A DNA stretch of 64,000 bases from Agelas oroides (Eukaryota; Porifera; Demospongiae; Agelasida; Agelasidae): NCBI GenBank assembly GCA_949130485.1, contig OX422200.1, forward strand, positions 4,448,274 through 4,512,273, in the 5' to 3' direction. Made by a program: the position numbers and the translations under genes. The notes beneath the pieces were generated by a model that was given only the letters and a program-made list of their open reading frames with translations, had not been told where the DNA came from and did no database searches. Of the stretch, positions 1 through 64,000 are shown piece by piece (the stretch's first letter is position 1; every line of letters begins with the position of its first letter).

Positions 1-228
1 AAGATAGTGTAATGCAGTCCACCTAGACCTCTTTCTACTGCTGCAAACTTTTCAAGACCACATTGAAGCTCTTAAGACTGGTTTGTGACCACTCCACTAT
101 AAATACCATAGACTCCCTCTTTCTCAAGAACTCATCAGCCAGTGGATGTGTACACCTCCAGGTGCATGTTCTTCATGTAGTACTGGAGAATTGCTCCAGC
201 TGGCTGAGAGTTACTGGAGCTCTGCTTC

Positions 229-573
229 CTAGCCTTCACTTGATGGCTTGTAGAAGAGCTCTCTCAGATCAGTAATTAAGCTTTGGGCTTCAGCAGATAT
301 GACGTTGTAACCATGGCACCAGTAACGAGCACTTTGAAAGATGTGGCTCCAGCAGCATAGCCAAGTGGCTTTCAGATGTTTCATTATCACATTCGCAATT
401 CCCTCTTCTGTATCCGTGACAACTAAAACGGACTTTCGAGTGAGCTTAGAAAGTTTGCTTGCTGCAATTTCAACAAGCTGCTCATGGACTGTCTGGAACT
501 GGTGACTCTGTGAAGAATGTGTGGTGAAACAGGAGGGGAAGACATGAAAATCTCCATGCTGGAAGATTGTGTG
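229..573 (-). pseudogene. transposase-like gene fragment
   Basis: An open frame of about 114 codons runs on the minus strand from just after a TAA at 574-576 to a TAG at 229-231, with no convincing start codon. It contains blocks such as TIFQHGDFHV, a VVTDTEEGIA segment and CCWSHIFQSARYW. An acidic VTD/E motif followed by a C-W-x-H block reminds me of the DDE-like half of multicopy invertebrate transposon proteins, but I cannot name the family. No intact catalytic triad can be traced. Neighbouring minus-strand fragments at 870-1620 may belong to the same dead element. It could instead be an exon of a host gene domesticated from a transposon. Confidence 0.3.
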
Positions 574-869
574 TTAGGAGAGCAATTGCATTGTCAGTGA
601 ATGGACAGATAGATGGAAGTCGAGTTGGTCAAGAACCTCCCCAATCACACACACACAAAACAGATCTGGATAGGCTTGGATCACCCACACAAACTCAGAT
701 AGGTCATACACAATTCCATGCAGGTTATATAGCGGATCTTGCGAGATTTGTCTCTGCTCATTCACAGCATGCCATATGTTGCAGATCTAATTTGGATTTG
801 TCATTGATTACTGGTTTCTAAACTGCATAATCTTATCTTGACATGTAACTAACAGCCATGTTCATGTTG
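574..869. other. no supported gene
   Basis: Spacer between two minus-strand coding-like fragments. A 63-codon minus-strand frame at 574-765 is open, but has no recognisable motif and is in a different frame from its neighbour. Confidence 0.4.
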
Positions 870-1620
870 TCATACTGATATACCTGCTTGACATCTCCTG
901 ACGATGATCTTTACAAGTGCTGGATGGCAGTCTAGAGCTGCTATCTCTGTCTTGTAGAGTTTGGCTGGATCAGTTGTGGCAACCTGCTCTGGTATCTTCT
1001 TTCTAAAGAAGGACACTGCTGGTAATACTTTCCCTTGGTTCACAGTTTGCAAGGTCAACGCAAACAGCAGTAGTACCTGTGGATGTGTCAATCACCCAGA
1101 ATTCTGAAGTAGTGCTAACACAAACATCAGAGCATAAAATTATCTCCCCACACAAGCATACACACGCACACACACACACACACTGCACATACACAGATGC
1201 ACACTGCACACACACGCATGCAAAAGCAGAACAACATATGCCAGATGATATTAAAAATTGCTCCTATATAATGTGGGACACACTCACACTCATCCCAATG
1301 ATTTGATAGTGCAAAACTACAAGTAAAGCATAATAGTTTGCACACTATACCTCTGATGGTAGTGTTTCCGTGTGTTGAGTACAGAACGACATTTCCCTTT
1401 GGCTTCACAGGAGGGACACTGCAAACCCGGGGATCATCCTCCTCCACTGCATTAAGGATGCTTGCTGCTTCACGAGAGTATTTGCTTTGTAGCAAGTAGA
1501 AAACGGTAGCAGAGTTTCTCCATCACAAGAAAGAATACTGCACTTAGTTTTTGCATTTGCTCTTGCACTTGCATATTGTACCTCTACCGTTTTGAGGGTG
1601 GGACCCCAGGAAGTAAGCAC
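870..1620 (-). pseudogene. coding-like fragments, unknown family
   Basis: Short minus-strand open stretches occur at 870-1091, 1360-1495 and 1405-1620, in different frames and split by a CA microsatellite. One contains PKGNVVLYSTHGNTTIRG, another a stretch reading LYKTEIAALDCHPALVKIIV. They lie upstream, in minus-strand sense, of the transposase-like fragment at 229-573 and may be remains of the same multi-exon element. No start, stop or splice structure can be defended. Treat as possible exons or relics of unknown function. Confidence 0.18.
1148..1220. repeat. (CA)n-rich microsatellite
   Basis: An imperfect CA/CACG dinucleotide run, including an uninterrupted stretch around 1166-1182. It generates spurious open frames on both strands. 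Confidence 0.85.
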
Positions 1621-1712
1621 TCCTCAATTTACGTGATCCAGGGATTTAGGCGAGTTAGAATCTCCGTGATTATCTCATCATCTTGGAAATTAGGCACATA
1701 CATTTCTTGAAA

Positions 1713-1865
1713 TCATCCCGTCCCATCACATCCTGTCCCATCACATCCCGTCCCATCACATCCCGTCCCATCACATCTCGTCCCATCACATCCCGTCCCA
1801 TCACATCTCGTCCCATCCCATCACATCCCGTCCCATCACATCCCGTCCCATCACATCCCGTCCCG
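1713..1865. repeat. 15-bp minisatellite
   Basis: About nine head-to-tail copies of a 15-bp unit (TCACATCCCGTCCCA with C/T variants), with one 5-bp slip at about 1815. Because 15 is a multiple of 3, the array is open in several frames (MGRDV repeats on the minus strand), but this is not a gene. The array is bracketed by related sequence, GGAAATTAGGCACA on the left and GGAAATTAGGTACA on the right. Confidence 0.9.
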
Positions 1866-2245
1866 GAAATTAGGTACACCTAAATTTCAGTGACAGTAGC
1901 CACCACTATTTAAAAACTCCTTTTATCATGATCTTTAGCTCAAAGGCACCCGCTGGCAATTTTCAGGAAGCAGCAAACGTATGACTGCCAGACATGAGAA
2001 CTTGTAGGAAGAAATTTAATGCACACACACAGTACCAGTTCACACTCTAACCTCAGCATGTTGCGGGATAAGTAACAGCGGGTATTCTCCCTCCAAGCTC
2101 TCCTCCCTTCATCCGTCTTCCTCCTCTGGTACACCAACACTCCCAGGCGCGTGTAGTAGTGTGGGCGACTCGTCATAACTTCTACGTCTCTGCAACTGCG
2201 GACACAGCGACCTGGCCACGTGTGCACCCGACAGAGCAATACCGA

Positions 2246-2312
2246 AGTGCGTTTCAAAGCTCTAATCTGATTGGTTGGGTTAGGGTTAACTTAGTTAGGG
2301 TGTTGTTAGGGC
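2246..2312 (+). repeat. dispersed repeat with CCAAT and TTAGGG motifs
   Basis: The stretch around ATCTGATTGGTTGGGTTAGG recurs in reverse orientation at 29494-29545 and 61530-61587, including the neighbouring AAAGCTCTAAT and CGAAGTGCGTTTC blocks. The telomere-like TTAGGGTTAA is present once only, so this is an interspersed repeat and not a telomere tract. Confidence 0.7.
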
Positions 2313-2326
2313 AACGGCGCATACAG

Positions 2327-2372
2327 GCCGCGCCGAATGCCGCATCCGGTGGGTGGAGCTGTAGGTGTGACC
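2327..2372 (+). repeat. dispersed repeat, inverted copy at 7541-7585
   Basis: The sequence through GAATGCCGCATCCGGTGGGT and GGAGCTGTAGGTGTGACCT recurs reverse-complemented at 7541-7585, immediately upstream of the RNPC3 start codon. The two copies face each other across the LINE and the 2.56-kb inverted-end region. Confidence 0.7.
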
Positions 2373-2627
2373 TTGTCTCATGCTGGGATACACCCGCGGG
2401 CCGGTTTGAAAAGTCATCTTATTAAAATGAATTTTAATGATATTTTAGGCCGGGGAAGCCATTTGTCAACAGAAAACACCAAAGCTACTATAATAATAAC
2501 TGTCTCCGTACATACATACGTGCACAAACTAAGCCAATTGAGGTACTATGGGTATATCCTTACAATACATTAATAATTCAAATTGTCTATCAGGGTCATA
2601 ATCATATGACTATATCACAGTCCATAG

Positions 2628-2679
2628 TAGTCTCGGAGCCAGACCCTCACACGCGGAGAAGGAGCTGGTTTCGAGACTA
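2628..2679. mobile_element. 52-bp palindromic MITE, TAGTCTCG family
   Basis: A 52-bp element begins TAGTCTCG and ends CGAGACTA. It is bracketed by a perfect 9-bp target duplication, AGTCCATAG, at 619-627 and 680-688 of the 2-kb block (2619-2627 and 2680-2688). It belongs to the same family as elements at 5010, 23467, 29085, 61652 and 62033. Confidence 0.85.
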
Positions 2680-2768
2680 AGTCCATAGTTAAGCTCCATG
2701 CATTAACAACAGTGAAATAAATGCCAAATAGTGTTGCAACATGTTTTTCTTGTACTCATGTAAACAGT

Positions 2769-3010
2769 GCAAAAAGTGTAATAGCTCTCTGATTGGTTGA
2801 AAAACAGATTATCAACAGTGAAAAAGTGTAATAGCTCTCTGATTGGTTGAAAAACAGACTGTCAACAGTGCAAAAGTGTAATAGCTCACTGATTGGTCAG
2901 TGACTTGTAAGTACCAACAATTTGCTGTAAACTATCTAATGTACTATAAACTTGTAAACTTGACAATTTGCTGTAAACTATACAGTGTACTGTAAACTTG
3001 TAAACTTGCT
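2769..3010. repeat. two short tandem repeat blocks
   Basis: Three diverged copies of a unit of about 50 bp containing TAATAGCTCTCTGATTGGTT lie at about 2769-2905. They are followed by two copies of a ~50-bp unit containing AATTTGCTGTAAACTAT at about 2916-3010. Confidence 0.75.
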
Positions 3011-3041
3011 TATCTCATACATATATACCTGATTAGCAATC

Positions 3042-3179
3042 AATAGCATGTTTTCTCATACAATTTGGGATTAATAGCACTCATGAATGGCATAATTGCA
3101 CTCGGCTTTGCCTCATGCAATTAATAGCCATTCACTTGTGCTATTAATCCCAAATTGCACTCGAAACCATGCTATTAAT
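3042..3179. mobile_element. hairpin MITE-like inverted repeat
   Basis: The arms CAATTTGGGATTAATAGCAC (3061-3080) and its reverse complement (3138-3157) are exact. The pairing extends outward to AATAGCATG/CATGCTATT and inward to ATGAATGGC/GCCATTCA. No target duplication was identified. Confidence 0.7.
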
Positions 3180-3189
3180 TATACTTATC

Positions 3190-4905
3190 TTGAAAAAAGG
3201 GGATGTGAGCTACTGCTGTATCGAACAATTTGAGTCGTTCCTCTGCATAGGTGCTACAGGACATTAGAAAATGCACCTCATCTTCCACCAGCTTTCTACC
3301 CAGTTGTAGACAGCTCGGACTATAACGCTGATCTGCAGGTCAGGTTTCGGTCTCTGGTATCTGCCTCTCGCGATCTCCAACAAATGACAGCTAATACGGA
3401 ATCTACACAGCGCTGTTCTCAACAGAGGACTCTTAACATAGGTTAGATATGGTTCCCATTCGAAACTACGTATGCTTAAATCTCCTGAGTTTGTTTCTGC
3501 CACCGTGCCTTCTGTGCAAGTCATTTCCTAGGGAGGCATGCCAGTCCTGTACAAAACAATTTTCACATCGTTGGCCAAGCTCACTGAGAAACTGACGGGA
3601 CTTAGTTTCGTCTATAAATTGATGTATGCAAAACCATACTTACTAATAATGACATTTATCTTCATGTACCATGATCTGTAGTTGTGCTTGGCCATCATCA
3701 TTGATAATTCCATTGCCTCCATAACCAACTCTGCTGCTTCCCCCACGGAGCACCTAACCCAGTACTGCCCTGCACGAAACTGCATAACTAACCACAATGG
3801 GAATCTATATACCAAGTTTTCCCAGAACTGCATCAGTGGTTGCCGAATTCGGCACTCCAAGTACTAATTTACAGAACTTCAATAAGGTCTTTTCCAGGGA
3901 GTCATAGCACTTGGTCCCCCATACCTCACAGCCATATGTCAATATTGGAGCAACCAAAACATCAAACAGTCTGCACTTGATATCTATATCCAGACCACCT
4001 AAAAGATGTGCTCTGCTCTCTCTGACATCAGGTCATTTGTGCATAATGCAAAGAGAGTTGGGCTGAGGGGGCACCCCTTTATCACACGGGATTTGCTCTG
4101 TGCATCCTCTGCTGGTGCAGACCACAGACTGGCTATACATGCTATGTAATATTGTACCCATTTGTGAGCTAAGCGCCAAGTTTGACAACTTCTTCCACAG
4201 CAGCCCATGTGATACCAAGTCAAAAGCTTTCTGAAAATCAATGAAGCAACAGAACAACCGTTTGTGTTTCCACTTCGTCTTCTCCAGTAAGCTATTCAAC
4301 ACGAAAATCGAGTCTGAAGTCCTGTGACCCTTCCGAAAGCCAAACTGATAATTCGGTATTATTCCTTCTTCGGTAGCCCATGTCTGGATTCGGTTTTCCA
4401 GTGCAGCAGAAAACAGCTTTGCAATAACGGGTAGGAGGGTGATACCTCTGTAGTTATTTGCACAGTCAGGTTCCCCTCCTTTATAACTGATCCCTGTATT
4501 AAGCTTTAGTAGTATTGGGCAGTGATCAGAGTGAAGCTGCAAGTCATCTACTTCAAAGCTCACAATTCTCTCTCTAATACCTGTTTGTGCCAATACATAG
4601 TCAACAACACTACTTCCGTTATAAGTGTAGCATGTGTATCTTCCAATTCCTCTGTCCGCACCAACTCGTCCATTCACAATTTGTAGGCCCGTGTTAATGC
4701 ATATGTCAATCAGGTGTTTGCCATACGTGTTTACTGTGTTGTCTTGTGAAACTCTCGGCAAGCTCTCACTGACACAATACAGAGTACATAGCACATTGTT
4801 TGGGATCGTATCCTGAACAATATTGTCATTCAAAAGACCTATGCGGGCATTCAAATCCCCCATAACAACTACATCACCCATATGCTTATATTGCTGTATC
4901 TCAAG
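3190..4905 (-). pseudogene. decayed non-LTR retrotransposon (LINE), EN-RT-3' domain
   Basis: This is a minus-strand relic of an APE-type LINE polyprotein. The C-terminal half of the endonuclease (GDLNARIG, then a VVDYVL...HSDHCPI block) runs straight into the reverse transcriptase (NYRGITLLPVIAKLF, FGFRKGHRTSDSIF, FIDFQKAFDLVSHGLLW). The usual long linker between EN and RT is missing, so there is an internal deletion. A frameshift near 4070-4090 separates the GVPP/GCPLSPTLFALCTNDL motif. The YxDD region is then deleted and the frame resumes at about 3998 with APILTYGCEVWG and further CR1/L2-style C-terminal sequence. The 3' part continues through FRISCHLLEIARGRY to EDEVHFLMSC at about 3190. 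The 5' end (ORF1 and N-terminal EN) is absent. It is not functional. Confidence 0.8.
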
Positions 4906-5009
4906 CTCAAGAGTCTGCCACTGATTAAATATTCATAAGACATTTTAACCCTTCGCACTGGCATTGCATGACTGTTGTACTTTGACCTCAACTGCTTGCT
5001 TGACAAGGC

Positions 5010-5065
5010 TAGCCTCGTTTCCAGGCTCTCCCCGCTAAGGAGGGGAGAGCCTGGGAATGAGGCTA
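5010..5065. mobile_element. 56-bp palindromic MITE, TAGCCTCG family
   Basis: An almost complete palindrome from TAGCCTCGTTTCCAGGC to GCCTGGGAATGAGGCTA. It is bracketed by a perfect 9-bp duplication, TGACAAGGC (5001-5009 and 5066-5074). The opposite arm of the surrounding inverted repeat, near 7425-7440, has the unoccupied sequence, so the insertion is directly visible. Confidence 0.9.
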
Positions 5066-5315
5066 TGACAAGGCACCCGGCTAACTGTTCTACAGCTCTT
5101 CCTAAGGTATTCAGTAGTAGATTTACAAGTGTACCAATGCATCAGAACTCATAAGTTGACATAAAACTCAGCAGGAGTCCATGTGGGTTGCATAAATTAT
5201 GGCCTACTCTGGTACATGTACACATAGCTACTGAAGTTCTTCACATTCTCCATTCTGGGGCGACAGGCCTGTATTGGAGTGGCATGTATATTACAAAAGT
5301 TCGGTTGAAGACATT

Positions 5316-7189
5316 CATAACGTTTGCATCTCTACAACCAGGTGACTGAGATTTTCTTGGAGGTGGCTGCATGCACTATAATATAGATCATGGCATAAAT
5401 TACAAGGCTCTTGTGTTGGCAGAGAAAGAGGGAGCCTGGTACACACTTATTGCATATGTACAGTTCTAGGATTTCTCGGAGTCTGTGAAATCTTCTTCGC
5501 TACACTATTGAGCTTTGTGAGACACTTGATACTTTGTGAGTCACCAAAAAGATACCTGCCATCTACATTTCAGTAATTTTTACCGTAGTACAAGCACCCA
5601 ACCTTGTGAGAAAAATGCTAACAGTTGGCTGGGCACCTTGCCAAGTTACTTAGGTCAAAATGCACTGTAGCACTCAAACCTGCAAGACAAAATCCAGTAT
5701 GAAAAAGACTGGGTTATAGCTACCAACTGTGCTCATAATGAGGAATGATGAAAACACTCAGCCACTGCCTGGAAACAAGTTAGTGTCCTGACTGATGTGC
5801 ATAAAATAGATGAATGTACGTTGTAAACAAACTACACTGTCAAAGCGTACATGATGATACACCGAAGGCTTGACCACTTGTACTATGGTAAATGTCTCCC
5901 CACCCAGCCTGGATAGTTACTTGTATCAGTCATAAACATCAAATGTACACAAGGATTACACAAATTTATGGTGACCTGCATACCAATACAGGGCCATTAG
6001 AAGAAAGTTGAGGAATGTCAGGCTGTTGTGTAAAGCATGTAGGGAAACTGATTTTTAGACCTACTTTTTAGCAGTCAGGAAATGCTCTTGTCAAACTTAA
6101 AACAGGTAGCTATACCGCAATATAGATCTACCTTGGTACTTCAAACCTGAAGGTTCCCATGTACTGTTTTACACGACCACAACTATATACAGCTAATCTA
6201 CCAGAATTTAGTCTGGGAACAAGAACACACACAAGACGAGCATAAATAGCACCGAGTTGGGCAAGTCAGCTGAAAAAAATGATCCGGCCCTCGCCTGACC
6301 AGCCATACCAGTTCCAGTGCCTACATTATAGCATAGCACTGTATAACAAAGGATCAGCTAGCCATGTTCTCAGGCCACCCTCAGATTTACAGATGTACTC
6401 TCACTATCCACTGCCATTATTAATAGCATTTCCAGAGAAGTTGAATCAAAGTTCCATTCAGAAACCTGTACTATACCATTGCGTAAATCATTTATGCAGG
6501 AATGGTATTTCCTTGTGAAATTCTGCAAGCCATCATACCGTAAATTAATATTAGTACTTCCAACTTGTCAGAAATGATGAAAAACGTGCATGTATTCCAG
6601 GGCATGTCCAGCAAAACAAGAATGGAACACTGATGCATACAGTTCTCTCTTTGTCACTTGACTATTGATTATACACTCTTTGATTTTGGTGGCCATCTGA
6701 TATTCCAGTTGGAAACTATCCTAATGACAATATTGAATCAAACCACCAGACGTCAGACATTGTGGAGAAGCATGCATCTGGAGACTGACATCACTACTTG
6801 TAGTCACATTGCTGAAATTGACACTCAAGCCTTTCAGATATCATACCTATTTCTCTGCAATACCTCTAAGGAAGTCACAGTCACATGGTTGTTGAGATGC
6901 AAACATTACACGGCCATAGCAAGCAGTCAGGCAGGTCAGGTTTACTTTTCTGCAGACCAAACATGCACATGAGCATTTTGATTTAGTAATACACAGAGTT
7001 GTAGATATATAAACTGGTAAGCTGGACCATCTCCGAAAAGCTAGCCATCACTGGACAGACATCATTCCTATACTGACAAAAGTATTTTGCACTATTTACA
7101 GCCATTCAGTTCTCTCAATGGGCATACTTCCTTCACTGTGACGAAGACAAAGATGCAACATGTTCCCTATTGCTGGCCAACACATTTTC
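5316..7189. other. interior of inverted-end region, no supported gene
   Basis: AT-rich unique-looking sequence. The longest open frames (79 and 104 codons) have no motifs, and no splice-compatible set of exons was seen. Confidence 0.5.
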
Positions 7190-7614
7190 ATCTGCCAGTG
7201 TCACCAACCAAACCTTTATAATGAAACACAGGCCTGTTGCTGAGAATGGAGAGTCTCAAGAACTTCAGTAGCTATGTGTACATGAGTAGGCCATAATATA
7301 TGCAACCCACATGGACTCCTGCTGAGTTTTATGTCAACGTACGAGTTCTGATGCATTGGTACACTTGTAAATCTACTACTGAATAAGCTTACCTTAGGAA
7401 GAGCTGTATAACAGTTGGCTGGGTGCCTTGAAAAGTCAGCAGTCGAGGTCAAAGTACAACAGTCATGCGAAAATATCTTATGAATATTTAGTAGATGCAA
7501 CTTCGGGTGTTTCCCCTCTTATGTCAGCATGAAAAGGTCACGCCCATAGCTCCACCCACCGGATGCGGCATTCGGCCTGTGTACCTAACAGGAACCATTC
7601 TCTTTGCCTTCGGA

Positions 7615-10600
7615 ATGGATATCATCCGAAGTAAAACAAACAGCAGTCATCTCCTGCATCCACATGGTGAGGCACAATTGCTTGTGAGGCACTTTCCTCG
7701 GTGGCTGAGTGAGGAGGAGAAGGAGAGTCTTCTCTCACACTTTGGAGCCACAGATGTCGTACTACTACCTCCAAGGGGAAAGATGGTGTGTGCATGTGTG
7801 TATCATCAGGGAATGTGTATCCTATGGACTACATTTGTAGTCAAGACAGACATTATGTTGCTAGTACTGAGGCCCCTGGTGGGCCCGACCACTCTTCAAA
7901 TCCTAGCTACGCCACTGTTACTGAGGGATCAGTATGGACGAAATTATGAGACCTAATTGTATACTTCTCGGTGTAGCTCCAAAACTGAAGAAATTCAAGT
8001 GAACATAGATTGTCTTAATCAGAGTTGCTCAATCTGTTCAATCAATGCAGCCTGGCCTACATGTACTTACACACAGCTATTCTATGTAGTTCACAACAGT
8101 TCCCACAGAAAATTTTAATGCCACTTCACACAATAGAGGCTTTTCAGTTATGTCATCAAAACCATATATATCCATATACTAAAACTTGGACTGCCATCTT
8201 GGAGTACAGCTTTGTACATGCTAGTATATGTGGTATCGAGCGAAAACAAACTGCCTCACAGATAAGCTTAATTTAGCTGTTTTAACTTACAGAGCGGTGG
8301 TATTTTGCCCAATTCAACCCATACTAAAGCGTTCTAAGTGTCTCTTTGCATTCACCAAGATCACCGTAGATGTTACCATCTCGTAATCCAACATGGAGGC
8401 TGTTTTCCTTTTTCTTTTTTTTTTTCGAGCATAACCGCACCCCAAGTGGAAAGAAAGCAGTGACTGGGGTGCAGGTGGTAACTGCATCCCAAGTGCAAAG
8501 TATCGGGTGTAGGTGGCAGGCCATTTCGTCCTACCCATAACAAACCATTGAGCAGATCCACAGTTCCAGGTGCATGGTGAGCAAGCAGCAAAGGCATAAA
8601 CTTTGACTAAACCCACTAACTACACATAGTGTGGAAGCCTGGCTAGATTAGAGCAAAAGTGGAACAGGGAACAGGGGATTGGAGTTCGGTGCATAATCCA
8701 GCTTCTAACATTAAGCATAATAGTCATTGGGGTATATAGAGTGAAGTAAAGCTTACTTGGTATTGTATATGAAGAATGGGGGTGCTAATAGGTGGTAATT
8801 GAAGCCATGTAGAGGCAAGATGATACAAAGGCAGCCAACTTGTTGGGCAGAAGATGGCCATGTTACTGTTGTATGCATCTATATCTAAATTGTATAGAAA
8901 ATAAGAACACCACACAAATGCTACTGAGAGACATCAGTCTGTGTTGTAAAGAAGCGGCGCCGTTGCCATCAAAAGCGCTGTGGAGGCGTAGGATGTGCTG
9001 TAGTGCAGCAAGCCTGTAGCGAAGTGCGCACTTCACTTAAGTATCAAAGTGACTTGTAGCTCAGTGTGGCTGTGCTGTATTGGGTAGTCTGCTACCAGAA
9101 AGTTGTAGCTAATAGACCTAGCTTGTTAACAGTGTTAGGTCTATTAGCTACAACTTTCTGGTAGCAGACTACCGATACAGCACAGCCACACTGAGCTGCA
9201 AGTCAGGATGAAGTTTAGTGTGGTCACTGAAGTGTCAACATTTTTGATCATAACTCAGGTTAGCAGTGGTTTAAAAAAAATCGAATATTCTCATTTTTAG
9301 CAAATGTAAGTACCTTCATGCTAAGATAGGTAGTTTGGGCACTGTAAAATCCTGTGTCACCATAGGTCCCGTTTTGTGATGGCAAATGTTTGGCCCTGTA
9401 TGGACTCCATGGATTACCTCTCAGGCTTAGTACTTTAACTGAAGATTCTTCAATGACAACTGTATCCAGCTGTGGTGTCAGACTTCAGTAAGTCCTCTCA
9501 GGCTTGGAAACACAGGCTAAAACATTGGGCATACATATGCACTTTTGTGGCTTTTCATTCATTCATTAATTACTATAATTTTTTTCTTTCCACTTGTGGT
9601 GTAATTTTGTACTCTTAAAAGTGATTAAGTCTGTGAAAACCCTCTTGCAAACAGTAAAGGCTAATACAGAGGATTTGATTAAAATGCCAGAATTCCTATG
9701 TCTTTATACCCAAGAGCAATTAATTAGAACTGGTTTCACAAATTATTTACCAACAAGCCTACATGCATTGGTACATTACACATGAATCTAAAGCTTGACA
9801 TCTTCAGAGCATGCAAAAGTAGATTGTGCTCCCATAACTATACACTTAATACCTCACCTAATACTTAACACCTAACACTTAGTTAATTAGTTTTCTTTCT
9901 GGGTGCATTATTAAATTAGCAATTTGCTATTTATGTACCCTTGCACTATTGCAAATTGTTATAGAAACTTGGTAATGTTTGGTGAATACTATAGACAATG
10001 AATCTAAAGTCCGCCTCATAAGGGATCCCCGGGTCTTGCCTGGGAACAGAGCTATGGTTTTAGCTCCTTGTGACCTTTTCCAAGAGAAAAGACGATTAAA
10101 GGAATATTGGTGAAACGTTTTGGACTGACACTGGCTTTCCACTCCATGACCCAGGTGCTTGCACCACAAATAGTTTGCTCACTGAATTACATTGTTTGCA
10201 GACCAATCTGATAAGTGAATGGTGTTTGGGCACACAACATATCCTAGTGATCAACCCAAGTGCGTTGGTCACGGATTAAGAACCAATCAAGTTATCAACA
10301 AGAAGAATTCTGACAAGTAAATTGAGATCCAATTGTAACTCAAACCTGGGTCCATTGAATCAAGTCAGATACTCCTATTGCTACACCACTGGAGCTTTCA
10401 GCCTTGTACCCAGGCCCATTCATTTATTCTTCTTGCATGCCACAAGAAGGGGCCTGGGTATACAGGACTAAGGAGCTCTGTCATTGAAAGATAGGAGGGA
10501 TGGGGAACACCAGTAATGTTGTAATGATGATTACCATTCTTCCATTAGAGGAACTGTGCATTTGCTGCTTTTGCAACTTTGGAAGATGCTAACAGAGTAA

Positions 10601-13600
10601 GCAAGCTGAAGTGATGCCGATAGCCTTCATCATATTGTTTTACTCTGCCATGCATGTACGTACATTTGTCGTGTCTCACACTCACATCCACAATTAATCA
10701 CCACTTCAGGCAATGAGTAAACTTCACCAGTTGGACTTGTTTGGATCCCGATTGGTTGTGGAGTTTGCCAGTCCAAGACACTCAATCACATTCGCAGAGG
10801 CTCAGACAGACAAGTACATATTATTAAAGCCGTATTAATGAGTTCTTTAACAAGAAGTAATTGCAAGATTTGTCGTTCAGCAGTTAGCCCCTCATCTCTG
10901 TGAGTGGTTTCTCTGAATGTATGGGTACAATGAATTGCAGTTCCATTCAAACGGAGAATATCCATGGGTTTTCATGTAAAAAAAAATTCCCGCAAATGCA
11001 AGGATTAAGCAAAGTGCTATATAGTTTCCAAAACCCGGCATAATCCAGGTCATGTAGTTTGCATAAAGATCCATCAACTGGAAATTGCTACACAGGATTT
11101 CAATTAGGAGGGAGGCAGTAAGGGGCATTCACCCCCTCCTTGAAAGCCAGTTGCCCTCCCCAGCCTGGGAAGTCTCTTCCATCACTAAAAGCTGTTGGTC
11201 ATTAAATGTGTCCAATATGGACAGTAAACACGTAATCATTTCTGTAGTCCATGTTAAACAGCAGTTCTTCTACTCCTTCTGTTCCATGCACTGCAAATCA
11301 CCTCAAGATCGTTAGACAGTTCATTAGGCAATTTTATTGTGATTTTCATGAAGTTTAATAAGCTGAGCTCCCCTACTAAACTACGTAGTCAAAAATACCT
11401 TCGGATGCCAGCCCACCTTATAAAGCCCAAAAGTTTACTGGTGAAGCATGCCCCCAGACGCCCCCAGATATTGGTCTTTTTACAAAACACTATCTTACTT
11501 CCTTGTCCCCCTTACTTTGGTATACTCTGCTTATGCCCCTCCTTAAAAAATTTGTAAATGAAATCCTACTACACTAAAGGTGTCACAGAATAGGCAACAG
11601 TCAAACAGATTGCAATCCACTGTCAAGTTACTTACATGACATTGTAGGTTATGGCAATTGTATCTTTTGTAACCAAGATGTTTGAGGAAACTTATTATCA
11701 GTACTACATCCTTTATTATGTGTGCATATACATGTAGGTGGGAGTGCAACCTCTCCAGTGTTCCTCCTAATGATGTAAAGGAGCCAGAAGACAAACCTTG
11801 TCCACCAGTGTCAAGGTTAGTTTGACCCACAGCTGATTGAAATGAATGATGCTTGTAGCCTTTATGTGTTAGCTAACAACCATGATACAAATACTAATAC
11901 TGATGCTTGATTTTGATGTTCAATCAGCTCTAGAGACCTATAATCTTAAAGAAACTCCACTCTTACCGCAGATCGAAGTAGCTAACCCACTGTTGTTTCT
12001 GTCTCCCTCCAGCCAATCAAACTTCATCATATTGTGCTCACTTAACAAGCTTAGACTCACCTTCTTTAGAGTCTTGTTGATCTATCACCCAATCTTGAGG
12101 GATATGTTTTTTAGCTGCATATGTAAGAGTATGGTCAGAGCAGAACCTTATTCCACAGGCCAGCTAGTCAAGATGCCCCATCACCCCCATCCCTCCACTA
12201 CCTGTTTCCCCCTCCTACCCCAACCACTCTTGACAACATTGCCAATGCCCTTGCCTGTGTACCAAAGTTCTATGTACAGGTAAACACTAAGACCTTCCTT
12301 ATCTTATTTACACTTCTAATTTTGTTTTCTTATGAGAGTACATACAAGGGGGCATAAAAGTGCTGAATAGAGAAATGTAAAATGCACAGAAGTTTGTACT
12401 TTGCAACCTTGAGGCATTTCTGGGAGTTGCTGCATGAGTAGAGGAGGTTGGGCACAGTCATGTGACATACTAGTGTAGCACTTTGAATTTTATTGTAATG
12501 TTTATGAGTATCTCAGGCATTAGTTGAAAGCTCTATGGTCCTGTTCAAACCCTGGGTTTATTAGGCGGTAGGGCTGCAGGACAAGTCTTGGCGGCCAACT
12601 TCTAGGACCACAAGACACATGCCAAGCCATTACTCCTTCCTGCTCAACCACACCTTTTTACTTGTTCACTTCCTGCTTGTGTTACACTTTCAGTTTCTTC
12701 CTCCCACCCTTCCCCATTACTCTCCCCCATCTCCCTCCCGTAGGTTCTTCACCTCATGAACAAGATGAACCTTCCACCTCCCTTTGGTCCACCCACCCCC
12801 AGACCCCCTCTTGTAAGCAAACCGTTGTACTGTGAGAGCGTCCTCTGTGGCACCACATTCAAGAGTAAATTCTAATAATAAGCAGCTATCAACCCTCACT
12901 CTGTTCTTAGGATGTAGATACCAGTCTCTTTCCAGGTTTATTAATGCCAGCAACATACAGGATAGATAGGGTATTGCACAGGGTCAAGGCTTTTAGGAGA
13001 TCATAAAAGCACAATACATCTTCTCACCACGTTGGGCAAATTGAAAGACAAGAACAAGGGCGGAGAAAATGGCTTCTGCACCTGACACTTTCTTCTGGTG
13101 GACAGTTTGGGGATGAGGTACCCCTTTTCCATCATGAAGGCATTCAAGAATCATGGATTCAAGTACTTTGGTAAGCATGGAAGTGACAGTGATTTCCCAC
13201 TAACTATTGGTGTCTAGAGGAACCCTACCACCCCCAACTTCAGTAACTTGGGCACTATTTCAGTTAAGATACTAGATGTACATATGCACAGTGTATTGCT
13301 CATGCCAAATTCGTATGTGTGCATACCTACCGGTAATTGAAATAATCTTTGAACCTTCAAAAAACATTTCCTCACTTCCTAGGGACTCAGGCAGGAGTTC
13401 CACAAGTTACTGTTTTGTGTTCGGCTGGACAGGGAACTGTTCATCACTTGTCACACTGATCATGATTTCCCTGAAATGCTTCTGCCATATAACTAGTATG
13501 ATATCTGAATTCAAGCTTCACCCACAATGCAGGAGCAAGACATCAGTTTATCTGAATAGTAAGCACGCCTTCACCTGCTTTATGCTTGTGCACATCATTA

Positions 13601-16518
13601 GCCCAAAGCACCGTAGAACACTCAATGCACATAACAATGATTTTGAATGTAGGCATATAGAACATATGATGCCACATAAACAGGGAATCCCATCTCGAAT
13701 CATTGTGAGGGGTGAGGGTGGGGGAACACCATTTTCCCACACTTGTTGGCGCACAAATTTTTTATTCAGCTGTTGGGTATACACTTGAATTAGATGTCCA
13801 TCGCTTTTTCTGGATGTGGGGGTTATTTAAATTATGTTATTTTGAACCCTCTATCTTTCTTCTTGGAGTTAACTAGTAGTCTAAACAGCATCCCAGCAAG
13901 ATGCTCATAGAACCTAAAATTTAGTACTGCAGATTGCCCTTAGCTAAAACACTTTTGAGTTTAGTGCTATACTTAATAATAATATACCAATACGTAATTA
14001 TGTGCAGTAGAATAGATATACCATAAGTAACATAGAATTCATATTAGTGCTACAAGTTACATATATCTGAACACGCAACAATAAAAATTGGAAGTTTATG
14101 GTCATTCAGAAAAATTAATATATATAATGACATTAATACATGCATAGAGAACCCAGCTTCACTTCCCACTTGGCAATAGATCCAACTGTCATCACCATAA
14201 ATTTAACTTAATGGTTCAACAAAGTATATTGTAAATGGTATGTGTAACACCCAAGCAGCTACCACAGTGAAGTTGCTATCTATGTACAGCATATTGGTGA
14301 AACTACTGATTTCCTGCCAGAAAACCTACCTGTGCCCCCTATGTACAGTTTCTTACTTCATTACATTATCTACTAGGACAGAAACTATTCACAACTCTTG
14401 CTCCTTGTATTGTACTTTTGTGTTCTCCCAGCCCCCTGATACCACTCCTACCCATCTACCCCTGCACCACCCTTCTTCCCCCTCTTCTGGTGAAGAGGAA
14501 GGCTCGGAGATTGAAAGTGATGAAGACACAAGGAGAAAACTCACAACCAGGTACATTATAGCATAAGTAGCAGTTGTGGGTGATTGAGGGATATGATTCA
14601 TTACTCATACATTTATGTTAGACTGTCAGAACCCAGGCGGTTGGTAAAGCGGCGTGCTGTCACATTTCAGCAAGTGAAGGACCTTATACCTGCTACAAAA
14701 AGACATCGCAAAACCTCCAAGGCTGAAAAGCACTCCAGTGTAAGTTTGCTTATACAATCTGTGGGTTAATATACTGATATCTATATCGAGCATTTGCTGT
14801 TGCTGTTAAAGTTGGCAAGTTGTTTATTTCTCCTGTAATCGCCATCCACATTCCAGTTACCTAAAAGAATTGAGATCCATGTTCCAGCAGAGATAATCCC
14901 CTCCTCCGTGTTGCAGCCTGCTCATGAAATTACCTTCATTGAACAGAAACAGCCAATGTTACTCACAAGCTCAAACCAGAGTAGTATGTATGCACAAGAA
15001 TGGAAGTTGCCAACCATGGAAAGTAGTCCACACATGAGCACACTCTCTGTAAATGTTGAGATAACACCTAGTACTGCAGCAGACAGTAAACCTAGTTCAG
15101 CAAAAGAGATGACTGCTAGTGATGTGAAAGAGCAGGGACACAATGCTGGAGTTTTGGAAGGTGGTGAGGATGAGAATGGAGGTGAAAAAAGAGTTTTTAT
15201 TTCACTGGCTGAGCTAAAAGCTCACAGCCTTACAGAAGAAGGTACCAGTATATACATACAGTTTGACTCATTCTAATTCTAGATACTTGCAAACATGCAC
15301 ATATACCTACATGTAGAAGCAATCAATACTAGGGATTGTTGTTAACAGTCACATTTCAAAGATTGTCTGATGTATGTGTATCTTTTCAGAGAGACGTGAG
15401 GAGCATGTGTTCAGCAATTACTCAATGGGTGAGCCTTCCCTGCGGCTTTATATCAAAAACCTCTCCAGGCAGGCAACAGAGGACGATCTACACTACATTT
15501 TTGGGAGATACATTGACTGGACATCTGAGGATGAGAAGAACATGTGTGTGCTTTACTGTTTGGCAACTAAAATTTTTGAAAACTCAACACCATGTAAACA
15601 GTGTAATACCAATTATGCATAAAATACTGTCATCATAGTCTTGTTCCTAAGCTTCTACCTAGCTTTTGTTGCATATTGTATAGTATGTGACGGAAGCTGG
15701 GTAGGATCCTGGTGTACTCATTGTTCTTCAAGGGAGGAGGACTCATGCAAACATATTGTTGTTTCCAAAAGCTCAGCATAATTCATGTCGTATGATATTA
15801 CATTCCACTTCCACCGTCTTTGTGGACACAGTGTGTCAGTCAATCTTAGTCCTGAATGCATGCTCATCTAATGTTTATTTGTTTTCTGTACAGGTTTGAT
15901 ATACGACTGATGCAGTTGGGCCGAATGAAGGGCCAGGCATTTGTGGGCATGCCAAGTGAAACAGCAGCTATTAGAGCTGTGAAGGAGACCAATGGCTATT
16001 TACTACATGGAAAGCCAATGGTTGTGGTAAGCACCCAGTAGTTGTGACTTATGTATGACTAAGTGCTCCTGATTCAAGGCGACGGTATGGCTTGATCACT
16101 TACGGCAAACTCACATACATTGAGATCAGGGGAGCATACAAGACCTCGTTATTCTGAGGATACAGATAGCTATACTGCGCAACTCGATTTCAACGCCTTT
16201 ATGCATTTTAGTGCCCGATTCGCGATTGACAACGGTACATTAGACACTGATAATTTTCAGGCGCGCCAGTGGGGCACAGCCTCTAGTTGCTAGGGCACGT
16301 GCCCCAGTGTGCCCCAGCTTGGCTACACCACTGCTTTGTATGCTACCTTATATGCATCAAGCAGCGCCATGGAGGTGTCAGTTGCTGCCCTTCCACCCAT
16401 GGTCTTCTCTTTACGTTACATGACGTTATAACGATCTAAATACAGACCATTATAAAATTGTCTTCTCAATTTTCAGCAATTTGCAAGAGCTACCAAACCT
16501 AAGGACAAAGATAAGTGA
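7615..16518 (+). CDS. RNPC3: RNPC3, U11/U12 snRNP 65K protein, copy A
   Basis: Exons by splice sites and phase: 7615-7785, 10549-10596, 10710-10813, 12159-12279, 12744-12812, 14432-14550, 14622-14739, 14857-15241, 15390-15543, 15894-16026, 16477-16518 (1464 nt, about 487 aa; the human protein is 517 aa). Two RRMs are clear. RRM1 has LLVRHFPRWLSEEEK in exon 1, CAFAAFATLEDANR in exon 2 and LHQLDLFGSRLVVEFA in exon 3. RRM2 has LYIKNLSRQATEDDLHYIFG, FDIRLMQLGRMKGQAFVG and GKPMVVQFARATKPKDK at the C-terminus. Between them lie the conserved LDNIANALACVPKFYVQ and MNKMNLPPPFGPPTPRPP segments, an acidic Ser/Glu stretch and a basic stretch. In other animals the protein binds U12 snRNA and bridges U11 and U12 in the minor spliceosome (known for the family). 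All exons are open; introns are GT-AG. The gene converges on SIAE, with 175 bp between stop codons. Confidence 0.93.
8400..8770 (-). repeat. dispersed repeat with A-tail on minus strand
   Basis: A poly(T) tract followed by CGAGCATAACCGCACCCCAA and further shared blocks through GTGAGCAAGCAGCAAAGGCA, then a GTGGAACAGG...GTGAAGTAAAGCT block. The same order of blocks recurs at 36300-36680, and the last block again at 63250-63350. The A-rich tail and repeat length suggest a SINE or a non-autonomous element, but I cannot identify tRNA-like A and B boxes. Confidence 0.6.
9051..9204. mobile_element. long near-perfect hairpin in RNPC3 intron 1
   Basis: A ~70-bp stem runs from GACTTGTAGCTCAGTGTGGC through GTAGCTAATAGACCTA, then returns as the reverse complement to GAGCTGCAAGTC after a loop of about 15 bp at 9120-9135. 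Only a few mismatches are seen. MITE-like; it lies in the segment missing from copy B. Confidence 0.7.
12813..13800 (-). pseudogene. LINE reverse-transcriptase relic in RNPC3 intron 5, copy A
   Basis: Minus-strand remnants include VTSMLTKVLESMILEC (13150-13190) and SGAEAIFS, typical of the N-terminal part of non-LTR reverse transcriptases, then a NRVRVDSCLLLEFTLE segment. The frame is broken many times. Compared with copy B, this copy lacks the part encoding the downstream RT motifs; the join near 12830-12860 has the short direct repeat CACCA. The plus-strand 170-codon open frame at 13276-13788 is antisense to this relic. Confidence 0.65.
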
Positions 16519-16693
16519 GCTGAACTGGCAACTCATCTAATCTCACACACTAATATCTCTAACATCTACATATATTCTGTGCATCTGACAATATACAAAC
16601 AACTCAATGTTATATGTATATACATATGCTGTGTACATATAGCCAAGTGTTGACACATCCAACCCAGTAGCAGCTTTTCTGTGTATGTATACT
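16519..16693. other. shared 3' intergenic region of RNPC3 and SIAE
   Basis: A 175-bp AT-rich spacer between two convergent stop codons, so the two 3' untranslated regions must be very short or overlap. No canonical AATAAA was seen on either strand. Confidence 0.6.
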
Positions 16694-17083
16694 CTAATCT
16701 AGGTTCATAATGAAGGGAGGGGATGGTAAATTGTCACTGTAGATAGGACACTTCTTGAAGGTACAAGGATCCGTGCGCCAGCAATAGCGAATCATGGTAG
16801 CCTTTTCCATACTAGGGCAGTTGAGAAACTCGACCATGACTGAACTGTCATCTGCCTTCACTGCTGTACCTTCTATCCACTGAGACATAGTACCATTCAC
16901 TGTAGCACAGCCAATCTCAAATCCATAGGGATACCGCAGCTCAAGTCCATTTGTTGCTAGTTTATCAAAGCTCACTGCAACTTGGACAATTGCTGAGCTA
17001 CCTATGAAGCTAGTGGATGAGCATGCATTCATATTGGGGGCAACCCAAGAAAATGTGTATGTGTGTGTATGTACATTGCATGT

Positions 17084-17121
<38 letters not shown>

Positions 17122-17133
17122 ACATTGCATGTG

Positions 17134-17183
<50 letters not shown>

Positions 17184-18226
17184 AACAGATAGATGTGGTT
17201 CAGTGCATGAAAGTGTGCTTAAGCTGTATGTACAAACATGTATTATTCCCCAGTACACATTGTAACTGCTATACAGCATAGGTATAGTACAATTAAGATT
17301 GCCAATCTTACAACATGTCTTACTGATTTCTCTTACCTTAGTTTGGCTTCTGTAGCAATAGGTCCGGTGTAGTAGACATCAGTATCCCCATAAGCAACAG
17401 CTCTCCCTGCCAGTGTCAGCCTTGCTCCTACATCCTGCTTATCCCTCGGGTGAATGCTTCCATAGGGAGAGGTAGGATCACCCAGGTCCATGGCAACTGC
17501 CATGAAAACATTCTTCATGCGAGGGTTTGGTACATAACCATAGTCTGCTGTCTGGGCCCAGCGGATAACTGGGAACCCACCTACTGTGACGTTGCTGTTC
17601 CCATTGGCAGCAAGCTGCATAAAAATAAGAGCAAAATGTGTATTTCTGCACCCAATGAGCCCTAGAAACACATAACGTCACTGAGTTCAGCAAGAATTTA
17701 TGGATGGGTTAATCGTATGTACACATTTTGAGGAGAAACTATTGGGTTAAGTTTATAACACTTGCTCATCAAGCAGTGGGAGGCTTGCTCGCACTCACTC
17801 CACAATGACATCTGTACTGAGTTTCAAACACTTGTAGACCCTAGCTAAGTAAAGTCGTTTCTTATAACATGATACCCCACCATTGATTACTGCAAGAGCG
17901 CATAAGAATGGGAGGCTTGAGAAAGAGCGTGTAACTCCCGTAGTCCGGTCAAAATTACTGAACTATACTAAAAACAGAACACCCGGTCATGTGCATGCTT
18001 AGCAACAATGGGTTATGTCTACCCACAGCTGCGCAGTACATGTTACACTTTTTAGTACTAGTGGTAAATTCCGACCAGTTTCAGGAGTTACACACTCTTA
18101 CTCAAACCGCCTGTTCTTATGCGCTCTTGTTAGTTAGAACCCAAACATCAAAAGTAGAAGCTTCAATATATACGTCTACAGCACTGGAGCAACACACATT
18201 TTGGTTTTATTTCTCATGTATGCATG

Positions 18227-18264
<38 letters not shown>

Positions 18265-21200
18265 TGGGGGGGGTGTGGGACTGGTATGAAGGTTGGTGCC
18301 TGCCATCTTAGCTGGTTCAATGGAAAGAGATCCAACCCGAATACATTTCCTGTTCTGCTATTCATTTACCTTTGTTGCAAAGAAAGAGCAGAACATGTTC
18401 TACAGCAGTGGCATAGCCACACCCAGGCATGTACAGGCCATGTGCCCAAGAGATATGCAGTCGAAAAACCAAGTTTCGACAATCAAGCAGCTAGCTTAAG
18501 AGTGAACATGTGTCTACTGATTCCTCAAAGCTCTCCCACCAGCTCTACCTTTCTGCCATGCATGTGTTTTTTTTTTGGAGTTCAGGTTTGAGGAGGCATG
18601 CATACTAGATATGACATTTCCACATAAACCTAATTAGTTAGCGTTATAACTCAGGTCGCAATTTAGGAGTTAGCTGGAATTTACTCTGTGGAGTAGGGGT
18701 GATGTATTCCTTGATTGTCATGATTGTTACCGTGTGCTACATACAATATTTAATGAACAGTAGATCATGGACTAACACAGCAGTTGGCAAAATTTTTATT
18801 TGCAATCACACCCTAGTGATCTTGCTGAAGGGATAGGGATAGATCATGGCATTCCATAACACTGAATTTTGATGGAGAGGTTGGAGCAACTGGTGTGAAA
18901 CTACAGAACATTACAAAAGTGAGATCAAACCGTTAAATTTTGCCAACTACCATGATATATATCATTGAACATCTAATCAGCAATAGTACATACCTGCACA
19001 AATCCAAATGGGAACAAGGGGTTAGTCTGTCCCCCTGAATACTGGTACCACTTAGCCCTCCAGTCGTCAATCATGGTAGGGAAGGTACAGTTGTAAGTGT
19101 ATGGGGCACCTGGAACAACAAGTGATGCCAGATTTATTATGTGATTCACATGCGACACACTGGTAACAGTTGCATATACACCAACTAAAAGCTAATTTTT
19201 GGTCATGCACACATCCTCTGTGGTTATTCATTTTGTAATACACACCAGCATACCATAGCATGCTACAGGAGGATAGAACCTATATTCTTGCATAGCTCAG
19301 TCCCATGGTACAGGTAAAATACAATGTCTCAAGCGAAGCTTAATAAATGAGTAAGAATGTCAGTACAACTAGTTCATTGATCGAGTCCATAATTGTTCCA
19401 TGCTGCATACGTACATGTACCTGCATTTGCTTCTCCCTGATACCAAATGGCTCCTTTAATGGTCATATTGAGGAAGGGGTAGATCATGGCATTCCATAAC
19501 ACTGAATGTTGATGGGGGTCCGGATCAGCTTGCTTAAAACTACAGAAATATACCATGAAAAGTGATAGTTGCCAGTGGTTTCTTGTAACTTCTAGCCTGT
19601 TTCTATCTGTCCACACCTTTGTGTAATGTTGCATTTCGCAAGCGCATCAGGTGAAGACCATGCCTCAACAGGGGTGCCACCCCAGTCTGTGTCCACCAGG
19701 CCAATGGGATATCCCAAGTATTCATTTAGATCTCGGCCAAACGTCCAACACACCGCAGAAAAGTAGGTCCAGGCACTCCCATTCACACTGTCTGTAGCAT
19801 AATCACAAGAAGAAAGTTTGCTACATCTCACTAATGTGGGTGGAGTTTGTACAACACACTATTCAAATGGATGGTGGAAGAGCATAATAGTATGGTCTTA
19901 CCTGGTCCAGCAACTGCCCACTGTTGTTCAACTGACAGGAGCTCCTCCTCGGGAGTATCGGAAGATTTTAGGGCAGCTGTGAAAAGCCGGACCTGGGGGA
20001 AGGCGGCTGCCTTTGCTATCTCCTCACTGGCATTGAACACCTGTGAGGAGGGACGGTGAACTTTCAAGAATTCATTCCACACTGGTAAAATAGTACAATA
20101 TCAAGAAATAGTGTCTGCCTTCATTGGTTACCTCCACATCATTTACTGTACTGCCTGCTTTCCTGTATAACAGCATACACTACAGCATAAATAGGTTGGC
20201 ATACTTCGAGGGTTACTAAAAGACAACACAAACTAGCTTTTTGTGGAGATTACGGTAGTGGTTATACAATAAGACGCTTTAGGATAGCCCAGGCCTCCCC
20301 TGTTTTTGTTATTTGGTTTTAATATCCGTCATGAAAATTGGGACAATGGAGAACTATGTCAGACAGCAGATTTCGGCACCATTTGTTTCAAGCTGTGTTT
20401 GCACAAATGATCTATCCTTCAAGATGTGTGTGTGTGTTTTAGGTGGTCAAGAGTCCACGCAGTTGTCAAGACCACTGTTGCTGCTCCTGTCTTCATATGA
20501 GAATGCTGTGAAAGCCAGGTCTAGCTTGAAGCATTTGAATATGGTTAGATTCAAGTATCTGTAGCAAAATGAACGCAGGATGCTATCAAGACCTGAGTTG
20601 TACCATACTAAATATCTATCTGTGCTTTCTGAAATCCTGAGAGGTTTCAAGCTAGACCCAGCTTTCATAGCAATGTCACATGACTACAGTAACAGTAACA
20701 GCGGTTTTGACAACTGTGTGAACTCTTGACTGCCTGAAATATACACATCTTGAACGATAGGTCGTTTGCACAAACACAGTTTGGAACAGATGGTGCCACC
20801 AACTTTCATAACGGATATCACTAGAAGATACAACGTACAAATAGAAAATCCGTATACCCACACAACCTCCTCTGGCTAGCTTGCTGCAAGTTTGTAGGTG
20901 CCATGGATTGATAATTCAACCATGTATGTTAACAACCAGACAGTCTTTGCACACTCAAGCATTGCTGCTGCTACATGATTTCCATTATTCATTGTACCAC
21001 ACTAGCAGGACTGCATTGCAAAGATGAATGTGTATGTCTGTCTATTTGTGGCCATATACCATAAATTTTACATGAGCACATTTAAATATTTCACAGAGCT
21101 TCATGTAGCTAGGTGAATGCTACTGCCATAGTGCAGCATTGGCGACCTGAAGTGAGGACAACTGAAGTTGAAGCACACATGGCAATTACTTGTGCTTTGT

Positions 21201-23332
21201 ACAGCTATTGACCTTCAACAGCAGGTTGATCACAACGGTGTAAATTATGGACAGTGGTTGAGGTCGCTTCAGGTAAGGACCATGCATAAAAGGCGCTCAT
21301 AAACGCCGGAAACTCAGCTCATGATTTGAGCATGAAGCTTAGTCCATGCATGTGTAGCCACAGTAGCTGGAGGAATGACTGCAATTTGTTGGCATGTGTG
21401 ATACCTAGCTATCTCTGGTGAGGACTTAGCTACTTATAAATTATCAAGTTTGGCTTATAGTAGATAGAGATAAATCTTGCTACATGCTATGAAAAGTAGC
21501 AAATCAGCAGTGTGCTGCTTGCTCAGACTCGCCCCACAATGATCAATCATCTGACTAGTTACAAACCAGCTGGATAGAATTTTAAGACTAGTGTTCCCAC
21601 ACACCATCCTTCATGGTTACCTGTGGGACTGTGAACTGCATGTTGCTCTGCCCACTGCACAACCACACATCTCCAAAGAGTACATCATTGAGGGTTGCGG
21701 TGCCATACTTCTGTGAGGTGGCACTAATCATGTGAGCCATATTGCTCATGGTAGGTGGGAGAGTCACAGACCATCTGCACATGCCATTAATATCTGTAGA
21801 AAAGAGTAGAAATAAGTGCAGTGCCCATACTGACTATGTTTGGTAGGGAACTAAAATTGAGATTCTATATACCAACATCTCATAATTTATTGTGTGTGCT
21901 CTTACAGAATTACCATTTTGTTGCTGTCACAGGCTCCAGGTTTAGACCTAGCTATGCTTTATTAGTGGCTTGTTTTGTGTTGCAAAGCAAGTGAATTGTG
22001 GCATTAAAGGATCTCTATTATACTCATTCATCTTGGTTGAACATTAATTATTAGTGGCATAACAGTATGGAGTACTATGTTCATAGCTATGATTCTTATA
22101 CATAATACACATACCACTACACTACTGTTTAAGATTATAATTATATGGTGGCCTTAGTCTGCATCTGAAAGCATGTCACTGTGTATCACAGCAAAATGTA
22201 CTTGGAGTGGCTAGTGCACAACTCATGAGAAAACACAAACATGGTGAGTAAACAGATGAGTACCCTCTCTCTGCAAAAGCCATCTCAGGTGACACACTTA
22301 GATGTACTCTTTGTAACTGTACAAGTTGATTTTAGGGTTACTAACCTAGGTGAATTTTTTTCCATACCTTAAGTTTATACTGCTACTATAGCAGTCCTGA
22401 GCTAACAAGTGGTTAGTTTAAACAATGTGCTCAATGACGTTGTGATGTCATAGTTATCAGACCAAGACACGCATGCGCTCACCAGATGAAAGATGCCGAA
22501 GAGCGAGTTTTACATAGGTTCAACCATACCAAACCTTCTCAACTTTTGAATGTTATGAGCTCCCTAATAATCTGTTCTTGAGAAAATTGAATGGGAAAAC
22601 CTCTCTGCAAGTGAGCGGAAAACTTTAGAGACTAGAGGTGCTCAGAAAGGTACTTACCCCCTGCGTGTCTATGCAACAATTGACTTAATGTTGTATTTTG
22701 CATGTAGCTGTACATCAATCTTGTGTACACTTTGACTTTGCCCATTTAGCTGTCCACATGATTTGGAAGTCTGTCTAATATCACCAGGAAATTTAGAAAG
22801 TTTACACATGACAATGAATGATCACAATCTTTGCATCCAGTTAGTGCATGTGCACCTTAAAGTGGCCAAGGTGGTTGATTCTGTTTTGATGTACACCAGG
22901 TGCTCTACTTTGCACCTCTAGCTAGTCAAATTGCATGAGAAATCAGTGGATATATCAGGCAATCCCCCATTGGCTAAATTTCAGGTTGATACTCTAGTAC
23001 CACTCACCAGGATTGAGTGTGGCAGTGTACATCTTCCCTCCAAACATGACCTCAACACTGTCATCACATGCTGGAAGAAAGCCCCACACATTGGCTGAGT
23101 GGGGTGCCCTCTGAAGCACCATGTGGTCACCATAGTAGTTTGCAAAGCGTAGGGTGGCTTCAACAACTGTGAATAAGTGAGTTTGAAATCGATGAAGAAC
23201 ACCAGCCACGGACTTACAACACACACCAGGCTATAATTTATGATTTAAAAACTGAAGGAACTCACTTGAGTTTGTCATGCCTGTACTAGCCAGGGCTAAA
23301 AACAGCAACAGAGAGGTTGAAAATCGATCCAT
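16694..23332 (-). CDS. SIAE: sialate O-acetylesterase, copy A
   Basis: Exons from the 5' end: 23332-23266, 23166-23008, 21793-21621, 20040-19902, 19791-19617, 19539-19421, 19109-18994, 17614-17337, 17009-16694 (1542 nt, about 513 aa; human SIAE is 523 aa). A signal peptide (MDRFSTSLLLFLALASTGM) points to a secreted or lysosomal product. Family signatures: NYYGDHMVLQRAP, DVLFGDVWLCSGQSNMQFTV with the nucleophile serine of GQSN, YPIGLVDTDWGGTPVEAWSS, HSVLWNAMIYPFLNMTIKG, AIWYQGEANAG and GSIHPRDK with the catalytic histidine. The enzyme removes acetyl esters from sialic acids (known for the family). The usual WYQGESN motif reads GEAN here. The last exon's acceptor (CCACTAG) has a weak pyrimidine tract because a GT repeat abuts it. 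All frames are open. Confidence 0.93.
17063..17182. repeat. (GT)n microsatellite beside SIAE last exon
   Basis: Two GT runs separated by GTACATTGCATG lie within the intron just upstream of the last SIAE exon. Copy B (54671-54757) is much shorter. A second GT run sits at 18226-18261, followed by a G tract. Confidence 0.9.
18826..18906 (-). pseudogene. duplicated SIAE exon 6 fragment in intron 7
   Basis: Minus-strand copy of the start of exon 6: a CTGTAG acceptor, diverged sequence, then a match to the SVLWNAMIYP coding segment (shared GATCATGGCATTCCATAACA on the plus strand). It has a +1 shift relative to exon 6 and no clear donor, so it is a dead exon. The same relic exists in copy B at about 56395-56475, so it arose before the block was duplicated. 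Confidence 0.75.
20313..20860. mobile_element. foldback-like inverted repeat in SIAE intron 3, copy A
   Basis: Left arm about 20313-20570 and right arm about 20585-20860 are inverted copies. Shared blocks include ATATCCGT(C/T)ATGAAA, TTCAAGATGTGTATAT/TTCAAGATGTGTGTGT, GTCAAGAGTCCAC, AGGTCTAGCTTGAA and CATCCTGCGTTCATTTTGCT. There is almost no spacer. Copy B has the same structure at 57885-58430, and a single arm lies at 44371-44470 outside the duplication. Confidence 0.75.
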
Positions 23333-23466
23333 TGCAAATGTTGCAGCCGCCAATTAGCTTTCGAGCACGAACCAATGTAGGTCAGTCTTGCAGAAAAGAC
23401 GACTTCCAGCCACGCCCCCAAAAGGCGAACGTCTGGGCACATGACTGACTGCAGCATGGTCTGATC

Positions 23467-23522
23467 TAGTCTCGTGCCCCGCCCGCGCGCGCCTCCCAGG
23501 GTGGGGTCTGGGGAGGAGACTA
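23467..23522. mobile_element. 56-bp palindromic MITE, TAGTCTCG family
   Basis: Begins TAGTCTCGTGCCCC and ends GGGGAGGAGACTA. It is bracketed by a perfect 9-bp duplication GGTCTGATC (23458-23466 and 23523-23531). Copy B of the duplication carries GGTCTGATC once, uninterrupted, near 61467-61475. The element is therefore specific to copy A. Confidence 0.88.
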
Positions 23523-23532
23523 GGTCTGATCT

Positions 23533-26209
23533 CAGAGGAGGTTGGACACGCTTACGGACGTGCACGAAACTCCGTATCACGTATGGTAAGTGAACATTGC
23601 AAGATCAGCATGGCGACGGCTCTCGAAGTGCGTTTTTTTGTGTCTGTCGGATCCTGTAGAGCAAACAAGAGCTTGTAGGAGCATCATACTCGGTTCGCGG
23701 ATAGTTGAGATGGGACCCTACTGCTCCTGTGTATCTGTGGCGCTGGGGAGTCAAAACTTCGCAGCAAGAGCGAGTTAAACCTGGAGCGTGATTAACATGA
23801 CCTGGAGGACGGTACTTTGAACAGTTGTAGCTCCATAACGCAACGGGCTATGAAGCTCGGACTTGCGTTGGATGAAAGTAGAAAGACGGCTGATTCCAGT
23901 GATGTGCATTTGTGGGGGTGACACCCCCATTGGTTTTGGAGCTACAGAGCTTTGAAAGTTGACAAGATTTGGGAAATGTGAAAATAGGCTACAATTTAGG
24001 AGCTCATATCTTCCGGTCAGATCATGCTATTGTGACAGAACTTGCACCAAAATGAACCCCTTTCCATGTACTTTGTGATGATCTTCACATTGTTGGTGAC
24101 ACCATACAGATTTGGAGTAATCAGGCCAGCTTTGAAGTTGACTATAATTGTGAAAGATGTAAATCTGGGTAAAATTCAATCACCCGTATCTCCTCAACAA
24201 AGAAGAGAGTGGTGATGGGACTCACACCAAAATGATGCACATTCTATATACTTTCTGATGATATGCATATTGTTGGTGACATCTCATACAAATTTGGAGC
24301 TATACGGCTTTGAAGTCAACTATGTTTGTGCAATATCAAAATATGTGGTAAATAGGAGCTGATATCTTCCCGTCAGATTATGCTATCGTGACAGAACTTG
24401 AAGCCCTTTCCATGTACTTTGTGATGATCTCCACACTGTTGGTGACACCCCATACAGATTTGGAGTAATCCAGCTTTGAAGTTGACTATAATTGTGAAAG
24501 ACATAAAAATCTGGGTAAAATTCAATCACCTGTATCTCCTCAACAAAGAATTCGAAGACAGTGGTGATGGGACTCACACCAAAATGATGCATATTCTGTG
24601 TACTTTCTGGTAATATCAACATTGTTGGTGATACCCCATGAAGGTTTAGCAATATCCGAATATGGGTAAAATTTAACCACCTGACGGTGTATATCTTCTG
24701 AAAAGAGACAGAAGTGATGGGACTCACACCAGATGGCTAAGTGTCATGCATCATGCATGCACTGTCCTCAATGATATTGGTAGTCTCACTCCATAGCCTA
24801 TGGCTAAGATGTTGGTAGTTCAAAGTTTCACAAACATAGTTGACTTCTTAACCTAATCTACAAATTTCTATGTGATATTCACCAGAATGCATTTATGTGC
24901 AATCAAACCATGGTCTAATGAAATGACCTCATTCATAGGCCTTCCCTGCCTCCAGCATATTACCACAGGCCTTCTCCATTTGGAAATGACTAAACGTTTG
25001 ATGTAGAGAAGGCATGAGAATGAGAGGCTATTAATAGAGTGTCACCATTGAAGTGGAATCATAAAGTATAATTATATCACTTTCACATTGTTGGCTATAC
25101 TTGAGTAGATAATACTTTTAAAAACAAAGGTCCAAAAATAAATGGGACATCACACTATGAGTAGGTATCATCAGAAAGTACATAGAATGTGCATCTTTTG
25201 TGTAAGTCCCATCACTGTCCTCAGAGATGTTTATTTTTATCAGCAAAATTTCACGATTTCTGAGCAAGATGGCTTCAAATTTCTATGATATGTCACAGAA
25301 AATCTGAATATCATCAGAAGGTATACAGAATGTGCTTCATTTTGGTGAGAGTCCCATCACCACTGTCTTCTTTGCTGAGCAGACACAGGTGATTGAGTTT
25401 TACCCATATTTTGATATTGCACGAACATAATTGACTGCAAAGCCGTATAGCTCCAAATTTGTATGGTATGTCACCAACAATATGGATATCATCAGAAAGT
25501 ATATAGAATGTGCATCATTTTGGTGTGAGTCCCATCACCACTCTCTTCTTTGTTGAGGAGATACGGGTGATTGAATTTTACCCAGATTTACGTCTTTCAC
25601 AATTATAGTCAACTTCAAAGCTGGATTACTCCAAATCTGCATGGGGTGTCACCAACAATGTGGAGATCATCACAAAGTACATGGAAAGAGGTTCATTTTG
25701 GCGCAAAGTTCTGTCACAATAGCATGATCTGACCGGAAGATATGAGCTCCTAAATTGTAGCCTATTTTCACATTTCCCAAATCTTGTCAACTTTCAAAGC
25801 TCTGTAGCTCCAAAACCAATGGGGGTGTCACCCCCACAAATGCACATCACTGGAATCAGCCGTCTTTCTACTTTCATCCAACGCAAGTCCGAGCTTCATA
25901 GCCCGTTGCGTTATGGAGCTACAACTGTTCAAAGTACCGTCCTCCAGGTCATGTTAATCACGCTCCGGGTTTAACTCGCTCTTGCTGCGAAGTTTTGACT
26001 CCCCAGCGCCACAGATACACAGGAGCAATAGGGTCCCATCTCAACTATCCGCGTACCGAGTATGATGCTCCTACAGGTTTTAGTTCCCGGGACAGGACAG
26101 GTACAAAAACGCACTTCGAGAGCCGTCGCCACGCTGATCTTGTAATGTTTACCTACCATACGTGACACGGAGTTCCGTGCACGTCCGTAAGCGTGTCCAA
26201 CCTCCTCTG
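23533..26209. mobile_element. foldback element E1 (2.68-kb palindrome)
   Basis: Terminal sequence CAGAGGAGGTTGGACACGCT at the left end and its reverse complement at the right end. The two arms of about 1.3 kb are inverted copies of each other around a unique centre at about 24860-25140. Each arm has a terminal part (CGTATCACGTATGGTAAGTG, then TAACGCAACGGGCTATGAAG) and then diverged tandem subrepeats marked by GGTGACA...CCATACA at 24095, 24275, 24441 and 24627 (spacing 166-186 bp). Only short chance open frames are present. This resembles foldback transposons, whose long inverted ends are made of subrepeats. Confidence 0.8.
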
Positions 26210-26211
26210 GT

Positions 26212-29068
26212 CTGGGAGGTCCGACACGCTTACGGACGTGCACGGAACTCCGTATCACGTATGGTAAGTGAACATTGAAAGATCAACGTGGCGACCGCTC
26301 TCGAAGTCCGTTTTTGTACCTGTCCTGTCGCGCGAACTAGAGCCTGTAGGAGCACCATACTCGGTTCGTGGATAGTTGAGACGGGACCCTACTGCTCCTG
26401 TGTGTCTGTGGCGCTGGGGTGTCAAAACTTCGCAGCAAGAGCGAGCTAAACCCGGAGCATGATTAACATGACCTGGAGGACGGTACTTTGAGCAGGTTGT
26501 AGCTCCATAACGCAACGGGCTATGAAGCTCGGACTTGCGTTGGATGAAAGTAGAAAGACGGCTGATTCCAGTGATGTGCATTTGTGGGAGTGACACCCCC
26601 CTTGGTTTTGGAGCTACAGAGCTTTGAAAGTTGACAAGATTTGGGAAATGTGAAAATAGGCTACAATTTAGGAGCTCATATCTTCCGGTCAGATCATGCT
26701 ATTGTGACAGAACTTTGCGCCAAAATGAACCTCTTTCCATGTACTTTGTGATGATCTTCACATTGTTGGTGACACCCCATGCAGATTTGGAGTAATCCAG
26801 CTTTGTAGTTGACTATAATTGTGAAAGACGTAAATCTGGGTAAAATTCAATCACCCGTATCTCCTCAACAAAGAAGGCAGTGGTGATGGGACTCACACCA
26901 AAACGATGCACATTCTATATACTTTCCGATGATATCCATATTACTGGTGACATCCCATACAAATTTGGAGCTATACACCTTTGAAGTCAAGTATGTTTGT
27001 GCAATATCAAAATATGGGTAAAATAGGAGCCCATATCTTCCGGTCAGATTATGCTGTTGTGACAGAACTTGCACCAAAATGGAGCCCTTTCCATGTACTT
27101 TGTGATGATCTCCACATTGTTGGTGACACCCCATACAGATTTGGAGTAATCCAGCTTTGAAGTTGACTATAATTATGAAAGACGTAAATCTTGGTAAAGT
27201 TCAATCACCCGTATCTCCTCAACGAAGAAGACAGTGGTGATGGGACTCGCACCAAAATGATGCACATTCTGTCCACTTTCTGATGATATCCATATTGTTG
27301 GTGACATCCCATGAAGGTTTAGAGCTTTGAGGTCAACCATGTTAGTGCAATATCTGAATATGGGTAAAATTTAACCACCTGACAGCGTATATCTTCTGAA
27401 AAAGAGACAGAAGTGATGGGACTCATCCAAATGGTTAAGAAGTCAACTATGTTTGTGAAACTTTGAACTACCTATATCTTGGAGGACAGTGCATCCATGA
27501 TGCATGAGACTTAACCTATTGACAAATTTCTATGTGGTATTCACCAGAATGCATATGTGTGAACTTACTGCAATCAAACCATGCTCTAATGAAATGACCT
27601 CATTTGTATGCCTTCCCTGCCTCCAGCATATTACCTCAGGCCTTCTCCATTTGTTTGCACACTGGAAATGACTAACGTTTGATGTGGAGAAGGCATGAGA
27701 ATGAGAGGCTATTAATAGAGTGTCGCAATCAAAGTGGAATCATCGATATCAGAAAGTATAATTATATTATCACTTTCACATTGTTGGCTATATTTGAGTA
27801 GATAATAATTTCAAAATCAAAGCTCCAAAAATAAACCACTATGGGTAGGTATCACCAGAAAGTACATAGAATGTGCATCTTTGGTGTAAGTCCCATCACT
27901 GTCCTCAGAGATGTTTATTTTTATCAGCAAAATTTCACATGACTTCTGAGCAAGATGGATTCAAATTTCTATGATATGTCACAGAAAATCTGAATATCAT
28001 CAGAAAGTATACAGAATGTGCTTCTGGTGGGGGTCCCATCACCACTGTCTTCTTCGTTGAGGAGATACGGGTGATTGAACTTTACCAAGATTTACGTCTT
28101 TCATAATTATAGTCAACTTCAAAGCTGGATTACTCCAAATCTGTATGGGGTGTCACCAACAATGTGGAGATCATCACAAAGTACATGGAAAGGGCTCCAT
28201 TTTGGTGCAAGTTCTGTCACAACAGCATAATCTGACCGGAAGATATGGGCTCCTATACTTTACCCATATTTTGATATTGCACAAACATACTTGACTTCAA
28301 AGGTGTATAGCTCCAAATTTGTATGGGATGTCACCAGTAATATGGATATCATTGGAAAGTATATAGAATGTGCATCGTTTTGGTGTGAGTCCCATCACCA
28401 CTGCCTTCTTTGTTGAGGAGATACAGGTGATTGAATTTTACCCAGATTTACGTCTTTCACAATTATAGTCAACTACAAAGCTGGATTACCCCAAATCTGC
28501 ATGGGGTGTCACCAACAATGTGAAGATCATCACAAAGTACATGGAAAGGGCTTCATTTTGGTGTAAGTTCTGTCACGATAGCATAATCTGACCGGAAGAT
28601 ATGAGCTCCTAAATTGGAGCCTATTTTTACATTTCCCAAATCTTGTCAACTTTCAAAGCTCTGTAGCTCCAAAACCAAGGGGGGTGTCACCCCAACAAAT
28701 GCACATCACTGGAATCAGCCGTCTTTCTACTTTCATCCAACGCAAGTCCGAGCTTCATAGCCCGTTGCGTTATGGAGCTACAACTGCTCAAAGTACTGTC
28801 CTCCAGGTCATGTTAATCACGCTCCGGGTTTAGCTCGCTCTTGCTGCGAAGTTTTGACACCCCAGCGCCACAGACACACAGGAGCAGTAGGGTCCCGTCT
28901 CAACTATCCGCGAACCGAGTATGGTGCTCCTACAGGCTCTAGTTCGCGCGACAGGACAGGTGCAAAAACGGACTTCGAGAGCGGTCGCCACGTTGATCTT
29001 TCAATGTTCACTTACCATACGTGATACGGAGTTCCGTGCACGTCCGTAAGCGTGTCGGACCTCCTCTG
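26212..29068. mobile_element. foldback element E2 (2.86-kb palindrome)
   Basis: A second copy of E1, separated from it by 2 bp. The ends read CTGGGAGGTCCGACACGC and its near reverse complement GCGTGTCGGACCTCCTCTG. Left-arm subrepeats begin at 26768, 26946, 27122 and 27300 (spacing 176-178 bp). The centre (about 27480-27840) matches the centre of E1, including the TGCCTTCCCTGCCTCCAGCA block. No transposase-like frame was found. Confidence 0.8.
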
Positions 29069-29084
29069 CTTTCCTCGTGAGTCT

Positions 29085-29408
29085 TAGTCTCGTGCCCAGA
29101 CCCCGCCCTCTCACGAGGAAAAAAGGGTCTGGTGACCTTCAGCCGATTCCTCGGCTTCATTAAGTTGATTGCTTTTCGACGGGGAATTTTGCTCGTGCCA
29201 ATCACGTTGCAGAAAACACAATCTGTGGTTGCAACACCGGAAATTCTTGACTACTTCAACACGATGACACAGCACTTTTTTGGCGCGTAAATTAGTTATC
29301 AGTTCGCAACTATGCATACAATAAGCTATGAATTTTTAATGAAGCCCGAGGAATCAGCCGGATGTCACCAGACCCTCTCCTCGCGGGTGGGGTCTGGGCA
29401 CGAGACTA
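29085..29408. mobile_element. 324-bp MITE, TAGTCTCG family
   Basis: Terminal inverted repeats of about 80 bp begin TAGTCTCGTGCCCAGACCC and include GGGTCTGGTGAC and GATTCCTCGGCTTCAT with inverted partners. They are bracketed by a perfect 9-bp duplication CGTGAGTCT (29076-29084 and 29409-29417). No coding capacity. Confidence 0.9.
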
Positions 29409-29439
29409 CGTGAGTCTGGGCACGAGCCTACGATCTGGT

Positions 29440-29627
29440 TGAGCTTAGTCTCGTGCCCAGCCCACGCGTGGTCTGGGGCCCCTAAATTAACCCCAACCCA
29501 ACCAATCAGATTAGAGCTTTGAAACGCATTTCGGTACTGTGTACGACAGCCTCGTTCCCAGGCCTTCTGCGTTAACTATGATTGAAGGCCTGGGAACGAG
29601 GCTAGTGTACAAGGAGCTGGATTTCCA
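29440..29627 (-). repeat. left part of dispersed repeat split by insertions
   Basis: Matches 61485-61651: TAGTCTCGTGCCCAGCCC, then AATTAACCC(C/T)AACCCAACC, GATTAGAGCTTTGAAACGC and GTGTACGA. The remainder of this repeat resumes at 36002, after the MITE and transposon inserted into it. Confidence 0.7.
29548..29604. mobile_element. 57-bp palindromic MITE, AGCCTCG family
   Basis: AGCCTCGTTCCCAGGCCTTC pairs with GAAGGCCTGGGAACGAGGCT. Flanks GTGTACGAC and GTGTACAAG are an aged 9-bp target duplication (7 of 9). The homologous repeat at 61589-61627 has a shorter version at the same site, so this insertion is ancestral to both copies. Confidence 0.75.
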
Positions 29628-29645
29628 TAGTCTCGTGCCCAGACT

Positions 29646-29860
29646 TATGGTGGCCCAGTAGTGCACTCCGACGTGGGGTCCGCAGCGGGACCGCCCATAT
29701 TCCGCAGTGTATCCGCAATGTTTCCGCTGTCTTTCCGCACCGTTTCCGCAGCGTCTCCGCAGTGTTCCCGCAGTCTCTCCGCACAGTTTCCGCGCTATTT
29801 CCGTAGGCTTTCCGCGCTTATCCCGCAGTCTTTCCGCACTGTCTGATATGCAATATATGG
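29646..29860. repeat. left terminal inverted repeat with iterated CCGCA motifs
   Basis: After the 30-bp tip come more than ten imperfect iterations of a ~12-15 bp motif (CCGCAGTnTTTCCGCA-like). The right repeat (34826-35017) is the inverted counterpart and keeps blocks such as CCGCAGTCTCTCCGCACAGT. Iterated motifs of this kind are plausible transposase-binding or promoter sites (inference). Confidence 0.8.
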
Positions 29861-29919
29861 CTATACCGCAGGGTGCTCCTCCTGTTAGTTTAATTGAGCA
29901 CTGTCGTTCGATTAACAAA

Positions 29920-32649
29920 ATGGCCGAGCTGCAGTTGGAGGACTGCTCACAAACTACTTCAGTCCCCAGCAAGGAATTATACGTCGGTGCTGAACCACAG
30001 GCTCCCCTGCAGAAAGTGTTTAAGGAAAAGCAGTAAGCCTATGCAAATGCAAAAAATATATATACTAAACGTCGTTATGACCGTATATGTGTTGCATGCA
30101 GGGCTCTCAGTGAGTTGACTAAGGATGATATTGGGAACTGATAGTTTAACTGTGTAATATTAGATGGGTACATACCATGTATTAGCGACATGTATGCTAT
30201 TGTATGTATCCCTGACATGTAATCTCATGCAGAATTATTATACACAAAAAAAAAACTAGCTAAACTCTCAGTCTGCCTTTTTCCAGGATATCTCAACTGG
30301 GAAGGGTGAAGTTTTAAGCTTGCATGTTTTTTATTGAGCACAAGGGTATGCCAATTACATGCATGGTCGCTAAAAAGAATGTAATAGCTAAATCATGATC
30401 ACATGAAATGCATGTATATATAGATCCCCTCATGGAGGCACATGGATTTTATTAATGGTCCACCAAAGAAAAGAGGTAATAATTTGAATGCCTGGGATGG
30501 TGCTTGCCATTTTAATCTCGTCAACTTACAGCAAATCTGGTTTACCAGTACACAACTGCATTGCTGACCTCTGAGCAAGAGTTTATAGCACAGGAAATCG
30601 TGAAAGTCTTCTGTAAAGTTGACATGAAGGTTAGGTGATACTGTGTGCAAAATCTGTGCTAGGTCTGGAGTATGGGTTTTCATGGCAATAGTCCAGATTA
30701 ATATTGCATTTGAAATATTCACATGCACCTGCAGCTACAGCTAATAATATAGCAAAGTGATAATAGTGCATGGACTACTATCACTTTGCTGAGTGCTAGA
30801 ACATTCATATGATCATGTATTGCAGGAATTCACCTGCTCGCTCAGCAGAGGAAGTTGGGCTACAAAAGCCAGATGATGACCACTTTTTGGGTTTGTTTCG
30901 GCCGGTTGTTGGTTCTGTTATTTCCGACAAGGACCTTACTATCATTGGCCTGGTGAAGCCATGGACGCTTGGTAACTACATTACCAAGCTCCACAGAAGT
31001 CCCAGTGATATTCGGTTTGGAGTATATAGGGGTTGTGGATCGCCAAACAGCGAGTTCCTTTCTGCAGGTTTGGATAATTTCATACTGGTAGACTATAGCA
31101 ATGTGTTAATTGATACCAATATGGTATAGGATGTCCAAAGCAATAAGCGTTGCAAGATATCAGAAGTCACTGGTGGAGACGAGCTACAAGGTAAGTTGGA
31201 TATTATACCTTGAGACTTCCTTGTATATACTCGGTGTCTTAACTGCAAGTGTATAATCATCCCAGTTTGGTATGCTCCTACCCATGAGGATGGGTTTGCC
31301 ACTGAATATTCACGCTCACTGGTGTGGCTTCAGCTGAGTACAATGGATGGTTCAGATAACCAGATGGATCATGATGAGGCATTTCTCCCAGAGAGCCATG
31401 GTTATGCTGTTGTCAGGATTGAGAACAAAAGTGCTGATGGTACTTGATATTGTGGTTATTTATGAATCACTAATTTAAGTGTTGGCATTATAATATAGGG
31501 GCAGTGTCTCCTCTTTTGGAGCCAGAGTTTGACAATCCCACAAATCTGAAAGTTCACAAGTGTGGAGAAGGTATACATATAGCAGTATTACTGCCACACC
31601 TTTGTGTAATTTACTACAATTCATAAAGGTACCGTCATCCAAACCTCTTGGAGCTTATGGGCTACTGTCACACTCAACAATGACGGCACTTGTGTATGAA
31701 TTTATGCCTAGAGGAAGCCTCTACCGTAGCTTGCACACAGTAAGTTGCTTAAAGTTACTCTTGTAACACTGATGTAGTTTTAATATGATACTGTTCATTA
31801 TTAGACAAGTGAGGTGTTGACATGGGAGAAACGAGCAGGCATCATGAAGGATACTTGCCGTGGACTTGCATACTTGCACGCAGGCAATCCACCATTAATC
31901 CACTAGGATATAAAATCGTAAGAATTAGTTATGCAGTGAAAAAAAAGACATGCATTTTGCAAATAATTTTGATTCACTATAGCCTCAACATCCTGATCAG
32001 TCGCTCATCTAAACTGGGAGACTTTGGTTTTGCTTTGGAAATGCCAAAGCATCAGGCTGGGCGCACCCTAGTCACTGCACCCCTCATTGCCCGCACTGAT
32101 GGTTACTGCCCACCAGAGTTGCTTCATGGAAAGATCTCACCAAAGAGTGATGTGTTTAGCTATGGCGTTGTACGTTATATTAATATAGTATTGTTGATGA
32201 ACCATGATTGTGTCATATAGAACTTTATTGTACACAGGTTGTGCTGGAAACCTATACTGGTATGAAAGCTTTTGAGAAGACTAGAACTGATCCAGATCTG
32301 GTAATAGCATGCTATTTTTTGTACACTAATTGACAAACATATTACTCATGATTGTGTATACTGTCTCACCTATGCACAGGCAATGTATCTGGAAGATGAA
32401 AGAAAAGAGTATGCTTCGTTCGTGAGGACTGCAGACCCCAAACCAGGGATATTAAAAGACAGAATTCTGCACACCCTTTTCCACAGGATCGTCACCAGAT
32501 GTTTACAAATGAGGCACAGTACCCGCCCAACATCAAAGGAGGTACATACTACTTTGTTTCCCAGTTCTGACTACCTGTTATAACTCGCTAATCTCTTCCT
32601 GCAGATAATGGACTTGTGGGGGGAATATGATGACTATGATGCTTCTTGA
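29920..32649 (+). pseudogene. IRAK/Pelle-like kinase gene inside transposon, disabled
   Basis: Exons: 29920-30032, 30826-31087, 31130-31190, 31266-31439, 31499-31570, about 31629-31739, 31805-31917, 31983-32169, 32238-32300, 32380-32541, 32605-32649. The first five exons (about 227 codons) are in phase and have no motif I recognise. They lead to KVHKCGEG, the start of a kinase glycine loop. The rest of the N-lobe, including the VAIK lysine, is absent. The kinase resumes at YRHPNLLELMGYC, then LVYEFMPRGSLYRSL, CRGLAYLH, LGDFGFALEMP, TDGYCPPELLHGKISPKSDV and GVVLETYTG. A one-base frameshift lies between 31631 and 31680, and the HRD arginine is a TAG stop (31904-31906). The activation segment and C-lobe resemble IRAK kinases. 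As written it cannot make an active kinase. Confidence 0.75.
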
Positions 32650-32802
32650 GGTTACAGCCTAGTTCTATACCTGTCGTACTTCAATAACTTCACATCTTAT
32701 ATACATCATCATGTATCAGTATTCTTGAACACTTATGTACTCCTTGTCATGATGACCATGTTTGAGTCCACAATTATCATGAAAACCGAGATGAAACATT
32801 TT

Positions 32803-34798
32803 CTACTGACAGATCTGTGAGACTAAATGTAGATAAATGTTCCTGCAATTTTCACAAGATATGTCACTTGGTTGCATGCCAAAATCTTCCTGAAGAACAT
32901 CATTGGTTGCTTTTTCAAATTGATGTGAATAAAATGGTGGTGGTGCTTCAGAAAATTCCATCATGGCTTTGACCCACACACCAGGTTGGATACTTTTCAA
33001 ATGGTTGGCAGCTCCTGTACAGCACAGAAGACGTGCTCTAGTTAAAAGGTGCATGCTTACATTGGTGTACAGCAACGTACCTACATGTCCAGGCATAACA
33101 TAAAGATCATTAGGAATGCCTGATGGACAATCGGCTAGTCTATTAGCTCTGATCTTGTGGGTGTTCCAGTACAGAACAAACTCATCTACTTCTTTCTGTA
33201 GCAATGGTGCGAATGTGAACGCCAGACAATTCCTGCAGACAAATCACACTAAATTAATTCACTAGAAAAATCAAATGATAGCCTCATACCTATGTAATTG
33301 GCTGTGAGGATCAGTTGCTGCTAGACCCTATAAGTAATTGGATCAGTCTTGTCACCACTTATGTGCATCAATATGATTACATTCAGTATGTGATAATTAT
33401 GTACTTTGCACAATTCAATCCACCAATCTGTCTTCAGACGACGAAATTGAGACCACCAAGCTTCTATCCTCTGGATGAAAAGATATGCATTCACTTGTTA
33501 CTTATATCAAGTTAACAACTGGGTACTAAACGTACCACGTTATGCTTTGATGGGCCATATATAAAGCTTCTTTCACCCCTTAGGGAATCATCGTGCGCCA
33601 AACAAAAAGCTACTTGGATGCTTGCTAAGTAGCAATTCTCTGTTCCATAATCACTTCGGACAATAGCAGGACATCCTGAAATAAGTTATATAATTATACA
33701 TGAAACTGAATCTAGTCACACTTAAAAATGATGAAACATAGGAATATCTATTACCTGCAACTCTTTCCACATATTCCAGATAATAGCGTGCAACCACTTT
33801 AGGGTTATGGTTTGTGGAGCCGACTTTCATCCAATGTCACTGCATGTGGCCTGCACCAATAATTTTCTTTCCTCACCCATCAATGCATCCATGTATTGTC
33901 AAGCCATATGGAGTGAGTTTATCATAGCCATCCAAGTGCCATATAAAGTTAGGCCCCTACATAATTAATGTCATTTAATTAGAGTTATGAACAATCACAC
34001 ACATTCTTTAACAACCTTATTGAAGTAAATTTTTAGTCTTCCCTTGGCACGCTGTTTCACTCCTTCAGGGTCTTCTTCTCTCAGCATTTCCATTACTGTT
34101 TTCCTATATTAGCGTGCACACATATTACTTGTACCTTGGAGAAGTTAGGTTTCCATGCTGCTACAAACCTTTTGACAGTCACACGGTACCTGTCCCGTAA
34201 AAGCTTCCAAGCTCCACGGTAGCCTCGCAACTTGTCAGATGATTTTACAACATTCTACAAAACAATATTACTATCAATTCACAAGCAATTCTTAGACTTT
34301 CTCAAAGATGTGAAGTGTGATGAGAGACTATTTGGGTGGAACCTGGAAATGAGGTTAATCCTACACACAGAATTGTTGTTGTGACATTTTACTTACTCTG
34401 ATCAGCACACGGAGGTGGTCAGGAGACACGTTCGACTGATTCCTTTCCAAATTCAGACGTCTTAACTGAACGTGTAGCCATCTCAGACTAACCAGAAGAT
34501 ACATGAAGCTTGGCTCATGACTTTACAGTTAGCACATGAGACCACACATCTTACCTTCTTCTAAGACCATGAACTCTCCGTAAGCGCTCCAGAATGAGCT
34601 TATAGGATCTCCATGAAAAGCCAATAATCTGTCAACAACCCTACAGATCACGAAAAACAACCCACATCATTTGTAGCTCCTCATTTCGTGGTCAGGCTCG
34701 CGGGCCAGACTCTCACACATTAGAGTGTAGCCCGCTAGACTAAAATTATAGGCAGTTCACTTCTCACCATCAACCTCTTCTGGGCTAAGCTTGGCCAT
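32803..34798 (-). pseudogene. integrase-core (DDE) transposase gene
   Basis: The likely start is an ATG at 34798 (MAKLSPEEVD). Exons, in order: around 34560-34640 (FSWRSYKLILERLRRVHG), 34398-34490 (RWLHVQLRRLNLERNQSNV), 34170-34255 (LRGYRGAWKLLRDRYRVTVK), 34023-34110 (RKTVMEMLREEDPEGVKQRA), 33870-33957 (GPNFIWHLDGYDKLTPYG, IHGCIDG), 33765-33840 (KVGSTNHNPKVVARYYLEYV), 33540-33677 (RSDYGTENCYLA, SFIYGPSKHN), 33430-33470 (RIEAWWSQFRRLK) and 32803-33204 (FVLYWNTHKIRANR, GIPNDLYVMP). The two DG/SD aspartates and the glutamate of RIEAWW fit an rve-type DDE triad. The frame is broken after IHGCIDG, near 33860-33890. Stop at 32803. Probably the element's own transposase, now decayed. Confidence 0.72.
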
Positions 34799-36001
34799 GC
34801 TTTTCGCGAATGATCACGTGCACTTCAAGTAACAGCGGAAACAGTGCATGCAGTGCGGAAAGACTGCGGGATTAGCGCGGAAAGGCTGCGGAACTGAATA
34901 GCGTGGAAACTGTGCGGAGAGACTGCGGGAACACTGCGGACATAGTGCGGTTATGGCGCGGAACAACTGCGTTTCCGCTACAGACGCGACGTCGGAGTGC
35001 ACTACTGGGCCACCATAGACTAGACCCCACCCGCGAGGGGTCACTCTAAAAGTAGGAACGGGAAATGGGGAAATGAAGAAATGGGGAAATGGAGACGGCA
35101 ACGCACTGTACTACGACACAAGTGGTGAGTTGTAAAACAGGACAGTAGTGAGTGTACATGTTGTGCAAAGTAGCTTAAAGTATTTGCTAGTCGGGGTAGG
35201 CCTATAATTTTGTTCCTTCTCTGATGAGGAAAGCAACTGTATACCATGTTATGTATACTGACTAAGTATATGCACACACTCCAGTTATTTGATCCATGTA
35301 CTGCTAGTGCTGATTATTCTTGTGGAATTGCCTCACTTAGCTATAAAGCTGTTGAATGTTACCTCCTCTACCCAGTGCATGCAATTATAAATCACACATG
35401 CACAGTTATTATATACTCAAACTATGTCTGATCTCCACAGAGCTGGTGTGTGTATAGATTCTGGTGAAGAACGACTGCAAACATGCATTTGTCATATACT
35501 ATAGAATAAATCATGTTTTTGTAAATAATAGTGCTGCATGTATATGAAACAAATACATGTACGTGGCTCCCTAATGAAGCAAGAAACCAAAGAGGACTCA
35601 AAATGATTCTTTGTAGAAAGTTGGAACAAGGTATGAGTAATGACTCACAAATTTAACAAACTTAAAGAAAGCTAACAAGCTGCCAAAAGTGAAGTGCTAG
35701 CTTGCCGACCATGATGCAATATGCAATGCCGTTGCATATGGTATATGTATACATCCCTTTGGTGCAAATTGTAAGGTATAGATGATCTCAATAAATGCTG
35801 GATGGACATTGACTTCAGTTTTGTCACACAATATTTGATGACTGCAGTAACAAAATGTCAGCAGTTTGCTGAGTAAAATGCAATGTGCTTTCTTCCCATT
35901 TCCTCATTTCCTCGTTTCCCATTTCCCATTTCTCATTTCCTCGTTCCTACTTTTAGAGTGACCCACCCGCGAGTGGGGTCTATAGTCTGGGCACGAGACT
36001 A

Positions 36002-36690
36002 GGGTTTCCACGGCCACAGCCACGTGAGATGTCCACACAAGATAGATTACTCCGCACAGGCTGTCTTCTGATCACGTCAATTCCCACTGGCACTGTGGAC
36101 GACTGCAACTACTTCAACTGCAGGTGGTTCCCCGCTCTTGATTTTAAGTAAGCCAAAAGATTTGTGCAGATAGACAACGGGAAGATTTTTCTTTCCTCAA
36201 GGCTAACCGCATCCGAAGTGGAAACATAGATTATAGACCTACGTAGGTCTATAATCTATGGTGGAAATAAAACGGAAATCTCCTACTTCCTACTGTGGCG
36301 CAGCTTGTCTTTTTTTTTCCGAGCATAACCGCACCCCAAGTGGAAAGAATAGGGTGACTGGGGTGCAGGCGGTAACTGCATCCAAAGTGCAAAGTATCAG
36401 GTATAGATGGTAGGCCATTTAGTCCTGCGCATAACTGGAGATCAAATAGAGGCACACACTTACAGGTGGTGAGCAAGCAGCAAGAGCACAAACTTTGACT
36501 ATAAGAGAAAGGCCATAGATGTGAAGAGTGTGGTAAGCAAGGGTGAAAGACAGAGGGTGTAAATGAAGACAGGTCCTACTGACAACAAAGGCACTGAGGA
36601 ACAGGGGGTACAAATGAAGTGCAGTATCCAGCCGTTAACAGTAAGCATAGCCATGCATGTAGAGCGAAGTGAAGCTATTGTAATGTATGT
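36002..36690. repeat. right part of dispersed repeat
   Basis: 36004-36245 matches 62993-63242 (TTTCCACGGCCACAGCCACG, AAGTAAGCCAAAAGATTTGT, GGCTAACCGCATCCGAAGTG). 36300-36680 matches 8400-8770. The repeat is therefore long and modular: GTTTCCACGG block, TTTTCCGAGCATAACC block, then GTGAAGCT block. Copies differ in which modules remain. Confidence 0.7.
36225..36260. repeat. perfect 36-bp palindrome
   Basis: CATAGATTATAGACCTAC followed by its exact reverse complement. In the sister repeat at 63225-63243 only the left half is present, so this is an inverted duplication private to this copy. Confidence 0.85.
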
Positions 36691-37071
36691 GAAGTGTGTC
36701 TGTTGGAGTGGAAAAATGGAGGTTGTGGTAGTTGGGTGTTATAGGAAAGTGTGTCTTAAACGTTGACAGGTATGTATGGTTTGTTTTGTGGGGTGCTGGC
36801 TAAACAGGGTGGTTGGTGTACATGTATATGACTGGATGTACAAGTTGTAGTATATCAGTGTGCATGAAGCTCCTTGTTCGCAGGCACCAGTACGCTATGT
36901 ACACTACATGTCACTGTAGGTCTAATATTTTTTTCTCTCGTACATACACTTGCAATGTAGTTAATTAATGGTTGCTTGGATGCACACAAGGTAAGTGTTC
37001 TACCGATCGCCTCTACTTCGCAATACTATTGAGCCAACTTACACCTTTGTACCTTCCATGGACTATGGGTC
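36691..37071. other. no supported gene
   Basis: AT-rich spacer between the dispersed repeat and the DIRS-order element. I see no motif or structured repeat in it. Confidence 0.5.
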
Positions 37072-37274
37072 ATTGAAGGTTAATGGGGACTATTAACCAA
37101 GGTTAATAGGAGAAACTGGGAGGCGGCCGGAGTAGGCAGACCGCAAATCCACTGAGCATGCGCAGAAGCTACGTGAAGCAAGCCTCACATGTCAGACTAG
37201 CTCTCAATAGCGTATCGAAATCCCGTATATTCTTGCTGGAAGGGGCGCGTGTCCTACCGTCGTAGATACGAACA

Positions 37275-39136
37275 ATGGCAGAGGAGAGCTCGGCCGAGGT
37301 CGAACTGGAGAAGAAGATAGAGAGTGTCGTCGAAAGAGTGCTAGAGCGCCACCTGCAACACCTTTCACAACTAAACACCGAAGCTGGAGAACCCTCAAAG
37401 AGAGCTAGCGGGAGTGAGTTACACTGATGTACCATTCTCCCATGTGGGATGACGAGCTGCCATCGGGCACTCACCAAAGAAATTGGTACGGGCGCCGGAC
37501 AATAATGAGCGCGCCTTATCGGCCGGCGGGCCGGCTGGCGCGAGCGCTCGGAGCCGCGGGGGGCTGGTCACTCTCGCCGGCTAGCGGGCGCCGGGCGTCC
37601 GACACGCCTTCTAGCTAGCGGAGTCGCACGGGTGCCGGCGTTTTTTCTCGGACCCCCCATTCCATGGGGGCGAGCATCATGTACATTCACAAGTGGTACA
37701 AACGGCCGGGGTTGAGAATGGACACTGCCTGCCTTCAAACTATCGGCGGTACGGGGGAGGGGGGAAAATCCGGACCCCAAGCTACTCCCCACCCGTCTCA
37801 GAGTTTGAGATCGGTACAAACAGCCAGGCTCGAGAATGGGCACTACCTGCCCTCAAACTATTGGAGGTACGGGGGTGGGGGGAAATCTGAACCCCAAGCT
37901 ACTCCCCACGGAACCACATTTCGATACACTCTCAAAAGGCAGAGTAGAGCCCGATATAATAAGCATGCGGATGGCTTACCGCACCCAGAAGAGGGCTGAG
38001 GTCACAAACCGGGCCGTAGGAGTTATCCACCGGGCCAAAGCCACAGGGCACTCAGGGCGTTAATGATGCCCCAAGCACCAGTAGGAGTATTAACCAGGGT
38101 GACTGGTATCAGGTGTAGCCAGATTAAATCATTGTATCATACCATGTAGGACTGGAGGATGGCATGCCGCAGAGGGAAGAGCTTGAGAACATCAATACAA
38201 TAGAGCCCTCCCTAATCCAGGCGGGACAAAAAGATGACAAGTCGGTTCTGGATGAATCAGCCCGTACATTAGCCAACATGCTGAGCGGCCTGACCCCGGA
38301 AGGCGAGGCAACTCGTCCTAAAGCTGAGTTTACACTCAAAGCTACGTTCCTGGGTGACGGCCTTCCGCCAATACCAGCAAAACTGGCTGAGAGAATCTGT
38401 CGATGGGAATACATAGACATGTCTGACCTCCTGCCGGAATTCTGGCGGGACCAAAAGGCAGAGGAGGGAACAGCCAAGTGGGCGAACTGGTTGTCAGCTA
38501 AGAAGAGAGGGTACAGGACATAAATGTATGGCTTCAGTGCTATGCTATATTCGTTGGGGTGATGGCAACAAAGTCCCCCGAGATGGTCCCGGAACTCATG
38601 GCTTATATGATCAGCATTCTACGGGCCAGCCAAGAATACGAGGGTCTAGCATGGGCAACCTACGATGCAGCCTACCGTCCGCAGCCACAGGCCACAAGCA
38701 GTGGTCCGAAGTGAACCCATCACTGTACACCATCTGCTTTACGGGCTAAGCAAGAAAGGCTACCCGATGCGACCTATGCCTCAGCACAGCTCACAAGACA
38801 TCAGAGTGCTCTCTGGCAATAGACGAGGACCCAGACGTAGGACAGCGGCTGAAAGCCATGGAATCGGCAGTGATAGCCTTCTCAGCCAACCCACAAGGCA
38901 TCACAGCAACCCGCGGCATCCGCTCATCTGAGGTGTGCTGGCTCTTCAATGAAAAACGGTGCAAGTTTTGCAACTGCAAGTACTGGCACATCTGCCGGAC
39001 CTGTAGAATGCCCCTCCGCAGCAAAACGGGCGGACCCAGCTCCAAGTTTGGGGCCGGGCCCCATACGTCGGGACAGCCAGTTTCACAACCACATTCCCAC
39101 ATTACAGGATTGTATACCTATCCAGGCATCCCATAG
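37275..39136 (+). pseudogene. gag-like ORF1 of the Ngaro-like element, broken
   Basis: The first exon-like segment (37275-37413, MAEESSAEVELEKKIESVVE, coiled-coil-like) joins in phase to 38150 through GT-AG sites. A 736-bp intron therefore seems to interrupt gag. The second part contains LPPIPAKLAERI and YIDMSDLLPEFW, seen in DIRS-type ORF1 proteins. A frameshift near 38510 leads into VQDINVWLQCYAIFVG and RASQEYEGLAWATYDAAYR. A second shift follows near 38675, and a TAA at 38747-38749 breaks the frame again. Then comes a CDLCLSTAHKTSEC knuckle and a Cys/His-rich CKFCNCKYWHICRTC. Not translatable as one protein. Confidence 0.7.
37693..37915. repeat. two ~123-bp tandem units inside the gag intron
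   Basis: Units start at about 37693 and 37816 with GGTACAAACGGCC / GGTACAAACAGCC and share ACTGCCTGCCTTCAAACTAT-like and CCCAAGCTACTCCCCAC blocks. A GC-rich stretch (37490-37610) precedes them. Confidence 0.75.
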
Positions 39137-39396
39137 TAGCTCAACATGACCAGGGATAGCTCCTGGTACAAGCATGATATTGCCTACTTGTAACCTGACA
39201 GTGAACCAGTCGTTGATCCATCTGTTATGATAACTGAATAATTGCCAATACACAATCTGTACTTTATCACAAACCGTTATTGTCTCTCTAGAGTATCACT
39301 ACATGGATGAACTGGTAGAGCTGGAGAGCCGTAGGAAGGGGACCTCTGTCATGGTCCCAACCATGCTGACCACCTATCCTTCCCCCCCTGCAGTGG

Positions 39397-40809
39397 GAGG
39401 ACTGGGAGGACTGCCTAGCTAATCACCCAGACCGAAGCTTTGCTGTGTACATCACTAATGGAATTCGTGATGGGTTTCGGATTGGCTATGACTATCAGTC
39501 CAACAAGTGTAAGAAGGCAACTGGCAACATGCGCTCTGCAGCCAACCACCCAGAAGTGATAAGGGAATACATAGCCAAGGAATGTTCTGAAGGGCGTATC
39601 CTCGGGCCTTTCGATCCAAACCTGCTGCCAGAAGTCCAGATAAGCAGATTCGGTGTGATCCCTAAAAGAAACTCCAGCAGCTGGCAGCTGATATTAGACC
39701 TGTCCTCACCAGAAGGCTGGAGCGTTAACGATGGGATAGACTCAGACCTATGCTCCCTGTCCTATGTCAGTATCGAGGACGCAGCCAGAGCTATCGTAGA
39801 GTCCGGGCCAGGATCGAAGCTGGCAAAAATCGACATCAAAAATGCTTACAGAATTGTGCCAGTACACCCTGAGGACCGCTTGCTGTTGGGCATGGTCTGG
39901 GATGAAGGGCTGTACGTGGATGCTGTACTTCCTTTTGGGCTACGCTCCGCTCCTAAGGTGTTTACAGCATTAGCAGACGCTCTGGAATGGGTCATAAAAA
40001 GAGAAGGGGTACAGAAACTATTCCACTACCAAGACGATTTCTTAATTGTAGGTCCACCAGCCTCAAGGCAGTGTGAGGAGGATCTGCAAAAATTGCTAGT
40101 TATTTTCGACAGGTTGCATATACCAGTTGCTATAAGCAAACTTGAGGGACCAACAGAACGCTTAACCTTTCTCGGGATCGAACTGGACACACAAGCAATG
40201 ATCCTACGCTTGCCAGCCAGCAAGCTAGATGAGCTCAGACTCTTGGTGGCTCAGTGGCAGGGGAAGAAGTTTTGTGTGAAGAAGGATCTTCAATCTCTAG
40301 TAGGTAAACTACAACAGGCCTGCAAGGTTGTCCGTTCCGGGCAGACATTTCTTCGGAGAATGTTTGAGCTGTTGAAGGGCACCTCAAAGAAACAACACTT
40401 CATTCGTCTGAACGCTTCTTTCCGGTCTGACCTCATGTGGTGGAATCTTTTTCTAGAATCCTGGAACGGGATATCCATGTTAGAAGACCCAGCGTGGAAG
40501 TCAGCACCCTTCCACCTATGCACAGATGCCTCAGGCTCCTTTGGCTGCGGTGCATGGTCGGGGCATTCCTGGTTCCAGTATTCTTGGCCAGAGTGTTTTA
40601 AACAGCAGTCCATAGCAGTGAAGGAACTGCTTCCAATCGTGATGGCATGCATGGTGTGGGGTAAGACCTGGTGCAAGAACGCAGTGTTAGTCCACTGCGA
40701 CAACCAAGCGGTGGTGGAGGTCGTAAATGCCGGCTACTGTAAAGACTCCCACCTCATGCAACTGCTGCGGTGCCTATTCTTCATTACCACATTTTCAAAA
40801 TCTCAGTAA
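39397..40809 (+). CDS. reverse transcriptase / RNase H of the Ngaro-like element
   Basis: The open frame extends upstream of the first in-frame start-like codon. NHPDRSFAVYITNGIRDGF matches the N-terminal block common in DIRS RT proteins, so the true start is unclear and may follow an acceptor near 39394. RT motifs: RFGVIPKRNS, WQLILDLSSPEG, AKIDIKNAYRIVPVHP, LPFGLRSAPKVFTALADAL, the active-site box HYQDDFLIVG, and LTFLGIELDT. RNase H follows with LCTDASGSFGCGAW, KELLPIV and VHCDNQAVVEVV. The frame stops at 40807-40809. The conserved end (VKAAHIPGHMNTGADALSRN) continues in another frame, 40770-41018, so there is a one-base shift between about 40771 and 40800. It could be a mutation or a recoding site. 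Confidence 0.88.
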   Translation, partial: EDWEDCLANHPDRSFAVYITNGIRDGFRIGYDYQSNKCKKATGNMRSAANHPEVIREYIAKECSEGRILGPFDPNLLPEVQISRFGVIPKRNSSSWQLILDLSSPEGWSVNDGIDSDLCSLSYVSIEDAARAIVESGPGSKLAKIDIKNAYRIVPVHPEDRLLLGMVWDEGLYVDAVLPFGLRSAPKVFTALADALEWVIKREGVQKLFHYQDDFLIVGPPASRQCEEDLQKLLVIFDRLHIPVAISKLEGPTERLTFLGIELDTQAMILRLPASKLDELRLLVAQWQGKKFCVKKDLQSLVGKLQQACKVVRSGQTFLRRMFELLKGTSKKQHFIRLNASFRSDLMWWNLFLESWNGISMLEDPAWKSAPFHLCTDASGSFGCGAWSGHSWFQYSWPECFKQQSIAVKELLPIVMACMVWGKTWCKNAVLVHCDNQAVVEVVNAGYCKDSHLMQLLRCLFFITTFSKSQ

Positions 40810-40963
40810 AGGCAGCTCATATTCCAGGACATATGAATACGGGAGCAGATGCGCTGTCCAGGAATAATATGCACCTCTTCTTTTCACAGGTCCCCACAGC
40901 AAACAAGACCCCAACTTCCATTCCGTCGGCACTGATAGAGCTTCTGGTCCTCCAACAGCCAGA

Positions 40964-41884
40964 TTGGACATCACAACCCTGGTCCCAACTGTTCACAAGC
41001 TGTTTGCAGCAGGTCTAGCTCCAGCCACCAAGAGAGCATACAAGTCGGGGGGAGTTCGCTATCAAAAGTTCTGCACTGATGCCAAGGTCACACCATTCCC
41101 AACATCTGAGAAGATCCTGCTGCTGTTCGTCGGTTTTCTGCACCAGCAACAACTGGCACATGGTACTATAAAGAGCTATTTGGCGGCGGTGAGGTACGAA
41201 CAAATTGCCCAGGGCATGGACAACCCCAACATTAGCGCTATGCCTCAACTGGAATATGTACTGAAGGGTGTCAAGAAAGCAACCCCAGCTAGTTCAAGGC
41301 GCCGGCTCCCCATAACTCCAGATATCCTGCTTAGGCTGAGACAAGTGTGGCAGCAGGATCCAAAGCCACGTAATGCGAAGATGATGTGGGCTGCCTCATG
41401 TCTGTGTTTTTTTGGCTTACTGCGCTCCGGAGAGATTGTGTCACCATCGGAGAAATACTTTGACCCACTCACCCACCTATGTTTTAGTGACGTTCGAGTC
41501 GACAGTCACTCTTCCCCATCCTATTTACAAGTTACAATAAAGGCCTCAAAGACAGACCCCTTCCGCCAAGGAGTTACTCTGTTCATAGGGGTCTCGGAAG
41601 GAACTCTGTGTCCAGTGTCAGCAGTGTTGAACTATATGGTAGCACGGGGAAGCTCACCTGGCCCACTGTTTACCTGGGATGATGGTAGATATCTCACCAG
41701 GGAAAGCTTTGTGGCTAGGGTTAGGTCAGCCCTCTCTGCAGCAGGCTACAGAGGGACGGGCTACGCAGGCCATAGCTTCCGAATAGGGGCAGCCACAACC
41801 GCATCCAAATGTGGCGTGCAGGACTCCTTGATCAAAACTCTGGGGAGGTGGGAGAGCGCTGCATATACTCGTTACATAAAGTAA
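40964..41884 (+). CDS. tyrosine recombinase of the Ngaro-like element
   Basis: An intact frame of 306 codons. The N-terminal SAM-like part reads KRAYKSGGVRYQKFC...TIKSYLAAVRYEQ. The catalytic domain has the first arginine in CFFGLLRSGEIV, a lysine in TIKASKTDPF, the HSFRIGAATTA box (HxxR), the LGRWES histidine/tryptophan-equivalent position and the final tyrosine in AYTRYIK. This enzyme is thought to integrate circular cDNA intermediates. The stop codon lies within the first bases of repeat B1. The frame overlaps the end of the RNase H frame. Confidence 0.93.
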   Translation: MDITTLVPTVHKLFAAGLAPATKRAYKSGGVRYQKFCTDAKVTPFPTSEKILLLFVGFLHQQQLAHGTIKSYLAAVRYEQIAQGMDNPNISAMPQLEYVLKGVKKATPASSRRRLPITPDILLRLRQVWQQDPKPRNAKMMWAASCLCFFGLLRSGEIVSPSEKYFDPLTHLCFSDVRVDSHSSPSYLQVTIKASKTDPFRQGVTLFIGVSEGTLCPVSAVLNYMVARGSSPGPLFTWDDGRYLTRESFVARVRSALSAAGYRGTGYAGHSFRIGAATTASKCGVQDSLIKTLGRWESAAYTRYIK

Positions 41885-42690
41885 CTGCCGTGGCAGCTAC
41901 GCCCAGTACCTGACCCACCAAACCTCATTAGAGTTTTGGAGGGAATTAATATTAATGTTGGCTACATCAGGCAAGGTTCTATACCTATTAATTGAAGGTT
42001 AATGGGGACTATTAACCAAGGTTAATAGGAGAAACTGGGAGGCGGAGTAGGCAGACCGCAAATCCACTGAGCATGCGCAGAAGCTACGTGAAGCAAGCCT
42101 CACATGTCAGACTAGCTCTCAATAGCGTATCCCACCCTCCCAAACCCCTTCTTTAAATCAGGTGTTACAGAAGCTATGTCAGTTCTATTTTACTTTATTT
42201 TTTTATTTTTCCCGTGGATGTCTCAAGAGGCCTCTAACAGTACGTCCACCGTGAAAGGGCTGGGCGTAGCGGAAGTCCCCTTCCAGCTATCCTCCCCCAA
42301 GCTGGGATTAAGGACCATAATTAATAAATGAGAGAAGTAAAGGAAGGGACGGGAAAATTAAGCTAAAGGCAGAAAAGTAACTGCCGTGGCAGCTACGCCC
42401 AGTACCTGACCCACCAAACCTCATTAGAGTTTTGGAGGGAATTAATATTAATGTTGGCTACATCAGGCAAGGTTCTATACCTATTAATATCACTTCTTAT
42501 AACCGGGCTACGTGAGACTAGGTGCTTTTAGCCTCAATTTACCTCTACAGTAACTATTAAAGTCTCCCACGAAGCAGTGCCCAGTCTTCATAGCACTTCT
42601 GCAATTCCAGATACTTATTTTTAATGTACCTGATATTCAATCTGCATTATTTGTAACTGTAAGCCTCATTTGTGAACTAATCACAATCTT

Positions 42691-42757
42691 TTAACAAAGC
42701 ATTTATTATGATGCAGGAGGAACATCCCCTCCTGCATTGTAATAAATGCTTTGTTAA
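42691..42757. mobile_element. 67-bp hairpin, MITE-like
   Basis: TTAACAAAGCATTTATTATG plus ATGCAGGAGG pairs with CCTCCTGCATTGTAATAAATGCTTTGTTAA around a 7-base loop. One or two mismatches only. Confidence 0.75.
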
Positions 42758-42851
42758 CTTGTGTTAACAAAGCGGAAAGGGTACTCCCCTGAAGACCAGT
42801 GTTTTTTTTTTTTTTGAGCATATCTTCCAAAAAAACAATGACATACTTTGC

Positions 42852-42998
42852 CATAACTGCCCCACCCATTTAAGTCATAAATGCCCTGCCCATTTAAGTC
42901 GTAAATGCCCCACCCATTTAAGTTGTAAATGCCCCGTCCATTTAAGTCGTAAATGCCCCGCCCATTTAAGTCCATCCATTTAAGCCAGAAATGCCCCA
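42852..42998. repeat. ~23-bp minisatellite
   Basis: About six copies of CCCATTTAAGTCGTAAATGCCCCG with point variants. The minus strand reads as NGWGIYDL repeats by chance. Confidence 0.85.
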
Positions 42999-42999
42999 T

Positions 43000-43440
43000 C
43001 CCCATATCCCATCGTGTTTTAGACTTCACACTTTATATATGTGTGGAAATTTTCACATCATGAACATCGATGTGCCAGCGGTGTTGGTGCTCCCCCAATC
43101 GACACACAACTCCTGTTACTTCCTGATATATGGTAATATGCTGTGCATTCACAGTCTACTCTTGTAATAGTTGTGTACATACGAAAACGTCAAGTACCCC
43201 ACATAGTGTAGGCCTAGCTCACTTATTCTTGCAGAGGTAAGACTCTTGCTTCTGGTTTCTTACTCACAGTTGCCATAGTACATTTGTGTACATTCCTGAG
43301 CTTTACATTATCTATACACCACTTTTTTGTTGATCTTTGATTGAGAACCTCAAACTGCAATACAGCAGCGTATAGTGTAAGACAGTTGTATGCTAGTACT
43401 TAATCTACTGAACCATTGATCTCTTTCAGAATCTGTAAGG
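43000..43440. other. possible 5' region of the repeat-exon gene
   Basis: Contains donor-like GAGGTAAGA at 43232-43240 and an acceptor just before 43431, consistent with an untranslated or short 5' exon. Nothing more can be supported. Confidence 0.3.
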
Positions 43441-44109
43441 GTGTCTGTGATGAAAAGACTAACAAGTGGCCATTCTCCGCAGTATGTAGGGTACCCTTCA
43501 AAGAGGCACAGGAAATCAGAGCTGAGTGTGCATTCTGAAATTGTGGGGGCTCACTGTGATCAACTGTCAACTGCTTCCAGATTTGATTCTATCGTGAAGG
43601 GTGATTTCCGATCCAATGAAGTGCCAACAGGTTCCAGCTTCAGTTTTCAACCTGCAAGGTCACAGTCACAACATCCTAGTGGGGAGTCTGGCTCACCGCA
43701 GTTGTTATCAAGTGTCCATGGCCAAGCTTATAATGAACTTCCCACAAGTTCCAACTTAAGCTGTTTTCAACCTGCAAGGTCACAGTCACAACATCCTAGT
43801 GGGGAGTCTGGCTCACCACAGTTGTCATCAAGTGTCCGTGGCCAAGCTTATAATGAACTGCCCACAAGTTCCAACTTAAGCTGTTTTCAACCTGCAAGGT
43901 CACAGTCACAACATCCTAGTGGGGAGTCTGGCTCACCACAGTTGTCATCAAGTGTCCATGGCCAAGCTTACCATAAAATTCATGTGAATTCTGGACAACA
44001 CCCCAGCTCTCACACCTATTTCCACCCATTTCCCCTACCTGGACACTACCACCGGCCTGCCTTGTTATCACATGGGCCATGGGAACATCATCGTTTCAGC
44101 TACAGCGGG
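43441..44109 (+). CDS. unknown exon with three 40-residue repeats
   Basis: A 223-codon open frame probably entered at a CTTTCAG acceptor near 43430. A donor-like GGGTGAGT overlaps the stop at 44103-44112, so the coding exon may end there and continue elsewhere. The middle is three head-to-tail repeats of exactly 120 bp (starting near 43641, 43761 and 43881), each reading FQPARSQSQHPSGESGSPQL and SSVHGQAYNELPTSSN. The N-terminus is basic (PSKRHRKS) and the C-terminus is His/Pro/Tyr-rich. No family is recognised. Preservation of the frame through three repeats argues for coding, but a young tandem duplication would also do this. Confidence 0.45.
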
Positions 44110-44370
44110 TGAGTTTTAATTAATGCTCTATGCTCAGTGCTTAGTTTCAGTAGGCTCATTCCCACCCTTTTTTCATGTGCAATTTACTGTGCAGAAAAAA
44201 TGGAGAGAGCCTTGAAGATTTAATAATGTGCACAATGTAAGTTGAGTGCATAGTTTACACAGTCGTAGTTTAGTTCAACATGGCAGTGTCACCAGAGGAG
44301 GTAGTGCAAGTATACAGATTTAGTATTAGTGAAAATCTGAGTTATGCGATGGCTGTGCAACAAAAGACAG

Positions 44371-44470
44371 CAGATTTCGGCACCGTCTGTTCCACAGTGC
44401 ATTTGTACAAACAACCTATCCTTCAAGATATGTATATTTCAGGTGGTCAAGAGTCCACACAGCTGTGGTG
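44371..44470 (+). repeat. single arm of the SIAE-intron inverted repeat
   Basis: GCAGATTTCGGCACC, CTATCCTTCAAGATATGTAT and GGTGGTCAAGAGTCCACAC match the arm at 20364-20462. The match ends exactly where the inverted RNPC3 fragment begins. Confidence 0.7.
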
Positions 44471-44587
44471 AGTACTAGTAACATAACGTCTGTCTTGACT
44501 ACAAATGTAGTCCATAGGATACACATTCCCTGATGATACACACATGCACACACCATCTTTCCCCTTGGAGGTAGTAGTACGACATCT
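44471..44587 (-). pseudogene. inverted fragment of RNPC3 exon 1 and intron 1
   Basis: The reverse complement matches about 7752-7868: the last ~35 coding bases of exon 1 (encoding VVLLPPRGKM), the GTGTGTGC donor and about 80 bp of intron. The orientation is opposite to the rest of RNPC3 copy B, and the start codon and RNP2 motif are missing. It explains where part of the missing exon went. Confidence 0.85.
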
Positions 44588-45309
44588 CGGAGACTGATCT
44601 TTCATCTGGCAGAGATCCGGTCTTGATGGCACCTTGTGTTCTTACACTATGTTTCCTTGTATCTCATCATCTTCAGAAGCTTCAAGATACCTTAAACTCG
44701 GGAGCATAAGTACCGGTACTTTTATTTCAAAATTGCGCATTATTGTGGTGCCTATCACGTAGGGTACTTATAATCATGAGGTACCATATCATGAGGGTAA
44801 ATACACAGCAGTGCAAATGCAGCCATGGCGATGGCGCGGTACTGACGAAGCTACTGCTAGACTAGACTGCTTTACTAGTCTGTGTTTATGAACAGACATA
44901 CTGCCATCTGCTCTCAATCTTCAGCAACGCTGTTGACCGAAAACAGCTACGTGACCAACCGGCCAAACCACTACAAGCAGCTCACCGCACAACATCATCG
45001 GCATCCCGATTGTAGCCAGCTTCTGTGAAGTAGTATCTCGCCATTGTTGCCCGAGCTCCAGTATTGCTGCTGCTACTCCCGGGACAGCTAAAGTTAGTAG
45101 CTATCTACGTTGAGTCTTTGAAGCAACTCTGCCCACAGACCGGTTATGGGCTGATGGGTACTAATATTTACAGGGTACTTCTATTCAGGAAATTGATAGC
45201 AATGAGGTACCTATATTCATAGGGTACTTATAATTGATGGGAACTTATACTCCCCAAGTTTAAGGTAGACTCAAATTATACATGAAGACGAGTGCAGTAA
45301 CAACAGTTT
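44588..45309. other. no supported gene
   Basis: Unique-looking sequence with a few short repeats of GGGTACTTAT (near 44762, 45173, 45228). It lies between the rearranged exon fragment and the start of duplicated block B. Confidence 0.5.
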
Positions 45310-48238
45310 TGATAGACGTTACCATCTTGTAATCCAACATGGCGGCTGTTTTCCTTTGTTATTTTGTATTCTTAAAAGTGATTAAGTCTGTGAAAACCCT
45401 CTATAATTTATGGAGAAGCAGTGCAAACAGGAAAGGCTAATACAGAGGATTGATTAAAATGCCAGAATTCCTATGTCTTTATACCCAAGAGCAATTAATT
45501 AGAACTGGTTTCACAAATTGTTTGAAACATTTGGACTGACACTGGTTTTCCACTGCATGACCCAGGTGCTTGCACCACAAATAGTTTGCTCACTGAATTA
45601 CATTGTTTGCAGACCAATCTGATAGGTGAATGGTGTTTGGGCACACAACATATCCTAGTGATCAACCCAAGTGCGTTGGTCACGGATTAAGAACCAATCA
45701 AGTTATCAACAAGAAGAATTCTGACAAGTAAATTGAGATCCAATTGTAACTCAAACCTGGGTCCATTGAATCAAGTCAGATACTCCTATTGCTACACCAC
45801 TGGAGCTTTCAGCCTTGTACCCAGGCCCATTTATTCTTCTTGCATGCCACAAGGGGGCTGGGTACAGGACTAGAGCTCTGTCATTGAAAGATAGGAGGGA
45901 TGGGGAACATCCATAGACACCAGTAATGTTGTAATGATGATTACCATTCTTCCATTAGAGGAACTGTGCATTTGCTGCTTTTGCAACTTTGGAAGATGCT
46001 AACAGAGTAAGCAAGCTGAAGTGATGCCGATGGCCTTCATCATATTCATAATATTGTTTTACTCTGCCATGCATGTATGTACATTTGTCGTGTCTCACAC
46101 TCACATCCACAATTAATCACCACTTCAGGCAATGAGTAAACTTCACCAGTTGGACTTGTTTGGATCCCGATTGGTTGTGGAGTTTGCCAGTCCAAGACAC
46201 TCAATCACATTCGCAGAGGCTCAGACAGACAAGTACATATTATTAAAGCCGTATTAATGAGTTCTTTAACAAGAAGTGATTGCAAGATTTGTCATTCAGC
46301 AGTTAGCCCCTCATCTCTGTGAGTGGTTTCTCTGAATGTATGGGTACAATGGATTGCAGTTCCATTCAAACGGAGAATATCCATGGGTTTTCATGGAAAC
46401 TACGTCCCGCAAATGCAAGGATTAAGCAAAGTGCTATATAGTTTCCAAAACCCGGCATAATCCAGGTCGTGTAGTTTGCATAAAGATCCATCAACTGGAA
46501 ATTGCTACACAGGATTTCAATTAGGAGGGAGGCAGTAAGGGACATTCACCCCCTCCTTGAAAGCCAGTTGCCCTCCCCAGCCTTGGAAGTCTCTTCCATC
46601 ACTAAAAGCTGTTGGTCATTAAATGTGTCCAATATGGACAGTAAACGCATAATCATTTCTGTAGTCCATGTTAAACAGCAGTTCTTCTACTCCTTCTGTT
46701 CCATGCACTAAAAATCACCTCAAGATTATTAGACAGTTCATTAGGCAATTTTATTGTGATTTTCAATAAGCTGAGCTCCCCTACTAAACTACATAGTCAA
46801 AAATACCTTCAGATGCCAGCTAGCCCACCTTATAAAGCCCAAAAGTTTACTGGAGAAGCATGCCCCCAGACGCCCCCAGATATTGGTCTTTTTACAAAAC
46901 ACTGTCTTACTTCCTTGTCCCCCTTACTTTGGTATACTCTGCTTATGCCCCTCCTTAAAAAATTTGTAAATGAAATCCTACTACACTAAAGGTGTCACAG
47001 AGTAGGCAACAGTCAAACAGATTGCAATCCACTGTCAAGTTACCAATGCTTACGTGACATTGTAGGTTATGGCAATTGTATCTTTTGTAACCAAGAAGCT
47101 TATTATCAGTACTACATCCTTTATTATGTGTACGTATACATGTAGGTGGGAGTGCAACCTCTCCAGTGTTCCTCCTAATGATGTAAAAGAGCCAGAAGAC
47201 AAACCTTGTCCACCAGTGTCAAGGTTAGTTTGACCCACAGCTGATTGAAATGAATGATGCTTGTAGCCTTTATGTGTTAGCTAACAACCATGATACAAAT
47301 ACTAATACCGATGCTTGATTTTGATGTTCAATCAACTCTAGAGACCTATAATCTTAATGAAATTCCACTCTTACTGCAGATCGAAGTAGCTAACCCACTG
47401 TTGTTTCAATTAATTGTCTCCCTCCAGCCAATCAAACTTCATCATATTGTGCTCACTTAACAAGCTTAGACTCACCTTCTTTAGAGTCTTGTTGATCTAT
47501 GTTTTTTAGCTGCATATGTAAGAGCATGGTCAGAGCAGAACCTTATTCCACAGGCCAGCTAGTCAAGATGCCCCATCACCCCCATCCCTCCACTACCTGT
47601 TTCCCCCTCCTACCCCAACCACTCTTGACAACATTGCCAATGCCCTTGCCTGTGTACCAAAGTTCTATGTACAGGTAAACACTAAGACCTTCCTTATCTT
47701 ATTTACACTTCTAATTTCGTTTTCTTATGAGAGTACATACAAGGGGGCATAAAAGTGCTGAATAGAGAAATGCAAAATGCACAGAAGTTTGTACTTTGCA
47801 ACCTTGAGGCATTTCTGGGAGTTGCTGCATGAGTAGAGGAGGTTGGGCACAGTCATGTGACATACTAGTGTAGCACTTTGAATTTTATTGTAATGTTTAT
47901 GAGTATCTCAAAAGCATTGGCATTAGTTGAAAGCTCTATGATCCTGTTCAAACCCTGGGTTTATTAGGCGGTAGGGCTGCAGGACAAGTCTTGGCGGCCA
48001 ACTTCTAGGACCACAAGACACATGCCAAGCCATTACTCCTTCCTGCTCAACCACACCTTTTTACTTGTTCACTTTCTGCTTGTGTTACACTTTCAATTTC
48101 TTCCTCCCACCCTTCCCCATTACTCTCCCCCATCTCCCTCCCTTAGGTTCTTCACCTCATGAACAAGATGAACCTTCCACCTCCCTTTGGTCCACCCACC
48201 CCCAGACCCCCTCTTGTAAGCAAACCGTTGTACTGTGA

Positions 48239-48757
48239 GTCTAACAAGCTTGCCTCCTTTCCACTAGTGTGGTATGTAGCAAGAGCAAGCAGCCCATACC
48301 CACATGGACAAATACTCTTAACCTCATTTGCAGGCTTTTAAGAAATGACTTGGGTATGAAGCTATTATTTACTATGCTTCTGTAATTTCCAAGCGCAGCA
48401 AAGCGTTGCGAGGGTTCATAATCGTGACATAAGCATAAAGAGGCTCAGTAGTGACGTTGCATTGCCAGCCCCACATGTAATGTATGTCACGTTTTTGGCC
48501 CCTGGGAACATCCTCGCAAGCTACAGGCACATGTGATCTCCATCGCTGCTGAGTACGCACAGTCAAGGTCACTTGAGGTTACGATCCTGTATATATGATA
48601 TGTATAGTGTAGCAAGCAGCAAGCGAGTTCAGCATCAACATCAAGCTCGATTTCCATAGCCCATGATCTTGATCGTAGATACCACTACTGAGCAACAAGT
48701 GAGGTTGGCGTGAGCATAGATAGTAGAGTAGTAGGACACTACTCTCTACTATCTATG
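48239..48757. other. copy-B-specific intron insert, unique part
   Basis: Starts where copy B diverges from copy A after CTGTGAG in intron 5. It includes a short palindrome at 48716-48757 (CATAGATAGTAGAG...CTACTATCTATGG) just before the 47-bp tandem array. No gene seen. Confidence 0.6.
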
Positions 48758-49245
48758 GCATGAGCTCCCAGCTCGATTTTCATCAGAACAAGTGAGCAAG
48801 CTCGGCATGGGCTCCCAGCTCGACTTTCATCTGAACAAGTGAGCAAGCTCGGCATGGGCCCCCAGCTCGACTTTCATCAGAACAAGTGAGCAAGCTCGGC
48901 ATGGGCTCCCAGCTCGACTTTCATCTGAACAAGTGAGCAAGCTCGGCATGGGCCCCCAGCTCGACTTTCATCAGAACAAGTGAGCAAGCTGGGCATGGGC
49001 TCCCAGCTCGACTTTCATCAGAACAAGTGAGCAAGCTCGGCATGGGCTCCCAGCTCGACTTCCATCAGAACAAGTGAGCAAGCTTGGCATGAGCTCCCAG
49101 CTCGACTTTCATCAGAACATGTGAGCAAGCTGGGCATGAGCTCCCAGCTCGACTTTCATCAGAACAAGTGAGCAAGCTGGGCATGAGCTCCCAGCTCGAC
49201 TTTCATCAGAACAAGTGAGCAAGCTCGGCATGAGCATCCAGCTCA
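48758..49245. repeat. 47-bp minisatellite, ten units
   Basis: Ten head-to-tail 47-bp units (GCATGGGCTCCCAGCTCGAC, TTTCATCAGAACAAGTGAGC, AAGCTCG) plus a partial unit. Units 2-3 and 4-5 form an identical 94-bp dimer (variants CTCC/TCTG then CCCC/TCAG), showing a secondary dimer duplication. Confidence 0.92.
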
Positions 49246-49639
49246 ATCCCAGCAGTTTTTTCACTCATCTTACAAGTATCGCTGTCTGTCAGTTACAGTC
49301 TGCCCTAACCAAACTGACTGAAGAAAAGCTAAGCACTGGTTTTCAACGAAAGCCTTTCAACAGCTACCCTTCAAGGACTGTCAGGTAGCTATTACAGTCT
49401 ACCAGTGACGTAGTGTCTGTCCCAATCGACAATAGTGACAGGATCCAAACAGTTTCCCAGCAGTTCTCCCAAAGATCTTCATTGTCCTGTAGACTAGAGG
49501 CAGTGTGTACACACATAAATTAGCAACTTAGAAGCTTGAAGATTTACTTCAGTAGCATTGTCGTGCATGCAGTTCAGACAAATATCTCAACTGGGATGGA
49601 GGGCTGATACTCCCTAGATACAGTACACTACATTGCATG

Positions 49640-51380
49640 TTTTTCCTAGAGGTAATTATGTCCTAGTCAACATCGAGCAGAAAGTTGTCCAAACCTGAAA
49701 ACCACTCTGATTTGTGTAAGTCTGAGAGACTGGGGACATGTAGGTACAACAACCAATACATTCTCTTTCACAGTTCACTTTAGACAGTAAGCTCAGTTTT
49801 GGACTAAGATTCTCGTTGTGCCCGAAGGCCATTTCAGAGCAATTCTGGTAGCTGATGTGGAGTGAAACTTGGAATCCTTCTTCCAATTTCTCCCTGGAAA
49901 GCTTCTAGGCAGTCCAACAATTCTGTCAGAATCCTGTTCTCACTATCAAATAGTAGGATTGGAATGACGCATGTCATAGATGGTTCTTCTCAACAGAGGA
50001 CTCAACTTGCACACACTGGAGGGCTCCTATAGCTCTATAGGTGAAGAAGGCTCTGGGCTTTTTTGATAGCTTCATCAGCAGTACCTTGCTTGCTGAGAGG
50101 TCCCATGACCAACAATATCTTTTGATTTCTTTTGGGACGAACGGTTGGTCCTTGAGGGTACAGACTGGCATTGGATCAGTCAATTTGGGAGAGGAGACGG
50201 TTACAGCTTCACACCTAAATGGATTCAGTTCTAGAGCGTCCTCTGTGGCACCATGTAGATTTGTCATTGAAGCAAGGTAGGCTGCTTGTCACAGTGTGTA
50301 TCTCATCAGAGTGAGCGTAGCTGCCAGTGTAGGTTCCAGTGACAGAAGGCCCAAGGTTGTTACACTCCATACCTCTGATTAATGGGTCCATGACTCGTAG
50401 GAAAAGAACAGGTGATAAGATAGATCCCTGGAGAACACCACATTCAAGAGTAAATTCTAACAATAAGCAGCTATCAACCCTCACTCTGTTTTTAGGATGT
50501 AGATACCAGTCTCTTTCCAGGTTTTGCTATTAATGCCAGCAACATACAGGTACCTTAGATAGATAGGGTATTGCACAGGGTCAAGGCTTTTAGGAGATCA
50601 TAAAAGCACAATACATCTTCTCACCATGTTGGGCAAATTGAAAGACAAGAGCAAGGGCGGAGAAAATGGCTTCTGCACCTGACACTTTCTTCTGGTGGAC
50701 AGTTTGGGATGAGGTACCCCTTTTCCATCATGAAGGCATTCAAGAATCATGGATTCAAGTACTTTGGTAAGCATGGAAGTGACAGTGATTTCCCACTAAC
50801 TATTGGTGTCTAGAGGAACCCTACCACCCCCAACTTCAGTAACTTGGGCACTATTTCAGTTAAGATACTAGATGTACATATGCACAGTGTATTGCTCATG
50901 CCAAATTCGTATGTGTGCATACCTACCGGTAATTGAAATAATCTTTGAACCTTCAAAAAATATTTCCTCACTTCCTAGGGACTCAGGCAGGAGTTCCACA
51001 AGTTACTGTTTTGTGTTCGGCTGGACAGGGAACTGTTCATCACTTGTCACACTGATTTCCCTGAAATGCTTCTGCCATATAACTAGTATGATATCTGAAT
51101 TCAAGCTTCACCCACAATGCAGGAGCAAGACAGCAGTTTATCTGAATAGTAAGCACGCCTTCACCTGCTTTATGCTTGTGCACATCATTAGCCCAAAGCA
51201 CCATAGCACACTCAATGCACATAACAATGATTTTGAATGTAGGCATATAGAACATATGATGCCACATAAACAGGGAATCCCATCTCGAATCATTGTGAGG
51301 GGTGAGGGTGGGGCAACACCATTTTCCCACACTTGTTGGTGCACAATTTTTTTATTCAGCTGTTGGGTATACACTTGAAT
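49640..51380 (-). pseudogene. LINE reverse-transcriptase relic in RNPC3 intron 5, copy B
   Basis: Same relic as in copy A but longer at its 3' end. Minus-strand order: VTSMLTKVLESMILEC (near 50790), then GVLQGSILSPVLFLRVMDPL and GSYAHSDEIHTV (50290-50450), LNPFRCEAVTVSS, KKPRAFFTYRAIGALQ (about 50030-50070), FDSENRILTELLDCLEAFQG (49880-49960) and a C-terminal stretch to about 49656. The active-site box is degenerate (AHSDE). Multiple stops and shifts. Because it is in both copies it predates the duplication. Confidence 0.7.
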
Positions 51381-54301
51381 TAGATGTCCATCGCTTTTTC
51401 TGGATGTGGGGGTTATTTAAATTATGTTATTTTGAACCCTCTATCTTTCTTCTTGGAGTTAACTAGTAGTCTAAACAGCATCCCAGCAAGATGCTCATAG
51501 AACCTAAAATTTAGCACTGCAGATTGCCCTTATCTAAAACACTTTTGAGTTTAGTGCTGTACTTAATAATAATATACCAATACGTAATTATGTGCAGTAG
51601 AGTAGATATACCATAAGTAACATAGAATTCATATTAGTGCTACAAGTTACATATATCTGAACACGCAACAATAAAAATTGGAAGTTTATGGTCGTTCAGA
51701 AAAATTAATATATATAATGACATTAATACATGCATAGAGAACCCAGCTTCACTTCCCACTTGGCAATAGATCCAACTGTCATCACCATAAATTTAACTTA
51801 ATGGTTCAACAAAGTATATTGTAAATGAATCAAGAGTATGTGTAACACCCAAGCAGCTACCACGATGAAGTTGTTATCTATGTACAGCATATTGGTCCAA
51901 CTACTGATTTCCTGCCAGAAAATCTACCCGTGCCCCCTATGTACAGTTTCTTACTTCATTACATTATCTACTAGGACGGAAACTATTCACAGCTCTTGCT
52001 CCTTGTATTGTACTTTTGTGTTCTCCCAGCCCCCTGATACCACTCCTACCCATCTACCCCTGCACCACCCTTCTTCCCCCTCTTCCGGTGAAGAGGAAGG
52101 CTCGGAGATTGAAAGTGATGAAGATGCAAGGAGAAAACTCACAACCAGGTACGTTATAGCATAACTAGCAGTACGGTGATTGAGGGATATGATTCATTAC
52201 TCATATATACATTTATGTTAGACTGTCAGAACCCAGGCGGGTGGTAAAGCGGCGTGCTGTCACATTTCAGCAAGTGAAGGACCTTATACCTGCTACAAAA
52301 AGACATCGCAAAACCTCCAAGGCTGAAAAGCACTCCAGTGTAAGTTTGCTTATACAATCTGTGGGTTAATATACTGATATCTACGAGCATTTGCTGTTGC
52401 TGTTAAAGTTGGCAAGTTGTTTATTTCTCCTGTAATCGCCATCCACATTCCAGTTACCTAAAAGAATTGAGATCCATGTTCCAGCAGAGATAATCCCCTC
52501 CTCCATGTTGCAGCCTGCTCATGAAATTACCTTCATTGAACAGAAACAGCCAATGTTACTCACAAGCTCAAACCAGAGTAGTATGTATGCACAAGAGTGG
52601 AAGTTGCCAACCATGGAAAGTAGTCCACACATGAGCACACTCTCTGTAAATGTTGAGATAACACCTAGTACTGCAGCAGACAGTAAACCCAGTTCAGCAA
52701 AAGAGATGACTGCTAGTGATCTGAAAGAGCAGGGACACAATGCTGGAGTTTTGGAAGGTGGTGAGGATGAGAATGGAGGTGAAAAAAGAGTTTTTATTTC
52801 ACTGGCTGAGCTAAAAGCTCACAGCCTTACAGAAGAAGGTACCAGTATATACATACAGTTTGACTCATTCTAATTCTAGATACTTGCAAACATGCACATA
52901 TACCTACATGTAGAAGCAATCAATACTAGGGATTGTTGTTAACAGTCACATTTCAAAGATTGTCTGATGTATGTGTATCTTTCCAGAGAGATGTGAGGAG
53001 CATGTGTTCAGCAATTACTCAATGGGTGAGCCTTCCCTGCGGCTTTATATCAAAAACCTCTCCAGGCAGGCAACAGAGGACGATCTACACTACATTTTTG
53101 GGAGATACATTGACTAGACATCTGAGGATGAGAAGAACATGTGTGTGCTTTAATGTTTGGCAACAAAATTTTTGGAAAACTCAACACTATGTAAACAGTG
53201 TAATACCAATTATGCATAAAATACTGTCATCATAGTCTTGTTCCTAGGCTTCTACCTAGCTTTGTTGCATATTGTATAGTATGTGACGGAAGCTGGGTAG
53301 GATCCTGGTGTACTCATTGTTCTTCAAGGGAGGAGGACTCATGCAAACATATTGTTGTTTCCAAAAGCTCAGCATAATTCATGTCGTATGATATTACATT
53401 CCACTTCCACCGTCTTTGTGGACACAGTGTGTCAGTCAATCTTAGTCCTGAATGCATGCTCATCTAATGTTTATTTGTTTTCTGTACAGGTTTGATATAC
53501 GACTGATGCAGTTGGGCCGAATGAAGGGCCAGGCATTTGTGGGCATGCCAAGTGAAACAGCAGCTATTAGAGCTGTGAAGGAGACCAATGGCTATTTACT
53601 ACATGGAAAGCCAATGGTTGTGGTAAGCACCCAGTAGTTGTGACTTATATATGACTAAGTGCTCCTGATTCAAGGCGACGGTATGGCTTGATCACTTACG
53701 GCAAACTCACATACATTGAGATCAGGGGAGCATACAAGACCTCGTTATTCTGAGGATACAGATAGCTATACTGCGCAACTCGATTTCAACGCCTTTATGC
53801 ATTTTAGTGCCCGATTCGCGATTGACAACGGTACATTAGACACTGATAATTTTCAGGCGCGCCTGCACCAGTGGGGCACAGCCTCTAGTTGCTAGGGCAC
53901 GTGCCCCAGTGTGCCCCAGCTTGGCTATGCCACTGCTTTGTATGCTACCTTATATGCATCAAGCAGCGCCATGGAGGTGTCAGTTGCTGCCCTTCCACCC
54001 ATGGTCTTCTCTTTACGTTACATGACGTTATAACGATCTAAATACAGACCATTATAAAATTGTCTTCTCAATTTTCAGCAATTTGCAAGAGCTACCAAAC
54101 CTAAGGACAAAGATAAGTGAGCTGAACTGGCAACTCATCTAATCTCACACACTAATATCTCTAACATCTACATATATTCTGTGCATCTGACAATATACAA
54201 ACAACTCAATGTTATATGACTGTATATATACATATGCTGTGTACATATAGCCAAGTGTTGACACATCCAACCCAGTAGCAGCTTTTCTGTGTATGTATAC
54301 T

Positions 54302-55803
54302 CTAATCTAGGTTCATAATGAAGGGAGGGGATGGTAAATTGTCACTGTAGATAGGACACTTCTTGAAGGTACAAGGATCCGTGCGCCAGCAATAGCGAAT
54401 CATGGTAGCCTTTTCCATACTAGGGCAGTTGAGAAACTCGACCATGACTGAACTGTCATCTGCCTTCACTGCTGTACCTTCTATCCACTGAGACATAGTA
54501 CCATTCACTGTAGCACAGCCAATCTCAAATCCATAGGGATACCGCAGCTCAAGTCCATTTGTTGCTAGTTTATCAAAGCTCACTGCAACTTGGACAATTG
54601 CTGAGCTACCTATGAAGCTAGTGGATGAGCATGCATTCATATTGGGGGCAACCCAAGAAAATGTGTATGTGTGTGTATGTACATTGCATGTACGTGTGTG
54701 TGTGTGTGTGTGTATGTACATTGCATGTGCATGTGTGTGTGTGTGTGTGTGTGTGTGTCAACAGATAGATTTGGTTCAGTGCATGAAAGTGTGCTTAAGC
54801 TGTATGTACAAACATGTATTATTCCCCAGTACACATTGCAACTGCTATACAGCATTGGTATAGTACAATTAAGATTGCCAACCTTACAACATGTCTTACT
54901 GATTTCTCTTACCTTAGTTTGGCTTCTGTAGCAATAGGTCCGGTGTAGTAGACATCAGTATCCCCATAAGCAACAGCTCTCCCTGCCAGTGTCAGCCTTG
55001 CTCCTACATCCTGCTTATCCCTCGGGTGAATGCTTCCATAGGGAGAGGTAGGATCACCCAGGTCCATGGCAACTGCCATGAAAACATTCTTCATGCGAGG
55101 GTTTGGTACATAACCATAGTCTGCTGTCTGGGCCCAGCGGATAACTGGGAACCCACCTACTGTGACGTTGCTGTTCCCATTGGCAGCAAGCTGCATAAAA
55201 ATAAGAGCAAAATGTGTATTTCTGCACCCAATGAGCCCTAGAAACACATAACACCACTGAGTTCAGCAAGAATTTATGGATGGGTTAATCGTATGTACAC
55301 ATTTTGAGGAGAAACTATTGGGTTAAGTTTATAACACTTGCTCATCAAGCAGTGGGAGGCTTGCTCGCACTCACTCCACAATGACATCTGTACTGAGTTT
55401 CAAACACTTGTAGACCCTAGCTAAGTAAAGTCGTTTCTTATAACATGATACCCCACCATTGATTACTGCAAGAGCGCATAAGAATGGGAGGCTTGAGTAA
55501 GAGCGTGTAACTCCCGTAGTCCGGTCAAAATTACTGAACTATACTAAAAACAGAACACCCGGTCATGTGCATGCTTAGCAACAATGGGTTATGTCTACCC
55601 ACAGCTGCGCAGTACATGTTACACTTTTTAGTACTAGCGGTAAATTCCAACCAGTTTCAGGAGTTACACACTCTTACTCAAACCGCCTGTTCTTATGCGC
55701 TCTTGTTAGTTAGAACCCAAACATCAAAAGTAGAAGCTTCAATATATACGTCTACAGCACTGGAGCAACACACATTTTGGTTTTATTTCTCATGTATGCA
55801 TGT

Positions 55804-55834
<31 letters not shown>

Positions 55835-58800
55835 TGGGGGGGGGGGTGGGACTGGTATGAAGGTTGGTGCCTGCCATCTTAGCTGGTTCAATGGAAAGAG
55901 ATCCAACCCGAATACATTTCCTGTTCTGCTATTCATTTACCTTTGTTGCAAAGAAAGAGCAGAACATGTTCTACAGCAGTGGCATAGCCACACCCAGGCA
56001 TGTACAGGCCATGTGCCCAAGAGATATGCAGTCGAAAAACCAAGTTTCGACAATCAAGCAGCTAGCTTAAGAGTGAACATGTGTCTACTGATTCCTCAAA
56101 GCTCTCCCACCAGCTCTACCTTTCTGCCATGCATGTGTTTTTTTTTTGGAGTTCAGGTTTGAGGAGGCATGCATACTAGATATGACATTTCCACATAAAC
56201 CTAATTAGTTAGCGTTATAACTCAGGTCGCAATTTAGGAGTTAGCTGGAATTTACTCTGTGGAGTAGGGGTGATGTATTCCTTGATTGTCATGTTACCGT
56301 GTGCTACATACAATATTTAATGAACAGTAGATCATGGACTAACACAGCAGTTGGCAAAATTTTTATTTGCAATCACACCCTAGTGATCTTGCTGAAGGGA
56401 TAGGGATAGATCATGGCATTCCATAACACTGAATTTTGATGGAGAGGTTGGAGCAACTGGTGTGAAACTACAGAACATTACAAAAGTGAGATCAAACCGT
56501 TAAATTTTGCCAACTACCATGGTATATCATTGAACATCTAATCAGCAGTAGTACATACCTGCACAAATCCAAATGGGAACAAGGGGTTAGTCTGTCCCCC
56601 TGAATACTGGTACCACTTAGCCCTCCAGTCGTCAATCATGGTAGGGAAGGTACAGTTGTAAGTGTATGGGGCACCTGGAACAACAAGTGATGCCAGATTT
56701 ATTATGTGATCCACATGCGACACACTGGTAACAGTTCCATATACACCAACTAAAAGCTAATTTTTGGTCATGCACACATCCTCTGGTTATTCATTTTTTA
56801 ATACACACCAGCATATCATAGCATGCTACAAGAGGATAGAACCTATATTCTTGCATAGCTCAGTCCCATGGTACAGGTAAAATACAATGTCTCAAGCGAA
56901 GAGAGTAAGTTCATTGAGTCCATAATATCATTACTAAGAAATTGTTCCATGCTGCATACGTACATGTACCTGCATTTGATTCTCCCTGATACCAAATGGC
57001 TCCTTTAATGGTCATATTGAGGAAGGGGTAGATCATGGCATTCCACAACACTGAATGTTGATTGGGGTCCGGATCAGCTTGCTTAAAACTACAGAAATAT
57101 ACCATGAAAAGTGATAGTTGCCAGTGGTTTCTTGTAACTTCTAGCCTGTTTCTATCTGTCCACACCTTTGTGTAATGTTGCATTTCGCAAGTGCATCAGG
57201 TGAAGACCATGCCTCAACAGGGGTGCCACCCCAGTCTGTGTCCACCAGGCCAATGGGATATCCCAAGTATTCATTTAGATCTCGGCCAAACATCCAACAC
57301 ACCGCAGAAAAGTAGGTCCAGGCACTCCCATTCACACTGTCTGTAGCATAATCACAAGAAGAAAGTTTGCTACATCTCACTAATGTGGGTGGAGTTTGTA
57401 CAACACACTATTCAAATGGATGGTGGAAGAGCATAATAGTATGGTCTTACCTGGTCCAGCAACTGCCCACTGTTGTTCAACTGACAGGAGCTCCTCCTCG
57501 GGAGTATCGGAAGATTTTAGGGCAGCTGTGAAAAGCCGGACCTGGGGGAAGGCGGCTGCCTTTGCTATTTCCTCACTGGCATTGAACACCTGTAAGGAGG
57601 GACGGTGAACTTTCAAGAATTCATTCCACACTGGTACAATATCAAGAAATAGTGTCTGCCTTCATTGGTTACCTCCACATCATTTACTGTACTGCCTGCT
57701 TTCCTGTATAACAGCATACACTACAGCATAAGTAGGTTGACATACTTCGAGGTTTACTAACAGACAATACAAACTTCACTCAAATGGGGAGATGAGCTTT
57801 TTGTGGAGATTATGGTAGTGGTTATACAATAAGACAACGCTTTGGGATAGCCTCATTCCCAGGCCCCCCTGTTTTTGTTATTTAGTTTTAATATCCGTTG
57901 TGAAAATTGGGACAATGGAGAACTATGTCAGACATCAGATTTCGACCCTATTTGTTTCCAGCTGTGTTTGTGCCAACGATCTATCCTTCAAGATGTGTGT
58001 GTGTGTGTTTTAGGTGGCCAAGAGTCCACACAGTTGTCAAGACCACTGTTGCTGCTCCTGTCTTCATATGAGAATGCTGTGAAAGCCAGGTCTAGCTTGA
58101 AGCCTTTGAATATGGTTAGATTCAAGTATCTGTAGCAAAATGAACGCAGGATGCTATCAAGACCTGAGTTGTACCATACTAAATATCTGTATCTGTGCTT
58201 TCTGAAAATCCTGAGAGGTTTCAAGCTAGACCCGGCTTTCATAGCAATGTCACATGACTACAGTAACAGTAAAAGCGGTTTTGACAACTGTGTGGACTCT
58301 TGACTGCCTGAAATATACACATCTTGAACGATAGGTCGTTTGCACAAACACAGTTTGGAACAGATGGTGCCACCAACTTTCATAACGGATATTACTAGAA
58401 GATACAACGTACAAATAGAAAATCCATATATACACACAACCTCCTCTGGCTAGCTTGCTGCAAGTTTGTAGGTGCCATGGATTGATAATTCAACCATGTA
58501 TGTTAACAACCAGACAGTTTTTGCACACTCAAGCATTGCTGCTGCTGCTATGATTTCCATTATTCATTGTACCACACTAGCAGGATTGCATTGCAAAGAC
58601 AAATGTGTATGTCTGTCTGTTCGTCGGTTTGCTTGCGGCTATATACCGTAAAATTTACATGAGCACATTTAAATATTTCACAGAGCTTCATGTAGCTAGG
58701 TGAATGCTACTGCCATAGTGCAGCATTGGCGACCCGAAGTGAGGACAACTGAAGTTGAAGCACACATGGCAATTACTTGTGCTTTGTACAGCTATTGACC

Positions 58801-61344
58801 TTCAACGGCAGGTTGACCACAACGGTGTAAATTATGGACAGTGGTTGAGATCGCTTCAGGTAAGGACCATGCATAAAAGGCGCTCATAAACGCCGGAAAC
58901 TCAGCTCATGATTTGAGCATGAAGCTTAGTCCATGCATGTGTAGCTACAGTAGCTGGAGAAATGACTGCAATTTGTTGGCATATGTGATACCTATATAGC
59001 TATCTCTGGTGAGGACTTAGCTACTTATAAATTATCAAGTTTGGCTTATAGTAGATAGAAATAAATCTTGCTACATGCTATGAAAAGTAGCAAATCAGCA
59101 GTGTGCTGCTTGCTCAGACTCGCCCCACAATGATCAATCATCTGACTAGTTACAAACCAGCACACCATCCTTCATGGTTACCTGTGGGACTGTGAACTGC
59201 ATGTTGCTCTGCCCACTGCACAACCACACATCTCCAAAGAGTACATCACTGAGGGTTGCGGTGCCATACTTCTGTGAGGTGGCACTAATCATGTAAGCCA
59301 TATTGCTCATGGTAGGTGGGAGAGTCACAGACCATCTGCACATGCCATTAATATCTGCAGAAAAGAGTAGTAAGTGCAGTGCCCATACTGACTATGTAAC
59401 TAAAATTGAGATTATATATACTAACAGCTCATAATTTATTTTGTGTACTCTCAGTAATAAAAATGCTCTTACAGAATTACCATTTTGTTACACCTTGCTG
59501 TCACAGGCTCCAGGTTTAGACCTAGCTATGCTTTATTAGTAGCTTGTTTCATGTTGCAAAGCAAGTGGATTGTGGCATTAAAAAATCTCTATAACAACAC
59601 TATACTCATTCATCTTGGTTGAACATTTGGTAAGTATTAGTGGCATAACAGTATGGAGTACTATGATTCTTGTACACATACATACATAATACACATACCA
59701 CTACACTACTGTTTAAGATTATAATTATATGGTGACCTTAACTGAAAGCATGTCACTGTGGATTAATATCACAGCAAAATGTACTTGGAGTGGCTCACTG
59801 TAAAAACAGATTGGTTGTTTTAACCACAGAGTGGTTACCCTGACTTCATGTCTTAGTTTGGTAATTGTAAAGAACAACCAGAGAAGTAGTTTCCTCGTTG
59901 TTTCCTCCACTTTTCCTCATTTCAGAATAAAGAAAAGAGGAAGAAACAACAAGGAAACTGGTTGTCTTATACAATTGGCCTATAGTACCAAAGTAAACCA
60001 TGCAACCTGGGTAACCACTCTCCAGTTAAAACAACCAATCTGTTTTTACAGTGTAGTGCACAACTCATGAGAACACACAAACATGGTGAGTAAACGGATG
60101 AGTACGCTCTCTCTGCAAAAGCCATCTCATCTTGTAACTGTACAAGTTGATACTATCTTAGGTGACTTTTTTCCTGCTACTATAGCAGCCCTGAGCTAAG
60201 AAGTGGTTAGTTTAAACAATGTGCTCAATAACGTTGTGACATCATAGTTAGCAGACCAAGACACGCATGCACTCACGAGATGAAAGATGCCAAAGAGCGA
60301 GTTTTACATAGGTTCAACCATACCAAACCTTCTCAACTTTTGAGTGTTATGAGCTCCCTAATAATCTGTTTTTGAGAAATTTGAATGGGAAAACCTCTCT
60401 GCGAGCGGAAAACTTTAGAGACTAGAGGTGCTCAGAAAGGTACTTACCCCCTGCGTGTCTATGCAACAATTGACTTAATGTTGTATTTTGCTATGAAAAG
60501 ATGTAGCTGTACGTCAATCTTGTGTACACTTTGAATTCACCCATTTAGCCGTCCACATGATTTGGAGATACATGATCCATGCAAGGTCATACCTGTATTA
60601 CCTTAATTGCTGCATGTATGTGATTGTTACTATGCACTCTAGCAGCAGCACTCTCTGAAATTCACACAAGGTATGCATTCTACAATCATCCCCCCCCCCC
60701 CCCCCCCCCCCCACATGTATGTGCTTGTCCATATCTCAGTCTGTCTAATATCAGAAATCCACCCAAACAGGAAATTTAGAGGAAGTTTACACGTGACAAT
60801 GATCCCAATCTTTGCACTCAGTTAGTGCATATGCACCTTAAAGTGGCCAAGGTGGTTGATTCTGTTTTGAAGAATGTACACCAGGTGCAGCAGGAAAAAG
60901 GTGCAAAGCATAAGTGGTCTACTTTGCACCTCTAGCTAGTCAAATTGCATGAGAAATCTGTGGATATATCAGGCAATCCCCCATTGGCTAAATTTCAGGT
61001 TGATACTCTAGTACCACTCACCAGGATTGAGTGTGGCAGTGTACATCTTCCCTCCAAACATGACCTCAACACTGTCATCACATGCTGGAAGAAAGCCCCA
61101 CACATTGGCTGAGTGGGGTGCCCTCTGAAGCACCATGTGGTCACCATAGTAGTTTGCAAAGCGTAGGGTGGCTTCAACAACTGTGAATAAGTGAGTTTGA
61201 AATCGATTTAATTTTGAAGAACACCAGCCACGGACTTGCAACACACCTGGCTATAATTAAAAACTGAAGGAACTCACTTGAGTTTGTCATGCCTGTACTA
61301 GCCAGGGCTAAAACCAGCAACAGAGAGGTTGAAAATCGATCCAT
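54302..61344 (-). CDS. SIAE: sialate O-acetylesterase, copy B
   Basis: Exons from the 5' end: 61344-61278, 61180-61022, 59354-59182, 57589-57451, 57340-57166, 57088-56970, 56674-56559, 55190-54913, 54617-54302. Lengths and phases are identical to copy A (about 513 aa), and all frames are open. Six residue differences from copy A are visible: F to V in the signal peptide, H to Y and N to S in exon 3, T to M in exon 5, H to N and A to S in exon 6. The last change gives the family-typical WYQGESN here, against GEAN in copy A. Exons 2, 4, 7, 8 and 9 encode identical residues. The serine motif CSGQSNMQ and GSIHPRDK are intact, so this copy is at least as likely to be active as copy A. Confidence 0.93.
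56395..56475 (-). pseudogene. duplicated SIAE exon 6 fragment, copy B
   Basis: Counterpart of the dead exon at 18826-18906, with the same shift and the same lack of a donor. Confidence 0.75.
57885..58430. mobile_element. foldback-like inverted repeat in SIAE intron 3, copy B
   Basis: Same inverted arms as at 20313-20860, with small indels. Confidence 0.75.
59796..60053. mobile_element. 258-bp MITE with CACTGTAAAAAC ends
   Basis: Terminal inverted repeats CACTGTAAAAACAGATTGG / CCAATCTGTTTTTACAGTG continue through TTTTAACC and GAGTGGTTACCC with few mismatches. A second inner hairpin lies at 59885-59970. Copy A at about 22212-22222 has the unoccupied GGCTAGTGCACAAC. TA follows the element at 60054-60055; the left TA has lost its A. 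The ends and TA site suggest a mariner/Tc1-type non-autonomous element. Confidence 0.82.
60690..60712. repeat. poly(C) tract
   Basis: An uninterrupted run of 23 C residues in the SIAE copy B intron between exons 2 and 3, with no counterpart in copy A. The length may be affected by sequencing or assembly. Confidence 0.8.
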
Positions 61345-61484
61345 TGCAAATGTTGCAGCCGCCAATTAGCTTTCGAGCACGAACCAAGGTAGGTCAGTCT
61401 TTCAGAAAAGACGACTTCCAGCCACGCCCCCAAAAGGCGAACGTCTAGGCACGTGACTGACTGCATGGTCTGATCTGGGTTTGA

Positions 61485-61651
61485 GCTTAGTCTCGTGCCC
61501 AGCCCGCGCGTGGTCTGGGGACCCTAAATTAACCCTAACCCAACCAATCAGATTAGAGCTTTGAAACGCACTTTGGTACTGTGTACGATAGCCTCGTTCC
61601 CAGGCTGAAGGCCTGGGAACGAGGCTAATGTACGAGGAGCTGGGTTTCCAG
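61485..61651 (-). repeat. left part of dispersed repeat, second copy
   Basis: Matches 29440-29627, including GGTACTGTGTACGA and GAGGAGCTGGGTTTCCA. It contains a 39-bp palindrome at 61589-61627 (TAGCCTCGTTCCCAGGC and its inverse) at the same site as the 57-bp palindrome in the first copy. Confidence 0.75.
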
Positions 61652-62022
61652 TAGCCTCGTTCCCAGGCTCTCCCGGAACGCGAGTTGTACACGCGTGGAG
61701 AGCCTGGTATCTTTTCTACGTAAGCATGACGTAATCGAAATAGGACTAAAACAGAAAGGCAACGTTTTGCGCGTTTTTCAACCAACTATGCGTTCAACGC
61801 TCGGTGACGGTGTGTATGATATTCAACCCCGATAACTAGATACATGTAGTAAGTTGGCCGCTACCTTCACTCTTTTTCCTGTTCTGAGTCTCGGGTACGC
61901 CCACGCTCAATTAAGGTCTCTCTACCTTTGAGGGTTCTCACGTGAGAATAAATACCAGGCTCTCTCCGCATGGACAACTTCAATTTCGCGTTCCGGAGCG
62001 GAGGAGCATGGGAACGAGGCTA
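61652..62022. mobile_element. 371-bp MITE, TAGCCTCG family
   Basis: Ends TAGCCTCGTTCCCAGGCTCT and the inverted partner GGGAACGAGGCTA. The 9-bp duplication GGTTTCCAG (61643-61651 and 62023-62031) is perfect. Inner inverted blocks AGAGCCTGGTAT / ATACCAGGCTCT are set in from the ends. Confidence 0.9.
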
Positions 62023-62032
62023 GGTTTCCAGG

Positions 62033-62990
62033 TAGCCTCGTTCCCAGGCCTTCGATCACAGCTAACGCGGTGGAAGGCCTGGTAAAACTCCTACGTAGAA
62101 TGACGTCAGGTAGACGTCTGGAGGCGTGGCACTTCCGGTCTTTGCCCGAGGAACGCTACAACAGCTCGCTACAACAGCGCGTTCACAACAACCGGACAAT
62201 CGATATCGAACAATCTTGGTGAAGCTCCTCGTGTTCAGAAAGCCGTCTCAGCCACGAAGTGTGCAGAGTTCTGAAGCCAGGAATTAAAGCCGTGTTTTCG
62301 ACCAGCTTCAATCGTTTGTACGGTTTTAGCTGCGCTGCGTTGACTTGTGTCACCAGGAGGTTGTGAGCGTCGCTTCGGTACAACTGTGAGCGCCTTTCTG
62401 AACACAAGGAGCGTCACCAAGGCTGCTCGATATGGACCGTCGAGTAGTTGTTTAGCCTCGTTCCCAGGCCGTTCCCGGCTCCAGTTTTGATCGCTTGCAG
62501 TATAAAAACGGAGGGGAAGGCCTGGGAGAAAGAGTCACGTGCGTGACGTCAGGTAGACGTGAGGGGGGCGGTGCCCGATCGTTGTAACTCACAAACTTTG
62601 CGTTGATCAGCCTCGAGTCTACCAAACAACGAACTGTATTGACGCTGTATTTCGAATGTTACAGTCTCAAGTTCTTGGACAAGATATTACAGGAAGGACC
62701 TCGAGATTCTTCGTCGGGCACCGCCCCCCCCTCACGTCTACCCTCACGTCTACCTGACGTCACGCACGTGACTGTTTCTCCCAGGCCTTCCCCTCCGTTT
62801 TCATACTGCAAGCGATCAAAACTGGAGCCGGGAACGGCCTGGGAACGAGGCTACTATTGCAGCGTTCTTTTGCATAGACCGGAAGTGCCACGCCTCCAGA
62901 CGTCTACCTGACGTCATTCTACGTAGGAGTTTTACCAGGCCTTCGGCCATCACTGCGTTAGCTGTGATCGAAGGCCTGGGAACGAGGCTA
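62033..62990. mobile_element. 958-bp MITE, TAGCCTCG family
   Basis: Inverted ends of about 130 bp begin TAGCCTCGTTCCCAGGCCTT and continue through GGTAAAACTCCTACGTAGAA and AGACGTCTGGAGGCGTGGCA with matching right-hand partners. The 9-bp duplication GTTTCCAGG (62024-62032 and 62991-62999) is perfect. A further element of the same family is nested inside, and an inner hairpin pairs 62212-62245 with 62388-62425. Confidence 0.9.
62453..62853. mobile_element. 401-bp TAGCCTCG-family element nested in the 958-bp MITE
   Basis: Starts TAGCCTCGTTCCCAGGCCGT and ends ACGGCCTGGGAACGAGGCTA. The arms share GGCTCCAGTTTTGATCGCTT, AGTCACGTGCGTGACGTCAG and GGTAGACGTGAGGG, each with inverted partners. No clean target duplication was found. 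Confidence 0.75.
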
Positions 62991-63350
62991 GTTTCCAGGG
63001 TTTCCACGGCCACAGCCACGTGAGATGTCCACGATTACTCCGCACAGGATTGTCCAGCTGTACGTTTCTACCTTCAATTCCCACTGGCACTGTGGACTAC
63101 TGCAACTACTTCAACTGCAGGTGGCTCCCCGCTCTTGATTTTAAGTAAGCCAAAAGATTTGTGCAGATAGACAACGGAAAGATTTTTCTTTCCTCGAGGC
63201 TAACCGCATCCGAAGTGGAATCATAGATTATAGACCTACGTGGTAGAGTGGGGCGAAGTGGAACAGGGAACATGGAATTGGAGTTCGGCGCACAATCCAG
63301 CTCCTAATAATAAGCATAGCCATTGTATGTAGAGTGAAGTGAAGCTAGAG
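62991..63350. repeat. right part of dispersed repeat, second copy
   Basis: Matches 36004-36245 and then jumps to the GTGGAACAGGGAAC...GTGAAGTGAAGCT module (as at 8660-8760), skipping the poly(T) module. Confidence 0.7.
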
Positions 63351-63829
63351 TAAGTGTGGGGGTGTCCGGACGAACTTTGAGGTATACTTGCAACAACTAT
63401 TTATAGCGCTACTACACTTCACTTTCTCGAGACGGTCTTCGTATTATCTTGCAGCGGTTTAATCAAGGTTTATTTATATTACCCGGAAATTTCCGTAAAT
63501 GAACAATTACAGTCAGCAACTTCGTATATTTCCGTAATTTCTTCAACGTCACAGATTTGAGGTGGGTGGGGTTTTCGGACGCGCGTGGCACTATGTTCTA
63601 AATAAAGCCGCAGAAACAGCTGCTTTATCATGTTTATAGGTTTTCAAACCTCCTGATTTTGATTTTGATATCAGTTTATTGATTGGAGTGTGAAGAAAGC
63701 TATTGGAGGAATATGCAAGTGGATACAGTGGTGGAAAGAGTGATTATATGGTATGTTGAGGTGAAAATATAAAACAAAGGGTAAGGGTGATGTGCCAAAG
63801 TATATGCAACGTGTATGCAACTGCCAGTC
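63351..63829. other. no supported gene; likely 3' flank of the PHD gene
   Basis: AT-rich sequence, with GTAATTTCTT/AATTTCCGTAA-like blocks near 63480-63545. It lies just 3' of a minus-strand stop codon, so part may be 3' untranslated sequence. Confidence 0.35.
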
Positions 63830-64000
63830 TTACTTTTTAACTTTACAAAAAGCGCATGTAAATTTCTTATGGGAAGCAGGCATGTTTGGAAAGCCAGCAC
63901 ACCAATAATGGTACCACCTCTCGCATCCCTTCTTGTCACAGCCAATCCATGCTTGCTGATCGTCCTCATCATCATCATCGAAGTGTGCACCACACCCTTG
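63830..64000 (-). CDS. C-terminal PHD finger exon, partial
   Basis: The minus-strand frame is open from the window edge to a TAA at 63830-63832 (about 56 codons visible). It carries an acidic run (FDDDDEDD) followed by WIGCDKKGCERWYHYWCAGF and FTCAFCKVKK at the very end. The CD..C..WYH..C.G....F.C..C spacing is that of the second half of a PHD zinc finger, a module that usually reads histone H3 tails. The first zinc-binding pair must lie upstream, beyond the window. The host gene cannot be named, and some transposon proteins also carry PHD fingers. Confidence 0.65.
   Translation of the reverse strand, partial: QGCGAHFDDDDEDDQQAWIGCDKKGCERWYHYWCAGFPNMPASHKKFTCAFCKVKK

Follow-up and report, generated by a model that had tools for sequence, protein, structure and literature searches.

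A decayed IS3EU/GingerRoot-type DNA transposon in the sponge Agelas oroides, with a protein kinase gene as probable partner of its transposase gene

The window, by which we mean the whole 64,000-nt stretch of Agelas oroides DNA that was analysed, contains an element at 29646–35017 in which, with high confidence, two genes start near opposite terminal repeats and converge. Its features, in window coordinates, are the following:

29646..29842, plus strand: left terminal inverted repeat, with tip TATGGTGGCCCAGTAGTGC and a TCCGC motif mostly at 11- or 22-nt spacing
29920..32649 (end approximate), plus strand: kinase gene, degenerate, delimited by searching the window with the L049 kinase (tblastn) and by alignment of the copies
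30839..31581, plus strand: middle exons of the kinase protein, N-terminal of the Ig/kinase part, without a Pfam domain
31627..31745, plus strand: kinase exon with HPNLLELMGYC, carrying a 1-nt deletion in the window copy
31784..31918, plus strand: kinase exon holding the catalytic HxD motif, which reads HQD in L042, L046 and L049 and contains a TAG in the window copy and in L050
31969..32172, plus strand: kinase exon that includes DFG plus the activation segment and ends in PKSDVFSYGV
32238..32631, plus strand: kinase C-lobe exons
32803..34798, minus strand: IS3EU-type DDE transposase gene with PF24764, modelled by hand as 12 exons
33405..33470, minus strand: transposase exon with the catalytic E (RIEAWW)
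33536..33675, minus strand: transposase exon with the second catalytic D (RSDYGTEN)
33877..33956, minus strand: transposase exon with the first catalytic D (WHLDGYDKL)
34555..34628, minus strand: second modelled transposase exon; the corresponding L049 stretch leaves remnants in gene-less copies
34831..35017, minus strand: right terminal inverted repeat, with an inverted copy of tip TATGGTGGCCCAGTAGTGC

The outer parts of the two terminal inverted repeats (29646–29767 and 34896–35017) are 74% identical over 122 nt, and the inner parts (29799–29841 and 34851–34893) are 93% identical over 43 nt. TCCGC occurs 11 times in the left 197 nt and 7 times in the right 187 nt, compared with 26 and 24 times on the two strands of the whole 64 kb, terminal-repeat copies included. 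Both ends of the element show the termini TATGG..CCATA, and thus the TA..TA ends that characterize IS3EU/GingerRoot. The 19-nt tip TATGGTGGCCCAGTAGTGC gave 47 plus-strand and 47 minus-strand exact matches in the whole genome (259 Mb), and the same tip read backwards, as a control, gave 0 and 0 in the same 259 Mb. These 94 matches against none bear out the terminal inverted repeats with a shared tip that an earlier, sequence-only reading of this DNA had proposed. The CCGCA repeats in both ends had been put forward there as putative promoters of the two genes. An Rfam search of 29000–36000 gave no match.

That reading had also described two convergent multi-exon genes, each beginning within 30–60 bp of a terminal repeat. 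Both genes are there, separated by ~155 bp, but the kinase ATG lies ~78 nt from the inner end of the left repeat, slightly beyond that range. Their proposed identities, an integrase-core transposase and an IRAK/Pelle-like kinase, agree with the Pfam matches: the window transposase matches PF24764 (E 1.5e-24), and the kinase of the sibling copy L049, joined into a protein of 895 aa, matches PF00069 (E 3.5e-44). Pfam hits of the transposase include no integrase zinc-binding domain, and its matches to PHROGs were weak, with E 0.0019 for the best, a transposase family. A pattern for related transposases fitted 37 stretches in viral contigs, none of which was confirmed as one.

The window copy is degenerate and broken in both genes. 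Its kinase lacks the Ig-like and N-lobe exons present in its siblings; the HPNL exon has a 1-nt deletion when aligned with four siblings; the HxD motif has an in-frame TAG, common to L050, where three siblings read CAG (HQD); and insertions have added 113 bp to an early exon and 4 nt to a middle one. Downstream of the first catalytic exon, its transposase is missing a splice acceptor and ~6 codons.

Of the loci retrieved through tip matches, only the window, L042 and L046 (the last two single-tip) show similarity to either of the two proteins at E 1e-3, and a genome DNA search with each gene added C16:3653275- (L049) and C18:4555463- (L050). The window transposase family therefore comprises five copies found, spread over four contigs, and 5/5 hold the kinase. 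L049 spans 7.7 kb and has both tips, with one mismatch each over 29 nt. Two of its segments are absent from the window copy, the second being the Ig-like exon plus the kinase N-lobe (glycine loop, AAIK). We modelled the L049 kinase gene by hand as ~23 exons, most with GT/AG borders, with some borders uncertain. The best PDB matches of its protein were the lectin receptor kinase 6cth and IRAK4, and it resembles IRAK/Pelle/receptor-like kinases in this catalytic domain; it differs from them in having HQD rather than HRD, a weak Ig-like segment, an N-terminal region without a Pfam match and a transposon as its carrier. The Ig-like segment stayed below the Ig cut-off both in the joined protein (Ig_2 at 0.05) and as a single exon (Ig_2 at 0.0014). 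The part N-terminal to it, where IRAK proper has a death domain, showed no Pfam domain above cut-off, and a PDB search with it gave one weak match (E 0.87). An intact copy, whose presence had been put forward as something to check, was not seen among the copies found in the window family; in L049, too, both genes carry frame changes.

To assess target duplications, each plus tip in the retrieved loci was matched with the next minus tip, and 29 pairs resulted, counting that of the window. Of the 36 tip matches outside these pairs, those read comprise 3 in the loci of the pairs, 11 in L038–L048 and 2 in L049/L050. An exact 6-bp duplication flanks 17/29 pairs, two of which (L035 and L036) are apparently one insertion duplicated with its flanks, and 5/6 bases are equal in 2 more. 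L049, a complete element, is not flanked by a 6-bp duplication. GACT had been noted at both junctions of the window element, and these letters are indeed present (CAGACT / GACTAG); because the window hexamers agree at only 1/6 positions and the duplications in this family are 6 bp long, we ruled out GACT as the target duplication. An empty site with a single GACT had likewise been suggested as a check. An empty target was found, for the sibling L015, whose joined flanks match window 29342–29395 at 93% over 54 nt; it holds the hexamer once and is a paralogous site inside the window itself.

The tips also delimit many shorter copies: 19/29 pairs are 0.8–2.7 kb long, and most of these align mutually over almost their full length. 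In 30 of 37 gene-less tip loci (L009–L048 minus L033, L042 and L046), we detected a remnant of the kinase exon that ends in PKSDVFSYGV (E < 0.01), and in the 12 copies inspected it consists of the 10 codons for PKSDVFSYGV as in the kinase exon, with changes at third positions. When L049 was cut into 242 pieces of 47 nt and each was tested on the 37 loci, four pieces matched ≥5 loci: the kinase exon end was recognized in 30 loci, a piece close to the right repeat in 36, and each of two pieces at the second transposase exon in 29; with reversed pieces the count was 0/242. Remnants of both genes in the gene-less copies mean that the parent carried both, so the short copies arose from a two-gene parent by internal deletion. 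It had earlier been allowed that the repeats might flank an ordinary host kinase gene by chance, and the absence of a matching target duplication at the window copy would fit such a neighbourhood. The sibling copies refute it, because they hold both genes, together in five copies on four contigs; the gene-less copies retain remnants of both, the layout is repeated in other families, and we consider the probability of a chance arrangement negligible.

We place the window element with IS3EU/GingerRoot, which are described as one lineage (PMC10045372, available excerpts), because TA..TA ends, the 6-bp duplications of its family and a PF24764 DDE transposase, related to integrases, point there together. 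According to the same excerpts, IS3EU families have TA..TA ends and usually 6-bp duplications, and a kinase as second gene goes unmentioned in those portions of the IS3EU/GingerRoot descriptions (PMC10045372). IS481EU and the prokaryotic IS481/IS3 share a related DDE core; in the excerpted text IS481EU has duplications of ~4, 15 or 25 bp, unlike the 6 bp here, and no kinase is described for it (PMC10045372). The closest precedent comes from rust fungi, where all families of TET+ IS3EU elements, as far as the available part of the paper goes, have a TET/JBP gene between the transposase gene and an oppositely oriented alpha-kinase gene, termini TAYGG..CCRTA and 6-bp duplications (PMC12730594). 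Judging from that part, the Agelas oroides elements are like them in ends, duplication length, transposase type and the opposing kinase gene, and differ in two respects: the sponge kinases are eukaryotic protein kinases (IRAK/RLK-like or TAK1/CTR1-like) rather than alpha-kinases, and the window has only ~155 bp where the rust elements have the TET/JBP dioxygenase. An opposing kinase in IS3EU is thus already known, and what appears to be new here is the presence of eukaryotic protein kinases in that place. In the literature searched, as represented by partial texts, PMC12730594 alone describes a kinase gene in IS3EU, and an earlier mention in the GingerRoot paper or in Repbase entries is possible; an apple genome paper (PMC12116750) also has one occurrence each of "kinase gene" and "IS3EU". 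The sequence-only reading had named neither the IS3EU superfamily nor the rust-fungus precedent nor the broken state of the window copy.

A search with the transposase protein gave 139 matches in the genome, among them other IS3EU families whose transposases are 46–49% identical to that of the window family. Between families, transposase identity is 41–51%, apart from two closer pairs at 58% and 68%; the catalytic D, D and E are invariant in 7/7 aligned families, and PF24764 was also found in the L051 and L052 transposases. We picked seven loci by transposase alone (L051, L052, L053, L054, L055, L063 and L064), of which L053, L054 and L055, and likewise L063 and L064, were picked as transposase loci without a listed kinase. 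A convergent kinase was present at 5/7 (L051, L052, L053, L055 and L063). At L064, the 2.25 kb read contained no kinase; the only kinase sequence at L054 is a fragment, resembling L059, within a rearranged transposase end. L055 also encodes an Ig-like stretch that matches Ig_3 at E 8.8e-5, short of the cut-off. The convergent layout was also confirmed at L056–L059, which are not independent because they were picked for adjoining kinase and transposase matches. Three copies of the L051 family, all of which have both kinase and transposase, are ~100% identical over 2.8 kb, and a fourth (C9:5291008-5292582) covers parts of both genes at 75–85% DNA identity; the transposase of this fourth copy is absent from the listed protein matches. 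The left end of the L051 family was not located, because the C1 copy departs from the C15 and C2 copies at ~L051:2264.

In position lists, among 37 intron-rich transposase loci, which we selected together with 28 single-exon loci from the transposase match lists, 12 have a convergent kinase within 3 kb, where 0.05 would be expected from 228 kinase positions, and the count rises to 15/37 once L053, L055 and L063 are added. Of the remaining 22, five were read: L054; L064; a scrambled copy at C2:12063525 that has both genes; C21:4522190, where a kinase fragment lies in a non-convergent orientation; and C1:20412121, a transposase copy covering only part of the gene. At the single-exon PF24764 loci, a listed kinase within 3 kb occurs at 0/28, a zero that is soft because the kinase lists (three queries) hold best candidates only. 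The proposal that a kinase is standard cargo of the window family is supported by the gene-bearing copies, by the remnants of both genes in gene-less copies and by the recurrence of the layout in other families; the opposite pattern, in which the same ends enclose a transposase and never a kinase, did not occur.

The transposon kinases, which match PF00069/PF07714, fall into two groups, one near IRAK and plant receptor kinases (W, the window family, with 053, 052, 057, 059 and 063) and one near TAK1 and CTR1 (051, 056 and 055). We considered a single capture of a host kinase, which had been suggested earlier, and did not favor it: the monophyly of the nine transposon kinases that it would entail was rejected with a constrained tree (AU p 0.0023), in a small set of 17 sequences (9 transposon, 3 host and 5 PDB kinases) with several fragmentary rows and a small outgroup. 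The pairings 051–056 and 052–057 agree between the kinase and transposase trees, and the congruence of kinase and transposase distances is a trend only (Mantel r 0.39, 327 of 5040 permutations). Although the transposon kinases are mutually only 17–61% identical, their active-site aspartates are kept: the HxD Asp in 7/7 readable kinases and the DFG/DMG Asp in 9/9. The VAIK-type lysine is present in 5/5 readable kinases. The readable HxD motifs are HQD, HQD, HLD, DHD, HLD, HLD and HLD, so that the HRD Arg is absent in all seven, compared with HRD in 2/3 host and 5/5 PDB kinases of the same alignment.

These observations bear on whether the kinases are passive cargo, that is, host genes captured by IS3EU ancestors and carried without a role while decaying. 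The window, L050 and L049 kinases are broken, two kinase stocks imply repeated capture, and GingerRoot elements are said to carry gene fragments, all of which would be in keeping with such cargo. It would not readily account for the recurrence of a convergent kinase, rather than of random genes, across families with transposases as divergent as those above, nor for the conserved aspartates; moreover, among the 142 matches listed for the window-family kinase, none outside element copies exceeds 37% identity, bar one fragment at 72%. We therefore consider passive carriage unlikely. The kinase looks instead like a regular working part of these elements, because related elements carry kinases in the same place, some of them from another stock.

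Comparison of the window with L049 provided a measure of age and constraint. Introns differ at 13/906 sites, from which it follows that the family moved fairly recently. In the kinase domain, there are 7 synonymous differences on 135 sites and 5 nonsynonymous on 486, whereas the N-terminal kinase exons (3 synonymous on 180, 10 nonsynonymous on 639) and the transposase (3 synonymous on 194, 9 nonsynonymous on 715) show no synonymous excess. The excess is weak and is suggestive of possible constraint on the kinase domain only.

Taken together, the locus is in our judgement probably best explained as a decayed two-gene DNA transposon of IS3EU/GingerRoot type with the kinase as partner, and, from its sequence, the kinase is likely to be a maintained functional partner of the element. 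Several observations weigh against this explanation: no intact copy was seen in the window family, L049 lacks a 6-bp duplication, L064 and L054 are without a full kinase, C1:20412121 is partial and C21:4522190 misoriented, the selection signal is weak and congruence is only a trend. In the mechanism we propose, the transposase would cut and paste DNA bearing these ends, the short gene-less copies included. We suggest as the likeliest step, though with less than even confidence, that the kinase may act in trans for the element by phosphorylating either the transposase or a host factor that holds transposition or its effects in check, a factor which might belong to stress or innate signalling, repair or silencing. 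The kinase would work without upstream activation, and the missing HRD arginine is in line with this. That kinases of unrelated classes sit in the same place argues most strongly for kinase activity serving the element.

The kinase might instead target the host and not the transposase, as an IRAK- or TAK1-like enzyme whose effect on innate or stress signalling would shield the cell or the element. Both stocks do resemble kinases of immune and stress signalling, one being similar to IRAK4 and receptor-like kinases and the other to TAK1 and CTR1, and in L049 and L055 an Ig-like segment, scoring below Pfam cut-offs, lies ahead of the kinase. Resemblance among such kinases, however, is not function, Pfam revealed no adaptor domain, and the alpha-kinases of rust IS3EU, being of another class, argue for phosphorylation as such; we regard a host target as rather doubtful. 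Returning to the kinase as partner of the transposase, a broader reading is that an IS3EU clade requires a kinase as second gene and acquired it on several independent occasions (from at least two kinase lineages in the sponge genome, and as an alpha-kinase in rust fungi), with phosphorylation built into its life cycle by kinases that need no upstream activation. We put this forward tentatively, as a possibility not far short of even.

The roles of accessory genes in cut-and-paste transposons are mostly unknown. If transposases are repeatedly paired with kinases of unrelated origin, this would suggest that phosphorylation controls transposition, or that a transposon acts on host signalling, and both roles can be tested with two proteins. 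Transposon-borne kinases also show one route by which signalling-kinase genes are scattered through a genome, which bears on counts of kinase families.

The left junction of the window transposon carries GACT because of a recurring 17-nt motif, AGTCTCGTGCCCAGACT, which, together with its complement, is repeated around the element at positions 29085–29645 and 35984–36000 of the window. A distinct element, 960 bp long (window 35022–35981), adjoins the transposon on its right side; this neighbour has inverted ends of its own (AGACCCCACCCGCGAGGGGTCACTC...). The window also holds, at 29342–29395, an empty version of the target into which the sibling copy L015 was inserted.

Fragments of the window-family kinase, with 72–100% identity, were found dispersed at C2:9972618, C2:12161020, C2:9405286, and C2:11914977. 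No transposase match was detected beside the kinase fragment at any of these four sites, and for three of them a transposase match was located 32–38 kb away. A further sibling, L042:3878–9700, is a scrambled copy of the window element, in which several kinase and transposase segments have been inverted in place, with sharp borders.

Among the copies recovered through the terminal tip sequence, L027, L028, and L029 (C13:6248239, 6334616, and 6435743) have the same 12-nt left flank, while L035 and L036 (C19:3987374 and 4120813) have both flanks in common. These common flanks suggest that the segments surrounding each set were duplicated after insertion.

We found a kinase-exon remnant (PKSDVFSYGV) in 30 of the 37 gene-less tip loci, for example at:

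L020:668–713, kinase-exon remnant in a short copy
L037:647–692, kinase-exon remnant in a short copy

A remnant of the second transposase exon was likewise present (29/37 loci). Since remnants of both kinase and transposase exons have been kept, the gene-less short copies descend from a two-gene parent.
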